In this document: in pieces, positions 1-64,000 of the stretch
How the letters are laid out: the number at the start of each line of letters is the position of its first letter
How positions within the stretch are numbered: position 1 is the first letter of the stretch
NCBI RefSeq assembly: GCF_017894385.1
Contig: NZ_CP059560.1
Location: forward strand, 4,410,501-4,474,500
DNA: 64,000 nt
DNA from: Aromatoleum petrolei
GTDB taxonomy: Bacteria > Pseudomonadota > Gammaproteobacteria > Burkholderiales > Rhodocyclaceae
Direction: 5' to 3'
Notes under the pieces: generated by a model
The model's database searches: none
Told to the model about the DNA's origin: nothing
Seen by the model: the letters and a program-made list of their open reading frames with translations, nothing else
Translations under genes and position numbers: made by a program

Positions 1-1
1 C

Positions 2-262
2 CGCTTCATCTTTGCGCCTGTCACGAACTGGAAGGGGCTGACCAGTAATCGTCATGTCCTCCTCGCGATCACCGCCTGCATTCCGCTGCAGATTGCCTAC
101 ACGCACGCGGACTTCATGCACGGCATTTTCAATTCGACTGCGCTCACGCCGATGGAATGGAGCAAGGTGGTGGCAGCCGGCCTGCTCGTGTTTGTCGTGG
201 CGGAGCTCGAGAAATTCTTCATTCGCCGCAGCGGCCTTGCTGCACGCCTGAGCCATGCATGA
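2..262 (+). CDS. Cation-transporting P-type ATPase, C-terminal end (partial)
   Basis: The open frame enters from the left edge and stops at 260-262, giving the last 86 residues of a protein whose catalytic part lies outside the window. The stretch resembles the C-terminal membrane domain of MgtA/PMA-type cation P-type ATPases: two hydrophobic helices separated by a short loop, then a segment ending VFVVAELEKFFIRR, typical of the last helix of that family. No phosphorylation or nucleotide-binding motif can be seen because the gene is cut. The cation cannot be assigned. The stop codon overlaps the first possible start of the universal stress protein downstream, so the two genes are probably cotranscribed. 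Confidence 0.7.
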   Translation, partial: RFIFAPVTNWKGLTSNRHVLLAITACIPLQIAYTHADFMHGIFNSTALTPMEWSKVVAAGLLVFVVAELEKFFIRRSGLAARLSHA

Positions 263-290
263 ATGGGCATCCGCCCGAGGAGAAGTGACC

Positions 291-1184
291 GTGACGGACA
301 TCAGCAAGATTCATCCCCCCGATTCCCCTCCCGGTCGCCTGCTCCTGGCGACCGATCTCGGTGTGCGCTGTGACCGCGCACTGGACCGCTCGGCGCAACT
401 CGCCCGCGAGTGGCATGCGGAGATCGTCGCCCTGAACGTCGTCGATCCGTCGGTTTACCCGGACCGGACGCTTGCCTGGATCGGTGGAGCGACGGACGAC
501 GAGTTGATGAATGTGGCGCATCGGCAGCTTGCCCGCGACCTTTCGGGCACGGGGATGCCGGCGAGGGTTCGGATCGTGCGGGGACGGGACCCCGAGACGG
601 CAATCCGCGAAACGGCCTGCGCCGTCGAGGCAGACCTGGTGGTCACCGGAATCGCACGTCAGGAAACCCTGGGACAGCTCCTGTTGGGCTCGACCAACGA
701 GCGCCTGGCCCGCTGCCTGCGACAACCCTTGCTGGTCGTGCACGCTCGGACGCACGGGCCCTACAGACGGATTGTGGTGGCCACCGATTTTTCCGCCGCA
801 TCCCGCCAGGCCTTGCTCACGGCGATTGCGTTCTTCCCAGGCCGCGACGTGACGCTTTATCATGCTTACACCCCACCGATGTCCGGTTTCAGCACCAATC
901 CGGCGAGCGTGGGAGCTGCCTTGCGGACGGCGTATGCACAATGCGCGGCCTTCATCGAAGGGACGCCGCTTCCGACAGGCATCGACCTCCATGCCGTGGT
1001 CGAATGCGGTACCTTGGTGTCGACACTCGGATGTTACGTGCGCAAGAACCGGGTCGATCTCGTCGTGATCGGCCGCAACCGGCGCGACGGAATCATGAAC
1101 TTCATCCTTGGCAATACCGCGGAACGGCTGCTGGAGGGGCTCTCGTGTGACATGCTGATCGCACAAACGGCGCGCGCTCCCTGA
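291..1184 (+). CDS. Universal stress protein with two UspA domains
   Basis: About 297 residues forming two tandem UspA domains. The first runs from LLLATDLGVRCDRAL to the ATP-binding-loop-like LLLGSTNERLARCL; the second starts at RRIVVATDFSAASRQAL and ends with NFILGNTAERLL. Tandem Usp proteins of this size bind nucleotides and support survival under stress. The frame is open from an ATG at 255 that overlaps the preceding stop, but GTG 291 lies about 7 bases after GAGGAG (278-283) and is the better start; GTG 285 is also possible. It sits between a cation ATPase and the Mrp antiporter, suggesting an ion or pH stress setting. The exact trigger is not visible. Confidence 0.85.
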   Translation: MTDISKIHPPDSPPGRLLLATDLGVRCDRALDRSAQLAREWHAEIVALNVVDPSVYPDRTLAWIGGATDDELMNVAHRQLARDLSGTGMPARVRIVRGRDPETAIRETACAVEADLVVTGIARQETLGQLLLGSTNERLARCLRQPLLVVHARTHGPYRRIVVATDFSAASRQALLTAIAFFPGRDVTLYHAYTPPMSGFSTNPASVGAALRTAYAQCAAFIEGTPLPTGIDLHAVVECGTLVSTLGCYVRKNRVDLVVIGRNRRDGIMNFILGNTAERLLEGLSCDMLIAQTARAP

Positions 1185-1211
1185 ACCTTTTTTGCCCGAC
1201 AGCCATACTTG

Positions 1212-4115
1212 ATGCTGCTTGCTTCACTGATCCTCGTTCCGTTCGCCGGCAGTCTGTTGGCGGCACTCATGCCCGAAAACGCCCGCAACCGCGAGGCGTG
1301 GTTGGCGTTCGTCATCACGGCCTGCGGGCTGCTCGTCGCCGGTCTCCTTTACCCTGCCGTTTCTTCCGGCGAGGTGTTGCGCGAGGAGTTCGCCTGGCTA
1401 CCCTCGCATGGTCTCGAACTCGTGCTGCGCGTGGACGGCCTGGCATGGGTCTTCACCATGCTGGTCCTCGTCATCGGTCTGATGGTGGTGCTGTACGCAC
1501 GTTATTACATGTCGCCGAAGGACCCGGTGCCGCGTTTCTTCTCCTTCCTGCTCGCCTTCATGGGGTCGATGCTGGGCGTGGTCCTGTCCGGCAACCTGGT
1601 ACAACTGGTGGTGTTCTGGGAACTCACCAGCCTGACTTCCTTCCTGCTGATCGGATACTGGCATCACCGTGCCGACGCCAGACGCGGTGCGCGAATGGCA
1701 TTCACGGTGACGGCCACGGGGGGGCTGTGCCTGCTTGCCGGCGTGCTCGTGTTGGGCCACATCGTCGGCAGCTACGATCTCGATGAAGTGCTGAATTCGG
1801 GGGAGCGCATCCGGGGGCACGAGTTGTACCGGGTGGCGCTGGTGCTGGTCGCGCTGGGGGCGCTGACCAAGAGCGCCCAGTTCCCGTTCCATTTCTGGCT
1901 GCCGCATGCGATGGCCGCCCCGACGCCCGTATCCTCGTATCTCCATTCCGCGACCATGGTGAAGGCCGGCGTCTTCCTGCTCGTGCGGTTGTGGCCGGCG
2001 CTGGCCGGAACGCCGGAATGGAACTGGATCATCGGCGGCGCCGGAGTATGCACGCTGCTGATCGGGGCCTTCATCGCGATCTTCCAGCACGATCTCAAGG
2101 GCCTGCTGGCCTATTCGACGATCAGCCACCTCGGGCTGATTACCGTCCTGATCGGCATCGGCACGCCGCTGGCGATCGTCGCGGCGATCTTCCACATCCT
2201 CAATCATGCGACCTTCAAGGCTTCGTTGTTCATGACCGCCGGCATCATCGACCACGAAACCGGCACCCGTGATCTGCGCGTCCTGCGCGGATTGCGTCGC
2301 CAGCTGCCGGTGACCGCGGTGCTCGCCATCGTCTCCAGTGCCGCCATGGCGGGCGTGCCCCTTCTCAACGGCTTCCTGTCGAAAGAGATGTTCTTCGCGG
2401 AGACCGCGCTGGTGGGCGGGGACGAAAACTGGTGGATGTCCGTCGCCGCCGTGGCAATGGGCATGTTCAGCGTCGCGTACTCGCTGCGTTTCATCTCGAT
2501 TTTCTTCGGCACGGCTGCGACCCCATTCCCGCGCGAGCCCCACGAGCCGCCACGCTGGATGCGGTTTCCGGTGGAGCTGCTGGTGGTCGTATGCCTCGTG
2601 GTCGGCGTCATCCCGAGCGTGAGCATCGGTCCGATCCTTGACTTGGCCGTGACGGCGACGCTGGGTTCGAGCGCGCCTGACTACGACCTCGCGCCCTGGC
2701 ATGGCTTCAACCTCGCACTGCTGATGAGTGCGATTGCGCTCAGCGGGGGAATATCGCTGTACGTCGTTCTGCGCCGTCACTTCAACCTGCGCCAGCGGGA
2801 GCACGTTCCGCTCATCCATCGTTTGAGCGGAGCGCAGGCTTACGAAACGTTCATGGTGCTCCTGACGCGCTCGGCTCAATGGCTGCTGCAGCATCTAGGC
2901 ACCACGCGCCTGCAGCCCCAGCTGTTGATGATGATGCTGGCGCTGCTGATCGTTCCGCTGTTGCTGGTCGGCACGCCGCAGGGCTGGACCGAGATTCCGC
3001 TGCGCGATCCCGATCCGCTCTTCGCTGGCATCTGGGTCATCGGTTGTGCCTGCGCCGTGGCGGGAGCGTGGATGGCGAAGTACCACCGCCTGGCCGCCCT
3101 CATCCTCATCGGCGGAACGGGCATCGTCACCGCGGCAACATTCCTGTGGCTCTCGGCACCTGACTTGGCGCTCACGCAATTGATGGTGGAAACCGTCACG
3201 ACGGTGCTGATCCTGCTCGGCCTGCGCTGGTTGCCGCCGCGCATCGAGCCCAAGGTGCTCCATCTCGCGATTCCGCGCAGTGTGTGGCTGCGGCGCTCGC
3301 GCGACATGATGGTTGCGGTTGCAGGCGGCCTTGCAATGGCGCTGCTGACCTACGCGGTGCTGGTGCATCCTGCGCCGGCGACAATCGCGGATTTCTTCCT
3401 CCTGCGCGCCTTGAGCGAAGGTGGCGGCAGCAACGTCGTGAACGTGCTGTTGGTCGATTTCCGCAGCTTCGACACGCTGGGCGAAGTGACCGTGCTGTCG
3501 GTCGTCGCACTCACGGTGTACGCGCTGCTGCGGCGCTTCCGTCCCGCTGCTGACAGCACGAACGTCCCCGCACAGCAAAAGAATGCGGCCGATGCCGCAA
3601 GCACGCAAAGTCCGACCGAACAGGCAAACCGCGGCTACCTGCTCGTGGCTGGCATCTACCTGCGCATGCTGTTGCCCTTCATTGGAGCCGTCGCGGCGTA
3701 TTTCTTCATGCGCGGACACAACCAGCCGGGTGGCGGCTTCGTTGCAGGTCTGATCTTCGCGGTGGCGATCTTGGTGCAATACATGCTGGCCGGTGCAATT
3801 TGGGTCGAGAATCGCATTCAGCTGCGGCCGCACAGATGGCTCGGGTTCGGGTTGCTGCTGGCATGCGCGACCGGCCTGGGGGCATGGGCATTCGGACACC
3901 CCTTCCTGACAACCCATACGGCGCACGTCAACTGGCCGCTGCTGGGCGAACTCCATCTGCCGAGCGCCTTCGTGTTCGATTTTGGCGTGTTTGCGGTCGT
4001 CGTGGGTACGACGATGCTGATGCTGGTTGCGCTCGCGCATCAGTCCCTGCGCGCTCGTCGGAATCCCGGCGACGGGATGCAGGACATCGTCACGGCCGGC
4101 CGGAGGAACGTCTGA
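1212..4115 (+). CDS. mrpA: Mrp-type Na+/H+ antiporter, fused subunits A and B
   Basis: A 967-residue polytopic membrane protein. The N-terminal two thirds is the NuoL/MrpA proton-translocating module, with the conserved segment ELTSLTSFLLIGYWHH near residue 140 and the TKSAQFPFHFWLPHAMAAPTPVSS region near residues 220-245. It is followed by a DUF4040-like segment and, after a linker near residue 800, an MrpB (MnhB) domain containing FMRGHNQPGGGFVAGLI. Fusion of B to A is the hallmark of group 2 Mrp systems (PhaAB in rhizobia), so no separate mrpB is expected and none is present. With subunits C-G downstream it forms one large membrane complex exchanging Na+ (or K+) for protons. Its stop overlaps the mrpC start by one base. 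Confidence 0.95.
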   Translation: MLLASLILVPFAGSLLAALMPENARNREAWLAFVITACGLLVAGLLYPAVSSGEVLREEFAWLPSHGLELVLRVDGLAWVFTMLVLVIGLMVVLYARYYMSPKDPVPRFFSFLLAFMGSMLGVVLSGNLVQLVVFWELTSLTSFLLIGYWHHRADARRGARMAFTVTATGGLCLLAGVLVLGHIVGSYDLDEVLNSGERIRGHELYRVALVLVALGALTKSAQFPFHFWLPHAMAAPTPVSSYLHSATMVKAGVFLLVRLWPALAGTPEWNWIIGGAGVCTLLIGAFIAIFQHDLKGLLAYSTISHLGLITVLIGIGTPLAIVAAIFHILNHATFKASLFMTAGIIDHETGTRDLRVLRGLRRQLPVTAVLAIVSSAAMAGVPLLNGFLSKEMFFAETALVGGDENWWMSVAAVAMGMFSVAYSLRFISIFFGTAATPFPREPHEPPRWMRFPVELLVVVCLVVGVIPSVSIGPILDLAVTATLGSSAPDYDLAPWHGFNLALLMSAIALSGGISLYVVLRRHFNLRQREHVPLIHRLSGAQAYETFMVLLTRSAQWLLQHLGTTRLQPQLLMMMLALLIVPLLLVGTPQGWTEIPLRDPDPLFAGIWVIGCACAVAGAWMAKYHRLAALILIGGTGIVTAATFLWLSAPDLALTQLMVETVTTVLILLGLRWLPPRIEPKVLHLAIPRSVWLRRSRDMMVAVAGGLAMALLTYAVLVHPAPATIADFFLLRALSEGGGSNVVNVLLVDFRSFDTLGEVTVLSVVALTVYALLRRFRPAADSTNVPAQQKNAADAASTQSPTEQANRGYLLVAGIYLRMLLPFIGAVAAYFFMRGHNQPGGGFVAGLIFAVAILVQYMLAGAIWVENRIQLRPHRWLGFGLLLACATGLGAWAFGHPFLTTHTAHVNWPLLGELHLPSAFVFDFGVFAVVVGTTMLMLVALAHQSLRARRNPGDGMQDIVTAGRRNV

Positions 4116-4456
4116 TGGAGATCGTGTTCGCCATCGCCGTCGGGGTGACTTTCGGTTCCGGTATCTGGCTGATCCTGCGGCCACGGACGTTCCAGCTGAT
4201 CACCGGGCTGCTGCTGATGTCCTACGCGGTCAACCTGTTCATTTTCGGCATGGGGCGCCTGTGGGTAGACCGTCCGCCGATCACCCCCCAGACACCGGTC
4301 GATCCGTCGCAGTTTGCCGATCCGCTGCCGCAGGGCCTCGTGCTGACGGCCATCGTGATCGGCTTTGCGACGACCGCGCTGTATCTGGTGATGATGATTG
4401 GAGCGCGCGGCCTGACAGGCAGTGACCACGTCGATGGCGAGGAGCCCCGCGAATGA
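4115..4456 (+). CDS. mrpC: Mrp antiporter subunit C
   Basis: A 113-residue protein with three membrane helices, homologous to NuoK; MSYAVNLFIFGMGRLW is typical of MrpC. The ATG at 4115 shares one base with the mrpAB stop, and GGAGG (4102-4106) precedes it. The gene ends in an ATGA overlap with mrpD, showing translational coupling. In the complex it belongs to the membrane part together with the NuoL/N-like A and D subunits. Confidence 0.93.
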   Translation: MEIVFAIAVGVTFGSGIWLILRPRTFQLITGLLLMSYAVNLFIFGMGRLWVDRPPITPQTPVDPSQFADPLPQGLVLTAIVIGFATTALYLVMMIGARGLTGSDHVDGEEPRE

Positions 4457-6087
4457 GTGCGCTCCCCTGGCAGGAACATCTGATCGTGCTGCCCGTCCTG
4501 CTGCCGCTTGTCGCTGGCGCGGCGCTGATTCCGGTGAATCAGAAGCACCACAATATCAAACTCGGCCTCGCCGCAGCCGTCAACGTCCTCCTGTTGATTC
4601 TGGCCGTGACGCTGATGGCGCTGGTCGACGGCGGTCATTGGCCGAAGGCGATCGGCGTGTATCTCGCCGCAAACTGGGCCGCCCCCTTCGGGATTGCGCT
4701 GATGGTCGACCGCCTTGCCGCCCTGATGCTGGTGCTGACCGCGACCATTGCCCTGGCCGTACTGGTCTTTTCCGCACGCCGCTGGGATCGCGTCGGCGTG
4801 CACTTCCATTCGCTGTTTCTCTTCCTGCTGATGGGATTGAACGGCGCGTTTCTGACGAACGACCTGTTCAACCTGTTCGTCTTCTTCGAGGTCATGCTGG
4901 CCGCCTCGTACGGCTTGCTGCTGCACGGCTACAATCTGAACCGGATTCGAGCCGGCATGCAGTACATCGCCGTCAACCTGATCGCATCGCTGTTGTTCCT
5001 GATCGGTGTGGCATTGATCTACGCGGCTTCCGGCACGCTCAACATCCCCGACCTGGCAAAGCGCGTTTCCATGCTGAGGCCGGAGGATGCCTATCTGTTG
5101 CAGATCGGAGCGAGCGTGCTGGCGCTGGCCTTCCTCACCAAGGCGGCGATGTGGCCCCTCGGTTTCTGGTTGCCAGGCACCTATTCCTCGGCATGTCCCC
5201 CCGTTGCGGCGATGCTGGTGGTGATGACGAAGGTTGGCGTCTACGCGGTGCTGCGGGTATGGCTGGCGGTGTTCGGCGATGCGGCCGGCCCCCTCGCGGG
5301 TTTCGGTTTTGCAGCACTGACCGCGGGCGGAATGGCGACGATCGTGTTCGGTGCCATCGGCTTGCTCTCGAGTCAGGAAGGCGCACGCATGGCGGGATAC
5401 GGCGCGGTCGTGTCCTCGGGCACGCTGCTGGCCGTGATCGGACTATCCGGCGGCTCCGTGCTCGCGGCAGGCTTGTACTATCTTGTCAGTGCGACGCTGG
5501 CCATGTCCGCCTTCATGCTGCTGCTCGAACTCACCGAGCGCATCCGTCCGCCGGGCGCATCGCTCCTCGCCGTGACGATGGAGGCGTTCGCGATCGACGA
5601 CAAACCGGAGGACCCGGTGGGTGTCGTGATTCCGGGGGCGCTCGCGTTCCTCGGTCTGAGCTTCGTAACGTGCGCGCTGGTTATCAGCGGCATGCCGCCG
5701 CTCTCGGGCTTCATCGCCAAGTTCAGCCTGATTCACGCCTTGCTCGAAACTCCGGCGCCCGGACGGCCGGGCGTGACGCCCACGGTCTGGGTGTTGATCG
5801 CACTGCTCATCATTGCGGGCCTGGCGTCGATCATCGCGTTGATGCGACTGGGCGTGCGCACGTTCTGGGCTTCGGGCGCAAGCACACCACCCAGTCTGCT
5901 CGCGTCGGAGGCTGCGCCGGTGACGGCTTTGGTCGTGCTGTGCGCCGTGCTCACGGTGCTGGCCGGGAACGTGTTCGAATATATGGAACGAACCGCAGAC
6001 GGACTGAAGCGTGTCGATGACTACGGCGAACGGGTGCTTGGACATTCGCCGGTCGTTCGTGTGCCGATTCCCGAGGGGGCACGATGA
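4453..6087 (+). CDS. mrpD: Mrp antiporter subunit D
   Basis: A 544-residue polytopic protein of the NuoN/MrpD family. The proton-antiporter core includes NDLFNLFVFFEVMLAASYGLL near residues 136-156 and LAFLTKAAMWPLGFWLPGTY near 223-242, where a conserved lysine follows the FLT segment. It overlaps mrpC by four bases and mrpE by four bases. Together with MrpA it supplies the ion path of the complex. Confidence 0.95.
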   Translation: MSALPWQEHLIVLPVLLPLVAGAALIPVNQKHHNIKLGLAAAVNVLLLILAVTLMALVDGGHWPKAIGVYLAANWAAPFGIALMVDRLAALMLVLTATIALAVLVFSARRWDRVGVHFHSLFLFLLMGLNGAFLTNDLFNLFVFFEVMLAASYGLLLHGYNLNRIRAGMQYIAVNLIASLLFLIGVALIYAASGTLNIPDLAKRVSMLRPEDAYLLQIGASVLALAFLTKAAMWPLGFWLPGTYSSACPPVAAMLVVMTKVGVYAVLRVWLAVFGDAAGPLAGFGFAALTAGGMATIVFGAIGLLSSQEGARMAGYGAVVSSGTLLAVIGLSGGSVLAAGLYYLVSATLAMSAFMLLLELTERIRPPGASLLAVTMEAFAIDDKPEDPVGVVIPGALAFLGLSFVTCALVISGMPPLSGFIAKFSLIHALLETPAPGRPGVTPTVWVLIALLIIAGLASIIALMRLGVRTFWASGASTPPSLLASEAAPVTALVVLCAVLTVLAGNVFEYMERTADGLKRVDDYGERVLGHSPVVRVPIPEGAR

Positions 6088-6608
6088 GACGCTGGATTCC
6101 GTCGCCGATGCTGTCGATCAGCCTTTTGCTGACGTGGCTGATGCTGAATCAGAGCCTGGAGGCGGCACACTGGCTGCTGGGCGGCATCCTCGCAATCGTC
6201 GGCCCCATTCTGGCGCGCCCCCTGCAACCGCACGGCTACGCGCATATCGCGCGACCGCTGGCCCTGCTACGGCTGTTGGGAATGTCAGGCATCGAGATCG
6301 TGCGCTCATGCTTCAACGTCGGCGGGATCATCCTGTTCCGAAGGTCGGAAGGTGTGAATTCCCAATTCATCCGTGTGCCGCTTGAACTGCGCAGCCCGCA
6401 CGGGCTGGCGCTGCTGTCCTGCCTGATCAATACCACTCCGGGCACGGTATGGGTCGATCTGCTGCCGGATCGTCATGAATTGCTGTTGCACGTGTTTGAT
6501 CTGCACGACGAGCGTTGGTGGATCGAGACCATCAAGACGCGTTACGAGCGGCCCATCATCGAATTGTTCGAAGCACCGCGCCGCACCGGACAAGGAGAAA
6601 GTACGTGA
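6084..6608 (+). CDS. mrpE: Mrp antiporter subunit E
   Basis: A 174-residue MrpE/MnhE family protein: two N-terminal hydrophobic helices, then a cytoplasmic domain containing SLLSCLINTTPGTVWVDLLPD-like family sequence (LINTTPGTVWVDL is seen). Length is normal for the family. It lies between D and F with overlaps on both sides. MrpE is needed for assembly and activity of the complex. Confidence 0.93.
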   Translation: MRRWIPSPMLSISLLLTWLMLNQSLEAAHWLLGGILAIVGPILARPLQPHGYAHIARPLALLRLLGMSGIEIVRSCFNVGGIILFRRSEGVNSQFIRVPLELRSPHGLALLSCLINTTPGTVWVDLLPDRHELLLHVFDLHDERWWIETIKTRYERPIIELFEAPRRTGQGEST

Positions 6609-6889
6609 CTCCCGGCACCCTGGTGTTCCTGGCGATCGGTTTCGCACTCGTCTGTGTCGTGCTGGCCATGATGCTGTGCACCGTGCGCCTGCTGATCGGC
6701 CCGTCTGCGCAAGACCGCGTGCTCGCGCTCGATACCTTGTGGATGTGCACGATGCTGCTCGCCTTGATGCTCGGCATCCGATACGGCAGCCAAGTCTATT
6801 TTGAGGCCGCCCTGATAATTGCGCTCCTCGGCTTTGTCTCGACGATCGCATTAGCCAAGTTCCTCATGCGCGGCGAGGTGATCGAATGA
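6605..6889 (+). CDS. mrpF: Mrp antiporter subunit F
   Basis: A 94-residue protein with three membrane helices and the MrpF signature VRLLIGPSAQDRVLALDTL. The start is GTG 6605, overlapping the mrpE stop (GTGA) and placed 5 bases after AAGGAGAAA (6593-6600). The frame is open further upstream, but that extension only shadows mrpE. It ends in an ATGA overlap with mrpG. Confidence 0.92.
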   Translation: MTPGTLVFLAIGFALVCVVLAMMLCTVRLLIGPSAQDRVLALDTLWMCTMLLALMLGIRYGSQVYFEAALIIALLGFVSTIALAKFLMRGEVIE

Positions 6890-7284
6890 ATGGCGCCGGA
6901 TTGCCCTGGTGGGCCGCAGTGACCGTCACTTTCCTGCTCGTGCTGGGCGGCCTCATCACGCTCATCGGCACCTTGGGCCTGTTGCGGCTCAAGACCTTCT
7001 ATCAGCGCATTCATGGTCCCGCGATCACGATCACGCTTGGTGCCGGCTGCATCCTGCTCGCGTCCATGGTGTATTTCACCGTCACACAGGCGCGTCCGGT
7101 TATCCACGAACTCTTGATCACGGCGTTCGTCCTCATGACCGCACCGGTGGTCGCGATGCTCATCATGCGCGCCGCGGTCTATCGTGATCCGCAAAGCGGC
7201 GCCGCGCCCGTGGTGCAACTTGATGCCGAAGCGCCCAGCCGCGCTCGGGATGTGGGAGGGCGGCCGACTGAAGGTCGCTCATGA
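6886..7284 (+). CDS. mrpG: Mrp antiporter subunit G, last gene of the operon
   Basis: A 132-residue MrpG/MnhG protein: three helices and the conserved GTLGLLRLKTFYQRIHGPA near residues 25-45. The hydrophilic tail after residue 105 is longer than in many homologues and looks disordered. It completes the A+B, C, D, E, F, G set. No clear terminator is visible in the 88 bases before the convergent LysR gene. Confidence 0.93.
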   Translation: MNGAGLPWWAAVTVTFLLVLGGLITLIGTLGLLRLKTFYQRIHGPAITITLGAGCILLASMVYFTVTQARPVIHELLITAFVLMTAPVVAMLIMRAAVYRDPQSGAAPVVQLDAEAPSRARDVGGRPTEGRS

Positions 7285-7372
7285 GCGCAGGGTATGGCGT
7301 CGGTCTCCGGCTTGCCCGGCGACCCCCATGCCTCGGCTTGAACGCGCGAACCCGCGCCTCAAGACGCCGCCG

Positions 7373-8302
7373 TCATTCGGCAGATGTCGTGGCGGGTCTT
7401 TCCGCGTCCCAATAGGGCTCGGGTCCGAAACGTTCGAGCAGGAAATCTATGAACGCACGAACCTTGACCGGCAGGTGCCGGGTCGGGAGGTAAAGGGCGT
7501 AGACGTGGCGCTCGACGGGGATGTATTCGGACAGCGCCGCGCAGAGCCGGCCCGCTTGCAGGTCGCTGCCGATGATGAAGGTTGGCAGCAATGCGAGCCC
7601 GAGCCCGCCGAGTACGGCCTGGGACAGGGCTTCATCATCATTGATGCGCAAGCGCCCGGAAACGGGCACCGCGATCTCGCCGGAAGGCCCGGTGAAGCGC
7701 CATAGCCCCTGCTCGCCGGAGTGCGTGTAGTCGAGACAGTTGTGGCGGGACAAGTCCTGCGGAATGGCCGGCAGGCCGTGTCGCGCAAAATACTCCGGCG
7801 TCGCGCACAGCTTGCGTCGTACCGGCGCGAGTTGGCGTGCGACAAGCGTCGGTGGCAGCTCGTTCGCCACGCGTACCACGATGTCGTAGCCTTCTTCCGC
7901 GAGATCGATGCTGCGGTCGGAGATGGTCATGTCGACATCCAGGTCAGGGTAACGGCCAAGGAAGTCGGCAAGGGCGGGCGCAACGTGCAGCGTCCCGAAG
8001 GCGACCGACGCGGCGACGCGCAAGGTGCCGCGCGGCTGCGCATGCAGACTGTCCGCAAGCTGTTCAGCTTGCGCGATCTCATCGACGATGCGGGTGCAGT
8101 GCTCGGCAAACGCCGCTCCGACCTCGGTGACGCTCAGGTGGCGAGTGCTGCGTTGGAGCAGGCGCACGCCGAGCGAGTGTTCGAGCTTTGCGACGGCCTT
8201 GCTTACTGCCGAACGTGACGTGCCGAGGCGGCGGGCTGCCCCGGAGAAGCTGCCGCAATCCACCACATGCGCGTATGTCACCATCAGGTTCAGGTCTTGC
8301 AT
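7373..8302 (-). CDS. LysR-family transcriptional regulator
   Basis: A 309-residue regulator with an N-terminal winged helix-turn-helix (MVTYAHVVDCGSFSGAARRLGTSRSAVSKAVAKLE is spread over residues 6-40) and a C-terminal periplasmic-binding-protein-like effector domain. It resembles the large group of LysR proteins near DsdC/PecT-like and quinone-stress regulators. The ATG at 8302 is preceded by a G-rich run and fits the family start; the longer open frame adds a proline-rich stretch of 34 residues that looks untranslated. Its target cannot be named: it converges on mrpG and its promoter faces the end of another minus-strand gene, so the usual divergent partner is missing. Confidence 0.85.
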   Translation of the reverse strand: MQDLNLMVTYAHVVDCGSFSGAARRLGTSRSAVSKAVAKLEHSLGVRLLQRSTRHLSVTEVGAAFAEHCTRIVDEIAQAEQLADSLHAQPRGTLRVAASVAFGTLHVAPALADFLGRYPDLDVDMTISDRSIDLAEEGYDIVVRVANELPPTLVARQLAPVRRKLCATPEYFARHGLPAIPQDLSRHNCLDYTHSGEQGLWRFTGPSGEIAVPVSGRLRINDDEALSQAVLGGLGLALLPTFIIGSDLQAGRLCAALSEYIPVERHVYALYLPTRHLPVKVRAFIDFLLERFGPEPYWDAERPATTSAE

Positions 8303-8414
8303 GCCCCCATTGTAACCGTCGACGAAACGGCCATGTCTCGGGTCGGAAGCGCACGGAGTGACAGGGCTGGGGGGCGGCGCGGAACCTGGATCGACTCGAC
8401 TCACGCTTCGTGGA

Positions 8415-9299
8415 TCATGGTGTCGTCAGCGGAGAGTCCTGCCCTTCCCACCAGCCGCTCATCAGGCGTACGGGCAGGTTTTTCGCCTTCACCTTCGCGC
8501 AGCTCTCCCAGGCATCGATGGGAATGCTCAGTCCGGCGAAAATCCCATGTCCTTTGCCGGCACGGATTTCCTCGCCGGCAAGGATGCTTTCGCCTGCCCG
8601 GATCGAGCCATCCGCGAGGATCGCGTCTCCCGCGCGGATTCCCCAGCCGGCTTCCAGATGTCGGCCACAGTGAATCCCGCCACCCGCTTCGATGCCTTGG
8701 GCTGCGTTGATGTCCTGATCGCCGGCAATGTCAAATCCTGCACGCAGGCTCTTCGCGCAGGTGATCGCGCCGTGAACGACGAGATTTCCACCCGCGAATG
8801 CATTGCCCGTGAAGTCGGCCGCATCGTTGCAGTACAGGTCGCGACCCACATGAAGGTTGCCGCGGCAACGCAGCGGGCCGTTGGCGTCCACACCCCAGCC
8901 GACGCGCATGTCGCCTCCGACGAACACACGTCCCTCGGCACGAAGATGTCCCGCGACACGAAGATCGCCCCCGACGTTCATTGCTCGTCCGGCACGTATG
9001 CTCCCTTCGGTCCGGATCGATCCGCCGACGCGCAGCACGTCGCCCACTTCGATGTTGCCATGCACCTCGATCGTGCCTGCATAGACAAGGGCGTCGGCAT
9101 CGATGGTGTCGACGACAAGGACCTTGTTTGTCGGACCGAACTGGTCCATCAGCCAGCAGGCATCGTCGGCGCGGCCATCTGCAACCAGCTCGTCGAGCAG
9201 TTCCTGGTAATTTCCGCCTTCTCCGTAATGGCGAAGAAACCAGCGGAAACCGTCAGCACAGGGGCTCTTTGCGCGAAGGAAATCTCGGGTGAGGTTCAT
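8415..9299 (-). CDS. Hexapeptide-repeat (beta-helix) protein of unknown function
   Basis: A 294-residue protein not matched to a named family. Residues 1-69 form a globular head (CADGFRWFLRHYGEGG; ELLDELVADGRADDACWLMDQFG). Residues 70-249 can be cut into 30 consecutive in-phase hexads of the type x-[IL]-R-[AV]-G-x, for example GIRAGD, AILADG, SIRAGE, SILAGE, EIRAGK. A short tail containing WWEGQ follows. Such a regular hexad suggests a left-handed or bactofilin-like beta-helix. There is no signal peptide, so it is probably cytoplasmic. Neighbours (a LysR gene and a long gene-poor stretch) give no functional hint. Confidence 0.75.
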   Translation of the reverse strand: MNLTRDFLRAKSPCADGFRWFLRHYGEGGNYQELLDELVADGRADDACWLMDQFGPTNKVLVVDTIDADALVYAGTIEVHGNIEVGDVLRVGGSIRTEGSIRAGRAMNVGGDLRVAGHLRAEGRVFVGGDMRVGWGVDANGPLRCRGNLHVGRDLYCNDAADFTGNAFAGGNLVVHGAITCAKSLRAGFDIAGDQDINAAQGIEAGGGIHCGRHLEAGWGIRAGDAILADGSIRAGESILAGEEIRAGKGHGIFAGLSIPIDAWESCAKVKAKNLPVRLMSGWWEGQDSPLTTP

Positions 9300-9791
9300 G
9301 CTTCAAATCCGGGCGGCTTCGGTTGTGCCAGGTGATTTTTCCGGGCTGTCGAGGGGGCGGTGCGACGCGCCGGGCCAATGAGCGGTGCGCGGCAGGACAG
9401 GGGCTGATCCTAAGGTACCGACGGGCGGGCGATAAGACCCCCGCAAAGAATCAGCTTGTCGCGCGTAGGGAGACAATGCTGCGACGCGTCGGATGATCGA
9501 ATGCGGCCCGCGACCGTGTTGCGGGGATGCCGTCCACGGCTCAGTCGGACGGAGGAGGGAAAGCCGCTGCGGTGGCGGATTGCACGGCACGTTGCACTGA
9601 TGACCGTGACTGGCTACCCCAGCGTGCGCTTTCGTGGGGCCGGGGCGATCTGCCTGGATCAACGATCACAACGTGATTGATTGTAGATGTGAAAGCAACA
9701 CCGATGTTCGGGAGATGTGACTTATCAACTCGGTTTCATGTACCTAAGATGAGAACCAGGGTACGAGGCCGCGACGGCAAAGGAGGGCCAC
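9300..9791. other. About 490 bp without a convincing gene
   Basis: The stretch upstream of the hexapeptide-repeat gene holds no open frame with recognisable protein character. A small perfect inverted repeat, ATCAC-AAC-GTGAT, lies near 9664-9676 in a locally AT-richer patch, which could be part of a promoter. Nothing else could be identified. Confidence 0.4.
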
Positions 9792-10049
9792 ATGGCGAGC
9801 AGACCATTTGGGATGGCCGGTGAAGTTTCTGGCGAGGCGAAGTCGCGTGTGGCCGCCAATGAGGCCGAGAGGGAGAAGGATATTGCCCTTGCGGCGGGCG
9901 GTCGTTGCGTCGAACGGCATGGAGCGCTGCTCGAAGCGCGTTGCGATCCGAATCCTGACCGGAGCGATACCTCCGACCCTGTCGACACGCGCGCCGCCCT
10001 GCTGAAACCCCGACCCGATGTATGGGTGAAGCGCCCGGCGACGGTGTAA
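9792..10049 (+). CDS. Doubtful small ORF with a strong ribosome binding site
   Basis: This 85-codon frame starts at an ATG 6-7 bases after AAAGGAGGG (9779-9787), one of the best Shine-Dalgarno sequences in the window. The product is hydrophilic, rich in Ala, Arg and Glu, and has no recognisable domain, signal or membrane helix. Opposite-strand frames are also open here, as is common in high-GC DNA. The ribosome binding site is the only positive evidence. It may be a short orphan gene or the start of a decayed one. Confidence 0.25.
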   Translation: MASRPFGMAGEVSGEAKSRVAANEAEREKDIALAAGGRCVERHGALLEARCDPNPDRSDTSDPVDTRAALLKPRPDVWVKRPATV

Positions 10050-10084
10050 TGCGATGAACGGTTGCGGAGTGAAGGAGAGAGGCG

Positions 10085-10297
10085 ATGAGACAGCTGGATC
10101 CGGACCCCGTGCCCGAGGATGACGACCGCGTCATTCTGGTGGCGGTGAGACCGAGCGCGCGATTTCACCGGCTCGGGGGCATCGCCAGTCTCCTGGTGCT
10201 GTACCCCGCCCACGACTCGCTAGAGCAGCACGTCGTCAAGCCGGTCGAGGCGGGGAGTCATCCGATTGTTGGCGGCAGGGGCGATGAGGCTGCATGA
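10085..10297 (+). CDS. Doubtful small ORF with a ribosome binding site
   Basis: A 70-codon frame starting at an ATG preceded by GAAGGAGAGAGG (10070-10081). It begins MRQLDPDPVPEDDDRVILVAV, acidic and then hydrophobic, which looks more like a protein start than a random frame. No family is recognised. It follows the 9792-10049 frame by 35 bases, so the two could be one small transcription unit. Confidence 0.25.
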   Translation: MRQLDPDPVPEDDDRVILVAVRPSARFHRLGGIASLLVLYPAHDSLEQHVVKPVEAGSHPIVGGRGDEAA

Positions 10298-10395
10298 GGT
10301 CGGGGTGGCGCGAAGCATCCGGCGGGCGATCTCTGCGGGCGGTATGGATGTGATCGACTGGCGGTGCGATCGATTGACCTGTGCTTGCCGCTCGC

Positions 10396-10827
10396 TCAGC
10401 CCGGCCGGTCCAGCTTTGTCGACAGCAGGATCGTCGAAAACGTATCCACCACGCCCCTGATCGCCCGCACGCGGTCGATCACTGAATCCAGTTCGTGCGT
10501 GGTCTCCGTTTCCAGCATGCCGCACAGGTCGTAGCGGCCGCTGATCGAGTAGAGCTTGGTGATCTCGTGGCGCTTGCGCAGCGCCCGCACGACATCCGGC
10601 TCGTTCTTCGATTCGATCGAGATCAGCACCATCGCCTGGATCGAACGCGTCGATTGTGGCTTCGTCACGCTGACGGTGTAGCCGCTGATCGTTCCTGAAT
10701 CCTCCAGCGCCTTGAGGCGCAACTGCACCGTGCTGCGGGCGCAGCCGAGCGCCTGCGCGATCTTCACGACGGGCAGGCGGGCATTCACTTTCAGCAGCTC
10801 GATGAGCTGGCGGTCGAGTTCGTCCAT
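10396..10827 (-). CDS. Lrp/AsnC-family transcriptional regulator
   Basis: A 143-residue protein with the AsnC-type DNA-binding domain at residues 1-55 (MDELDRQLIELLKVNARLPV, then CARSTVQLRLKALEDSGTI) and the RAM ligand-binding domain at about 65-140. Length and order are typical of amino-acid-responsive feast/famine regulators. It is divergent from the lysine degradation operon, with 167 bp between the start codons, so it very probably controls that operon in response to lysine or a pathway intermediate. The direction of control cannot be read from sequence. Confidence 0.9.
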   Translation of the reverse strand: MDELDRQLIELLKVNARLPVVKIAQALGCARSTVQLRLKALEDSGTISGYTVSVTKPQSTRSIQAMVLISIESKNEPDVVRALRKRHEITKLYSISGRYDLCGMLETETTHELDSVIDRVRAIRGVVDTFSTILLSTKLDRPG

Positions 10828-10994
10828 GGATTTTGCAGGGTAGACGTCAGATTGTCCGAATGTCGGTCATTTTGACTGATTGGCAGGCATATTCAAAGTC
10901 ACTTTGCCTGTTCAGGCCGGCGCGGCCCGTCCCTAAACTCGTCTTCGTCAGGCCCCTGCGGCCATTCATAACGACGAACAAAAGGGACAGGAAA
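10828..10994. promoter_or_regulatory. Divergent control region between the Lrp-type gene and kamA
   Basis: This 167-bp spacer is locally AT-richer than its surroundings (around 10850-10905) and must hold both promoters and any operators of the adjacent Lrp/AsnC protein. No single box was distinct enough to name. The frame of kamA is open into it, but the kamA start at 10995 agrees with the length of the family. Confidence 0.5.
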
Positions 10995-12176
10995 ATGCTG
11001 CAGAAAGTCGTGATCTCCCCCCGCCAGCTGCTGACGCGCGCCGAATTGGAAGCCTACGATCCGGCTTCCGAATCCTGGCAGAAGCAGTTCGCCCGCCGCT
11101 ACATCCGGCACTCGGAACTGAAGGACATCCTCGACAACATGGAGGACGTGAACGGCACCGTGTACGAGAAGTTCGCGGTGTCGATCACGCCCTACATGGC
11201 GAAGCTCATGGATCCGCACGATCCGAACTGTCCGATCCGGCTGCAATACCTGCCCTCGCGCCACGAGGAGCAGAAAGCCGGCTTCGAGACGATGCTCGAC
11301 GAACTGGGCGAGGAGGGCGACACCGTCCCCGGTACCAGCGTCGTCCATCGCTATCCGCGCCGCGTGCTCTTCCTCGTGTCGAACACCTGCGCGACGCTGT
11401 GCCGCTTCTGCACGCGCAAACGCATGGTGTCGCAGCCGACCGGCTCGGTGCACAAGGACGAGATCGAGCGCTCGATCGACTACATCGCGAGCAACAAGGA
11501 CATCGACGACGTGCTGCTGTCGGGCGGCGATCCGCTGACCTTCGATGACGAGCGCCTCGACTACATCCTCGGCGCGATCCGTGAGCGCGCGCCGCACGTG
11601 CGCTTCCTGCGCATCGGTTCGCGCATGGTGGTGCAGCTGCCGACCCGCGTGACGCCCGAGCTGTGCGCGATCCTCGAGAAGCATCGCGTGCAGATGGTGA
11701 ACATCCACATCAATCACCCGAAAGAGATCACGCCGCTCTTGCGTGAGCGCGTCAAGCTGATCCAGAAGGCCGGCATCATGATGGGCCTGCAGACGGTGTG
11801 CCTGAAGGGCGTGAACGACGACGTCGCGGTGCTCCGCGAGCTCTTCATGCAGGCGATCGAAATGGGTGTGCGGCCGTACTACGTCTACTCGACCGACATG
11901 GTCGAGGGCGCGCACCACTTCATCGTGCCCTACCACCGCATGCTGGAGCTGTACGAAGGCATCCGCGGCTGGATCAGCGGGCCGGCGGTGCCGACCTTCG
12001 TCGTCGATGGCCTGGGCGGTCTCGGCAAGCTGCCGATCATCCCGACCTATGTGACCGAGGAGATCCGCCGAGACGGCCAGGGGACGACGATCAAGTGCCG
12101 CAACTACAAGGGCGATACCGTGGAGATGCCAGGCCTCGGTCTCGATTTCCGCGTCCCGTCGCAGAGCCGCGCGTAA
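10995..12176 (+). CDS. kamA: L-lysine 2,3-aminomutase
   Basis: A 393-residue radical SAM enzyme that converts L-lysine to L-beta-lysine with PLP as second cofactor. The [4Fe-4S]/SAM triad is seen as C-ATL-C-RF-C (CATLCRFCTRKR), followed by the SAM-binding VLLSGGDPLTF. A C-terminal segment, PTFVVDGLGGLGKLPI, resembles the zinc/dimer region of the family. Neighbours for the next steps of lysine fermentation favour true KamA over the EF-P modifying EpmB, which lacks this context. The ATG at 10995 lies downstream of GGACAGGA. Confidence 0.95.
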   Translation: MLQKVVISPRQLLTRAELEAYDPASESWQKQFARRYIRHSELKDILDNMEDVNGTVYEKFAVSITPYMAKLMDPHDPNCPIRLQYLPSRHEEQKAGFETMLDELGEEGDTVPGTSVVHRYPRRVLFLVSNTCATLCRFCTRKRMVSQPTGSVHKDEIERSIDYIASNKDIDDVLLSGGDPLTFDDERLDYILGAIRERAPHVRFLRIGSRMVVQLPTRVTPELCAILEKHRVQMVNIHINHPKEITPLLRERVKLIQKAGIMMGLQTVCLKGVNDDVAVLRELFMQAIEMGVRPYYVYSTDMVEGAHHFIVPYHRMLELYEGIRGWISGPAVPTFVVDGLGGLGKLPIIPTYVTEEIRRDGQGTTIKCRNYKGDTVEMPGLGLDFRVPSQSRA

Positions 12177-12185
12177 GGGGGCGAC

Positions 12186-13223
12186 ATGAAGCATGGTTCC
12201 CCCTACGGCACGCACCGCGTCGTCGAGCCGCAAGGCGTCCTGCCGCAGGGCGCCTGGAAGATCGACAACGCGATGGAGATCTGCGACAACGAGATCCTGA
12301 TCGACGTCGCGGCTCTCAACATCGATGCCGCGAGCTTCACGCAGATCAAGACCGAGGCCGGTGGCGACACGGGCCGCATCGCGTCCATCGTGCGCGACAT
12401 CGTTGGCCAGCGTGGCAAGCTGCACAACCCGGTGACAGGCTCGGGCGGCATGCTGATCGGCCGCGTCGCGGAGATCGGGCCGAAGCTCGCCGGCAAAGTT
12501 GACCTGAAGGTCGGCGACAGGCTCGCCACGCTGGTGTCGCTGTCGCTCACGCCGCTGCGCATCGACGCGGTCCGCGCCGTGCACGCCGACAAGGACCAGA
12601 TCGAGATCGACGGCCAGGCGATCCTGTTCGAGACGGGCCTGTACGCGAAGCTGCCGGACGACATCCCGGAGAAGGTCGCGCTCGCGATCCTGGACGTGGC
12701 CGGTGCGCCGGCGCAGACCGCGCGCCTCGTGCGTCCGGGCGACACGGTCGTGGTCGTCGGCGGTGGCGGCAAGTCCGGCACGCTGTGCACCTACGAGGCG
12801 AAGAAGCGTGTCGGCCCGGCGGGGCGAGTGATCGGTGTGTCGCCCTTCGACAAGGACTGCCGCCGGATGAGCGAGCTCGGCTGGGTCGATCACGCGCTGC
12901 GGGCGGATGCGACCGATGCCGTGTCGATGATGGAAGCGGTGTCGGAAATTACCGGCGGGCGCATGGCCGACGTCGTGATCAACTGCGTGAACATCCCGAA
13001 CACCGAGATGGGCAGCATCCTCGCGACGCGCGACGGCGGGAAGATCTACTTCTTCTCGATGGCAACGAGTTTCACGGCCGCCGCGCTCGGCGCCGAAGGC
13101 GTCGGCAAGGACATCGAGATGATCATCGGCAACGGCTACGCGAAGGGCCACGCGGTGTTCGCGCTGGAACTGCTGCGCGAGAGCCCGGCGCTGCGGCATC
13201 TCTTCGAGACGCTGTATGTCTGA
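12186..13223 (+). CDS. kdd: L-erythro-3,5-diaminohexanoate dehydrogenase
   Basis: A 345-residue NAD-dependent dehydrogenase that oxidatively deaminates 3,5-diaminohexanoate to 5-amino-3-oxohexanoate in lysine fermentation. The dinucleotide-binding loop is VVVVGGGGKSG near residues 182-192, within a Zn-free alcohol-dehydrogenase-like fold. Identification rests on overall resemblance to Kdd (start GSPYGTHRVVEPQGVLPQ) and on position between kamA and kamDE. Its last 8 bases overlap the next gene. Confidence 0.93.
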   Translation: MKHGSPYGTHRVVEPQGVLPQGAWKIDNAMEICDNEILIDVAALNIDAASFTQIKTEAGGDTGRIASIVRDIVGQRGKLHNPVTGSGGMLIGRVAEIGPKLAGKVDLKVGDRLATLVSLSLTPLRIDAVRAVHADKDQIEIDGQAILFETGLYAKLPDDIPEKVALAILDVAGAPAQTARLVRPGDTVVVVGGGGKSGTLCTYEAKKRVGPAGRVIGVSPFDKDCRRMSELGWVDHALRADATDAVSMMEAVSEITGGRMADVVINCVNIPNTEMGSILATRDGGKIYFFSMATSFTAAALGAEGVGKDIEMIIGNGYAKGHAVFALELLRESPALRHLFETLYV

Positions 13224-14289
13224 GGCTGCCGCCATGACCGGGAGCGCGCTGTGGCGCGAGATCCGCGCAGCCGGCATGACGACGCTGGCGGTGATGGGGA
13301 TGACAAAGAACACCGGCAAGACGGTGTGCCTGAATCATCTCCTCGCCCAGGCGCACGCTCACGGCGCGACGGTCGGCATCACGTCGATCGGACGCGACGG
13401 CGAGGACCGCGACCAGGTGTTCTCGATCCCGAAGCCGCCGGTGCTCGTATGGCCCGGCAGCCTCGTCGCGACCGCACGCGACACGCTGCTGCGCGCGAAG
13501 GTGCGCTGGAAGCAGATCGGCGCGACCGGCATCGACAGCCCCATGGGCGAGATCCTGATCGTGCGTGCGCTCGACCACGGCGAGATGGAGATCGCCGGCG
13601 CGTCGCGCAGCTCCGACCAGCAGAAGGTGATCGCGATCCTGAAGGGCTGCGGCTGCGCGCTGGTGCTGCTCGACGGCGCGCTCGGGCGCAGCCATCACGC
13701 GTCGCCCGCGATTGCGGATGGTGTCGTGCTCGCGACCGGGGCGGCGATCGGTGGCGGCATCGCCGACGTGATCCGCAAGACGCGCGACCGGCTGGCGATC
13801 CTCGGCATTCCGGCTGCGGACGAAGTGCTCTCGGCGCGCTGCGAGCGCGTGTTTGCGCACGGCGGCATCGGCGCGTGGAACGGCGCAGGTGAGTCCGTGT
13901 TCGACGCGCGCATCCCGACGCTCAACGCCGCGCCGACGCTGTTAGGCCTGCCCGATCCCGCGACGATCGCCGTCAGCGGAGCGGTCGGCCGGGCACTTTG
14001 GCATGCGCTGAAGACGCTCGCCGCGCGCCATCCGGGCCTCACCGTCGTCGTTGCCGACGGCACCAAGCTTTTCGTGGATGCGAACGACGTCGCGGGCTTC
14101 ACCGCGATGGGCGCGCACCTCGCGGCTTTCAGATGCATTCGCATCGCCGGCATCACCCTCAACCCGTTTTCGCCGCTCGGCGGCAGCTTCGACGCCGGGG
14201 ACTTCCTCGACGCGGCACGCCGGGCCTTCCCCCATCACGTCGTCGCCGACGTGATGCGCGAGGAACAACCCGAAGGAGTTCTTGAATGA
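13216..14289 (+). CDS. P-loop protein of the lysine aminomutase operon
   Basis: A 357-residue protein of unproven role, found in the same position in lysine-fermentation clusters. Residues 20-40 contain a Walker-A-like loop (MTKNTGKTVCLNHLL), and LVLLDGALGR near residue 150 may be the Walker B strand, so it is probably an ATP- or GTP-binding protein of the MobB/SIMIBI type. No membrane segment is seen. Because it is translationally coupled to kamD (ATGA overlap at 14286-14289), a role in cofactor handling, folding or reactivation of the adenosylcobalamin enzyme KamDE is an attractive inference, but it is not shown by the sequence. Confidence 0.7.
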   Translation: MSEAAAMTGSALWREIRAAGMTTLAVMGMTKNTGKTVCLNHLLAQAHAHGATVGITSIGRDGEDRDQVFSIPKPPVLVWPGSLVATARDTLLRAKVRWKQIGATGIDSPMGEILIVRALDHGEMEIAGASRSSDQQKVIAILKGCGCALVLLDGALGRSHHASPAIADGVVLATGAAIGGGIADVIRKTRDRLAILGIPAADEVLSARCERVFAHGGIGAWNGAGESVFDARIPTLNAAPTLLGLPDPATIAVSGAVGRALWHALKTLAARHPGLTVVVADGTKLFVDANDVAGFTAMGAHLAAFRCIRIAGITLNPFSPLGGSFDAGDFLDAARRAFPHHVVADVMREEQPEGVLE

Positions 14290-15842
14290 CCCGACTCAAT
14301 CTCGACCAGGGCCAGATCGACCGCGCGCGCGAGTCGGCGCGCCGTATCGCGCACCGCGTGTTCGACGACATGAGCCAGTACACGACGACCACGGTCGAAC
14401 GCGCGACGCTGCGCCTGATGGGCGTCGATGGCGTGGACCAAGCGAACGATGGTCAGATCCCGCTGCCGAACCGCCTCGTCGCGCACCTGCAGGAGCGAAA
14501 TCTCCTGCCGCACGGCGCCGCGGCCGTCGTCGCCGGGGCGATGGACGAGCATGGCCTCAGCGCGCAGCAGGTTGCCGAGGCCGTCGCCGCCGGCAAGCTC
14601 GTGCTTACCGCGCCGAAGCACGACAAGGCCGCCCGTAAATCCGCCGAAGCGATCGCCGCGAAGATGTGTGATCACATCGCCGCCCAGCGCGCGCTGCGTG
14701 CGCAGCAGATTGACAGGGTCGGCGAGGCGCGCACGCCCTGGCTCTACCTGATCGTCGCCACCGGCAACATCTTTGAAGACATCGTCCAGGCGCGCGCCGC
14801 CGCGGAGCAGGGCGCCGACATCGTCGCGGTGATCCGCTCGACCGGCCAGAGCCTGCTCGACTACGTGCCCTATGGCGCGACCACCGAGGGCTTCGGCGGC
14901 ACCTACGCCACGCAGGAGAACTTCCGCCTGATGCGCGCCGCGCTCGACGAGGTCGGCGCCAAGGTCGGCCGCTACATCCGCCTGACGAACTACTGCTCGG
15001 GCCTGTGCATGCCCGAGATCGCGGCGATGGGCGCGATGGAGCGTCTCGACATGATGCTCAACGACTCGATGTACGGAATCATCTTCCGCGACATCAACAT
15101 GAAGCGCACCTTCATCGACCAGTTCTTCTCGCGCATGGTCAATGCCTACGCCGGCATCATCATCAACACCGGCGAGGACAACTACCTGACCACCGCCGAC
15201 GCCTATGATGCCGCGCACACGGTGCTCGCGTCCCAGCTCATCAACGAGCAGTTCGCGTTCATCTCGGGCCTGAAGCCGGACCAGATGGGCCTCGGCCACG
15301 CCTTCGAGATCAACCCGGACCTCGAGAACGGCTTCCTGTGGGAAGTCGCCCACGCCCAGCTCGTGCGCCAGGTCTTCCCGGAAGCGTGTCTTAAGTACAT
15401 GCCGCCGACGAAGCACATGACCGGAAACGTGTTCAAGGGCCACATCCAGGACGCGCTGTTCAACGTCGTCAGCACGCTCACCGGCCAGAACATCCACCTC
15501 CTCGGGATGATGACCGAGGCGATCCACACCCCCTTCATCCAGGACCGCTTCCTCGCGATCCAGAACGCGAAGTACGTGTTCGGCACGATGCGCGATCTCC
15601 ACGACGAGGTCGAATTCAGGGCCGGCGGGCGGATCGAGTCCCGCGCTCAGGAAGTGCTCGTCGAGACCGTGGGGATACTGGCCGAGATCGAGAAGATCGG
15701 TCTGCCGGCGGCGATCGGCCGCGGCACCTTCGCCGACATCTCGCGCACGATGGATGGCGGCAAGGGCCTCGATGGCGTGATCGCGAAATCCGCCGATTAC
15801 TACAACCCCTTCCCGGACCTGATGCTTGCGGGAGCCAATTGA
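14286..15842 (+). CDS. kamD: Lysine 5,6-aminomutase alpha subunit
   Basis: A 518-residue protein, the TIM-barrel subunit of the adenosylcobalamin- and PLP-dependent aminomutase acting on L-beta-lysine (and D-lysine). The length equals that of known alpha subunits, and conserved stretches such as RLTNYCSGLCMPEIAAMGAMER and GMMTEAIHTPFIQDR are seen. It starts inside the upstream stop (ATGA) and the beta subunit starts immediately after it. Confidence 0.95.
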   Translation: MTRLNLDQGQIDRARESARRIAHRVFDDMSQYTTTTVERATLRLMGVDGVDQANDGQIPLPNRLVAHLQERNLLPHGAAAVVAGAMDEHGLSAQQVAEAVAAGKLVLTAPKHDKAARKSAEAIAAKMCDHIAAQRALRAQQIDRVGEARTPWLYLIVATGNIFEDIVQARAAAEQGADIVAVIRSTGQSLLDYVPYGATTEGFGGTYATQENFRLMRAALDEVGAKVGRYIRLTNYCSGLCMPEIAAMGAMERLDMMLNDSMYGIIFRDINMKRTFIDQFFSRMVNAYAGIIINTGEDNYLTTADAYDAAHTVLASQLINEQFAFISGLKPDQMGLGHAFEINPDLENGFLWEVAHAQLVRQVFPEACLKYMPPTKHMTGNVFKGHIQDALFNVVSTLTGQNIHLLGMMTEAIHTPFIQDRFLAIQNAKYVFGTMRDLHDEVEFRAGGRIESRAQEVLVETVGILAEIEKIGLPAAIGRGTFADISRTMDGGKGLDGVIAKSADYYNPFPDLMLAGAN

Positions 15843-15843
15843 G

Positions 15844-16632
15844 ATGAGCGCCGACATGAGCAAATACCTCGCCGCGCACACCACTGAGCCGGTCGCTGAA
15901 AACTGGGTGAAACCCTACGGCGACACGATGAACGACGGCCGCGTGCAGCTTTCCTTCACGCTGCCGGTCGCCCTCGACGAGAACGCCAAGGAGGCCGCGC
16001 GCCAGCTCGCGCTGGAGATGGGGCTCGACGAGCCCGCCGTCGTGCACGCCGAGGACATGGGGCAGGGCTTCTCCTTCTACGTGCTGTACGGGCAGTGCAA
16101 GCACCGCGTCGACCTCTCGCGCATCAAGGTCGCCAAGCCTGAGTTCGAGACGCTGGACAAGGACGCGATTAACGCGCTGATCGCCGACAAGATGGGCCGC
16201 AAGATGGTCTTCCTCGGCGCCTGCATCGAGACCGACGCCCACACCGTGGGCATCGACGCGATCATGAACATGAAGGGCTACAACGGCCATAAGGGGCTGG
16301 AGAGCTATCACGAGGTGCGTGCGATCAACATGGGCGCGCAGGTCGACTCCGAGGAACTCGTCGCCCGTGCGATCGAGGAGCAGGCCGACGTGGTCCTCGT
16401 CTCCCAGGTCGTCACGCAGAAGAACATCCACCTCGACAACCTGACGCGCCTGTCGGATCTCCTCGAAGCCGAAGGGATCCGCGACCGCGTGATCCTCGTC
16501 GTCGGCGGTCCGCGCATCACGCACGAACTCGCGAAGGAGCTCGGCTACGACGCCGGCTTCGGCACCAAGTCCTACGCGGAGGACGTCGCGTCCTTCGCGA
16601 TCAACGAATGGATCAAGCGGCACGCCGCATAA
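15844..16632 (+). CDS. kamE: Lysine 5,6-aminomutase beta subunit
   Basis: A 262-residue subunit carrying the cobalamin-binding Rossmann domain: TDAHTVG is the DxHxxG base-off motif near residue 130, followed by VVLVSQVV and VVGGP typical of B12 domains. The N-terminal part forms the dimerisation/PLP-associated region. ATG 15844 follows the kamD stop by one base; ATG 15856 is a possible alternative, and a TTG at 15826 is less likely because it lacks a ribosome binding site. Confidence 0.94.
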
Positions 16633-16642
16633 GGGAGACAAC

Positions 16643-17044
16643 ATGAACAAGGAAATCACCAGCTTGATCCGCCTGCGGATCAGCGCCCACGACGCCCACT
16701 ACGCCGGCGACCTCGTCGACGGCGCCAAGATGCTGCAGCTCTTCGGCGACGTCGCAACCGAATTGCTGATCCGCAGCGACGGCGACGAGGGCCTCTTCGT
16801 CGCCTACGACAAGGTCGAGTTCCTCGCGCCCGTGCGCGCGGGCGATTTCATCGAGGCCACCGGCCGCATCGTCTCCATGGGCAAGACCTCGCGCAAGATG
16901 GAGTTCGAGGCGCGCAAGGTCATCGTGCCGTCCGGCGTCAATGGCCAGCCTTCGGCCTGCGACGTGCTGCCCGAACCCGTCGTCGTCTGCCGCGCGTCCG
17001 GCACCTGCGTCGTTCCCGCAGAGTGTCAGCGCAACGTGCGTTGA
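16643..17044 (+). CDS. kal: 3-aminobutyryl-CoA ammonia-lyase
   Basis: A 133-residue hot-dog fold protein of the Kal family, which removes ammonia from L-3-aminobutyryl-CoA to give crotonyl-CoA, the last dedicated step of lysine fermentation. Seen: [27 protein letters not shown] and [15 protein letters not shown], in line with the family. GGGAGA (16633-16638) precedes the ATG. It lies between kamE and kce, all in the same direction. Confidence 0.92.
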
Positions 17045-17051
17045 GCGCGCC

Positions 17052-17867
17052 ATGGAAAAACTCATCATTACCGCGGCGCTCACCGGCGCCGAAGTCACGC
17101 GTGCGCAGCAGCCCGCGCTGCCGATCACGCCCGATGAGATCGCCCGCGCCGCAGCGGAGTGCGCGGCGGCGGGTGCCTCTATCGTCCATGTCCACGCCCG
17201 CTACCCGGACGGCACACCGACCCAGGACAAGGCGATCTACGCCGAGATCATCGAGAAGGTGCGGGCGCGCTGCGACGTGATCGTGCAGGTATCGACCGGC
17301 GGCGCCGTCGGCATGAGTGCCGCCGAACGCCTCGCTCCGGTCGAATTGCGGCCCGAGATGGCGACGCTGTCGATGGGCTCCGTGAATTTCGGCGACGACG
17401 TGTTCCTGAACCCGCCGTCCGAGATGGAGCACTTCCTCTGCACGATGAAGGAACTGCGCGTCAAACCGGAGTTCGAGATCTTCGACGCCGGCATGCTGCA
17501 CAGCCTGCAGCGCTGGCTGAAGAAGGGCGTTGTCGACGGGCCGGTGCACGTCGACTTCGTCCTCGGCGTGCCCGGCGCGATGGCCGGCACGCCCGAGTCG
17601 CTGATGTTCCTGCGCTCGCAGCTGCCGGCGGAGGCGACGTGGACAGTGGCCGGCATCGGCGCCGCCCAGCTGCCGCTCGCTGCGATGGCGATCGCGCTCG
17701 GCGGCCACGTGCGCGTCGGCTTCGAGGACAACATCTGGCATCGCAAGGGCGAGCTCGCGACGAGCAACGCCCAGCTCGTCGCGCGCATCGCGCGGATCGC
17801 GCGCGAGATGGAGCGGCCGGTCGCAACGCCGGCGCAGGCGCGGGAGATCCTGCGAATCCGGCCCTGA
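17052..17867 (+). CDS. kce: 3-keto-5-aminohexanoate cleavage enzyme
   Basis: A 271-residue BKACE-family (formerly DUF849) enzyme. It uses acetyl-CoA and 5-amino-3-oxohexanoate to form acetoacetate and 3-aminobutyryl-CoA. The metal-binding His-x-His is in SIVHVHARYPDG near residue 45, and the conserved VQVSTGGAVGMS follows. BKACE proteins act on many beta-keto acids, but the operon fixes the substrate here. No acetoacetate CoA-transferase or lysine permease follows in the window, so those steps must be encoded elsewhere. Confidence 0.93.
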   Translation: MEKLIITAALTGAEVTRAQQPALPITPDEIARAAAECAAAGASIVHVHARYPDGTPTQDKAIYAEIIEKVRARCDVIVQVSTGGAVGMSAAERLAPVELRPEMATLSMGSVNFGDDVFLNPPSEMEHFLCTMKELRVKPEFEIFDAGMLHSLQRWLKKGVVDGPVHVDFVLGVPGAMAGTPESLMFLRSQLPAEATWTVAGIGAAQLPLAAMAIALGGHVRVGFEDNIWHRKGELATSNAQLVARIARIAREMERPVATPAQAREILRIRP

Positions 17868-18056
17868 CCGGGGACCGACGCAAGTCTGTCGCGACCATGA
17901 CGAAACTGTCACCGAGCCGTCAGCCCGCGGTCGGCTAGCATCGACTATCCTGTCAGCGTGAACAGCTTTCCCGCGGCAGCGGAGCGCGACGGCGTCACCG
18001 AGCGCGGCCGACCCGGGACGCTTGCCGCGGCGCCGGCGGCGAGGCAGGGGGATGAA

Positions 18057-18515
18057 ATGAGCTCAAGCGACATACAGCGTCCGGCCTTGTTTGGCGGGCT
18101 TGCGTCCTCGATCCTGCTCGCGGCGTACTTCGTCATCCTCACGCTCGTTTCGGGCTGGGCGTTCGCGTTGGAGCAGTTCTCGGGCTTCTGGTACTTCATC
18201 GTGCCGCTGACGCTCGGGTTCGGCATCCAGGTCGGGCTCTTCGTGCGGCTGCGCGATCTCGTCGGCGCGGCGAGGAGATCCGGCGTTATGGTTGCGACAT
18301 CCGGCACCACCTCCACGGCCGCGATGATTTCGTGCTGTGCGCACTATCTCGCCAATGCTGCCCCGGTGCTCGGCGCGACCGGGCTGGTCGCGTTCGCTGC
18401 GCAATTCCAGACGGAACTCTTCTGGGTCGGCCTGCTGTTCAACGCAGCGGGAGTCGTGTTTGTCGGCACGAAACTGATGAAAGCCACCAGGGAGCATGCA
18501 CAATGTACAAGCTGA
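18057..18515 (+). CDS. Four-helix membrane protein with a Cys-Cys-His motif
   Basis: A 152-residue integral membrane protein, not assigned to a named family. Four hydrophobic segments are seen at about residues 10-32, 39-60, 76-105 and 115-138. The third holds GTTSTAAMISCCAHYLANAAP, where the vicinal cysteines and His look like a metal- or thiol-redox site. ATG 18057 follows GGGGGA; the open frame reaches a GTG at 17958 but that extension is not family-like. It overlaps the next, exported, protein by 13 bases, implying joint function at the cell envelope. Confidence 0.65.
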   Translation: MSSSDIQRPALFGGLASSILLAAYFVILTLVSGWAFALEQFSGFWYFIVPLTLGFGIQVGLFVRLRDLVGAARRSGVMVATSGTTSTAAMISCCAHYLANAAPVLGATGLVAFAAQFQTELFWVGLLFNAAGVVFVGTKLMKATREHAQCTS

Positions 18516-18904
18516 TCAGTCGTGCGGCCGCCTTGCTCGCGGGCATCGTGTTGTCGGCCGGCGCGTTCGCCGCGGCGGAGCTGCCGGCACAAAGCACCGA
18601 ACAGGCAGGTGTCACGGTCAAGGTCGTCCCCCGCAACATCACGGGAGCGGTCTGGGAGTTCGAAGTGGTCTTGGATACCCATGTCCGGGCGCTCACCGAC
18701 GATCTGTTGCAGGGCGCGGCGCTGGTCGCCGCAAACGGCGCCGCGGTGCGCCCGACGGGCTGGCAGGGTGACCCGCCGGGTGGCCATCACCGGAAGGGGG
18801 TCTTGCAGTTCAAGGCGCTCGATCCGCGGCCGGCGATCCTGGAACTTCGCATCGTCCGCCCCGACGAGCAGGCGCCGCGCGCTTTCAGGTGGCCCCTGAA
18901 TTGA
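18503..18904 (+). CDS. Exported small protein, partner of the upstream membrane protein
   Basis: A 133-residue protein with a clear Sec signal peptide (KLISRAAALLAGIVLSAGAFAAA, cleaved near residue 24). The mature part is a small beta-rich domain with GWQGDPPGGHHRKGVLQF near residues 90-107; the GGHH could bind metal. The start overlaps the preceding gene and has AGGGAG (18488-18493) in front. No family name could be assigned. With its partner it may handle a metal or an oxidant in the periplasm, but this is inference. Confidence 0.65.
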   Translation: MYKLISRAAALLAGIVLSAGAFAAAELPAQSTEQAGVTVKVVPRNITGAVWEFEVVLDTHVRALTDDLLQGAALVAANGAAVRPTGWQGDPPGGHHRKGVLQFKALDPRPAILELRIVRPDEQAPRAFRWPLN

Positions 18905-19091
18905 CCTGCGCGTGCATCGCGCCGACTGACCGGCCGTCGTCGAGGAGCGAAGACGTGGGCGGAGCGATCGCGGCTGTCTCGCGCCCCGCGTGACGCTTTC
19001 CCGTTGCACCCGCGCCGTGACGTCGCGGGCGTCGTTCGACGGCCGCGTCTGCTTGCTGCTCGAGTGACAAGAGTGTAGGCTTGCGCCCGCA

Positions 19092-19114
19092 AAGATGCAC
19101 ATAATATGAATCTT
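19092..19114. promoter_or_regulatory. NsrR-like operator in front of hmp
   Basis: The 23-base element consists of AAGATGCAC, a 5-base centre ATAAT, and ATGAATCTT. The right arm read on the other strand is AAGATTCAT, so 7 of 9 positions are symmetric. It matches the known NsrR site (AAGATGCATTT with its inverted arm) found upstream of hmp genes. It ends 17 bases before the hmp start codon, a position suited to repression that nitric oxide relieves. Confidence 0.8.
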
Positions 19115-19131
19115 AAAGGAAGTCCTCCCCG

Positions 19132-20373
19132 ATGGCCTCGAAACGCACGATCGAACTCGTCCAGGCAACCGTCCCGGCCTTGCAGGCGCACGGCCTCGCG
19201 CTGACGACGCATTTCTACGCCCGGCTTTTCACGCACGAGCCCGAACTCAGGAACATCTTCAACATGGGCAATCAGGCCGGCGGGCAGCAGCAACAGGCGC
19301 TCGCACAGGCGGTGCTCGCCTATGCGCAGCACATCGAGAACCCGGCGGCGCTCGCGCCGGTCGCGTCGCGCATCGCGCACAAGCATGCGAGCATCGGCAT
19401 CCGCGCCAGGCACTATCCGATCGTCGGCCGCCACCTGCTCGCGTCGATCCGCGAAGTGCTCGGCGCCGCGGCGACCGAAGAGATCATCGCCGCGTGGGCC
19501 GAAGCCTACGGCGAGCTCGCCGACGTGCTGATCGCCGCCGAGGCCGAGCTCTACCGCGCGGCGGCCGCGGCCCCCGGTGGCTGGGACGGCTGGCGCGAAT
19601 TCGTTGTCGAGCGCAAGGAAAGCGAGAGCGAGCTGATCACCTCCTTCTACCTGCGCCCGGCCGACGGCGGCGCGCTGCCGCCCTTCGTGCCGGGGCAGTT
19701 CGTCAGCCTCGTGCTGTACATCCCCGAGCTCGGCCACGAGCAGATCCGCCAGTACAGCCTGTCCGAAGCGCCCAACACCGGCTATTTCCGCATCTCCGTC
19801 AAACGGGAAGGCCAGGATCCGCAGGGCATCGTCTCGAATCGCCTGCATGACGCGGTCAATGTCGGCGACCGCGTCCGCCTGTCGCCGCCCTACGGCGACT
19901 TCTACCTCGACGAGGAGCGGACCACCCCTGTCGTGCTCGTCAGCGGCGGCGTCGGCCTGACGCCGATGATCAGCATGCTGAACGCGCTCGCGCAGACCAC
20001 GCGGCGCGCGATCTTCGTCCACGGCGCGCGCAACGGGCGCGTGCATGCGCTCAAGGGACACGTCGAGCAACTCGCGGCCGAACATGCGCATGTCGAGCAT
20101 GTCGTGTTCTATGACGCTCCGGACGCGACAGACGTCCCCGGGCGCGACTACCACTTCGAGGGCATCGTCGATCTCGAACGCGTGCGCGGCAGGGTCGAAC
20201 TCGCCGATGCCGACTACTACCTGTGCGGTCCGCTGCCCTTCATGTTGAAACAGCGTGACACGCTGTTCTCGTGGGGCGTGCCGGCCGGCCGTGTCCATTA
20301 CGAAGTCTTCGGGCCGGACCAGATCGTGACCGCGCCCAAAGGGCTGGTAGACTCTGTGGCACTCGCAGCTTGA
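19132..20373 (+). CDS. hmp: Flavohaemoglobin, nitric oxide dioxygenase
   Basis: A 413-residue protein with an N-terminal globin domain (about 1-140, haem-ligand region around HKHASIGIRARHYPIVGRHL), an FAD domain with RQYSLSEAP near residue 205, and an NAD domain with VSGGVGLTPMISML near residue 270. It oxidises NO to nitrate using NAD(P)H and O2 and protects denitrifiers and other cells from nitrosative stress. Length and domain order are canonical. An NsrR-like operator lies directly upstream. Confidence 0.96.
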   Translation: MASKRTIELVQATVPALQAHGLALTTHFYARLFTHEPELRNIFNMGNQAGGQQQQALAQAVLAYAQHIENPAALAPVASRIAHKHASIGIRARHYPIVGRHLLASIREVLGAAATEEIIAAWAEAYGELADVLIAAEAELYRAAAAAPGGWDGWREFVVERKESESELITSFYLRPADGGALPPFVPGQFVSLVLYIPELGHEQIRQYSLSEAPNTGYFRISVKREGQDPQGIVSNRLHDAVNVGDRVRLSPPYGDFYLDEERTTPVVLVSGGVGLTPMISMLNALAQTTRRAIFVHGARNGRVHALKGHVEQLAAEHAHVEHVVFYDAPDATDVPGRDYHFEGIVDLERVRGRVELADADYYLCGPLPFMLKQRDTLFSWGVPAGRVHYEVFGPDQIVTAPKGLVDSVALAA

Positions 20374-20389
20374 TGGAGACCGCAGCATC

Positions 20390-20983
20390 GTGAACCTGCA
20401 CGACCTCGAACGGCAACTGAACTTCCTGCAGGAGATCGACCGCCTCAAGAGCGTCGTGCGCCTGTCGCCGCTGATCGACCGTTCGCGGCGCGAGAACAGT
20501 GCCGAGCATTCGTGGCATCTCGCGTTGTACGCGCTGGTGCTGGCCGAGCATGCCGCCGGCACGGTCGATGTGGTGCGCGTCGTCAAGATGCTGCTGATCC
20601 ACGACATCGTCGAGATCGACGCGGGCGATGTGCCTTTCCACGTCCCATCGACCCATGACGGGCAGGCCGAACGCGAACGGCTCGCTGCCGAGCGCATCTT
20701 CGGCTTGCTGCCGGAGGTGCAGGCGGTCGAGTTTCGCGACCTGTGGTTCGAGTTCGAGGCGGCCGAGAGCGACGACGCGAAATTCGCCAAGGCGCTCGAC
20801 CGCTTCCAACCGATGCTGCACAACGCCGCCACCGACGGTGGCACCTGGGTCGAATGCGAGGTCACCCTCGAGCAGATCGAGGCGCGTTGCCGGCCACCGA
20901 TACAGGGCGGGGCGCCGGCGCTGTGGGAGGCTGCGGCCGGGATGGCCGCGGGCCACTTTCGCAAGCAGTCTCAGGCGGATTGA
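20390..20983 (+). CDS. HD-domain phosphohydrolase (HDDC2/YfbR-like)
   Basis: A 197-residue HD hydrolase. The metal ligands are visible as H in NSAEHSWHLALYALVLAEHA, the HD pair in LLIHDIVEIDAGD and a later Asp in ALDRFQPMLHNA. The HDDC2/YfbR group are 5'-nucleotidases acting on deoxynucleoside monophosphates; the exact substrate here is inferred. It starts with GTG 20390, 16 bases after hmp, so it may be cotranscribed with it. Confidence 0.82.
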   Translation: MNLHDLERQLNFLQEIDRLKSVVRLSPLIDRSRRENSAEHSWHLALYALVLAEHAAGTVDVVRVVKMLLIHDIVEIDAGDVPFHVPSTHDGQAERERLAAERIFGLLPEVQAVEFRDLWFEFEAAESDDAKFAKALDRFQPMLHNAATDGGTWVECEVTLEQIEARCRPPIQGGAPALWEAAAGMAAGHFRKQSQAD

Positions 20984-21088
20984 CGCGACCTCGGCTGCGC
21001 GGCAGGGAAGCGGCGGGCCGTCGTCGCTTCCTCTCCTTGCATCAGGCCGATCGTGCCAATCGCCGGGGCCGACTGCGGCAATCAGCGC

Positions 21089-21886
21089 TCAGACAATGGT
21101 GGTCGGGTTCTCGATGATTTGTTGATAGACCAAGGCCTTGACGACCATCCGGTCGCTCGGCGGGAGATCCCGGAATTCGAGCCCGCAGCGGACGGCGGTG
21201 CCCCCGTCCGGCGAATCGGGCTCCGCGTGTATGGAGACGACTTCCGCGTCCACGCTCATGTGCGTGTCGACGTCGTGCAGGCGCGCATCGAATTCGAGGC
21301 GCACGATCTCGCCGTGCGCGCCGGGGCTCCGGGCCGCAGCAAGGAGGACTCCGGTCGAGCTGATGTTCTCGATCACCGCGTCGAGGGGGGGCTCGTCATG
21401 CGTGGAGCATTTCGTCGCCAGGCAGGTGCGCACCCGCGTCGATTTGCGGATGACGGTCCCATGCACCACTTCGGGAAAGGAAAGGTGCAGGTAGTCGAAC
21501 GGCAGGCGGCAGGTGCGCAGCACCGACGCGCGGAAGGCGAAAGCACTTTGTCGCGAGAAGGCACGGACGACGACGACATCGTTGTCGACGAGATTCACCC
21601 TTTGCCCGCCGAATACGGGAGCCGTGACGATCAGGCTGGTGTTGTCGAGATAGCCGAGCACGCGCACGAAGACCTTGCCGATGCCCAACGGTGCCGGACA
21701 TTCGAGCTGCAGCCGGTCCCCGACCTGGAGGTGCATGTCGCGGAAGGCGAAGGTCTTGCGTTGACCAGGCGGGGAAGTCTGGGCGGGCGCAATCGTGGAG
21801 GTCTGCGCAGCGGCCGCGGAGTCGGCGTCCGGAGCGGCATCGATGCCGGCGGTCACCGGGTTCTGAACGGGTGAATTCAGCGCCAT
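21089..21886 (-). CDS. PilZ-domain c-di-GMP receptor (YcgR-like flagellar brake)
   Basis: A 265-residue protein with an Ala/Pro-rich leader (1-40), a YcgR-like N-terminal domain (about 45-145) and a PilZ domain (about 150-260). The c-di-GMP motif is complete: RKSTRVR supplies the RxxxR part and ENISSTGVLL the N-x-S-x-x-G part. Such proteins slow flagellar motors or alter envelope functions when c-di-GMP rises. It is a single gene convergent with the HD hydrolase, and no flagellar genes are nearby. Confidence 0.88.
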   Translation of the reverse strand: MALNSPVQNPVTAGIDAAPDADSAAAAQTSTIAPAQTSPPGQRKTFAFRDMHLQVGDRLQLECPAPLGIGKVFVRVLGYLDNTSLIVTAPVFGGQRVNLVDNDVVVVRAFSRQSAFAFRASVLRTCRLPFDYLHLSFPEVVHGTVIRKSTRVRTCLATKCSTHDEPPLDAVIENISSTGVLLAAARSPGAHGEIVRLEFDARLHDVDTHMSVDAEVVSIHAEPDSPDGGTAVRCGLEFRDLPPSDRMVVKALVYQQIIENPTTIV

Positions 21887-22006
21887 GACGATTCATTCGG
21901 GGTTCGAACGCGGAACTCTAGCACGAGTCGTGGCGAGGATGAGGCTTCGCGCACGCGCGAGCGTGTCGCTGTTGACATCAGCATGGCGAAAGGCGGTAGC
22001 TCCATG

Positions 22007-22038
22007 AAAAAAACCCGGAACGGGCAAACCGTTCCGGG
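22007..22038 (-). terminator. Rho-independent terminator after groEL
   Basis: On the minus strand a perfect 10-bp stem (CCCGGAACGG with its complement, 22014-22038) with a 5-base loop is followed by seven T residues. It lies 54 bases beyond the groEL stop and closes the groES-groEL unit. Confidence 0.92.
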
Positions 22039-22091
22039 CTCGGCATACCGGGGCCCGTGGTGCCGACCCGGCCGGGGCGGCATCCGCAGTC

Positions 22092-24067
<1,976 letters not shown>

Positions 24068-24192
24068 CTCATTCTCTCCTTTACGAGTTCACCAATAAAG
24101 CAAGGGAATGGACCGCATCGCCTTGGGCCACGGGCACAGGGCAGCGAAGCCCCGGCGAGCAGTCCGGCCGGCTGTGGCGCCGACGAAAACCG

Positions 24193-24221
24193 ATCTGGGG
24201 ACGGCCCGCCGGGATTTCAAG
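24193..24221 (-). promoter_or_regulatory. Sigma-32 (heat-shock) promoter of groES-groEL
   Basis: Read on the minus strand, CTTGAAA (24215-24221) is separated by 14 bases from CCCCAGAT (24193-24200), close to the heat-shock consensus CTTGAAA, 11-16 bases, CCCCATNT. The predicted start of transcription is about 120 bases before groES. It lies just downstream of (not inside) the 24234-24866 gene. Confidence 0.8.
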
Positions 24222-24233
24222 AGGGGAAAATCG

Positions 24234-24866
24234 TCAGCGCAGGATGATGCGGTTGACCCGCCCGAGGCGATAGACGTGCGGGGCGTTGCGTGTGGTCGCC
24301 GGCGCTCGCGGTGCGACGGGGCAGGGCGGTTCGCGGCCGCCATCGGGGCCTAGCGTGTCGTCCTCGGCGATCTCGCGCCACAGGCCGCCGCGCACCGGGC
24401 GGAACATCCAGCGCAGATAACCCTTCGCGGCGGCGAAGTGCATCATCTCGGTCCGGTCCGGCGCTTCGACGAGCAGATGCGAGTCGTCGCTGGGTGCGAG
24501 CGGGTTCTCGCCGAAGGCCTGACGGCATTCGAGGGCTTCCTGCTCGGGTGCGCCGAGCTGGCTGCAGCCACGGCGTGCGCGCCGTTCCAAGTCCCATGCG
24601 CCGAGTTGCCACGCCGCGTCGAGCATCGCCCGATCGAGTTCCTCGATGCCGCGCCATTGGGCGTTGAGTTGCAGCGCCGAACCGGGGACGGGCCGCCGCC
24701 GTGCGAAGGGATTGTCCGGCGCCGCGCGCTCGTCGGGCCGGAAGCCGTGCCAGTGCAGCATCAGCAGCAGCGGCGTGTCGGGGCGGGGCAGGGCCGTAAG
24801 GGTGACGGCGTACAACGGCAGTCGCACTGCGTCGATCTGCGCGGCGATACTGGGCAGGATTTCCAT
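24234..24866 (-). CDS. Conserved-looking protein of unknown function
   Basis: A 210-residue soluble protein, family not recognised. It begins MEILPSIAAQIDAVRLPLYAVTL and continues with LLLMLHWHGFRPDE, a beta-rich start, then an Arg-rich middle with two cysteines (RRGCSQLG, ECRQAFG) and a basic C-terminus VYRLGRVNRIILR. No signal peptide or membrane helix. It lies between the groES promoter and the cbpM-side genes and may belong to the same stress block. An alternative frame on the same strand is open over most of its length, but this frame has the better amino-acid balance and start (TGGAGGATCGCA precedes the ATG). Confidence 0.55.
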   Translation of the reverse strand: MEILPSIAAQIDAVRLPLYAVTLTALPRPDTPLLLMLHWHGFRPDERAAPDNPFARRRPVPGSALQLNAQWRGIEELDRAMLDAAWQLGAWDLERRARRGCSQLGAPEQEALECRQAFGENPLAPSDDSHLLVEAPDRTEMMHFAAAKGYLRWMFRPVRGGLWREIAEDDTLGPDGGREPPCPVAPRAPATTRNAPHVYRLGRVNRIILR

Positions 24867-24927
24867 TGCGATCCTCCATGCAAGCAGGACGCCTGAAAAA
24901 TTAGCAGAAAACCGCGCCGCCGTGCAT

Positions 24928-25539
24928 TCACTCGGGCAGGTCGGAGGCCGTGTCGGTTTTCCCCGGCGGACGGTCGCGCTCGTACTGCCGCCGCAGGCGC
25001 GCGAGCCCGGCGCGGAAGGCTTCGCCGTCGCCGTAATCGAAGAAGTGGGGATAGCGCTCGTGGGCCCGGTGGATGCGGCGCGCGTGCTTGATCGGGCACC
25101 AGTACTGCTCGGTACGGGCGGCGACTTCGCGCGTGTAGGCGGCGACGCCGTTGCCGTAGGAGCAGTAGAAGCAGTTGAACTTCTCGATCAGGTTCAGGTA
25201 GGGAAGTTCGCTGCGGTCGAACACCATGTATTCGGAGCGGCGCACCTTCGGGATGCGATAGACCGGGAAGCAGATCGCCTGAAAGACGGTCACGAAGAGA
25301 TCCATCAGCAGGAAGGGGATCCAGCCGAGGTAGATCACCGGCGAGGTCAGCGCAACCAGGAGGCGCGTGCGGCGCAGGTAGCGGAACAGGCCGATCTTGT
25401 AGCGCCGCTGCTGGCGCAGGAAGTTGTCCGCCAGTTCGAGGCGCTTGCGCTCGAGTTCCTCGCGGCGTTCGCGGTACTCCGCTTCCAGATCCTCTTGCAG
25501 CGACTGGATTCGCGCCAGCAATTCGTCGAGCTGCTTCAT
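24928..25539 (-). CDS. Coiled-coil, membrane-associated protein with Cys motif, unknown
   Basis: A 203-residue protein. Residues 1-45 form a charged heptad-rich coiled coil (LARIQSLQEDLEAEYRERRE). One long hydrophobic hairpin follows (about 58-90, LLVALTSPVIYLGWIPFLLM and FVTVFQAICFPVY). The soluble C-terminal part contains NCFYCSYGNGVAAY and YWCPIKHA, three cysteines that could bind a metal. ATG 25539 was chosen because the upstream extension lacks a ribosome binding site and runs towards cbpM. Function unknown; it follows cbpM by 67 bases and may be part of the cbpA unit. Confidence 0.7.
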   Translation of the reverse strand: MKQLDELLARIQSLQEDLEAEYRERREELERKRLELADNFLRQQRRYKIGLFRYLRRTRLLVALTSPVIYLGWIPFLLMDLFVTVFQAICFPVYRIPKVRRSEYMVFDRSELPYLNLIEKFNCFYCSYGNGVAAYTREVAARTEQYWCPIKHARRIHRAHERYPHFFDYGDGEAFRAGLARLRRQYERDRPPGKTDTASDLPE

Positions 25540-25606
25540 CGTGGACTCCGGTCCGTTTCGGCCTCGGGAACACCGCGCGCCGCAGCTCCTGCGCCGGATC
25601 AGGTTC

Positions 25607-25906
25607 CTAGTATCGCCCGAGTCGCGCCCGCATGGCGTCCATTTCCTCCAAGAGATCGGCAACCAGGGCGGCGAGTTCCGGCACGGCGTCGAAATCGCGC
25701 TCGAGCTGGCGCATGCGCCGCGCGCGTGCCAGGCCGGCGGCCGAGAAGCGCCACACGCCGGACACGCTCTCCGCGTGAGGGAAGAGCCCTTCCTCGATGT
25801 GGCGCCGCAGCCATTCGGCCTCGACCGCGCAAGCGGCCGCCACCTGTTCCAGCGTCAACCAGCTGTCTTCCAGCAGGCTACCGATGAGGATGTCGTCGTC
25901 ACGCAT
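25607..25906 (-). CDS. cbpM: CbpM, modulator of the DnaJ-like protein CbpA
   Basis: A 99-residue MerR-like small protein. The segment WLTLEQVAAACAVEAEWLRRHIEEGLFPH is the CbpM/MerR helix-turn-helix fold that in this family binds the J domain of CbpA and inhibits it instead of binding DNA. The C-terminus is a helix (ALVADLLEEMDAMRARL). ATG 25906 follows GAGGAG by about 6 bases. It is coupled to the end of cbpA (25909). Confidence 0.9.
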   Translation of the reverse strand: MRDDDILIGSLLEDSWLTLEQVAAACAVEAEWLRRHIEEGLFPHAESVSGVWRFSAAGLARARRMRQLERDFDAVPELAALVADLLEEMDAMRARLGRY

Positions 25907-25908
25907 GC

Positions 25909-26859
25909 TCAACTCCTCGTGGCGCGGCGCGGATCGAATGCGAGTTCGCGCGCCATGGTTTCATAGATCTGTCTCGCCCTGGGGTTGTCGGCCGGCGGAA
26001 GCACGACCTGCAGATCGAGCAGCAGGTCGCCGGGCGGGGTGCCGGGGATGCCCTTGCAGCGCACGCGCAGTTGCTGGCCGCTCTGGGCGCCCTCGGGGAT
26101 GCGGACCTTGAGCGCGCTGCCGGGCAGTTTGGTCTGGATCACCGCACCCAGCGCGGCCTCCCACGGGGCGAGCGGCAGCTTCATATGCACGTCGCGGCCG
26201 TCGGCGCGCAGGTATGGGTGGGGCCGGAAGCGCACTTCGAGCAGCAGATCGCCGGCAGGGCCTCCGGCGAGGGCCGGGGTGCCCTGTCCGGCGAGCCGGA
26301 TGATCTGCCCTTCGCGCACGCCGGCGGGAATCTTCACGTTGAGCGTGCGCGTCGCGTAATGCACTCGGCCAGGCTCACCGGACTGCGGCAGGCGCAGGCT
26401 GAGCTGCCGGGTCGCGCCGGTGTAGGCGTCTTCGATGTCGAGCAATACCTGCGCGTGGTGGTCCTCGCCGCGTGCAGGGCGCGCGCCGCCGTGGCGGCCG
26501 AAGCCACCCATGCCGCCCATGCCGCCGAAGAGCTGGCTGAAGAAGTCGCTGAACTCCTCCGCCTCGCGGGGCGAGAAGCCGTGCGTGGTGAAGCTGAAGT
26601 CGCCGCTCCAGCCCGGCGGAGGCCGGAAGTCGTCGCCCGCATGATAGGCGCCGCCGAGGCGGTCGTAGGCGGCACGCTTCTCGGGGTCCGAGAGCACGGT
26701 GTAGGCTTCATTGACCTCCTTCATGCGCGCTTCGGCCTGGGGTTCTTTCGACACGTCGGGGTGGTATTTGCGTGCGAGGCGACGAAAGGCCTTTTTGATC
26801 TCATCGGGTGTGGCATGCCGGTCCACCCCGAGAATCCCGTAGTAGTCCTGGTATTTCAT
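25909..26859 (-). CDS. cbpA: Curved-DNA-binding protein CbpA, DnaJ-family co-chaperone
   Basis: A 316-residue class B J-protein: J domain at 1-70 with the HPD triad in KYHPDVSK, a Gly/Phe-rich linker with [14 protein letters not shown] near residue 115, and the two C-terminal beta domains. No cysteine zinc finger, which separates it from DnaJ. It stimulates DnaK and, with CbpM next door, acts in heat or stationary-phase stress. A sigma-32-like promoter lies 44-72 bases upstream. Confidence 0.94.
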
Positions 26860-26902
26860 GTGTCGTTCCGATAACTGGACGCATCCTGGTCCCGCGTATA
26901 CA

Positions 26903-26931
26903 AAATGGGTGGCGTTGTGGCGGCAATCAAG
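26903..26931 (-). promoter_or_regulatory. Sigma-32-like promoter of the cbpA operon
   Basis: On the minus strand CTTGATT (26925-26931) and ACCCATTT (26903-26910) are separated by 14 bases, the same spacing as in the groES promoter. Both boxes differ from the consensus at one or two positions. It is placed correctly for cbpA, about 45 bases before the start codon. Confidence 0.65.
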
Positions 26932-27038
26932 CCCCCTGCGTGCCGATCCGGGCGTGATTGACGCAAGTCGGGAAGATTGACCCGGTCGGGCTGCAGCCCC
27001 GATACTCGCGGCCTTCGAGTCGCGACCAGGGGGGGCGT

Positions 27039-29084
27039 GTGAAGGTGGTCACAAGAACGGGCAGCGGGATTGCCCTGACAGTTGCGACGGTGTTCGGAAA
27101 CGCGCCGGCGGTTGCCGACGACAATCTCTTCTTCAGCGAACTGCCCGTCGTGGCGAGCGTGAGTCGACTGCCGCAGCGGCAGGTGGACGCGCCGACCGCG
27201 GTGACGGTGATCGACCGCGAGACGATCAAGGCCGCCGGGGTGCGCGCGCTCAATGACGTGTTCCGCCTGGTTCCCGGCTTCCAGACCTTTCCGCACAACA
27301 CCGATCCGGCACGGGTGACCTACCACGGCATCACCGACGAAGATTTCTCGCCGCGCGTGCAGGTGCTGGTCGACGGCCGTTCCCTGCATTCGCCGCTGTT
27401 CCGCAGCGGGGTGAACTGGGCGCTGATGCCGGTCGCCCTCGAGGACATCGAACGCATCGAGGTCGTGCGTGGATCGAACACCACGTCATATGGCACCAAC
27501 GCGTTCCTGGGCGTGATCAATATCGTCACGGTCGATCCTGCGCTGGTGCGCGGCGTCTCGGTGGCGGCGAACCACGGCAGCCAGGGGGTGCGCGACTACA
27601 CCCTGCGCGCAGGGGCGCAGCTGGGCGAGGACGGCGATTTCCGCCTAACCTACCAGCAGCTCGACGACAACGGCTTGGAAAACCAGTACGACTGGATCGA
27701 CAGCTTCCGCTCCCGTCTGCTGGATCTGCGCGCGTCCTGGCGCCTGGGCGTGCGCGACGGACTGGAGCTCAATGCCGGCAGGATCGAAGGGGTGCTGACG
27801 AAGGGGCGCCTGGACAAGGATTTCGTGAACGCGCAGGGCGAACTGTACCGCAGCGACCCGGGCAACCCGATCCGGGACTTCGATCAATCGAGCAGTTGGC
27901 TGCAGTTGCGCTGGCTGCGGACGCTGTCGGAGAACTCGGATTTCTCGCTGCGCTACGCGTATTCGGTCGATGAGGCGAGGGACGACTACGTCGACCCCGA
28001 GCTTCCCGCGGGGTTTGCGCATGTCGATGAGACGGGCGACCGCGGGAGTCGCAACGAAATCGAGGCGGTGCATACCTTCGCGCCCTTCGCGAAGACGCGC
28101 CTGGTGTGGGGCGGAAGCTGGCGCGAGGATACGCTGCGATCCAAGACGATGCTGTACGGCGAGGGCAAGGTCGTGCGCGAGGTGAGCCGCGCGTTCGCGA
28201 ATGCCGAATGGACCCCGCTCGCGTGGTTTACCGGTAATGCTGGCGTGTCGACGGAGTACGACTCGCTGGCCGGGAACAACATGTCCTCGCGTGCCAGCGG
28301 CAGTTTTCACATCACATCGCAGAACACCTTCCGCATCGGTTATGCACGCGGCTGGCGCACGGCGAGCATCCTCGACTACCGCGCAAACTACCGCAGCGCG
28401 GCCGACGAGGCGGAGCTGACGGGCAACCGCCGGCTTCCGGCGGAGCGTCTCGACAGCTGGGAGGTGGGCTACCTTGGGGACTGGAAGGACTGGAACATGA
28501 GCCTGGACGTGCGCCGTTTCCAGGAGCACATCCGTGACCGGCTGTTCCAGATCGACCCGAACCGCCGCGATGATCTCGGTGATTCGATGTTCCCGATCCA
28601 GGATATCCGCATCGACGGGGTCGAATACCAGTGGAAGTGGCAGCCGCTGGCGCGCACGCGCCTTGCGGTTGCGCAGAGCTTCGTGAGTATCGGCAGCGAC
28701 TACACGCAGGAGGTGCAGGCGCAGCCGTTCGGCACGCTCACGAGCCGCGATCGGCGCAGGCGGATCGACGCGCTGGCGCGGGATTCGGCACCGCGGAGGG
28801 CGTCGTCGCTGTTGTGGATCCAGAAGCTGCCGTATGGACTGGAAGGTTCGGTCGCGCGCTACTGGGTCGATCCGATGAAATGGACGCGCAACACCGAGGC
28901 GCGTGGCTACGTCCGCACCGACGCGCGCCTGGCTTACCCCTTCCGCGCCGGCACGCAGGGCGGCGAGATCGCCTGGACGGTGCAGTCGCTCAATGGCGAC
29001 CACGGCGAGTTCAAGGCCGACGGCGATCGGGCCGACCGTGTCGTCGGCCGGCGCCACTGGGTGTCGCTGCGCCTCGACTTCTGA
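27039..29084 (+). CDS. TonB-dependent outer-membrane receptor
   Basis: A 681-residue receptor. A signal peptide ([20 protein letters not shown]) is followed by the plug domain with [34 protein letters not shown] and the [20 protein letters not shown] segment. A beta-barrel follows, ending in an aromatic residue (SLRLDF), as needed for BamA recognition. The GTG at 27039 was chosen because it directly precedes the signal peptide and follows a G-rich ribosome site. The ligand is unknown: no siderophore, cobalamin or haem genes are nearby. It is divergent from cbpA. Confidence 0.9.
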
Positions 29085-29115
29085 GCCAGACAGCGCGCCG
29101 GGGCTCGCCGCCGGT

Positions 29116-30057
29116 TCAGCGGTTCCCGCGCGTCTGCCGGTGCATGCGCATCAGCGTGCTCTTGCCGAAGAGGCTCTCGACGAGGTCGACCGCCAGCTCG
29201 GCGGTCATGTTGCGGTGGTCGAGCGCGGGGTTGAGTTCGACGATGTCGAGCGAGGCGAGCTGGTCGGTGTCGGCGATCATCTCCATGCACAACTCGGCTT
29301 CGCGGTAGGTCGGGCCGCCCCGCACGGTGGTGCCGACGCCCGGCGCGATGGTCGGGTCGAGGAAATCGACATCGAGGCTGACGTGCAGGTGTGTGTTCTC
29401 GTCCACGCCGGCGAGCGCCTGTTCCATCACCGCGCGCATGCCGACTTCGTCGATGTAGCGCATGTCGAACACTTCGACGCCGAGCTCGCACAGGAAACGC
29501 TTCTCGCCCTCATCGACGCTGCGGATGCCAATCTGACGGATTTCCGACGGGAGCATCGCGGGGATATTCCCACCGATGCGCGTCAGCACGTCCGGACCGT
29601 GACCGCACAGGCACGCGACGGGCATGCCGTGGATGTTGCCCGAAGGCGTCATCGTCGCGGTGTTGAGGTCGGCATGCGCGTCGAACCACAGCACGAGCAG
29701 CTTCTTGCCGACCGTGCGGCAGTGGCGCGCGACGGCGCTGATCGAGCCGATCGCGAGGCAGTGGTCGCCGCCGAGCATCACGGGCAGCCGGCCCGCACAC
29801 AGTTCTGCGTACACGGCGTCGTGCAGGATCTCGTTCCACTGCGCGACCTCATGCAGGTGACGGAATCCGTCGACTGCGGGGAGGTTGGGGTTGGCGGGGC
29901 CGGCGAGATCGCCGCAGTCGCGCACGTCGGCACCGAAGGCCGCAATTGCCGCACGGATGTCGGCCACCCGCAGGGCTTCGGGACCCATGCTGGCGCCGCG
30001 CGTGCCGGCGCCTACGTCGGTGGGTGCGCCGATCAGGCTAACGTTGAGATTCGTCAT
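29116..30057 (-). CDS. rocF: Arginase
   Basis: A 313-residue ureohydrolase that splits arginine into ornithine and urea. The two-manganese site is complete: GGDHCLAIG, DAHADLN and SLDVDFLDP. The length and the start LIGAPTDVGAGTRGASMGPEALR are those of true arginases rather than agmatinases. It is a single gene convergent with the TonB receptor, and no other arginine genes are adjacent. Confidence 0.93.
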   Translation of the reverse strand: MTNLNVSLIGAPTDVGAGTRGASMGPEALRVADIRAAIAAFGADVRDCGDLAGPANPNLPAVDGFRHLHEVAQWNEILHDAVYAELCAGRLPVMLGGDHCLAIGSISAVARHCRTVGKKLLVLWFDAHADLNTATMTPSGNIHGMPVACLCGHGPDVLTRIGGNIPAMLPSEIRQIGIRSVDEGEKRFLCELGVEVFDMRYIDEVGMRAVMEQALAGVDENTHLHVSLDVDFLDPTIAPGVGTTVRGGPTYREAELCMEMIADTDQLASLDIVELNPALDHRNMTAELAVDLVESLFGKSTLMRMHRQTRGNR

Positions 30058-30382
30058 GGTCTTGGTCTGCCCCGGGGCACGCGTCGTACGCTGCGGTTTA
30101 AGGATTGGGTTCGACCGGGCCCGGCGAGGAGTGGTTCGCCGGGCCCGGTCGTAGCGTCGCGGCCCTGGTCGATGCCGATTTGCAGGGACGAACTTTGAAG
30201 GATGCGGGCGTCAAACAGAATCAATAATTTTGTAGCGAATCGCCATCAATATGACGAAATGTCAGAGTTGATTGTCGATTCGATAAAATCGGGCATTTCT
30301 GCACTGCCAGCGAGGCCCGCGGCTCGGGTATAAAGGCGCCTCGGCCGTATGGCGTCGAGATGAATTGTATGGGAGCAGGTGA
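30058..30382. other. 325-bp spacer between arginase and the EamA transporter
   Basis: No gene is seen. The spacer holds a long perfect inverted repeat (30112-30151) and, at 30210-30300, an AT-rich stretch that probably contains the divergent promoters. No specific operator could be named. Confidence 0.5.
30112..30151. repeat. Perfect 16-bp inverted repeat with 8-base loop
   Basis: The arm CGACCGGGCCCGGCGA (30112-30127) is exactly complementary to 30136-30151. The stem is nearly all G/C and there is no T-tract on either side, so it is not an ordinary terminator. It lies in the 5' region of the arginase transcript. It may be a regulatory hairpin, a protein site, or a dispersed palindromic element. 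Confidence 0.75.
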
Positions 30383-31288
30383 ATGAAGCGCGCGCAGGCC
30401 AATGGCCTCCTGCTGGTGGCAGCACTGATCTGGGGGACGGCCTTCGTCGCCCAGCAGGCGGGCATGCGCGACGTAGGCCCGTTCACCTTCACCGGCGTGC
30501 GTTTCCTTTTCGGCGCGGTGGTGATCCTGCCGTTGGTCGCACGCGAGCTGCGCCGGCTCGGGCGGCGCGGCGTGTGGCTGGATGGTCGCGATTTCGCCGG
30601 CGGGTTGCTGCTGGGCGTGGTGCTGTTTCTCGGCGCGGCCTTCCAGCAGATCGGCATCGCCGGCACGACCGTGAGCAACGCCGGTTTTCTCACCGCCCTG
30701 TATGTGCCGCTGGTGCCGGTTGCCAGCGCGCTGCTGTTGCGCGAGCGGCTGCACTGGTCGGTGTGGCCGGCGAGTGTCGGTTGTCTCGGCGGCACTTTCC
30801 TGCTCGGCGGCGGCAGTCTTTCTGCACTGTCGACGGGCGATCTGTGGGTGATCGCGAGCGCGCTGTTTTGGGCCGCGCACGTGATGATGGTCGGTCGGGT
30901 CGCCGCGCGGCACGGGGCGCCGATCACGATCGCGTGCCTGCAGTTCGTGATGTGCGGCGTGCTGGGCATGGCGAGCGGATTTTACGCCGAGGTCGTCAGC
31001 CTCGACGCGCTGGAGCGCGTGCTGCCGTCGATCGCCTACGCGGGCATCCTCTCGGTCGGCCTGGGCTTCACGCTGCAGGTGGTCGCGCAGCGCCACACGC
31101 TTGCAGCGGATGCGGCGATCCTGCTGAGCTGCGAGACCTTGTTCGCAGCACTTGCTGCGCGCATCTTCATCGGCGAGGTGCTCACGCCGATGCAATTGCT
31201 GGGTGGCGGGCTGATCTTCGCGTGCGTGATGGCGATCCAATTGCTGCCGCTCGTCCGGGCGCGCAGCGAGGCGGTGCAGCCGGCCTGA
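30383..31288 (+). CDS. EamA/DMT-family transporter
   Basis: A 301-residue membrane protein with ten predicted helices in two EamA repeats (first near 5-140, second near 150-290). The start NGLLLVAALIWGTAFVAQQAGM is typical of RhaT/YdcZ-like exporters. The family moves amino acids and other metabolites, mostly outward; the substrate is not visible. The ATG at 30383 follows GGGAGCAGGTGA. Confidence 0.85.
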   Translation: MKRAQANGLLLVAALIWGTAFVAQQAGMRDVGPFTFTGVRFLFGAVVILPLVARELRRLGRRGVWLDGRDFAGGLLLGVVLFLGAAFQQIGIAGTTVSNAGFLTALYVPLVPVASALLLRERLHWSVWPASVGCLGGTFLLGGGSLSALSTGDLWVIASALFWAAHVMMVGRVAARHGAPITIACLQFVMCGVLGMASGFYAEVVSLDALERVLPSIAYAGILSVGLGFTLQVVAQRHTLAADAAILLSCETLFAALAARIFIGEVLTPMQLLGGGLIFACVMAIQLLPLVRARSEAVQPA

Positions 31289-31300
31289 TCCCGGGACGGC

Positions 31301-32923
31301 TCACGCCGCGTTCTCGAACAGCTCCGGCGGGATGTCCTCGGGGCACAGCTGGCCGGCCTCGTCGCCCATCAGGGCGAGCATGAGGCGGAGCTGGTTGCGC
31401 AGTTCGCGCAGGTTGCCGGGCCAGCGGTGGCGATGCAGCAGCGCGAGTGCGTCCGGGCAGACGTAGATCTGCCGCCCGCCGGCGGCTTCGCGCACGAAGT
31501 GGCGCACGAGCGCGTCGAAATCCTGGCGTTCGCGCAGGGGCGGCAGGCTGATGATCCGGCCGTCCGCAGCCTCGAAGGTGCGCAAGTCGAGCCGGCCCTC
31601 GCGGCGCAGCTCGACGAGCGGCCGCCTTGCGGCGCCGATCACGCGTGCGCGGCTGCCGTCGTGGGCGTCGAAGAGCCGAGCCTGCAGAGTTGTCGGCAGG
31701 GCGTCGATTTCCACGAGGAACAGGATGCCGTTGGCCGCCTGCGTCCAGGCGCGATCGAGTTCGGCTTCCGCCGCCTCGCCTTGCGGCAGGGTCGTGCAGT
31801 CGATGCCGAGCAGCGGCGCGTCGGCGGTCGGCCGGTGGTCTTCATGGAAAGCGCGCACGAGATGCGCCTTGCCGGTTCCCATCTCCCCTTCGATCAGCAG
31901 TGGCGTCCTTTCCGTCGCGCAGTTGCGCAGCGTATCGACGATGCGCGCCATGCGTTCGTCGCCGTGAGCGATCGCACCCAGACGTGAGTCGTCGCGGCGG
32001 GCGGTTCCGGCGCGGGTGTCCATGTCGGCGCGGCGTTGCGAACGCAGGTTGGCGCGCGCGATGAATGTGCGTCCCTTCAGGTCGTAGAGCGGGAAGGGCG
32101 TGTCGGGCGCCTGCGCCGCCAACGCGACGAGGCTGCCCCAAGGCGTCGCGAAGCAGGCTTCGCAGGTCGTCGCGGGATGCCGCGCGTCCAGTCCGAGCAT
32201 GCTGCGTCCCTTGCGATTGCTCGCGACGAGCCGGCCGCCTTCGTCGAATACGACGAGGGCGTGCAGGGGATCCGAGAGCGCATCGCGGCGTGTGTGGAAG
32301 TGCAGCGTGAGGAAACCGTCGTCCAGCGTTTCGAGCAGGCGATGCTCGATCAGCTCCGCCGTGGTGCGCAGCAGTGCTTCGGCATGGGTCAGGTTCTCGC
32401 GTGCGTCCGACGACACGTCGAGGATGCCGAGCATGCCACCGGTTGGGGCGAGGATGGGGGTGGCGACGCAGGTCAGGATGCGGTTGCGCGCGAGGTAATG
32501 CTGGTTGCCCTGAACGGTGACGACCGTGCCGGTGTGCAGCGCCGTGCCGATCGCGTTGGTGCCCATCACGGCCTCGCTCCAGTCGACGCCGGGCCGCAGC
32601 GCAACCCGGCTGGCGCGGTCGAGAAAGTCGGTGTGGCCCAGCGCGCTGAGGATCATGCCCTGGCGATCGGCCAGCAGCACCGTGGAGGACGGGCTGCCGA
32701 TCTGGCGGTACAGGCCTTCGATCATCGGGCGGGAGAAGGCGAGCAGGCGGTTGTTCGCCGCGATGCGGTCCGTGAGCTCTCCCGGCGCCAGCGCCGTGTC
32801 ATTGAGCGGTTCGTCCGGCCGCAGCCCGTGCTCGCGGCTGCGCTGCCACGATGCGATGAGCGATTCCGGCCGGGAGGTCGGGGGTGAAGCTTCCATCATG
32901 CGGTGCGATGAAGCATGAATCAT
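31301..32923 (-). CDS. Degenerate AcoR-like regulator lacking sigma-54 contact loop and HTH
   Basis: About 540 residues with the layout of AcoR: start ESLIASWQRSREHGL, GAF domain with SEAVMGTNAIGTALHTG, PAS-like segment, then an AAA+ domain. The AAA+ part is damaged. Walker A is GEMGTGKAH, Walker B reads GILFLVEID where active relatives have LFLDEIG, and about 16 residues including the whole GAFTGA loop are missing between EAELD and TQAANG. The protein ends after the AAA+ lid (CPEDIPPELFENAA) with no Fis-type helix-turn-helix. It therefore should neither remodel sigma-54 nor bind DNA in the usual way. It is divergent from exaC. ATG 32923 or the ATGs at 32899/32896 may be the start. Confidence 0.8.
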   Translation of the reverse strand: MIHASSHRMMEASPPTSRPESLIASWQRSREHGLRPDEPLNDTALAPGELTDRIAANNRLLAFSRPMIEGLYRQIGSPSSTVLLADRQGMILSALGHTDFLDRASRVALRPGVDWSEAVMGTNAIGTALHTGTVVTVQGNQHYLARNRILTCVATPILAPTGGMLGILDVSSDARENLTHAEALLRTTAELIEHRLLETLDDGFLTLHFHTRRDALSDPLHALVVFDEGGRLVASNRKGRSMLGLDARHPATTCEACFATPWGSLVALAAQAPDTPFPLYDLKGRTFIARANLRSQRRADMDTRAGTARRDDSRLGAIAHGDERMARIVDTLRNCATERTPLLIEGEMGTGKAHLVRAFHEDHRPTADAPLLGIDCTTLPQGEAAEAELDRAWTQAANGILFLVEIDALPTTLQARLFDAHDGSRARVIGAARRPLVELRREGRLDLRTFEAADGRIISLPPLRERQDFDALVRHFVREAAGGRQIYVCPDALALLHRHRWPGNLRELRNQLRLMLALMGDEAGQLCPEDIPPELFENAA

Positions 32924-32994
32924 TCCCCCTGATGTGGAACCCCTGCACCACGCGCGGCTATGCGGAGGCGAGGGCGTCGTCGAGTGGGCGCATC

Positions 32995-33030
32995 TGTCAC
33001 GCATTGGGACAGGTGTTGTCTTGTTGAGCA
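32995..33030. promoter_or_regulatory. Tandem activator sites upstream of exaC
   Basis: Two 17-base imperfect palindromes, TGTCACGCATTGGGACA (32995-33011) and TGTTGTCTTGTTGAGCA (33014-33030), are separated by 2 bases, so their centres are 19 bp apart. They lie about 115-150 bases upstream of the -24/-12 promoter of exaC, a normal enhancer distance for an AcoR-type activator. The same arrangement recurs at 35291 and 50590. Confidence 0.65.
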
Positions 33031-33143
33031 GCGGAGGACAGGGGCAGGTACGCACGTGAAGCGTCGCCAGAAATTCCGGTATTGATGCGCAAGTGTCTGT
33101 GCACAAAATGAAATCCGCTTTGGCCGTGAATATTCGACAGGAC

Positions 33144-33158
33144 TGGCACGGCCCCTGC
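33144..33158 (+). promoter_or_regulatory. Sigma-54 promoter of exaC
   Basis: TGGCACGGCCCCTGC has the -24 GG at 33145-33146 and the -12 GC at 33157-33158 with exactly 10 bases between, matching TGGCACG-N4-TTGC except for one base in the -12 box. It is 61 bases before the exaC start codon. Confidence 0.8.
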
Positions 33159-33218
33159 GGAAGGGATAGCGACGCGAGACAGCGTTCTGACCAACCAACA
33201 CTTCTGGAGACGAGTTCA

Positions 33219-34739
<1,521 letters not shown>

Positions 34740-34770
34740 GCGCGTTGCCAGGTACTCGCGCTCGGGTTCT

Positions 34771-34814
34771 AACGGGCGCGAGGCCGGTCGGGCGCATCCA
34801 AACGCCCGTTTTGC
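34771..34814 (+). terminator. Hairpin downstream of exaC
   Basis: An 8-bp stem AACGGGCG (34771-34778) pairs with CGCCCGTT (34803-34810) around a 24-base loop and is followed by a short T-rich stretch. A weak terminator compared with the next one. Confidence 0.45.
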
Positions 34815-34862
34815 TCATGTTGTTCTTCTCTCCCTCTCTTCCGTAAACAGCGGTCGAGATTC

Positions 34863-34892
34863 ACGGGCGGCCCAGGCCGCCCGTTTTTTTTT
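34863..34892 (+). terminator. Strong rho-independent terminator between exaC and the DUF779 gene
   Basis: ACGGGCGGCC (34863-34872) and its exact complement (34875-34884) form a 10-bp GC stem with a 2-base gap (in practice a 4-base loop) followed by eight or more T. It should stop most exaC transcripts before the next gene. Confidence 0.88.
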
Positions 34893-34921
34893 GCCGCGTC
34901 GCGGCGTGCAAGGAGTCAGTC

Positions 34922-35278
34922 ATGGTCCAGCGTGTCATCGCCACCGAAAGTGCCGAAGAACTCATCGCGCGTCTCATCGTGAAGCACGGCCCGGTGATGT
35001 TCCACCAGTCGGGCGGCTGCTGCGACGGCAGCGCGCCGATGTGTTATCTGCGCGCGGAGTTCCTGACCGGCCCCTCGGACGTCCTGCTCGGGGAAATCGG
35101 CGGCAGCCCCTTCTACATCAGCCGCGCGCAGTATGAGTACTGGAAGCACACCCAGTTGATCATCGACGTCGTCGACGGCCATGGCGGGATGTTCTCGCTG
35201 GAGGGCACAGAGGGCCTCGCCTTTTTTACGAGGTCACGGCTGTTCACCGACGAAGAACTGCGCGAGCTGCATCGCTGA
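34922..35278 (+). CDS. DUF779 protein, aldehyde dehydrogenase partner
   Basis: A 118-residue DUF779 family protein; the family nearly always sits beside ExaC/AldB aldehyde dehydrogenases. Seen: FHQSGGCCDGSAPMCY with three cysteines near residues 31-42, likely a metal or redox site, and ISRAQYEYWKHTQLIIDVVDG. Role unproven. GGAGTCAGTC precedes the ATG. A strong terminator separates it from exaC, so it depends on read-through or its own promoter. Confidence 0.88.
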   Translation: MVQRVIATESAEELIARLIVKHGPVMFHQSGGCCDGSAPMCYLRAEFLTGPSDVLLGEIGGSPFYISRAQYEYWKHTQLIIDVVDGHGGMFSLEGTEGLAFFTRSRLFTDEELRELHR

Positions 35279-35290
35279 TGCCGGCTGATG

Positions 35291-35326
35291 TGTTCCAATA
35301 TGGAGCAACTGTCACGCATTGGAGCG
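35291..35326. promoter_or_regulatory. Orphan tandem activator sites between convergent genes
   Basis: TGTTCCAATATGGAGCA (35291-35307) and TGTCACGCATTGGAGCG (35310-35326) repeat the 17-2-17 arrangement seen upstream of exaC; the second shares the 13 bases TGTCACGCATTGG with the exaC site. Here both flanking genes end, so no promoter is directly served. Confidence 0.6.
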
Positions 35327-35361
35327 TCTTGCCGCGCGACAATCTTCACAGGCCGGGCAGG

Positions 35362-37356
<1,995 letters not shown>

Positions 37357-37513
37357 CTCCTCCTCCTGACACTATTTTGTGTCTTGATGCGCTTCTCTCC
37401 GCCGCTAAGGAACAAGGCCCCCACGGCATGGCAAGTCCGTTCGATGATTATAGAGTGGTTTGGTAATCCTCTTCCAAACTCCCGAAGTACACGCGGCTTG
37501 TGCTTCCGATCGT

Positions 37514-38155
37514 TTAGATGACCCCCGCACGTACCGCGATCAAGACCAGTTCCGCGGCGTTCGATACATTCAGTTTCTGCTTGATGTGGTAGAGGTGTGT
37601 GCCCACAGTGCTCGAACTCAGACTGTGGCGTCTGGCGATTTCTCGCACGGAGGAGCCCCCAGCCAGTTCGAGAAATACGGCGAATTCGCGGTTGGTCAGG
37701 GCGTCGGCGGGATCTTCCGATCCGTCGTACTTGGACAGGGCAATCCGTGGCGCGAGTTCCTGATCGATATAGCGTTGTCCGCGGGCCACGACGGCGACCG
37801 CACGTCCGAGTTCCTGCGGATCTGCGCGTTTGGACAGATAACCGGTGGCGCCGGCCTTCAGCGCACGTGTGGGAATCTGAATGTCGTCGTGTGCTGACAG
37901 CATTAGCGTGCGGGCGTTCGGGAAATGCGAAAGCAAGCGCTCGAGTGCGCCTAGCCCGCCTATGCCGGGCATCCTGACATCCATGATGAGCACATCGGGG
38001 CGATGCTCGGAGTAGGCGACAAACGCCGCTTCCCCGCTCTCCGCCTCGGCGACGATTGTTGCGCCAAATCCTTCGAGCAGCATGCGAAAACCGGTTCGTA
38101 CCAGCGGGTGATCGTCGGCGAGGGCGAGTCGAAGATGCTCAAGTGTAGAGCGCAT
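37514..38155 (-). CDS. NarL/FixJ-type response regulator (AgmR/ErbR-like)
   Basis: A 213-residue regulator: receiver domain at 1-125 with acidic pair DD in LALADDHPLVRTG, phospho-acceptor Asp in VLIMDVRMPG and Lys in GYLSKRAD; LuxR-type helix-turn-helix at 150-210 (LTNREFAVFLELAGGSSVREIARRHSLSSSTV). Response regulators of this type control PQQ-ethanol oxidation in Pseudomonas, which fits the adjacent operon. No histidine kinase is encoded nearby. Confidence 0.9.
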   Translation of the reverse strand: MRSTLEHLRLALADDHPLVRTGFRMLLEGFGATIVAEAESGEAAFVAYSEHRPDVLIMDVRMPGIGGLGALERLLSHFPNARTLMLSAHDDIQIPTRALKAGATGYLSKRADPQELGRAVAVVARGQRYIDQELAPRIALSKYDGSEDPADALTNREFAVFLELAGGSSVREIARRHSLSSSTVGTHLYHIKQKLNVSNAAELVLIAVRAGVI

Positions 38156-38265
38156 CGCGAGTTTTCCTCCGAATGGTGGTGTAGGAGATTCCGCCGTCCG
38201 GGCCGTGCGATGTCACGCGCATGGCTCCGCCAGATCTCTGATGGACGTTCCGTCGATCCGGCTCG

Positions 38266-38299
38266 AAAAAAGCGATCGTGACGGCTGAGTCACGATCGC
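38266..38299 (-). terminator. Rho-independent terminator of the alcohol dehydrogenase operon
   Basis: On the minus strand a perfect 11-bp stem (GCGATCGTGAC and complement, 38272-38299) with a 6-base loop is followed by six T. It lies about 50 bases after the aldehyde dehydrogenase stop and ends the operon that begins near 43700. Confidence 0.92.
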
Positions 38300-38349
38300 A
38301 AGGAGAGGAGTCGAAGCGACTCCGTGGAGAGGGAGTGGGAGAGCGGGAG

Positions 38350-39789
38350 TTAGCCGTGCTGCATGTACACGACCTGCGTCTCCGTGTATTCGAGAAGTCC
38401 GTGCTTGCCGTCCGCTCCGCCGATGCCGGAATGCCGCCGGCCGGCGTGGAAGCCCTGCATCGCCTCGAAATGCTCGCGATTGACGTAGGTTTCGCCGAAC
38501 CGTAGTGAATTGCACGCCTGCATGGCCTTGTTCAGGTCGCGCGTGAAAATCGACGAAGTCAGGCCGTAGTCCGAGTCGTTGGCAAAGGCGATGGCTTCCT
38601 CGAGGTTATCGACGACCTGGATTGGCAGCACTGGCCCGAAAATCTCGTTGCGCATGATTTCCATATCGTGACGGCAGTTGACAATGACGGTGGGCAGGTA
38701 GTGGTAGCCTTGCTCGGTGGGGGCCACATTCCCGCCGAGGATCGTTTCCGCCCCTTCTTCGCGAGCTCTTTGCACCATGGCCGCAACCTTCTCCAGGCCC
38801 TGACGGTTGACCAGCGGCCCCATGTCAATCGAGGTGTCCGCGATCGGATCGCCGTAGCGCACCGCGGCCATGCGGGAAGTGACCTTGTCGATGAATTCGT
38901 TCGCCACCGCGCGCTCGACGTAGACGCGCTCTGCGCAGTTGCATACCTGGCCGGTGTTGATGACACGGGAGTCGCAGATCGCCTTGGCGGCGAGATCGAT
39001 GTCGGCGCCGCCCAGAACGATCGCAGGGGCCTTGCCGCCGAGTTCGAGATTGACGCGGGTGAGGTTCCGCGATGCGGCGGTCATGATGCGCTTGCCGGTT
39101 TCGACGCTGCCGGTGAAGCTCACGAGGCCCACTTGCGGGTTGTCGGTGAGTTTTGCTCCCACACTCGCGCCGCGCCCGCCCACGAGGTTGAAGACGCCGG
39201 CCGGCAAATCGGTTTCGTTCACCAGGCGCGCGAATTCGAAGGCATTGATCGGCGTTTCTTCGCTTGGTTTGATCACGATGGTGTTGCCCGTGAGCAGGGC
39301 GGGAGCCATCTTGCGTGCTATCAGGAAGAACGGGAAGTTCCAGGGCAAGATGCCGACGGTGACGCCAATCGGGCGGCGCATGAGAAAGATGCTCTCGCCC
39401 GGACGATCGCTGGGGATGATTTCGCCCTCGATCCGGCGTGCCCACTCGGCCATGTAGTCGATGTAGTCGGCGGTGAAGTCCACCTCGACGCGCGCCAGGC
39501 CGAGCACCTTGCCCTGTTCGCGGGTGATGGTCTCGGCTAGGCATTCCTTTTCGGAGCGCAGTTTGGCAGCGATCGCGCGCAGATGCTTCGCACGCTCGAT
39601 GGCAGGCAGCTTCTCCCATGCAGGCTGGGCGTGGCGCGCGGCTGCCACCGCGTCATCGACCTGATCGGGCGATGCTTCCGGAACGCAGGCGAGAAGTTCG
39701 TCTGTCGCGGGGTTGCGGACCTCGATGAGCTCCTGGGAACCGTTCTCGACGAAGCGTCCGTCGATGTAATTCTGGTAGATCTTGGTCAT
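38350..39789 (-). CDS. aldA: Lactaldehyde/glycolaldehyde-type aldehyde dehydrogenase
   Basis: A 479-residue NAD(P)-dependent aldehyde dehydrogenase most like AldA. The catalytic Cys is in NTGQVCNCAERVYVE, the base Glu in LELGGKAPAIV, the cofactor loop in FTGSVETGKRIM. Its C-terminus (YTETQVVYMQHG) is typical of AldA. As the last gene of the PQQ alcohol dehydrogenase operon it should remove the aldehyde formed in the periplasm after uptake. The substrate range cannot be read from sequence. Confidence 0.9.
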   Translation of the reverse strand: MTKIYQNYIDGRFVENGSQELIEVRNPATDELLACVPEASPDQVDDAVAAARHAQPAWEKLPAIERAKHLRAIAAKLRSEKECLAETITREQGKVLGLARVEVDFTADYIDYMAEWARRIEGEIIPSDRPGESIFLMRRPIGVTVGILPWNFPFFLIARKMAPALLTGNTIVIKPSEETPINAFEFARLVNETDLPAGVFNLVGGRGASVGAKLTDNPQVGLVSFTGSVETGKRIMTAASRNLTRVNLELGGKAPAIVLGGADIDLAAKAICDSRVINTGQVCNCAERVYVERAVANEFIDKVTSRMAAVRYGDPIADTSIDMGPLVNRQGLEKVAAMVQRAREEGAETILGGNVAPTEQGYHYLPTVIVNCRHDMEIMRNEIFGPVLPIQVVDNLEEAIAFANDSDYGLTSSIFTRDLNKAMQACNSLRFGETYVNREHFEAMQGFHAGRRHSGIGGADGKHGLLEYTETQVVYMQHG

Positions 39790-39814
39790 AATCCTTCTCC
39801 TTGCAGGGTGGGGG

Positions 39815-40282
39815 TCAGGTAGTCCGAGCGAGGCGTTTTCCGGCGAATTCGGAGGCGAAACCGAACGCGACGCCGGCGATCCAGGTCAGCACGATGAAGG
39901 CGATGCTGACATCGACCTTTCCGCCTGATCCGAAAAACGATGCGGCGCCGAGGAAGGCCGCGGGCGTGTAGGCCAGCGGGGCGATGTCGGCCATTGCGAC
40001 CAGCACGAAGGCCAGAATACCGACGAGGATCACGAGGGCAGTGATGTCACCGCCCAAGGTACCCACGAAGAACAGCGTGATTGCCGTGAGTCCGATGCCC
40101 GCCAAGCCGGCGGCGACCGACTTGAGGGCGCCTTCCGTGCCACCGCCGGCGGCGAAGAACGCGGCCCAGGCAACGAAGCCTATCCAAGGGTTGAAGTGGA
40201 AGTCCGGATTGCCGACGCTGAGGTATACCCATACGGCGACCAGCGCCGCGATGCTCGATGCGAGTGCGTGCAAAAGCTTCAT
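39815..40282 (-). CDS. DUF1097-like membrane protein
   Basis: A 155-residue protein with about five hydrophobic helices (HALASSIAALVAVWVYLS, FVAWAAFFAAGG, LAGIGLTAITLFFVG, LVILVGILAFVLVAMADI, FIVLTWIAGVAFGF). It matches the general look of DUF1097 inner-membrane proteins, sometimes annotated as transport-related. ATG 40282 was chosen over the upstream frame start because it begins at the first helix. Cotranscribed with the alcohol oxidation genes; it might move an alcohol, aldehyde or acid. Confidence 0.75.
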   Translation of the reverse strand: MKLLHALASSIAALVAVWVYLSVGNPDFHFNPWIGFVAWAAFFAAGGGTEGALKSVAAGLAGIGLTAITLFFVGTLGGDITALVILVGILAFVLVAMADIAPLAYTPAAFLGAASFFGSGGKVDVSIAFIVLTWIAGVAFGFASEFAGKRLARTT

Positions 40283-40348
40283 GTATTTCTCCCGAAGCGG
40301 GGTAAGGGGGCTCATCCGGCGCGACCGGCGGACGGGCGCGCCGGGCGC

Positions 40349-41209
40349 TTACCAGACGTACGCGTACTTGAGGTTCACGCTGTTGTTGAACGAGTGGTTC
40401 TCGCCTTCGATGCTCTTCGAATAGCGCAGCGTGATCGACTGGTTGTCGAAGGTGTGGAACATCAGACCCACACCTGCATCGAGCGCGTGCGAGCTGTCGA
40501 CCGTGCTGCTCTTCCTGCTGCGCTCGTAGTCCACCGCGACGAAGGGTTCGAGCAGCCCATTGACGCGATAGCCGAGACGATGATTGGTGTGGAAGGTGGT
40601 GCCGGGGCGCGAGCCATCCTTCTTCTCGTTCTGGAAGACGAACCCCGCGTCGGCCGTCCACCCCAGCTTGTCGGTGAGGCGCACGTCCCACAGCAGGCTG
40701 GAAAGGTTCTTCCAGTTGCTGTCACTCACGCTGTCGTTGCCCACGGGAATCTGGACAAAGGACTGGAAGCCCAGCGTCGACGAGGGAGTCGGTTTGTACC
40801 AGATCGCGAAGCCCGTCAGCGGGTCGCCGATACCGCTCACCTGGCTGGAGGTGCTGCGATCCTTGACGCCGATCTCGGGGACGATCACCTCGTAGGCGAG
40901 GCCGATCGAGGGGTTTGATTCGGGGGTCCAGAAGCGTACGTACTTCGACAGGCCGACCGTGGTGTTTGCGCCGGAGCCCTTGACGCGATCGCCGTCGTCG
41001 TCGAACGCCTTGTTGTTGCGCTGGACGTAAGCGTACTGGACGAACACGTTGAACGGCTTGAAGCCGACCGGCAGTTCGTATTCATGCGGGCCGATGACGT
41101 CGAAGGTCGTCTGGGCCTGTGCAGGAGCGATGGGGCCGCACAATGCGGCCATGGCGGCAAGGATGGCGAGTGAGGTTTTCTTCGGTGCGGCGAGCGTGAA
41201 TTGAGACAT
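40349..41209 (-). CDS. Outer-membrane transport protein (phenol MetA-pathway family)
   Basis: A 286-residue exported protein: signal peptide (KKTSLAILAAMAALCGPIAPAQAQ) then alternating beta strands ending in an aromatic residue (LKYAYVW), the pattern of an outer-membrane barrel. It resembles the Phenol_MetA_deg/transporter family found in aromatic and alcohol catabolic operons. Likely lets the alcohol substrate cross the outer membrane (inference). ATG 41209 directly precedes the signal peptide. Confidence 0.8.
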   Translation of the reverse strand: MSQFTLAAPKKTSLAILAAMAALCGPIAPAQAQTTFDVIGPHEYELPVGFKPFNVFVQYAYVQRNNKAFDDDGDRVKGSGANTTVGLSKYVRFWTPESNPSIGLAYEVIVPEIGVKDRSTSSQVSGIGDPLTGFAIWYKPTPSSTLGFQSFVQIPVGNDSVSDSNWKNLSSLLWDVRLTDKLGWTADAGFVFQNEKKDGSRPGTTFHTNHRLGYRVNGLLEPFVAVDYERSRKSSTVDSSHALDAGVGLMFHTFDNQSITLRYSKSIEGENHSFNNSVNLKYAYVW

Positions 41210-41299
41210 GTCGTTTCCTTGTTTCGAATCTTCGGGACAAATAGGCCCCCGCGCGGTGCCATGTGGCACCGCGTCGAGAAAAGCCGATTACGGTGAGGG

Positions 41300-43018
41300 C
41301 TACTGTTCGAGCTTGAAGACCATCAGCACGCCCCCTTGCGGGACGACGGTCTTGTGCGGAAGCACTGCGTCGAATGCGCCCTGCATGCGTTGGGCATCCA
41401 CGCCCCAACCGGACTGGACGGCAACGAATTGTTCGCCATCGATCTCGAAGGTCGATGGCACGCCCGTCACGCCCGAGTTGGTGGGGAATTCCCACAGGAG
41501 CTTGCCGTTCGTCGCGTCGAATGCGCGGAACTTGCGGTCATTGGTGCCCCCGCCGAAGACGAGGTTGCCGCCGGTGGTGAGCAGTGGCCCCCAGTTCATT
41601 TCGGGGTACGTGTGTGTCCACACCTTCTTGCCGGTCTTTATGTCCCAAGCCTGCACTTCGCCGACGTGCTTGCGCGCCTTATCGTCCATGCGGACGTTTG
41701 TCAGAATGTTGTCGATCGAAACCCCGATATAGAGCTCGCCGGCGTTGTACTTTGCCGGCTCGCCCGTCAGTTCCGAGCACAGGTTATTGTTGGCCGGGAT
41801 GTAGAGAAGGCCGGTGCCGGGGTTGTACGCCTCGGGCGGCCAGTCCTTGCCGCCCCACAGCGACGGGCAGAAATTGACGGTTTTTCCGGTGCCCGGGGTG
41901 CGCGCGGGATCGTAGGTCGGGCGGCCGGTCTTTGGGTCGATGCTCTTGAAGACGTTCTGGGTCACGTACGGCCAGGCATCGACAAAATTGATCTTGCTGT
42001 TGGTGCGCTCGAGTAGCCAGAGGTAGCCGTTGCGGCCGGCGTGCACCAGGGACTTGATCTTCTTGCCGTTACGCTCCACGTCGATCAGCAATGGCGCGGA
42101 AACCTCGTCCCAGTCCCAACCGTCATTCCAGTGATACTGGTGGTAGCCCTTGAGCTTACCGGTATCGACGTCGAGTGCGATCGTCGAATTCGCGTAAAGA
42201 TTGTCGCCAGCGCGGGTGTCGGGCATCCATGGCCCGGCATTCCCCACGCCCCAGTAGGCGAGGTTCGTATCGGGATCGTAGCTGCCGGTAATCCACACCG
42301 AGCCGCCGCCGCGCTTGTACGTGTCGGCCGGCCAAGTGTCACCGCCGGGTTCGCCGGGACCCGCGACGGTATGGGTGCGCCATGCCTCTTTCCCGGTTTC
42401 CGCGTCGAACGCGGCGACGAAGCCCCGGATGCCGTATTCGCCGCCCGAGGAGCCGACCATGATCTTGCCCTTGGCGGCCAGGGGCGCGAGAGTCATGTAA
42501 TAGCCCTTCTTCCAGTCCGCGACCGCGGTCTTCCACAATTCCTTGCCCGTCACCGCATCGAGTGCGACGAGGGTGGCGTCGGTGGTCGCGAGGTAGAGCT
42601 TGTTGCCGTAGAGCGCGACGCCGCGATTGGTCGGGTGGAGCTGCTGCAGCTCTTCCGGGATCGTCTTCTTGTACCGCCACAGTTCCTTGCCCGTGGCCGC
42701 CTCGAAAGCGATCACCTGGTTGTTCGGCGTCGTGATGTACATGTAGCCGTTGTTCACGATCGGGGGCGACTGGTGGCCTTCAGTCATGCCCGTGGAGTAA
42801 GCCCAGGCGAGCTTCAGCTTTGCGACGTTTTGCGTGTTGATCTGCTTGAGCGAACTGTAACCCCAGCTCGCGTAGTTGCCGCGGTAGGAAAGCCAGTTCT
42901 GCGGCTCCGGGTTGGCGAGCCGAATGTCAGTGACAGGGGCGTACTGCGGCAGCGCTGCCGTGGCGAGCAGCGGTGTGAGCGCGAGCGCGGCGACCAGCGG
43001 TCTGATTTTATTTTTCAT
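41300..43018 (-). CDS. PQQ-dependent alcohol dehydrogenase (quinoprotein, ExaA-like)
   Basis: A 572-residue periplasmic quinoprotein with signal peptide (KNKIRPLVAALALTPLLATA) and repeated beta-propeller W motifs (DAVTGKELWKTAV, DAETGKEAWRTH, DATNGKLLWEFP). It oxidises alcohols to aldehydes with PQQ. Two points are odd. The vicinal Cys-Cys that precedes the conserved NRG in methanol/ethanol dehydrogenases is absent (sequence ELQQLHPTNRGVALYG). The active-site region reads NDGWDWDEV, with Asp two residues after the catalytic Asp, as in lanthanide-dependent enzymes. No cytochrome domain is fused. No PQQ synthesis genes are in the window. Confidence 0.92.
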   Translation of the reverse strand: MKNKIRPLVAALALTPLLATAALPQYAPVTDIRLANPEPQNWLSYRGNYASWGYSSLKQINTQNVAKLKLAWAYSTGMTEGHQSPPIVNNGYMYITTPNNQVIAFEAATGKELWRYKKTIPEELQQLHPTNRGVALYGNKLYLATTDATLVALDAVTGKELWKTAVADWKKGYYMTLAPLAAKGKIMVGSSGGEYGIRGFVAAFDAETGKEAWRTHTVAGPGEPGGDTWPADTYKRGGGSVWITGSYDPDTNLAYWGVGNAGPWMPDTRAGDNLYANSTIALDVDTGKLKGYHQYHWNDGWDWDEVSAPLLIDVERNGKKIKSLVHAGRNGYLWLLERTNSKINFVDAWPYVTQNVFKSIDPKTGRPTYDPARTPGTGKTVNFCPSLWGGKDWPPEAYNPGTGLLYIPANNNLCSELTGEPAKYNAGELYIGVSIDNILTNVRMDDKARKHVGEVQAWDIKTGKKVWTHTYPEMNWGPLLTTGGNLVFGGGTNDRKFRAFDATNGKLLWEFPTNSGVTGVPSTFEIDGEQFVAVQSGWGVDAQRMQGAFDAVLPHKTVVPQGGVLMVFKLEQ

Positions 43019-43059
43019 GTGACTCCTCCTTAACGGGTTGTTGCGGGTGGGTGGGGAAT

Positions 43060-43662
43060 TCAACCGGCGGTGGCGCCGGGTTTGGACGAGAACTTGCCGG
43101 CAACGACGAGGCGCCCGTTTTCGGCCTTGAGGGGCAGCACGGGGAGCCGCCGCGGAGCCGGCCCCCCGATGACTTCTCCTCCGTGCGTAGGTTTGAACTG
43201 GGAAAAGTGGCAAAAGCAGATCAGTGCGTTGTCCTTGGGGACGTAATTGGTGATGTCGCAGCCCTGATGCGTGCACACCGCCGAATAGGCGACGATGCCC
43301 TCGACGGAATTCCGGCGCATGTCTTCGTCAATTTCCTCAGGTTGTACGCGGAAGACGATGACCTTGTTGAGGCGGGAACCACTCTTGATCGCGCCGCTGG
43401 CGGGTTCGAGCGGAAAGGCTAGAATCGGTTTGTCACCGACTGCCAAGTCGCTGATGGTCAGTGGTTGAGTGCCGCCCTCGGCGTCTGTACGTACGAGAAA
43501 ATCCCCGATTTCCGGGCGCGCATCGCTGATTTCCCCTGCGTGCGTGCGATGTGCGGAAGCGGCGGCAAGGCCGAGAAGGGCGCCAGTGCAAATTTTGAGG
43601 GCCGAGCGCCGACCGGGATCTTTCGGTTTGCTGCAGTTACAGCAAGATGAGTCCGTTTTCAT
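43060..43662 (-). CDS. Tat-exported Rieske [2Fe-2S] protein
   Basis: A 200-residue protein starting with a Cys-rich SCCNCSKP, then a twin-arginine signal (GRRSALKICTGALLGLAAASA). The Rieske domain has both cluster motifs, CTHQGC and CFCHFSQF. It is the first gene of the alcohol dehydrogenase operon, 41 bases before the quinoprotein. Rieske proteins carry one electron at high potential, so it may accept electrons from the quinoprotein or protect the site; this is inference. ATG 43662 agrees with the -24/-12 promoter at 43712-43727. Confidence 0.88.
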   Translation of the reverse strand: MKTDSSCCNCSKPKDPGRRSALKICTGALLGLAAASAHRTHAGEISDARPEIGDFLVRTDAEGGTQPLTISDLAVGDKPILAFPLEPASGAIKSGSRLNKVIVFRVQPEEIDEDMRRNSVEGIVAYSAVCTHQGCDITNYVPKDNALICFCHFSQFKPTHGGEVIGGPAPRRLPVLPLKAENGRLVVAGKFSSKPGATAG

Positions 43663-43711
43663 TTGCACTGATGTCTCCGTTTTTTTACTGGTGATGCGAC
43701 TGGGCCGGTAG

Positions 43712-43727
43712 TGCAAAGCTCGGGCCA
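43712..43727 (-). promoter_or_regulatory. Sigma-54 promoter of the Rieske/alcohol dehydrogenase operon
   Basis: On the minus strand TGGCCCGAGCTTTGCA matches TGGCACG-N4-TTGCA with one change; GG and GC are separated by exactly 10 bases. It lies 50 bases before the Rieske start codon. Confidence 0.82.
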
Positions 43728-43848
43728 GTGAATCAAGGAAATGCCAAAAGTATTATTGATGCATTGATAAGTATTTGTTTATTTAGAGAAAAGATATTTG
43801 TTTGTATGGGGCGGTGTTTTTTGTCCGGTCGCTCGCGCAGTGGCAGGG

Positions 43849-43895
43849 TGTCCCGTCCCCGCAACGTGGGACACTTTTCCCATGAGACTGGGACG
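43849..43895. promoter_or_regulatory. TGTCCC/GGGACA half-site cluster between divergent operons
   Basis: TGTCCC (43849-43854) and GGGACA (43868-43873) are inverted with 13 bases between; CCCAT and TGGGAC follow at 43879-43894. The half-sites resemble those of the tandem activator sites elsewhere in the window, but the spacing differs from the 17-base form. Located 120-220 bases from both -24/-12 promoters. Confidence 0.4.
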
Positions 43896-44068
43896 GTTGC
43901 CGGAACGCGAACATCGGGTACGCCACGGAGTCCTCCTGCCGGTAGCTCCGGTCTGAAGCTGCTGCGCAGTGTGCGGCAGCGGGCATCTCCTCGATTTCCG
44001 CGTGCAGCGGGAGGGGCGGTCAGACGTTTTGACTTGCGCCATGACCGAGGTGAGGGACGATGCGACGG

Positions 44069-44084
44069 TGGCCCGGATCGTGCT
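44069..44084 (+). promoter_or_regulatory. Possible sigma-54 promoter of the ABC transporter operon
   Basis: TGGCCCGGATCGTGCT keeps the GG and GC 10 bases apart, with mismatches in both boxes. It is 72 bases before the proposed start at 44156. Confidence 0.45.
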
Positions 44085-44155
44085 TGCGAAGGAACCAAAG
44101 GTGGGGCTCGACCCTGCCGGGTAGAAAAGACAAGAAAGGACGAGGGGACGAGGAA

Positions 44156-45148
44156 ATGTGTCGAAGGCTTATGCGGACCTGGTGCGGTGTGTTCGCGGCC
44201 CTGTTGGGTATCGTTGCAGGGGCTTACGCGGCCGACCCGGCCGTGATCCGCATCGGCGTGCTGCAATACGGCACCGTGAGCTGGGAGCTCGAGGTGATGA
44301 AGCAGCAGGGTTTTGCCGAGCGCGAGGGCGTGCGCATCGAGGTCGTGCCGCTGGCGCAGAAGGACGCGGCGAACGTCGCGCTGCAGGGCGGGGCGGTGGA
44401 CCTCATCGTGAACGACTGGATCTGGGTCGCACGCCAGCGCGCCGAAGGGCGCGACTTCGCCTTCGTCCCGTACTCGCGCGCCGTGGGCGGCATCATGGTG
44501 CGCCCCGACGCGAACGTGCGCGCGTTCGCCGACCTGCGCGGGCAGCGCCTGGGGGTCGCCGGCGGGGCGCTCGACAAGAGCTGGCTCTTGCTACGCGCCT
44601 ATGCGCGCAAGACCGTCGGCGAGGACGCCGCGACGCTGGTGAAACCCGACTTCGGGGCGCCGCCACTGCTGAACGCGTTGATGCTGAAGGGCGAACTGCC
44701 GGCGGTGATGAACTTCTGGCACTTCTCGGCGCGCCTGCGCGCGGCCGGGATGCGCGAGCTCCTGTCCCTCGACGAGGTCCTCAAGGGGCTCGGCGTCGAT
44801 GGCGAGTTGCCGATGATCGGCTGGGTGTTCCGTGACGACTGGGCGGCGAAGAACCGCGCGGCCTTCGAAGGCTTCCTGCGCGCGGGCGCACAGGCGCGGC
44901 GCCACATGCAGACGTCCGACGCGGTGTGGGAGGAGCTGCGCCCGCTCACGCGCGCCGAGGACGACGCGACGCTCGCGGCCTTGCGCGACGGATTCCGCGC
45001 AGGTATTCCCGGCGAGGACGTCGCGCAGGCCGAGCGCACCGCGCGGCGCGTGTTCGCGATCCTTGCGCAGGAGGGCGGTGCCGAGCTCGTCGGAGCCGCC
45101 ACCGCACTGCCCGCGGGCACCTTCTGGCGCGTGGGCGCCCCGCGCTGA
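44156..45148 (+). CDS. ABC transporter substrate-binding protein, NMT1/SsuA-like
   Basis: A 330-residue periplasmic binding protein: signal peptide (TWCGVFAALLGIVAGAYAA) and a type II binding fold with IRIGVLQYGTVSWELEVMKQQGF, VDLIVNDWIWVARQ and LRGQRLGVAGGALDKSW. NMT1/SsuA proteins bind sulfonates, nitrate or pyrimidines, but the location beside PQQ alcohol dehydrogenase genes points to an alcohol-oxidation-related ligand that cannot be named. ATG 44156 and ATG 44171 are both possible starts. The stop overlaps the permease start. Confidence 0.85.
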   Translation: MCRRLMRTWCGVFAALLGIVAGAYAADPAVIRIGVLQYGTVSWELEVMKQQGFAEREGVRIEVVPLAQKDAANVALQGGAVDLIVNDWIWVARQRAEGRDFAFVPYSRAVGGIMVRPDANVRAFADLRGQRLGVAGGALDKSWLLLRAYARKTVGEDAATLVKPDFGAPPLLNALMLKGELPAVMNFWHFSARLRAAGMRELLSLDEVLKGLGVDGELPMIGWVFRDDWAAKNRAAFEGFLRAGAQARRHMQTSDAVWEELRPLTRAEDDATLAALRDGFRAGIPGEDVAQAERTARRVFAILAQEGGAELVGAATALPAGTFWRVGAPR

Positions 45149-45969
45149 TGAAGGCCGGTGCCGATGATTCCGCGTCCTGGCCGCTGCCGGCCGCCCCAGT
45201 CGGGCGAGCGATGAAACGCCGCGGCCCGCAGGGCGAAGGCTGGCTGCGTGCGGCCTCGCTCGCCGCCTTCCTTGTGCTGTGGCAGCTCGCCGCGTGGCTC
45301 TTCGCCAGTTCCACGCTGCCCCCGCCGGCAACGGTCTTCGCGCGCATCGCCGCCGAGACCGCCTCGCTCGCGCTGCCCACGCACCTGGCCATCACGCTCG
45401 CGCGCGTCGCGGTCGCCTTCGCGCTGGCGATGGCCCTCGGCGCCGCAATCGGCATTGCCATGGGGCGCTGGCGCCGGCTCGATGCGCTGCTCGACGGCTG
45501 GCTTGTGCTCGGGCTCAACATCCCCGCGCTGGTCACCATCATCCTGTGCTACGTGTGGTTCGGGCTCAACGACGCGGCCGCCGTCGCCGCCGTCGCCGTG
45601 AACAAGATCCCCACCGTCGTCGTCACCGTGCGCGAAGGTGCGCGCGCCGTGGACGCCCGCTTGATGCAGGTGGCCCACGCCTACCGCCTGCCGCGGCTGC
45701 GCACCTTCAGCCAGGTCTACCTGCCCCAGCTGGTGCCCTACCTCCTGGCCTCGGCGCGCTCGGGGCTGTCGCTGATCTGGAAGATCGTGCTCGTCGTCGA
45801 GCTTCTCGGCCGCAGCAACGGCGTGGGCTTCCAGCTCAACATGTTCTTCCAGCTCTTCGACATTGCGGGCATCCTCGCCTACACGCTCGTGTTCGCCGCG
45901 GTCGTGCTCGTCGTCGAGGCGGCCGGCCTGCGCCCGCTTGAGCGCCGCCTCACGCGCTGGAGAAGCTGA
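45148..45969 (+). CDS. ABC transporter permease, SsuC/TauC-like
   Basis: A 273-residue permease with six helices and the BPD_transp_1 EAA-like loop (DARLMQVAHAYRLPRLRTFSQVYLP). ATG 45148 overlaps the upstream stop (TGATG). The family pairs with the NMT1-type binding protein before it and the ATPase after it. An N-terminal extension of about 35 residues is Ala/Pro-rich and probably cytoplasmic. Confidence 0.9.
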   Translation: MKAGADDSASWPLPAAPVGRAMKRRGPQGEGWLRAASLAAFLVLWQLAAWLFASSTLPPPATVFARIAAETASLALPTHLAITLARVAVAFALAMALGAAIGIAMGRWRRLDALLDGWLVLGLNIPALVTIILCYVWFGLNDAAAVAAVAVNKIPTVVVTVREGARAVDARLMQVAHAYRLPRLRTFSQVYLPQLVPYLLASARSGLSLIWKIVLVVELLGRSNGVGFQLNMFFQLFDIAGILAYTLVFAAVVLVVEAAGLRPLERRLTRWRS

Positions 45970-46743
45970 ATGCTCGACATCGCCATCGACCGCAAGACCT
46001 ATCCCGACCGCGCCGGCGCGCCGCATCTGGCGCTCGCCGGGCTCAAGCTCACGGCCGCGCCGGGCGAGTTCGTGTGCGTGGTGGGCCCCTCGGGCTGCGG
46101 CAAGAGCACGCTGCTCAACGTCGTCGGCGGGCTTGACCGCGACGTCGAGGGCCGTGTGCGCCTGGCCGGCGCTCCGTTTGCCGATAGTACGCACGACATC
46201 GGCTTCATGTTCCAGGAGCCACGCTTGATGCCTTGGCTCACGGTGCTCGACAACGTCCTCCTCGTCACCGATGCGAGCCCCGCGGCGCGATGTCGGGCGC
46301 GCGAACTCCTCGCCGCGATGGGGCTTGGCGACGTGCTCGACGCCTTCCCCGGGCGCCTGTCGGGCGGCATGCAGCGGCGCGTCGCGCTCGCGCGCGCCTT
46401 CGTGATCGAACCGAAGCTGCTGCTGATGGACGAGCCCTTCGTGTCGCTCGACGTGCCCACCGCCAACCGATTGCGCGCGATGCTGGTCGAACTGTGGCAG
46501 CGCTCGGGCGCAACCGTGCTCTTCGTCACCCACGACCTGCGCGAAGCGCTCGCGCTCGCCGACCGCATCTGCTTCCTCTCGGCCGCCCCCGGGCGCGTCG
46601 TGCTCGAACTCCCGCTCGCGCTCGCCCGTCCGCGCGCCCCCGACGATGCCGCGGTACAGGCGCTGCAGGCCGAACTCCTCGCACAGCACCCCGAGCTCCT
46701 CGCGGGGCTCGCGAGCGACCCGGACAGGATCAAGGATGAATGA
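45970..46743 (+). CDS. ABC transporter ATP-binding protein, SsuB/TauB-like
   Basis: A 257-residue ATPase with GPSGCGKSTLLN (Walker A), FQEPRLMPW (Q-loop typical of the nitrate/sulfonate group), LSGGMQRRVALARAF (signature) and LLLMDEPFVSLD (Walker B). It follows the permease stop directly. It completes a three-gene importer. Confidence 0.92.
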   Translation: MLDIAIDRKTYPDRAGAPHLALAGLKLTAAPGEFVCVVGPSGCGKSTLLNVVGGLDRDVEGRVRLAGAPFADSTHDIGFMFQEPRLMPWLTVLDNVLLVTDASPAARCRARELLAAMGLGDVLDAFPGRLSGGMQRRVALARAFVIEPKLLLMDEPFVSLDVPTANRLRAMLVELWQRSGATVLFVTHDLREALALADRICFLSAAPGRVVLELPLALARPRAPDDAAVQALQAELLAQHPELLAGLASDPDRIKDE

Positions 46744-47530
46744 ACCCATGAATCGCCCGCTTGAAGCGGCCTCCGGTGCAACTGCCATGGGCGGGGAGGG
46801 CGCAGCGCTCGAGCTCGCCGAGGTGCGCAAGTCCTACGGCGTGCGCGAAGCCCTGCGCGGCGTCACGCTCGCCGTGCGCCGCGGCGAATTCGTCGCGCTG
46901 CTCGGCCCCAACGGCGCGGGCAAGAGCACGCTGTTCCAGCTGCTGACCGGTCTCTTCAACGCCGACTCGGGTCGCCTCGCCGTGTGCGGCCACGACATTC
47001 GCAAGGATCCGGTCTCTGCGCTCGCTCGCCTCGGTGTCGTGTTCCAGCAGAGCACGCTGGACCTCGACCTCGGCGTTGCCGCCAACCTCAAATTCCACGC
47101 CGCGCTGCACGGCCTGGGCGGTGCGCGGGCGAAGGAACGTGTCGCCGATGCACTCGCCCGCTTGGGTCTCACCGAGCGTGCCGGGGACCCCGTGCGCGAA
47201 CTCTCCGGCGGCAATCGCCGCAAGGTCGAACTCGCACGCGCCCTCGTGCACGAACCGGCGGTGCTGCTCATGGATGAAGCCACCGTCGGCCTCGACCCGG
47301 CCTCGCGCCGCCAGCTCCTCGACGAAGTGCTGGCGCTGCGCGACCGTGGCGTCGCCGTGCTGTGGGCGACCCACCTCGTCGACGAGGCCGAAGCCGCCGA
47401 TCGCGTCGTCGTGCTGCACCGCGGCCAGGTTCTCGCCGAGGGCTGCCCCGCCGAACTCGCCGCCCAAGCCGGCACCGCGACGCTGGCCGACGCCTTCCTG
47501 AAGCTCACCGGTGGCGAACGCGGCGACTGA
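46736..47530 (+). CDS. ABC exporter-type ATPase of the PQQ alcohol dehydrogenase system
   Basis: A 264-residue (or 260 from ATG 46748) ATPase with GPNGAGKSTLFQLLTG, LSGGNRRKVELARALVHEP and LLMDEATVGLDPASR. It belongs to the PQQ_ABC_ATP group that accompanies quinoprotein dehydrogenases, encoded with a beta-propeller protein, a binding protein and a PedC permease as here. The first start overlaps the previous gene by 8 bases. Its cargo is unknown. Confidence 0.88.
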   Translation: MNEPMNRPLEAASGATAMGGEGAALELAEVRKSYGVREALRGVTLAVRRGEFVALLGPNGAGKSTLFQLLTGLFNADSGRLAVCGHDIRKDPVSALARLGVVFQQSTLDLDLGVAANLKFHAALHGLGGARAKERVADALARLGLTERAGDPVRELSGGNRRKVELARALVHEPAVLLMDEATVGLDPASRRQLLDEVLALRDRGVAVLWATHLVDEAEAADRVVVLHRGQVLAEGCPAELAAQAGTATLADAFLKLTGGERGD

Positions 47531-47576
47531 ACACCCGCCCGACACAAGAACCAGAACCCCCCGAGAGGAGACCCCC

Positions 47577-48554
47577 TTGATCCCCCGCACCCGACTCATC
47601 ACCGCGGCTGTCCTCGCGCTCGCCGCGGGCGCCGCCACCGCTAAAGGTACCGGCTACGTCTTCGTCAGCAGCGAGAACGACCACGCCGTGACGGTGCTCG
47701 ACAGCAAGAGCTGGCAGGTCGTCAAGACCATCGCCACCGGCCAGCGTCCGCGCGACATGCGTCTCGCGCCCGACCGCAGCCAGCTCTACGTGATCGCCAG
47801 CAAGGCCGACCGCGTCGACGTCATCGACATCGCCCAGCTCAAGGTGACCCACAGCATCCCCGTCGGCGAGGACCCCGAGATGTTCGACCTCTCGCCCGAC
47901 GGCAAGCGCCTCTACGTCTCCAACGAGGAGGGCGCGCAGGTGTCGGTGATCGACGTCGCGACGAAGAAGGCCATCACCCGCATCGAGGTCGGCGAGGAAC
48001 CCGAGGGCGTGCGCCTGTCGCCGGACGGAAAGCGCGTGTATGCGACCTCGGAGGTCGCCAACATGGTGCACGTCATCGACACCGCGACCCACAAGATCCT
48101 CGCCAATGTCGTCGTCGCCAACCGCCCGCGCCGCTTCGCGATGACTCCGGACGGCGCCGAGGTGTGGGTCACCAGTGAGCTGGGCGGCAAGGTCACGGTG
48201 CTCGACGGCGCAACGAACGCCGTCAAGGCCACCGTCGCCTTCACCCCCAAGGGCTTCCGCGCCGACGACGTCACCCCGGTGGGCATCGCGATGACGGGCG
48301 ACGGCAAGACCGCCTACGTCACGCTCGGGCGCGCCAACCACATCGCCATCGTCGATGTCGCCAGCCGCAAGGTCGAGGATTACGTGCTGGTGGGCAACCG
48401 TGCCTGGGGCGCCACGCTCAACCGCGACGGCAGCCTGCTCTTCGTCGCCAACGGTCTTTCGGACGACATCTCCATCATCGACACCAAGAGCCGCAAGGTG
48501 CTGCGCTCCGTGCCGGTGGGACGCGTGCCGCACACGGTGGTGATCGACGATTGA
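47577..48554 (+). CDS. PQQ-dependent catabolism-associated YVTN beta-propeller protein
   Basis: A 325-residue exported protein: signal peptide (TRLITAAVLALAAGAATA) and seven-bladed YVTN-type repeats (YVFVSSENDHAVTVLDSKSW, KRLYVSNEEGAQVSVIDVA and similar, about every 42 residues). The start is TTG 47577, placed 7 bases after GAGAGGAG (47563-47570); no ATG or GTG near the signal peptide fits better. Such propellers accompany the PedC-type transporter and may bind the quinoprotein or its cofactor. Confidence 0.88.
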   Translation: MIPRTRLITAAVLALAAGAATAKGTGYVFVSSENDHAVTVLDSKSWQVVKTIATGQRPRDMRLAPDRSQLYVIASKADRVDVIDIAQLKVTHSIPVGEDPEMFDLSPDGKRLYVSNEEGAQVSVIDVATKKAITRIEVGEEPEGVRLSPDGKRVYATSEVANMVHVIDTATHKILANVVVANRPRRFAMTPDGAEVWVTSELGGKVTVLDGATNAVKATVAFTPKGFRADDVTPVGIAMTGDGKTAYVTLGRANHIAIVDVASRKVEDYVLVGNRAWGATLNRDGSLLFVANGLSDDISIIDTKSRKVLRSVPVGRVPHTVVIDD

Positions 48555-48568
48555 GGGGGCGCACGCAT

Positions 48569-49750
48569 ATGAACCTCCGACGCCTCCTGCGAACGGCCCT
48601 GGGCGCCGCCGCGCTCGGCCTCGCCGCCCACGCCTTCGCCGCCACCGGCGTGCGCCTCGCGCACGTCGAACTGGAAGCGGACGCGCGCTACGACGAAACG
48701 AAACTCTTCTTCCGCGGCCTCTCACAACCCCTTGGCCGGCCCTTCGCCGGTGCCGAGGTGGCGCTGCGCGAGGCGCGCTTCGTCGGCCAGGCGGTGGGGG
48801 CCGAGTTCGCGCTCGAACACGTCACGGCGGCCGATGCGAAGGCGCTCGTCGCTGCGATCGACAAACTGAACAAGGAAGGCGTGCGCTACTTCCTCCTCGA
48901 TGCCCCCGGCGCGGTGGTGGCCGAGATCGCCAAGGCCCTGCGGGGCAGGGAGCTGCTGCTCTTCAACGTGTCCGCACCCGACGATGCGCTGCGCCAGGCA
49001 CAGTGCCAGCCGAACCTCCTGCACACGCTGCCGAACGACGCGATGCGCATGGACGCGCTCGCGCAGTACCTCGTGTCGAAGAAGTGGCGCAACGTGCTGA
49101 TGCTCGAAGGCCCGCGCCCCGAGGACAAGCTGATGGCGGAAGCCTTCGACCGTGCCGCGAAGCGCTTCGGCGTGAAGCTCGTCGAGCGCCGCCCCTTCGT
49201 GCTCTCGAACGACCCGCGCCAGCGCGACCAGGGCAACGTCGCGCTGCTCACCGCCGGAGCCGAGCACGACGTCGTCTTCGTCGCCGACACGGACGGCGAG
49301 TTCGCCCGCAGCGTCCCCTACCGCACGGTGCGCGCACGCCCGGTCGTCGGATCGGAAGGCCTCGCCGCCGCGGCCTGGTCATGGGCGTGGGAACGCCACG
49401 GTGCGCCGCAACTCAACAGTCGCCTGGAAAAGCACGTCGGCCGCAAGATGGCCGACCCCGACTGGGCCGCATGGATCGCGGTGAAAGCGGTCGTCGAAGC
49501 GGTCGTGCGCACGAAGAACGCCCCCTTCGCCACCGTCGCCAAGTACCTCAAGGGCGAGGAGATCACGCTCGACGGCTTCAAGGGCAACCGCCTGGGCTTC
49601 CGTCCCTGGGACAACCAGCTGCGCCAGCCCATCCTGCTCGCCACCCACAACGCCGTAATCGAGCGCGCCCCGATCGCGGGCTTCCTGCATCCGACCAACA
49701 ACCTGGACACCCTCGGCTTCGACCAGCGCGACAGCCGCTGCGCGTTCTGA
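48569..49750 (+). CDS. Substrate-binding protein of the PQQ-associated ABC system
   Basis: A 393-residue periplasmic protein with signal peptide (LRRLLRTALGAAALGLAAHAFA) and a type I (branched-chain amino acid binding-like) fold. Seen: RYFLLDAPGAVVAEIAKALRG, CQPNLLHTLPNDAMRMDALAQY and WRNVLMLEGPRPEDKL. It matches the PQQ_ABC_bind group by neighbourhood and fold. ATG 48569 lies 8 bases after GAGGGGGC. Confidence 0.85.
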   Translation: MNLRRLLRTALGAAALGLAAHAFAATGVRLAHVELEADARYDETKLFFRGLSQPLGRPFAGAEVALREARFVGQAVGAEFALEHVTAADAKALVAAIDKLNKEGVRYFLLDAPGAVVAEIAKALRGRELLLFNVSAPDDALRQAQCQPNLLHTLPNDAMRMDALAQYLVSKKWRNVLMLEGPRPEDKLMAEAFDRAAKRFGVKLVERRPFVLSNDPRQRDQGNVALLTAGAEHDVVFVADTDGEFARSVPYRTVRARPVVGSEGLAAAAWSWAWERHGAPQLNSRLEKHVGRKMADPDWAAWIAVKAVVEAVVRTKNAPFATVAKYLKGEEITLDGFKGNRLGFRPWDNQLRQPILLATHNAVIERAPIAGFLHPTNNLDTLGFDQRDSRCAF

Positions 49751-49768
49751 ACGGAAAGGCCGGTCCCC

Positions 49769-50581
49769 ATGAGACTCTCCCACGCGTGGTTCGCGCTGCA
49801 GGCGATCGCCGGCCGCGAGGTCGCCAAGTTCGTGCGCCAGGGCGGACGCTTCGCCTCGGCGCTGGTGCGTCCGCTCTTGTGGCTCGTCGTCTTCGCGGCG
49901 GGCTTCCAGAACGTCTTCGGCGTGTCGATCATTCCGCCCTACGACACCTACATCCCGTACCAGGTCTACATCGTGCCGGGCCTGCTGGGCATGGTGCTGC
50001 TCTTCAACGGCATGCAGTCCTCGCTCGCGATGGTGTACGACCGCGAGATGGGGATGATGCGGCTCTTGCTCACCGCGCCGCTGCCGCGCGGGTATCTGCT
50101 CTTCGCCAAGCTCCTCGCCGGCACCGTGTTGTCGGTGCTGCAGGCCTACGTCTTTCTCGTCATCGCCTGGCTCTTCGGCGTCGAGGTGCCGTGGTCGGGC
50201 TGGCTCACCGCACTGCCGGTGATCGTGCTTGCGGGCATGATGCTGGGGGCGCTCGGGCTGCTGCTCTCGGTGCAGGTGCGCCAGCTCGAGAACTTCGCCG
50301 GCACGATGAACTTCGTGATCTTCCCGATGTTCTTCGTCTCGCCCGCGCTCTATCCGCTGTGGAAGCTGGAGGAATCGGGCGCGGCCATCGTCCATGCGGT
50401 CGCGCAGTGGAACCCCTTCACCCACGCGGTCGAGGCGATCCGCTTCGCCCTTTACGGCCAGCTCGCCGCCACCTCGCTGGCCATCGTCGTCGGCTGCCTG
50501 GCGGTGTTCTTCATCCTTGCGGTGCGCGGCTACGATCCGCAGCGCGGCATGCTCAGGCGGGCAGGGGGGAAGCCGGGTTGA
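49769..50581 (+). CDS. pedC: ABC transporter permease PedC
   Basis: A 270-residue ABC-2 type permease with six helices (for example LLWLVVFAAGFQNVFG, VYIVPGLLGMVLLFNGMQSS, FVIFPMFFVSPALYPLW). It matches the PedC group of the phenylethanol/alcohol systems; ABC-2 permeases usually export. It is the last gene of the plus-strand operon, followed by hairpins at 50641-50718. Confidence 0.88.
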   Translation: MRLSHAWFALQAIAGREVAKFVRQGGRFASALVRPLLWLVVFAAGFQNVFGVSIIPPYDTYIPYQVYIVPGLLGMVLLFNGMQSSLAMVYDREMGMMRLLLTAPLPRGYLLFAKLLAGTVLSVLQAYVFLVIAWLFGVEVPWSGWLTALPVIVLAGMMLGALGLLLSVQVRQLENFAGTMNFVIFPMFFVSPALYPLWKLEESGAAIVHAVAQWNPFTHAVEAIRFALYGQLAATSLAIVVGCLAVFFILAVRGYDPQRGMLRRAGGKPG

Positions 50582-50589
50582 TCACGACC

Positions 50590-50625
50590 TGTCCCGCCGT
50601 GGGACAGGTGCTCCAAAACGGAACA
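50590..50625. promoter_or_regulatory. Orphan tandem activator sites after pedC
   Basis: TGTCCCGCCGTGGGACA (50590-50606, a perfect palindrome outside the 5-base centre) and TGCTCCAAAACGGAACA (50609-50625) show the same 17-2-17 arrangement as upstream of exaC. They lie between two converging genes. Confidence 0.65.
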
Positions 50626-50640
50626 CCGTGACAAAAAAAG

Positions 50641-50718
50641 ATGCTGGATGTTCGGCAAAACCTTGCATGGGTTGGGCCGAGCATCCGGCATTTCTTCGGG
50701 GCGCGGAGTGCCCCGAAG
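50641..50718. terminator. Two hairpins between convergent operons
   Basis: ATGCTGGATGTTCGGC (50641-50656) pairs with 50676-50691 at 14 of 16 positions, the other two being G-T pairs. CTTCGGGGC (50694-50702) pairs perfectly with 50710-50718. Neither has a good T-tract, so they may be weak bidirectional terminators or mRNA 3'-end stabilisers. Confidence 0.5.
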
Positions 50719-50723
50719 TCCGC

Positions 50724-51566
50724 TCAGGGAACCCTGTGCGTGACGCCGTGGGTCGTGAAGATGCGAGCGAGCTCGCCCGAGCGCTGAATGTCCGCCAGCG
50801 CCTCGGACAGGGCCGCGGCCAGCTCCTTGTGGTCCGCCTTCACGGCCATTCCGAGCGGCCAGCCTTTCACGCGCAATTCGGGCATGGTCAGCGTGTCGAT
50901 CGCGAACTGCTTGTGCTCCTTCAATGCGCCCTCGAGCTGACTGCGCGGCGCCATCACGGCACTCACTTCACCCTTGGCCATCGCCGCAGCGGCTTCGGCG
51001 ACGCTGCGGAAATGCACCACGTTGTCGCGCAGGCGGCCATTCATCACGTGGAGCATGAAGTCGCTCGCGTGCGTGTCGAGTTCGACGCCGATCTTCTCGC
51101 GCGTGAAGACCTCGAAGGCGACCGCGGCAGAACCCGCGACCGACGGCACGCGCTCGGGATTGCGCGCGATCGCGATCGTCTCGAGGTGGTAGGGGCCGAA
51201 GATCGCCACCTTGTCGTTTTGGGCCGCGAACTGGGCATCCACGGGCACATGCATCATCACGTCGGCCGGGCGGTGGCCGAGGTAATGCCCTTTCCACACC
51301 ATGTTGCGCAGGTCGTCGTTCATGTTCTCGTCGGCCGGGAACTCGACGATCTCCGCACGCAGTCCCAGGCGCTCGGCCAGGGACTGCGCGAGTGCCACGT
51401 CTATCCCCTTGCCGCGCGCCGAAAAGGGCGCGTAGTCGGCATATACGGCCACCCGCAGGGTGCCCGCCTGCTGAACTTCGGGTTGAGCGGCCGCATGGGC
51501 CGGGAGCAGGGCGCCTGCCATCATGGCGCCCGCCGCGATCAGGAATGCGCGTCGGTCATTTTTCAC
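50724..51566 (-). CDS. Quinoprotein-associated periplasmic binding protein (MoxJ-like)
   Basis: A 280-residue exported protein: signal peptide (RRAFLIAAGAMMAGALLPAHAAA) and a type II solute-binding fold (TLRVAVYADYAPFSARGKGIDVALAQSLAERLGL). It matches the group of binding proteins linked to quinoprotein dehydrogenases, to which MoxJ/XoxJ belong, thought to help maturation of the enzyme. It overlaps the pedF gene by 11 bases and shares its promoter. Confidence 0.85.
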   Translation of the reverse strand: MKNDRRAFLIAAGAMMAGALLPAHAAAQPEVQQAGTLRVAVYADYAPFSARGKGIDVALAQSLAERLGLRAEIVEFPADENMNDDLRNMVWKGHYLGHRPADVMMHVPVDAQFAAQNDKVAIFGPYHLETIAIARNPERVPSVAGSAAVAFEVFTREKIGVELDTHASDFMLHVMNGRLRDNVVHFRSVAEAAAAMAKGEVSAVMAPRSQLEGALKEHKQFAIDTLTMPELRVKGWPLGMAVKADHKELAAALSEALADIQRSGELARIFTTHGVTHRVP

Positions 51567-52017
51567 GTACGGTCTCCAGCCAGGCCTTGATTGCCCACAT
51601 TGCCTCCTGCGACAGCATGCCCTCGAACGGCGGCATATATACCGCGCCGTTGCGGCTCACGCCGTGGCGGATGCGCTGCAGGAAATACTCGTCCGTTTCG
51701 GGGGCGATGTCGAGTTTGCGCAGATCCGGCGCGATGCCGCCCGATACCGCGCCAAGGCCGTGGCAGCGCGCGCAGTTTTGGTTGAAGGCCGAATCCCCGA
51801 TGCGGATCGCCTCGGAGTTGTCGCGGTAAGGATTCACCTCGCGCCAATCCTCGCCGAGTTTCGGCAGTGTTGATACATCCACCGCCTGCGGCGTCACGTC
51901 GCCGTGTGCGTGGGCCAGTCCCGCTCCGAGCGCGAGTCCCACGGTCAGGGCCGCGGTGCGCAGTTTGCGGGTCAATGTCTCCTTGTCGTTGTGCTTGTCC
52001 ACCTTCTGATTCCTCAT
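51556..52017 (-). CDS. pedF: Cytochrome c-550 PedF, electron acceptor of alcohol dehydrogenase
   Basis: A 153-residue monohaem cytochrome c: signal peptide (RTAALTVGLALGAGLAHA), haem motif CARCHGLG and an axial Met probably in YMPPFEGMLS. It resembles PedF, the partner of Ped-type quinoproteins. ATG 52017 is used; a TTG at 51975, directly after AAGGAG and at the signal peptide, is a good alternative start. It is the first gene of a two-gene unit with a sigma-54 promoter. Confidence 0.87.
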   Translation of the reverse strand: MRNQKVDKHNDKETLTRKLRTAALTVGLALGAGLAHAHGDVTPQAVDVSTLPKLGEDWREVNPYRDNSEAIRIGDSAFNQNCARCHGLGAVSGGIAPDLRKLDIAPETDEYFLQRIRHGVSRNGAVYMPPFEGMLSQEAMWAIKAWLETVREK

Positions 52018-52060
52018 CTCTGATTGACGACGCCCGGGGTGCCGGATCTGCACAGTCCTT

Positions 52061-52076
52061 CGCAAGCCCTGTGCCA
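52061..52076 (-). promoter_or_regulatory. Sigma-54 promoter of pedF
   Basis: On the minus strand TGGCACAGGGCTTGCG matches TGGCACG-N4-TTGC nearly completely, with GG and GC 10 bases apart. It lies about 44 bases before the pedF ATG. Confidence 0.85.
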
Positions 52077-52134
52077 CGTCGATCGAGCGCGCCGAAATCC
52101 GGCGTTTTCACTTGGTAAGGCGCCTGAAAGCCGC

Positions 52135-52150
52135 TGGCAGGAAAATTGCT
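52135..52150 (+). promoter_or_regulatory. Possible sigma-54 promoter of the 52270 activator gene
   Basis: TGGCAGGAAAATTGCT has a perfect -12 box (TTGCT), the GG of the -24 box, and 10-base spacing. It is 120 bases before the activator start. Inverted GGGAC and AGTCCC half-sites (52218-52240) lie downstream of it. Confidence 0.6.
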
Positions 52151-52269
52151 CCTCTGTTGTTGCCCGGTTCGATGAGCGATTGCTTCGACCTGGTGCAGGT
52201 GCTACTTTCTGACACAAGGGACAAACAAAAAAATAGTCCCAAAAGTGACGCGCAGGAGAGGAGGAGAAG

Positions 52270-54330
52270 ATGGCCGTATTGCCGCAGTTGCGGGATCGCC
52301 GCGAGAACACCATTTCGGACGCGCGACGATTTTTCTTCGAGCTTGGCCAGACGCCGGAGACCGGGCTCGCCCCTCCTGTGCTGCGTTCCTGGCAGCGCTG
52401 CCGCACTGGCGGCCTCGACCACCTGGATGCCTACCTGATCGATCCTGCAGGCCGCGCCCAGCTCTCCGACGCGCGCGATCGCAGCGCGAGGCTGCTGGAG
52501 CACGCCGGCGGGATCATGGAGCACGTGTTCGAGCAGATCCGCGCTTCGGGCAGCATGGTCATCCTCGCCGACACGCGGGGCATGATCCTGCACTGCCTCG
52601 GCGATCCGGACTTCGTCGGCCGCGCGCAACGTGTCGCCCTGCAACCCGGCGCGTCGTGGGACGAGACCGTCCGCGGCACCAACGCGATCGGCACCGCAAT
52701 CCAGGAAGGCGCCGCGGTCGAGATCCACGGTGCGGAGCACTACCTGGAACGCAACGGTTTTTTGACCTGCAGTGCCGCGCCGGTGTTCAACGCCCTGGGG
52801 CACATCGCCGGCGTGCTCGACATTTCGGGTGACTCGCGCAACAACCAGCGCCATACGCTCGGTCTGGTGCGCCTGTCGGTGCAACTGCTGGAAAAACGCC
52901 TCTTCGAGGCCGAGTTCGCCAAAGAAATCCGCATCGCCTTCCATCCCCGCCCCGAATACGTCGGCAGCCTGCAGGAAGCGATGCTTGCGGTCGATGCCGA
53001 CGGCAGGGTCGTCGGCGCCAACCCGGTCGCGCGCGAATGGTTGGCCCTTCCCGCCGGGCTCGCCGACGCGCCGACTTTCGGCAGCCTGTTCCGTACGGGC
53101 TTCGGTCAGCTGCTCGACCGCGCCGCGAATGCCCCCGACGACCTGCTGCTGCTCGAGATGCGGCGCGGCGAAGCGGTCTACGTGCAAGTGCGTGGCCATC
53201 GCCGCCCGCGCGCCGAAGTCCCTGCACCGCGACTGCAGCAGTCCGCGGCAGAGACGCCAAGGCAGGGGGGCAAACCCTGTGACCGCTCGAAGTCGCAGAT
53301 CACGCTCGATTGCCTCGCGACCGGTGACGCCCGGCTGCAACTCGCCCTCGACCGTGCGCGACGCGTGCAGGGCAAGGACATCCCGCTGCTGATCCAGGGC
53401 GAGTCGGGCGTCGGCAAGGAGCTCTTCGCACGCGCCTTCCACAATAGCGGTGCACGCAGCGACGGCCCCTTCGTCGCGTTGAACTGCGCGGCGATTCCGG
53501 AAAATCTCATCGAATCGGAACTCTTCGGCTATGTCGGCGGCTCCTTCACCGGCGCGCGGCGCGAGGGGGCGGTCGGCAAACTGCAGCAGGCCCACGGAGG
53601 TACTCTGTTCCTCGACGAGATCGGCGACATGCCGCTGGGCATGCAGGCGCGCCTGCTGCGTGTGCTGCAGGAGCGCAGCGTCACGCCGATCGGCTCAATG
53701 AAATCGATTCCCGTCGATATCTCCCTTGTCTGCGCCACCCACCGTGTGCTGCGCGACGCCGTCAGGCAGGGCCTGTTCCGCGAAGATCTCTACTACAGGG
53801 TGAATAGCCTTACCGTAACGCTGCCGCCGCTGCGCGAGCGCACCGACATCCGCCACATCGTCACCAACCTCCTCGAGATGGAAGCTGCGGACCGCAACAG
53901 CGGCCCGATCGGTATCAGTGAGGAGGTCATGGACTTTTTCGAACGCTACCCGTGGCCGGGCAACGTCCGTCAGCTCCAGAACGTCATCCGGGTGGCGGTC
54001 GCGCTGCTCGACGACAACGAGCACGAGATCGCCTCGGTACATCTGCCGGAGGAGCTCTTCGGCATCGACGGCGGCGACGATGTCGCGGAGGCGCTTGCCC
54101 GGCCGGCGGTCGTCACGGCACAGGCGGTCGCCTCGCCGTTCGCCGCTGCGCTGCCGGCGGCGATTGCGCCGCAGGCAGCCGCTGCGAGCGCGCCGCGCAG
54201 CCTCGATGAAATCGAACTCGAAGCGATCACCACCGTGATGCGCGAGGTGGGCGGAAACGTCTCTGCCGCCGCGCGCAGACTGGGCGTCAGCCGCAATACC
54301 CTTTACCGCAAATTGGGCAAGTTGAACTGA
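52270..54330 (+). CDS. Sigma-54-dependent activator of the aor region, AcoR-like
   Basis: A 686-residue enhancer-binding protein: start FELGQTPETGLAPPVLRSWQRC, GAF domain with SWDETVRGTNAIGTAIQEG, PAS-like part, AAA+ domain with GESGVGKE, GYVGGSFTGA (Ser in place of the usual Ala of the sigma-54 loop), GGTLFLDEIGD, and a Fis-type helix-turn-helix at the end (NVSAAARRLGVSRNTLYRKL). It stands between the pedF unit and aor operon, both with sigma-54 promoters, and is the natural activator of aor. Effector likely an aldehyde or alcohol (inference). Confidence 0.92.
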   Translation: MAVLPQLRDRRENTISDARRFFFELGQTPETGLAPPVLRSWQRCRTGGLDHLDAYLIDPAGRAQLSDARDRSARLLEHAGGIMEHVFEQIRASGSMVILADTRGMILHCLGDPDFVGRAQRVALQPGASWDETVRGTNAIGTAIQEGAAVEIHGAEHYLERNGFLTCSAAPVFNALGHIAGVLDISGDSRNNQRHTLGLVRLSVQLLEKRLFEAEFAKEIRIAFHPRPEYVGSLQEAMLAVDADGRVVGANPVAREWLALPAGLADAPTFGSLFRTGFGQLLDRAANAPDDLLLLEMRRGEAVYVQVRGHRRPRAEVPAPRLQQSAAETPRQGGKPCDRSKSQITLDCLATGDARLQLALDRARRVQGKDIPLLIQGESGVGKELFARAFHNSGARSDGPFVALNCAAIPENLIESELFGYVGGSFTGARREGAVGKLQQAHGGTLFLDEIGDMPLGMQARLLRVLQERSVTPIGSMKSIPVDISLVCATHRVLRDAVRQGLFREDLYYRVNSLTVTLPPLRERTDIRHIVTNLLEMEAADRNSGPIGISEEVMDFFERYPWPGNVRQLQNVIRVAVALLDDNEHEIASVHLPEELFGIDGGDDVAEALARPAVVTAQAVASPFAAALPAAIAPQAAAASAPRSLDEIELEAITTVMREVGGNVSAAARRLGVSRNTLYRKLGKLN

Positions 54331-54339
54331 AGTGTGAAA

Positions 54340-54358
54340 ACCATGCTTGCGACATGGT
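54340..54358. promoter_or_regulatory. Inverted repeat just upstream of the aor promoter
   Basis: ACCATG and its exact complement CATGGT flank a 7-base centre. It begins 10 bases after the activator stop and ends 4 bases before the -24 box. It could be an operator for a second regulator; it lacks a T-tract, so it is a poor terminator. Confidence 0.4.
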
Positions 54359-54361
54359 CAG

Positions 54362-54377
54362 TGGCATGATATTTGCA
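54362..54377 (+). promoter_or_regulatory. Sigma-54 promoter of the aor operon
   Basis: TGGCATGATATTTGCA fits TGGCACG-N4-TTGCA with one change, GG and GC being 10 bases apart. It lies 51 bases before the aorA start codon. Confidence 0.87.
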
Positions 54378-54427
54378 ATCTGCGACACGTTGTCCCGAAG
54401 CGAAACAAACGACGGAGGAGTACATCG

Positions 54428-54904
54428 ATGTGGAAATCCCTTCACATTGACCCCGCGAAGTGCACCGGCTGCCTGCAGTGCGAAATGGCCTGCTCGTATG
54501 AGCACACCGGGGTCATCAATCCCAGCAACTCACTGATCAAGGTCTTCAATTTCGAGCACGAAGGGCGCAAGGTGCCCTACACCTGTACTCAATGCACCGA
54601 GGCGTGGTGCATGCATTCCTGTCCGGTCGATGCCATCCGCCTCGACCTGACAACGGGCGCGAAGGTCGTGTTCAAGGACACCTGTGTCGGGTGCAAGGTA
54701 TGCACGATCGCCTGTCCATTCGGTACGGTCAATTACAACCAAGCCAGCGGCAAGGTCCAGAAATGCGACCTGTGCGAGGGCGATCCCGCCTGTGCGAAAG
54801 CCTGTCCCACCGGCGCCATCACCTACATCGACGCCAACTGGACGGGGCTTTCCCGCATGCAGGCCTGGGCCGCCAAGGCCAACACCCCCGCATCGGCGGC
54901 CTGA
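54428..54904 (+). CDS. aorA: Aldehyde oxidoreductase FeS subunit AorA
   Basis: A 158-residue polyferredoxin with four cysteine groups, CTGCLQCEMAC, CTQCTEAWCMHSCP, CVGCKVCTIACP and CDLCEGDPACAKACP, enough for four [4Fe-4S] clusters. In the Aromatoleum AOR complex this subunit passes electrons between the tungsten subunit and the FAD subunit. ATG 54428 follows GGAGGAGTACATCG. The open frame extends upstream over the promoter, which is not coding. Confidence 0.93.
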   Translation: MWKSLHIDPAKCTGCLQCEMACSYEHTGVINPSNSLIKVFNFEHEGRKVPYTCTQCTEAWCMHSCPVDAIRLDLTTGAKVVFKDTCVGCKVCTIACPFGTVNYNQASGKVQKCDLCEGDPACAKACPTGAITYIDANWTGLSRMQAWAAKANTPASAA

Positions 54905-54919
54905 GAGGAGAGGAATACC

Positions 54920-56767
54920 ATGGGATGGAATCGCAAGCTCCTGCGGGTGAACCTCACCCAGGGCACGTGCAAGGAAGAGCCCCTCAACATGGAGTGGGCC
55001 AACGAATACCTCGGATCGCGTGGCCTCTCGGCCAAGTACCTGGTGTCCGAAATCGACCCCAAGGTCGACCCGCTGTCGCCCGACAACAAGCTCATCATGG
55101 CGACCGGCCCGCTCACCGGCACGATGGCCTCCACCGGCGGCCGCTACACCGTGACCTGCAAGGGCCCGCTCACCGGCGCGATCGCCTGTTCGAACTCCGG
55201 CGGCTTCTTCGGCGCCGAGCTGAAGTTCGCCGGCTGGGACATGATCATCTTCGAAGGCAAGTCGCCCAAGCCCGTCTACCTCTTCATCGAGAACGACAAG
55301 GCTGAACTGCGCGACGCCTCGCACCTGTGGGGCACCAGCTGCTGGCATACCGAGGAGCAGATCAAGGCCGATCACCAGGATCCCCTGATTCGCGTTTCGT
55401 CGATCGGCAAGGCGGGCGAGAACCAGGTGCTGTTCGCGGTCGTCGTCAATGACCTGCACCGTGCGGCCGGGCGCTCCGGCGTCGGCGCCGTGATGGGTTC
55501 GAAGAACCTCAAGGCGGTCGCGATCCGCGGCACCAAGGGCGTGTCGGGCATCAAAGACTTCCCCGCCTTCCTCAAGGCGACGACCGACGCGAAGAAGGTG
55601 CTCGCGGACAACGCCGTCACCGGCCAGGGCCTGCCGAAGTTCGGCACCCAGGTGCTGATGAACGTCATCAACGAGATCGGCGCGCTGCCCACGCGAAACC
55701 ACCGCGACGTGCAGTTCGAGGACGCCGCCAAGATTTCCGCGGAGGCCATGCACGAGAAGCGCCCGACCGACGGCAAGAGCCATCTCGTCACCAACGCCGC
55801 CTGCTTCGGCTGCACGATCGCCTGCGGACGCATCTCGCAGATCGACAAGAATCACTTCACCGTCAAGAACAACCCGAAATACTGGGGCGCGTCGGGTGGC
55901 CTGGAATATGAAGCCGCGTGGGCGCTGGGGGCGGCCAACGGCGTCGGCGACCTGGAAGCGCTGCAGTACGCGAACCTGCTGTGCAACGAGCAGGGCATGG
56001 ACCCGATCTCCTTCGGCGCGACCGTCGGTGCGGCGATGGAACTGTACGAGATGGGCGTGCTGACGAAGGAGCAGATGGGCCTCGATACCCCGTTCGGCTC
56101 GGCCGAGGCGCTCGCGAAGCTCGCGGAAATGACGGCGAACGGCGAAGGCTTCGGCAAGGAAATCGGCGAGGGCTCGGCGCGCATGTGCGCCAGGTACGGC
56201 CACCCCGAACTGTCGATGAGCGTCAAGAAGCAGGAATTCCCCGCCTACGACTCGCGCGGCATCCAGGGCATGGGCCTCGCTTACGCGACCTCCAACCGTG
56301 GCGCCTGCCACCTGCGTGGCTATACGGTCGCCTCGGAAGTGCTGGGCATCCCGGTCAAGACCGATCCGCTCGTCACCGAAGGTAAGGCCGAACTCGTGAA
56401 GGCCTTCCAGGACGCCACCGCGGTGTTCGACGCCGCCGGCATCTGCGTATTCACGTCCTTTGCCTGGACGCTCGCCGACGTGCAGCCGCAGCTGGCGGCG
56501 GCCTGTGGCCCCGAATGGACGATGGAGAAGCTCAACGCCGTCGGCGAGCGCATCTGGAACCTCGAGCGCCAGTTCAACAACGCGGCCGGCTTCACCAGCA
56601 AGGACGACAACCTGCCGCCGCGCCTGCTCACCGAACCGGCCAAGACCGGCCCGGCCAAGGGCTTGGTGAACGGTCTCGACAAGATGCTGCCCGAGTACTA
56701 CAAGGTGCGCGGCTGGACGCCCGACGGCGTGCCGACTGCGGAAACCCTGGCGCGACTCGGACTGTGA
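54920..56767 (+). CDS. aorB: Tungsten aldehyde ferredoxin oxidoreductase AorB
   Basis: A 615-residue AOR-family enzyme binding a tungsten bis-pyranopterin and one [4Fe-4S] cluster. The N-terminal pterin domain (GWNRKLLRVNLTQGTCKEEP, ATGPLTGTMASTGGRYTV) is followed by the cluster motif CFGCTIAC near residue 297 and a last ligand probably in AGICVFTSF near residue 510. It oxidises aldehydes to acids and in Aromatoleum can also work in reverse with H2. Adjacent FAD subunit and tungstate transporter genes support this role. Confidence 0.95.
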   Translation: MGWNRKLLRVNLTQGTCKEEPLNMEWANEYLGSRGLSAKYLVSEIDPKVDPLSPDNKLIMATGPLTGTMASTGGRYTVTCKGPLTGAIACSNSGGFFGAELKFAGWDMIIFEGKSPKPVYLFIENDKAELRDASHLWGTSCWHTEEQIKADHQDPLIRVSSIGKAGENQVLFAVVVNDLHRAAGRSGVGAVMGSKNLKAVAIRGTKGVSGIKDFPAFLKATTDAKKVLADNAVTGQGLPKFGTQVLMNVINEIGALPTRNHRDVQFEDAAKISAEAMHEKRPTDGKSHLVTNAACFGCTIACGRISQIDKNHFTVKNNPKYWGASGGLEYEAAWALGAANGVGDLEALQYANLLCNEQGMDPISFGATVGAAMELYEMGVLTKEQMGLDTPFGSAEALAKLAEMTANGEGFGKEIGEGSARMCARYGHPELSMSVKKQEFPAYDSRGIQGMGLAYATSNRGACHLRGYTVASEVLGIPVKTDPLVTEGKAELVKAFQDATAVFDAAGICVFTSFAWTLADVQPQLAAACGPEWTMEKLNAVGERIWNLERQFNNAAGFTSKDDNLPPRLLTEPAKTGPAKGLVNGLDKMLPEYYKVRGWTPDGVPTAETLARLGL

Positions 56768-56800
56768 GCATCGCCTGACGCTCGCCCGCCGAGCGTTCGA

Positions 56801-56832
56801 GCCCTTCCCGGCGGCCTGCTGCCGGGAAGGGC
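56801..56832 (+). other. Intra-operon hairpin between aorB and aorC
   Basis: GCCCTTCCCGGC (56801-56812) and its exact complement (56821-56832) form a 12-bp stem with an 8-base loop. No T-tract follows. It may protect the aorAB transcript or lower expression of the downstream genes. Confidence 0.65.
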
Positions 56833-56860
56833 GCCTCATCGCCCAAACGAGGACGAACCG

Positions 56861-58132
56861 ATGAAACACGTGATACTCGGCAACGGACCCGCAGGCGTCG
56901 TCGCGGCCGAAACGCTGCGCCGCGCCGCCCCCGCGGACGAGATCCTAATGGTCGGCAGCGAGGACGCCCCGCCGTACTCGCGCATGGCCATCCCCTATCT
57001 GCTCGAAGAGAACATCGACGAGTCGGGCACCTGGCTGCGCAAGGCCCCCGAGCACTTTCGCCGGCTCAACATCGGCGAACTGCGCGCGCGTGCCGTGTCG
57101 CTCGATACCGACAAGCGCCGCATCCTGTTCCACGACGGCCACTTCGAGGACTACGACCGGCTCCTGATCGCCACCGGCTCGCACCCCGTGCGCCCGCCCA
57201 TCCCCGGCGTCGACCTGCCCGAAGTGCAGACCTGCTGGACGCTCGACGACGCCCGTGCGATCGCCCGGCTCGCCAAGCCAGGTTCGCGCGTGCTGCAGCT
57301 CGGCGCCGGCTTCATCGGCTGCATCATCATGCAGGCCCTTGCTGCCCGCGGCGTGCAACTCACCGTTGTCGAGATGGGCGACCGCATGGTGCCGCGCATG
57401 ATGACGCCCAAGGCCGGTGGCATGATCAAACGCTGGGTCGAGAACAAAGGCATTCGCGTCGTCACCAACGCCGGCGTGCAACGCATCGACCGCGGCGGCA
57501 GCGAGGGCGTCGTCGACGTCACCCTGTCGACCGGCGAAGTCCTGCCGTGCGATCTAGTGATCGTCGCCGCCGGTGTCGCGCCCAACATCGCCTTCCTCGA
57601 TTCGACGCCGGTCCATGTCGCCAAGGGGGTGCTCGTCGACGACAAGCTCGAGACCAGCGTCCCCGGCATCTTCGCCGCGGGTGACGTCGCCGAGGCTCCC
57701 GATCTCTTCACCGGTGCCCACCTCGTCGCTGCGATCCAGCCCAACGCGGCCGACCAGGCGCGCGTCGCCGCGCTCAACATGGCGGGGCACCATACCAAGC
57801 TCAACGGCGTGCTCGCTATCAACGTGCTCGACACGCTGGGCCTGATTTCGGCCTCCTTCGGCCAGTGGTGGGGGGAGGGTAGCGAAAGTGGCGGAACAGG
57901 CATCGAACACGTCGACGAGAACGGATTCCGTTACCTCAGCCTGCAGTTCAAGGACGACGTGATGATCGGCGCCACCTCGATCGGCCTGACGCAGCACGTC
58001 GGCGCGCTGCGCGGCCTGATCCACGGACGGGTGAAGCTCGGTCCCTGGAAGGATCGCCTGCTCGCCAACCCGTTGCAGTTCGTCGAGGCCTACGTCGCGC
58101 GCTCGCAGCAACCGATGGCGCTCGCGCGCTGA
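56861..58132 (+). CDS. aorC: FAD-dependent NADH oxidoreductase subunit AorC
   Basis: A 423-residue pyridine nucleotide-disulfide-type flavoprotein: FAD loop GNGPAGVVAAETLRR at the N-terminus, NAD loop LQLGAGFIGCIIMQALAARG near residue 145, and the second FAD contact GIFAAGDVAEAPD near residue 268. In the Aromatoleum enzyme this subunit links aldehyde oxidation to NAD reduction. It follows aorB by 93 bases containing a hairpin. Confidence 0.92.
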   Translation: MKHVILGNGPAGVVAAETLRRAAPADEILMVGSEDAPPYSRMAIPYLLEENIDESGTWLRKAPEHFRRLNIGELRARAVSLDTDKRRILFHDGHFEDYDRLLIATGSHPVRPPIPGVDLPEVQTCWTLDDARAIARLAKPGSRVLQLGAGFIGCIIMQALAARGVQLTVVEMGDRMVPRMMTPKAGGMIKRWVENKGIRVVTNAGVQRIDRGGSEGVVDVTLSTGEVLPCDLVIVAAGVAPNIAFLDSTPVHVAKGVLVDDKLETSVPGIFAAGDVAEAPDLFTGAHLVAAIQPNAADQARVAALNMAGHHTKLNGVLAINVLDTLGLISASFGQWWGEGSESGGTGIEHVDENGFRYLSLQFKDDVMIGATSIGLTQHVGALRGLIHGRVKLGPWKDRLLANPLQFVEAYVARSQQPMALAR

Positions 58133-58151
58133 AGCCGGAGTGGATGTGCCC

Positions 58152-58403
58152 ATGAAGATCGGCTTCAAGCTCTTCGCCTCCCTGACCGATCACCTTCCGC
58201 CCGATCGCAAGGGCAACCGTATCGAACTGGAGGTCGGGGAGGGGACGACCATCGCCGAGTTGATCACGCGCTTCAACGTCCCCGAGCGCAGCGCGCATCT
58301 GGTACTCGTCAACGGTCACTTCGTGCCGGCTGCGCAGCGTGCCTCCCGCGCGCTCGCGGACGGCGACGAACTGGCCATCTGGCCGCCGATTGCGGGCGGC
58401 TGA
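58152..58403 (+). CDS. aorD: MoaD/ThiS-like sulfur carrier of the aor operon
   Basis: An 83-residue ubiquitin-fold protein ending in the essential Gly-Gly (WPPIAGG). Such proteins carry the sulfur for pterin dithiolene formation; a dedicated copy in aor operons is thought to serve the tungsten cofactor. ATG 58152 is preferred; GTG 58140 in frame is possible. The symbol follows the operon position and is less certain than aorABC. Confidence 0.8.
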   Translation: MKIGFKLFASLTDHLPPDRKGNRIELEVGEGTTIAELITRFNVPERSAHLVLVNGHFVPAAQRASRALADGDELAIWPPIAGG

Positions 58404-58409
58404 ATCGGA

Positions 58410-58718
58410 TTGGCTTTCGTCAACGGTCCGGTGGCGGAGTGCTTCGAACGCGAAGTGACCGCATCGCCCGCGGAATTCGAGCGCGATCTGCGCAAAGCGT
58501 CGCCGTGCGCAGTCGAAACCGTGGCCCCCCATCACTTCCGCCTGTGCGTCGGGCCGACCCGGCTCGACATTCATGTGGTCCCACGTGGCGTGCGGCGGCT
58601 CGGCATACTTCAGCTGCAGACGCTCAGTGTGCGTTACGAGTTCTTCGGCGGCACCGAGTCGGACCGCAGGGCCTTGCTCGTTCCGCTCGACCGCGCGATG
58701 CAGCGCGGCGGCGGTTGA
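58410..58718 (+). CDS. Small protein at the end of the aor operon, unknown
   Basis: About 102 residues, mixed alpha/beta, without recognised family. Seen: FRLCVGPTRLDIHVVPRGVRRLGILQLQTLSVRYEFF, a beta-rich core. It lies 6 bases after the MoaD-like gene, so it is likely cotranslated and may help cofactor insertion. The frame opens with a TTG at 58410 without a clear ribosome binding site; a GTG at 58431 is another option. Confidence 0.6.
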   Translation: MAFVNGPVAECFEREVTASPAEFERDLRKASPCAVETVAPHHFRLCVGPTRLDIHVVPRGVRRLGILQLQTLSVRYEFFGGTESDRRALLVPLDRAMQRGGG

Positions 58719-58772
58719 GGCGGTTTCCGATCTACATGTGGCGCAGGGCTCCCGAAACGCGGCGCTTGCGCT

Positions 58773-59489
58773 ATGCTCCGACGGATGTACGGACTCGCCG
58801 CGACCTTCGCTGACGCATTCGCCCTTCTTGCCACCTTCGATCACCGCGCGGTCGAAATCGTCATCCTGTCGCTTCGGGTCAGCGGTTCGGCCGTGATCCT
58901 CGGCACACTCATCGGCCTTCCCCTCGGAGCGTGTCTGGCCGTAGGCCGATTCCCCGGCCACAGTGCGGCGCTCGTCGTCGTCAATGGATTGATGGGGGCT
59001 CCGTCGGTGGTCGTCGGAGTCGTCGTCTATCTGGTCCTGTCGCGTTCGGGACCGCTCGGCGGGCTGGGCATGCTCTATACGCCCGCGGCGATGGTCGTCG
59101 CGCAAACCCTGCTGGTCGTGCCCCTGATGGCCGCCATCACACGCCAGATCATCGACGATTCCTGGCAGCGCTATGCCGAAGAATTCAGGGCGATGCGCTT
59201 CACATGGTTGCAAAGCGTCACGACCCTCCTGTACGACTGCCGCCATTCCCTGCTCGTGGCGGTCCTCGCCGGACTCGGGCGCGCCATGAGCGAAGTCGGC
59301 GCGGTGATGATCGTCGGCGGCAACATCGACCACGCCACGCGCGTCATGACCACCGCAATTGCGCTGGAAACCAGCAAGGGCGACCTGCCGCTCGCCATTG
59401 CGTTGGGCATCGTGCTCGTCGCGGTCATTCTCATCCTCAATGCCGTGGCGTTCGCGATGCGGGCCTGGGCGATGCGCAGGTACGGCTGA
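58773..59489 (+). CDS. tupB: Tungstate ABC transporter permease TupB
   Basis: A 238-residue permease with about five to six helices and the family segments RVSGSAVILGTLIGLPLGACLAV, NGLMGAPSVVVGVVVYLVLSRSGPLG and AMSEVGAVMIVGGNI. TupB-like proteins import tungstate, consistent with the tungsten enzyme encoded just upstream. ATG 58785 is an alternative start. No TupA binding protein is found in the window. Confidence 0.88.
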   Translation: MLRRMYGLAATFADAFALLATFDHRAVEIVILSLRVSGSAVILGTLIGLPLGACLAVGRFPGHSAALVVVNGLMGAPSVVVGVVVYLVLSRSGPLGGLGMLYTPAAMVVAQTLLVVPLMAAITRQIIDDSWQRYAEEFRAMRFTWLQSVTTLLYDCRHSLLVAVLAGLGRAMSEVGAVMIVGGNIDHATRVMTTAIALETSKGDLPLAIALGIVLVAVILILNAVAFAMRAWAMRRYG

Positions 59490-59491
59490 AC

Positions 59492-60205
59492 ATGTTCCCC
59501 CTGCGCCTGCGCGACGTCCGATTCCAGCCCAACGGCCGCACGGTCCTCGATGGCATCGAACTGGAACTCGGCGGTGAGGGCATAACGCTCGTGCTCGGCC
59601 CGAACGGTGCCGGCAAGAGCGTGCTGCTGCGCACGATCTGCGGTCTGCTCGAACCCACGGACGGGTACATCGACTGGGGCGGCGGCGCGCGCCCCCATCT
59701 CGGCGTGATGATGGTGTTCCAGCGTCCGATGATGCTGCGCGCCTCGGTGCTGGAAAACGTCGCCCTTGCGCTCAAGCCCCACGGCATCCCGCGCATCGAG
59801 CGCAGGCGCCGCGCTGCGCGCATGCTCGATCGCGTCGGCCTGTTGGCGCGCGCGTCCGACAGCGCGCGGTTGCTCTCTGGCGGCGAACAGCAGCGCCTGG
59901 CGCTCGCCCGCGCATGGGTGACCGCGCCGCGCCTGCTGCTGCTGGACGAACCCACGGCCAGCCTGGATCCATCCGCGACGGCCGAAGTCGAGCGCATCGT
60001 CCGCGAAATCCGTACCGACGGAACGCGCATCCTCATGACCACGCACAATCTCGGCCAGGCCACCCGCCTGGGCGATGATGTCGTGTTCATGAGCGCCGGA
60101 CGGGTGCGCGAACACGCCTCGGTGCAGCGCTTCTTCTCTCGCCCCGCATCCGACGAAGCCCGCCTGTTCATCCAGGGCGAGCTACCGTGGCGGATGAACT
60201 TCTGA
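59492..60205 (+). CDS. tupC: Tungstate ABC transporter ATPase TupC
   Basis: A 237-residue ATPase with GPNGAGKSVLL (Walker A), LLSGGEQQRLALARAW (signature) and LLLLDEPTASLDP (Walker B), followed by the switch His in MTTHNLGQATRLG. It starts 2 bases after the tupB stop. No Mop domain is present, in line with TupC rather than ModC. Confidence 0.88.
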   Translation: MFPLRLRDVRFQPNGRTVLDGIELELGGEGITLVLGPNGAGKSVLLRTICGLLEPTDGYIDWGGGARPHLGVMMVFQRPMMLRASVLENVALALKPHGIPRIERRRRAARMLDRVGLLARASDSARLLSGGEQQRLALARAWVTAPRLLLLDEPTASLDPSATAEVERIVREIRTDGTRILMTTHNLGQATRLGDDVVFMSAGRVREHASVQRFFSRPASDEARLFIQGELPWRMNF

Positions 60206-60210
60206 GCGGA

Positions 60211-61107
60211 TCAGTCCCAGTACGGGACCGGCCCGATGCGCTCCGCCAGATAATCGACAAGTGTGCGCACGCGGTGCGGTACATAGCGCGTGCCGGGAAA
60301 CACCGCGTAAATGTGCAACTCCGTTGTCGAGTATTCCGGCAGCAATACCTCCAGCAACCCGGCCCGCACCGCCTGCGAAGTCAGGAAGGTCGGCTCGCGC
60401 ACCACGCCCAGCCCGCGGATCGCTGCATCGAGCAGGGCATCGCCGTTGTTGGCGCGGAAACGCCCCTTCACCGGCACCGATTGGGTCTCGCCGTTCACAC
60501 TGAAGTTCCAGCCCAGGCTGGAACCCAGCGTGTAAGTCAGGCAGTGGTGCTGCAGCAACTCGTCGGGATGCTTCGGCCGACCGTGCCGATCCAGATAGTC
60601 GGGCGAGGCGACCACCGCCAGCGAACTCCGGCTGAGACGGCGGATCACCAGTGACGGATCGATCTGTTCGGAAATGCGCACGGCGAAATCCATGCCTTCC
60701 TCGATCAGATTCACGCGGCGGTCGCTGAACTCGACGTCCACGCTCACTTCCGGATAGGTGGTAATGAAGTCCGCGACCAAGGGCATCAGGTGGCGCACGC
60801 CGAAGCTCATCGGCACACTCGCGCGAATCTGTCCGCGTGGTGCCTGCTTCTCGCCTGCCAGGTCGCCCTCGGCCGCCTCGACCATCGCCAGGATTTCGCG
60901 GCACTTTTCCAGGTAGGCCGACCCGGACGAAGTCAGGCTCAGCCGCCGCGTGCTGCGGGCGAGCAACTTGGTGCCCAGGTGCGCCTCCAGCGCCGCGATC
61001 TGCCGCGTGATCGCCGAGCGGGCGACATTCAGCCGGTCCGCGACCGCGGTGAAGCTTCCCGCTTCCGCAACGCGAACAAACACTTCCATTGCCTGCAAGC
61101 GATCCAT
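60211..61107 (-). CDS. LysR-family regulator of the quinone oxidoreductase operon
   Basis: A 298-residue regulator: helix-turn-helix at 1-60 (MEVFVRVAEAGSFTAVADRLNVARSAITRQIAALE) and the effector domain after residue 90. It is of the type often found divergent from NAD(P)H:quinone oxidoreductase genes. ATG 61107 matches the family start; 106 bases separate it from the divergent gene, where its operator should lie. Confidence 0.9.
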   Translation of the reverse strand: MDRLQAMEVFVRVAEAGSFTAVADRLNVARSAITRQIAALEAHLGTKLLARSTRRLSLTSSGSAYLEKCREILAMVEAAEGDLAGEKQAPRGQIRASVPMSFGVRHLMPLVADFITTYPEVSVDVEFSDRRVNLIEEGMDFAVRISEQIDPSLVIRRLSRSSLAVVASPDYLDRHGRPKHPDELLQHHCLTYTLGSSLGWNFSVNGETQSVPVKGRFRANNGDALLDAAIRGLGVVREPTFLTSQAVRAGLLEVLLPEYSTTELHIYAVFPGTRYVPHRVRTLVDYLAERIGPVPYWD

Positions 61108-61213
61108 TGTTCTCCTCGGCGCAACAAAGAGTTTGCTTGGGTCCGCTATTTTAGAACCAATCAATCCCATAAAGTGCGCTCACACGTTCAGTACACACTC
61201 CAAGGACACCAAC

Positions 61214-62086
61214 ATGATTCTCGTAACCGGAGCAACCGGGCAGCTAGGCCTGCACATCGTGCAGCAGCTCGCCGTGCGCCTGCCGGAGGCGGGAGTCGGA
61301 CAGCTCGCTGTCAGCGTCCGCAATCCCGAGCGTGCCGCGGCGCTCGCTGCACGTGGTATCGAGGTGCGCCGTGGCAACTTCGATGAGCCCGAAACCCTGC
61401 GGGCGACCTTTGCCGGCGCCTCGCGCCTCGTGATCGTCTCCACCGACGGCCCCAAGGCGCAACGCATCGCGCAGCACCGCAATGCAATCGAGACGGCGCA
61501 CGCCGCCGGGGTTGAGCATATCCTCTACACCAGCTTTCTCGACGCCGACGCCGCATCCCCATCGGAGTTCGCGCAGGTGCATGCCGACAGCGAGGCCGCT
61601 CTTGCCGCGTCCGGCGTCGCTTACACCATTCTGCGCAACGGCATGTACGCAGACTTCCTGCCCATGACCTTTGCCGCCGCGCTCAATTGCGGCCTGCTGC
61701 AATTGCCAGCCGGGGAGGGCAGGGTGAGCTACCTGTCACGCAGCGAGCTTGCGGGGGCAATCGCTGCCGCCGCAGTCGCGCCGCGGCTCAAAAAGCGCAT
61801 CTACGAACTTACCGGCCAGACCGCCCACGATTATCACGACCTTGCTGCGCGGGTCGGCGCCGCGACCGGCAAGGCGCTGCGTTACGAACCGGTGGACGAG
61901 GACTCCTACGCCTCCATGCTTGAAGGGGCCGGCATGCCTGTCTGGCTCGCCCGTTCCATGGCAAACATGTACACCGCAGTCGCTGCGAACCACATGTCGC
62001 GCACCACCAACGACTTCGCTGCCCTGGTCGGTCATCCGCCCAAGTCGATCGACTGCCTTATCGCAGAATTCTTCCGCGCAGTCTGA
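61214..62086 (+). CDS. NmrA-like NAD(P)H:quinone oxidoreductase (QOR2-type)
   Basis: A 290-residue Rossmann protein with GATGQLGLHIVQQLA at the N-terminus and NmrA/QOR2-like body (LVIVSTDGPKAQRIAQHRNAIETAHAAGVEHILYTS is distributed over residues 74-108). The family reduces quinones with NADPH. The ATG at 61214 follows AAGGACACC. The divergent LysR gene probably controls it in response to quinone or electrophile stress. Confidence 0.85.
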   Translation: MILVTGATGQLGLHIVQQLAVRLPEAGVGQLAVSVRNPERAAALAARGIEVRRGNFDEPETLRATFAGASRLVIVSTDGPKAQRIAQHRNAIETAHAAGVEHILYTSFLDADAASPSEFAQVHADSEAALAASGVAYTILRNGMYADFLPMTFAAALNCGLLQLPAGEGRVSYLSRSELAGAIAAAAVAPRLKKRIYELTGQTAHDYHDLAARVGAATGKALRYEPVDEDSYASMLEGAGMPVWLARSMANMYTAVAANHMSRTTNDFAALVGHPPKSIDCLIAEFFRAV

Positions 62087-62124
62087 GCGCCGAAACCATA
62101 AAAACAGAAGCAGGGGGAAACGCA

Positions 62125-62667
62125 ATGAATGCAAGCATCCAATACTCGAGACCGGCGGTGATCGTGCACTGGATGGTCGCCATCCTGGTGCTCGTCGCGC
62201 TGCCGCTCGGCTACTACATGACCGACCTGTCCCTGTCGCCGCGGAAGCTGCAGCTCATCTCGTGGCACAAATGGATCGGCTTCACCGTACTGCTGCTCTT
62301 CATTCCCCGCCTGTTCCTGCGCCTCACGCGCCCGGTGCCCGCGCCGGTCGACACCATGCCGGGCTGGCAACGCGCAGTCGCGTCGCTGACCCACGTCGTG
62401 CTCTACGTGCTGATCATCGCCGTGCCTGTCACCGGATGGCTGATGAGCTCCGCCAAAGGCTTCCCGGTCGTCTATCTGGGGCTCATCCCGCTGCCCGACC
62501 TCGTCGGAAAACACGAGGGCTTGGGCGACCTGCTCAAATCGGCCCACGAAGTCCTGACTTCCGGCCTGTTGATTCTCGTCGGCCTGCACATCGCCGCCGC
62601 ACTCAAACATCACATCATCGACCGCGACGAAACGCTGGTGCGCATGGTGCCCCTGCTCAAACGCTGA
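62125..62667 (+). CDS. Cytochrome b561
   Basis: A 180-residue b-type cytochrome with four membrane helices (VIVHWMVAILVLVALPLGYYM, FTVLLLFIPRLFLRL, SLTHVVLYVLIIAVPVTGWLM, LLILVGLHIAAALKHHI). The haem-ligand histidines are those in VHW, the second helix region, TH and LH. It probably passes electrons between quinol and a periplasmic acceptor. YceI genes follow, as in E. coli yceJ-yceI. Confidence 0.9.
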   Translation: MNASIQYSRPAVIVHWMVAILVLVALPLGYYMTDLSLSPRKLQLISWHKWIGFTVLLLFIPRLFLRLTRPVPAPVDTMPGWQRAVASLTHVVLYVLIIAVPVTGWLMSSAKGFPVVYLGLIPLPDLVGKHEGLGDLLKSAHEVLTSGLLILVGLHIAAALKHHIIDRDETLVRMVPLLKR

Positions 62668-62693
62668 TCCGGACAATCAAAGGAACCCACACC

Positions 62694-63287
62694 ATGAAAG
62701 CCCATAAAATCCTCGCTGCCGCCATCCTGTCGCTCGCGCTGCCCTTGGTGGGGGTGGGCGCACACGCCGCGCAACCCGCAGGTAGCTTCGATCAGGTGCA
62801 GACCGCCAAGAACCGGATCGATTTCGTCTTCAAGCAGATGAACGTGCCGGTCAAGGGCCACTTCACGAAGGCCAAGGTCGATCTCGTCTTCGATCCGGCC
62901 GCCCCCGCGAAATCGACCGTGCGTCTCGATCTCGACCTCGCCAGCATCGATGCCGGTTCCGCTGACGCGAACAGCGAGGTCGTCGGCAAGCCCTGGTTCG
63001 ACATCAAGTCCTTCCCCACCGCGACCTTCGTGTCGTCGTCCGTGAAACCGATCGGCGGCGACCGCTACGAAATGACCGGCAAGCTCACGATCAAGGGCAA
63101 AACACGCGACGTGACGACGCCGGTAACCGTCACGCAGAACGGCAACACCGCTGCGTTCGACGGTGGCTTCACCCTCAAGCGGCTGGAGTTCGCCATCGGC
63201 GACGGCAGCTGGTCCGACACCTCGATCGTCGCCGACGAAGTCAAGGTCAGCTTCCACGTCGAAGCTGAACGCCGCGCTGCGAAATAA
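62694..63287 (+). CDS. YceI-family periplasmic protein (first copy)
   Basis: A 197-residue exported lipocalin-like protein: signal peptide (KILAAAILSLALPLVGVGAHA) and the YceI beta-barrel (IDFVFKQMNVPVKGHF, SFPTATFVSS, MTGKLTIKGKTRDVTTPV). YceI proteins bind polyprenyl or similar long lipids. It lies 26 bases after the cytochrome gene. Confidence 0.9.
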   Translation: MKAHKILAAAILSLALPLVGVGAHAAQPAGSFDQVQTAKNRIDFVFKQMNVPVKGHFTKAKVDLVFDPAAPAKSTVRLDLDLASIDAGSADANSEVVGKPWFDIKSFPTATFVSSSVKPIGGDRYEMTGKLTIKGKTRDVTTPVTVTQNGNTAAFDGGFTLKRLEFAIGDGSWSDTSIVADEVKVSFHVEAERRAAK

Positions 63288-63347
63288 ACCGCCTTGCATC
63301 AAGACCCACTTTCGTTCCGAACCAAACCTGAATTCAGGAGATTCAAG

Positions 63348-63926
63348 ATGAAGCAACTCAAGCGCCTCGCCCTCGCGTCCATTCTCGCCGCCACCGTCGT
63401 CGCCCCCGCGATGGCCACCCCGGAGACCTTCGATATCGACGGCTCGCACACCTTCGCGCGTTTCGCCTACAGCCACTTCGGCTATTCGAGGCAGGAGAGC
63501 CGCTTCAACAAGACCACCGGCACGATCAAGCTCGACCGCGCCGCCAAGTCCGGCGCGGTCGACGTCACGATCGACGCCAAGTCGGTCGATACCGGCTTTG
63601 AAATGTTCAACGGCCACATTCAGGGCGAGGATTTCTTCCACACCGAGAAGTACCCGACGATCACCTTCAAGTCGACCAAGCTGAACTTCAGCGGCGACAA
63701 GCTCGCCTCGGTCGACGGCAATCTGACCATCAAGGGCATCACCAAGCCCGTGAAGCTCGAGGTCAGCTCCTTCCACTGCATGGAACACCCCATGCTCAAG
63801 AAGGAAGCCTGCGGCGCCAACGCCTCCGCCGTCGTCAAGCGTTCCGATTTCGGTGCCGGCAAGTTTGCCCCCCACGTCGGCGACGAAGTCACCCTCGAGA
63901 TCGCCGTCGAGGCTGTCAAGCAGTAA
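63348..63926 (+). CDS. YceI-family periplasmic protein (second copy)
   Basis: A 192-residue YceI protein with signal peptide (LKRLALASILAATVVAPAMA) and the canonical start of the mature form (FDIDGSHTFARFAYSHFGYS). It is closer to standard E. coli YceI than the preceding copy, with a Cys pair (SFHCMEHP, KEACGAN) not seen in that copy. Last gene of the operon, followed by a terminator. Confidence 0.92.
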   Translation: MKQLKRLALASILAATVVAPAMATPETFDIDGSHTFARFAYSHFGYSRQESRFNKTTGTIKLDRAAKSGAVDVTIDAKSVDTGFEMFNGHIQGEDFFHTEKYPTITFKSTKLNFSGDKLASVDGNLTIKGITKPVKLEVSSFHCMEHPMLKKEACGANASAVVKRSDFGAGKFAPHVGDEVTLEIAVEAVKQ

Positions 63927-63974
63927 TCCGGCCGTTCCGTCTCCATTGATCCCGCCCCCTGGGGATCACTTTCG

Positions 63975-64000
63975 CCACCCCGTATTCCGGGGTGGTTTTT
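63975..64000 (+). terminator. Rho-independent terminator after the YceI genes
   Basis: CCACCCCG (63975-63982) and CGGGGTGG (63988-63995) form a perfect 8-bp stem with a 5-base loop, followed by five T up to the window end. Confidence 0.88.

Follow-up and report, generated by a model that had tools for sequence, protein, structure and literature searches.

The minus-strand gene at 31301..32923 of the window (the whole 64,000-nucleotide stretch of Aromatoleum petrolei DNA analysed here) encodes a relative of the sigma54-family activators, termed SHORT, in which a GAF-PAS-like sensor is followed by a hollowed-out AAA+ domain and no helix-turn-helix (HTH). The protein lacks the parts for binding DNA and for switching on transcription but is under selection, and therefore probably acts on an intact related activator. 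We see an even chance that AcoR2, a full-length paralogue encoded in the same cluster, drives the acetaldehyde dehydrogenase gene exaC, with SHORT as its ligand-reading partner or as an anti-activator working through mixed oligomers. SHORT shares the sensor fold, the AAA+ domain, the lid and the place next to exaC with AcoR/DhaR-type GAF-PAS activators of the sigma54 family; unlike them, it has no L1 or L2 loop, Walker B Asp, switch Asn, conserved arginine fingers or HTH. Among the matches listed from the open-access literature there was no description of SHORT or of an activator relative lacking both GAFTGA and HTH.

The frame is open over 540 codons from 32923, as the first-pass annotation of this DNA had stated, though the true start is probably 32899 (gene 31301-32899, 532 codons), because the closest relatives among the best 120 of 1288 matches begin at residue 9 (MMEASPP, 532 aa). 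Pfam searches of SHORT returned Sigma54_activat (50 bits), AAA_lid_14 (48 bits) and GAF (46 bits) and no HTH match, the chain stopping directly past the AAA+ lid. The GAF sensor region (residues 20-200, 32324..32866, minus strand like all features of the gene) is under the strongest constraint and has a DhaR-like fold, the fold match covering only residues ~19-203; the earlier description of a well-preserved sensor stands. It is followed by a middle region (residues 201-310, 31994..32323) that appears PAS-like solely by the strand order of a predicted model, built from 75 of the 121 alignment rows described below; no Pfam match to PAS was obtained after the GAF domain in the window protein. 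The AAA+ core (residues 315-462, 31538..31981) retains the sigma54-activator fold and its Walker A motif, GEMGTGK (31868..31888), and leads into a conserved lid (residues 463-538, 31310..31537, Pfam AAA_lid_14), two residues beyond which the protein ends. About 15 residues are missing at the site of the GAFTGA loop (L1, 31778..31783). The Walker B line reads GILFLVEID, so that LFLVEID does replace LFLDEIG, with Val-Glu at the Walker B position (31709..31714): Val (codon 31712-31714) stands for Asp and the following Glu (31709-31711) is retained. Absence of the sigma54 contact loop and termination before the DNA-binding domain had both been reported and are borne out here; two losses go beyond that report, namely the pre-sensor I loop (L2; about 13 residues, 31646..31666) and the switch Asn, which is Asp.

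To place these losses in context, the best 120 of 1288 matches from a protein search with SHORT were aligned with the query; the resulting 121 rows were split by eye into 57 SHORT and 63 full-length proteins, a 306-residue fragment (P0056) being left out. Unless stated otherwise, the counts that follow refer to these best 120 of 1288 matches. GAFTGA or a variant of it is found in 0 of 57 SHORT proteins and in 63 of 63 full-length ones (GAFTGA or GAYTGA in 61, a loop ending in TSA in 2), and the coding sequences taken from genome loci give the same division (0/26 versus 18/18). The L1 stretch measures 17-19 residues in 56 of 57 SHORT proteins and 10 in the remaining one, against 33 in 61 of 63 full-length proteins, while the L2 stretch has 5-8 residues in every SHORT protein and 20 in every full-length one (57/57 and 63/63), leaving this loop 12-15 residues shorter. 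The Walker A Lys is kept in 56/57 and is Arg in the other. The Walker B Asp survives in 1/57 and the Glu in 22/57, compared with 62/63 each in full-length proteins, where the one exception is a gap. Asp takes the place of the switch Asn in all 57, and the sensor II Arg is present in 25. At the two arginine-finger columns, Arg occurs in 0/57 and 4/57 SHORT proteins, compared with 63/63 full-length proteins at each; 16/57, the window protein (GRLDLR) among them, have R-x-D/E/A-L near the first finger place, and one finger may therefore survive in these. All 57 have only 2-16 residues past the lid and a total length of 511-581 residues. Thus the orthologues with the same deletions for which the first-pass annotation had proposed a search do exist, in 57/57 SHORT proteins that form a single clade. 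L1 and L2 are the two extra loops of sigma54 activators and candidate elements of the power stroke on sigma54, while the Asn belongs to the nucleotide switch (PMC7175178); given the role of both loops in sigma54 work, SHORT has lost its sigma54-work parts together. Changes are also seen within the sensor: at GAF residues 64 and 93, full-length proteins carry Ala and Arg (97% and 100% of 36 sequences) and SHORT proteins carry Ser (100% and 96% of the 45 sequences that remained once near-copies were removed), which may point to an altered ligand or signalling route.

In a likelihood tree built on 121 rows (57 SHORT, 63 full-length and AcoR2), one branch separates all SHORT proteins from the rest (SH-aLRT 100, quick mode), and this single clade argues for a single conversion. 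Identity to the query falls to 41% within SHORT, indicating that the form is old; the nearest full-length AcoR/DhaR-type proteins have ~42% (both among the best 120 of 1288 matches). The conversion would probably predate the split of the Aromatoleum/Azoarcus/Thauera-type lineages. Within the 297 genomes of the family of A. petrolei, SHORT is found in 23 and a close full-length relative, parted from SHORT by a score gap, in 28. Its holders comprise 10 of the 12 sampled genomes of the own genus together with five other genera, and Aromatoleum, Azoarcus, Thauera and Parazoarcus are among the named examples. In a sample of 300 genomes from the order, a few of which belong to the same family, E 1e-95 was reached in the own genome alone.

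The codon-model sample comprised 26 SHORT and 18 full-length coding sequences; L040, which has one stop codon, and L046, L047, L050 and L051, which come from the same genomes as other rows, were left out of the selection tests. GY omega for the 26 SHORT sequences was 0.055 (GAF), 0.134 (middle), 0.125 (AAA) and 0.085 (lid), compared with 0.062, 0.115, 0.039 and 0.069 for the 18 full-length sequences, and 0.028, 0.123, 0.064 and 0.065 for the 11 SHORT sequences of the own-genus (Aromatoleum) group. MG estimates lay above those of GY, reaching at most 0.186. Pairwise NG86 medians for SHORT were larger, at 0.28-0.56 depending on the domain; they include saturated pairs, and individual pairs exceed 1. 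The 14 closest SHORT pairs gave 0.10-0.26 for the whole protein. The dN/dS check that had been called for therefore reveals purifying selection (GY omega 0.028-0.134 by domain, far below 1), and we conclude that SHORT is not decaying.

Constraint is nevertheless distributed unevenly. Relative to GAF, amino-acid distances in the AAA core were 2.07 in SHORT versus 0.68 in full-length proteins (ratio 3.03, 2.35-3.97), those in the lid 0.90 versus 1.45 (ratio 0.62, 0.46-0.81) and those in the middle region 1.77 versus 2.13 (ratio 0.83, 0.66-1.04); the core is therefore partly released from constraint and the sensor and lid are not. The SHORT lid remains constrained, but a much stronger constraint on it than in full-length proteins is indicated by the distances and not by likelihood omega (0.085 versus 0.069). 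A functionless former activator in slow decay would account for the threefold faster AAA+ core and for the variable Walker B, sensor and arginine-finger positions. We consider this highly improbable, as omega stays at or below 0.134 (GY) in every domain, 26 of 26 coding sequences are free of stops, all 57 proteins fall within the length range given above, and the low minimum identity marks the form as old; the pseudogene reading is rejected on omega together with the intact frames.

The genomic setting of SHORT points to its ancestor. Divergent from it lies exaC (33219..34739, plus strand; NCBIfam NF050026, 959.8 bits against a cut-off of 900; ATG read from the sequence, with the query for searches and comparisons taken from the 8th codon, 33240), followed on the same strand by a DUF779 gene (34922..35278). 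When 46 loci (26 SHORT, L045-L051 and L059-L077, and 20 full-length) were compared with the window genes, the divergent SHORT-exaC pair was found in 23 of the 26 fetched SHORT loci as well as in the window. Two further SHORT loci, L071 and L073, stop at a contig edge with the double enhancer and sigma54 promoter both in place; in the remaining one, L074, SHORT adjoins ABC-transporter genes and the exaC of the same genome is on another contig. In all, one genome (G095) carries SHORT away from exaC. Full-length relatives are likewise divergent from exaC in 11 of 20 loci (L081, L082, L084, L090-L096, L098). No exaC was detected in the other nine, some full-length loci being cut by contig ends, though further cluster genes were present. 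Recurrent neighbours are a cytochrome, AcoR2, aor genes and PQQ alcohol dehydrogenase-like genes. SHORT is the positional orthologue of the normal exaC activator, and since full-length relatives occupy the same place divergent from exaC, it appears to be an exaC activator stripped in place: a one-time divergent activator that would have been converted once, into a protein capable neither of DNA binding nor of contact with sigma54 polymerase. A comparable arrangement is predicted in Ralstonia, where the regulator acoR (Rsc3129) is assigned Rsc3128, the acetaldehyde dehydrogenase ExaC, as its target and where rpoN1 is required for growth on ethanol (PMC4676750).

The regulatory region of exaC has been kept. 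Its double enhancer (32994..33031, plus strand) consists of two TGT-N11-ACA-like elements with the core GGGACA-N13-TGAGCA at 33006-33030, and a sigma54 promoter, TGGCACGGCCCCTGC, assigned by sequence pattern, lies at 33144..33158 (plus strand), 75 nt before the ATG at 33219. We compared 24 upstream regions of exaC from 23 SHORT genomes (L051 and L075 belong to the same genome and are both counted): GGARCA-N13-KGARCA with at most one mismatch occurs at a nearly constant place in 22 of 24, a match as good being found in 0-2% of 50 shuffles. For the other two (L064, L067) the pattern search yields nothing better than a match with 3 mismatches at a different place, and inspection by eye reveals a diverged copy. 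Among 11 regions from full-length loci, eight have at most one mismatch and three have two, for which as many as 12% of shuffles do equally well. In the SHORT loci shown, 107-113 nt separate the 38-nt enhancer site from the sigma54 promoter. Across the own genome (5.4 Mb) the pattern occurs three times with one mismatch and never with none, and all three places are in the window: at exaC, at 35302-35326 after the DUF779 gene, and at 50590-50614. Matches with up to two mismatches, pooled, are hardly above the reversed-pattern control (16+14 versus 16+11), so only strict matches are meaningful. The two further double sites (35290-35327 and 50589-50626) are nearly symmetric and have similar counterparts in several relatives; the promoter pattern used found no convincing sigma54 promoter downstream of either. 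A weaker copy (score 14.5) is located upstream of AcoR2, at 52180-52217.

Since the sigma54 promoter and enhancer remain, a switch of exaC to a sigma70 promoter is unsupported. SHORT itself could be pictured as a DNA-binding regulator of sigma70 promoters, given that Caulobacter NtrC, a family member that like SHORT has no GAFTGA, is functional and is said to act at such promoters (PMC12421884). NtrC as described there, however, has an HTH DNA-binding domain, which SHORT lacks, its chain ending within 2-16 residues of the lid in all 57 proteins from the best 120 of 1288 matches; nor was a split-off HTH found near SHORT, as tblastn of HTH tails over the SHORT loci (>30 bits) matched only AcoR2 and, in the window, AcoR1. 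We give this reading almost no credence.

Of the two intact paralogues named as partners in the first-pass annotation, one fits as a candidate and the other does not. AcoR2 (52270..54330, plus strand) retains GAF, a sigma54 domain, a GSFTGA loop, LFLDEIG and HTH, and is present at E 1e-120 in 23 of 23 SHORT genomes, in two frames in G288. AcoR1 (35362) is matched at E 1e-140 in only 6 of 25 genomes, with a best identity of 55% outside the own genome, and is rejected as a general partner. At the AcoR2 threshold, no AcoR2 was found in G100 and G276, sampled congeners without SHORT in both of which exaC was found. Of the 51 genomes that carry SHORT or a full-length relative, 50 contain AcoR2 at E 1e-170 or better, compared with 45 of the 246 that carry neither; the single exception, G253, has AcoR2 in two frames. 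The corresponding Fisher p of 7e-29 (297 family genomes) is inflated by kinship and linkage. Because AcoR2 is encoded in the same cluster, its co-occurrence with SHORT may be linkage, and because full-length relatives co-occur with it too, SHORT has no exclusive association with AcoR2. In G100 and G276, which have neither SHORT nor AcoR2, the 10-11 kb surrounding exaC contain no double enhancer (best scores -2.6 and 1.1, versus 24.8-52 for training sites). The same holds for an exaC copy on another contig of G214 (L103; best score 4.3), despite the presence of SHORT and AcoR2 in that genome. At L101 5999-7873 in G276, exaC and a further AcoR-like gene (40% identity to AcoR2) are divergently oriented, and exaC has a sigma54-like sequence visible upstream without the double enhancer; at L100 1534-4833 in G100, exaC lies downstream of two frames and a third that by eye resembles an AraC-type regulator, with no sigma54 promoter of the usual kind seen upstream.

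As the sigma54 promoter and AcoR2 are both retained, action of SHORT on AcoR2 by contact is the most economical account. According to it, exaC would still be sigma54-driven from its old enhancers, to which the surviving same-cluster paralogue AcoR2 would bind. The GAF region of SHORT would sense a metabolite of alcohol/aldehyde oxidation, the neighbouring genes suggesting an alcohol or aldehyde as ligand, and SHORT would relay its ligand state to AcoR2 directly, likely by entering AcoR2 dimers or rings via the conserved sensor and lid. A mixed ring would be blocked until ligand frees SHORT, because the SHORT core lacks the sigma54 loops, a complete Walker B and conserved arginine fingers, one finger at most being left; its effect would then be that of an anti-activator. 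Paralogue contact of this kind has a parallel in VnfA1 and VnfA3 of Azotobacter vinelandii, activators with GAF domains that occupy the same promoters, make contact in two-hybrid and pull-down assays and are proposed to form hetero-oligomers (PMC9542535). The same source names VnfA1/VnfA3, HrpR/HrpS, FleQ/FleT and RedR1/RedR2 as paralogues for which interaction or mixed oligomers have been reported or proposed. As described there, both VnfA proteins bind DNA and co-activate, whereas SHORT has neither a DNA-binding domain nor sigma54 loops.

Another parallel is FleT of Rhodobacter sphaeroides, a sigma54-family protein that, like SHORT, has no DNA-binding domain and works in complex with a paralogue. 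FleT is described as having neither a regulatory nor a DNA-binding domain (PMC7175178), class III genes are activated by the FleQ-FleT complex (PMC7277832), and RedR1 and RedR2 are reported to be co-dependent in Azoarcus anaerobius (PMC9542535), all of which would agree with SHORT being a helper: a subunit that an AcoR2-SHORT activator needs or is stimulated by, and through which it gains a second ligand input. FleT as described differs in that it also has no sensor domain and joins an activator complex, whereas SHORT has a large sensor including the GAF region. SHORT lacks both sigma54 loops and the conserved catalytic residues and is therefore unlikely to contribute ring work, and we think a helper role unlikely.

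The partner could also be a protein other than AcoR2. DhaR docks on DhaK and DhaL, according to the titles of PDB entries 4lrx and 4lrz, and this favours a protein partner for the GAF-PAS part of SHORT, which might similarly dock on an alcohol-pathway enzyme; the AAA+ remnant would then be a nucleotide-binding scaffold and SHORT a stand-alone sensor or enzyme regulator. The DhaR-like fold match is confined to the sensor segment delimited above, however, and docking on an enzyme leaves unexplained both the tie to the AcoR2 cluster and the origin in place from an exaC activator; we regard it as conceivable but rather doubtful.

Returning to SHORT as a partner of AcoR2, its most specific form, in which SHORT is a ligand-gated ring blocker that acts on its paralogue at the promoter it once served itself, is one that we put forward tentatively, as falling short of an even chance. 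It would define a conserved pseudo-enzyme class of sigma54 activators, disarmed in place, and, if true, the gene pair went from two activators to an inhibitor and an activator. SHORT may be a natural dominant-negative partner, and it would also bear on the timing of ethanol/aldehyde oxidation in these bacteria. Whatever its partner, SHORT is a natural, old and well-sampled AAA+ activator that has lost its working parts and kept selection, and an intact full-length counterpart is available for comparison at the same place in sister genera; this opens the question of which surfaces of sigma54 activators serve paralogue contact rather than polymerase.

Two minor observations concern the makeup of the exaC locus. 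The window exaC is 98-99% identical to those of L045 (A. evansii), L050 (A. toluvorans) and L076 and 83% identical to those of other Aromatoleum loci, and a second exaC (83%) is found in the own genome at C1:203549-205045. SHORT next door departs from this pattern, with identities of 94, 85 and 85% in L045, L050 and L076 and of 89-91% in L046-L049 and L077 (exaC 83%). Recombination seems to have exchanged exaC. Further along, the block at 35362-43716, which holds AcoR1, a response regulator, an aldehyde dehydrogenase, DUF1097, a PQQ dehydrogenase and Rieske-type genes, sits between the DUF779 gene and ABC-transporter genes; it looks like an insertion, because in several relatives (such as L045, L049 and L050) the transporter genes directly follow DUF779.
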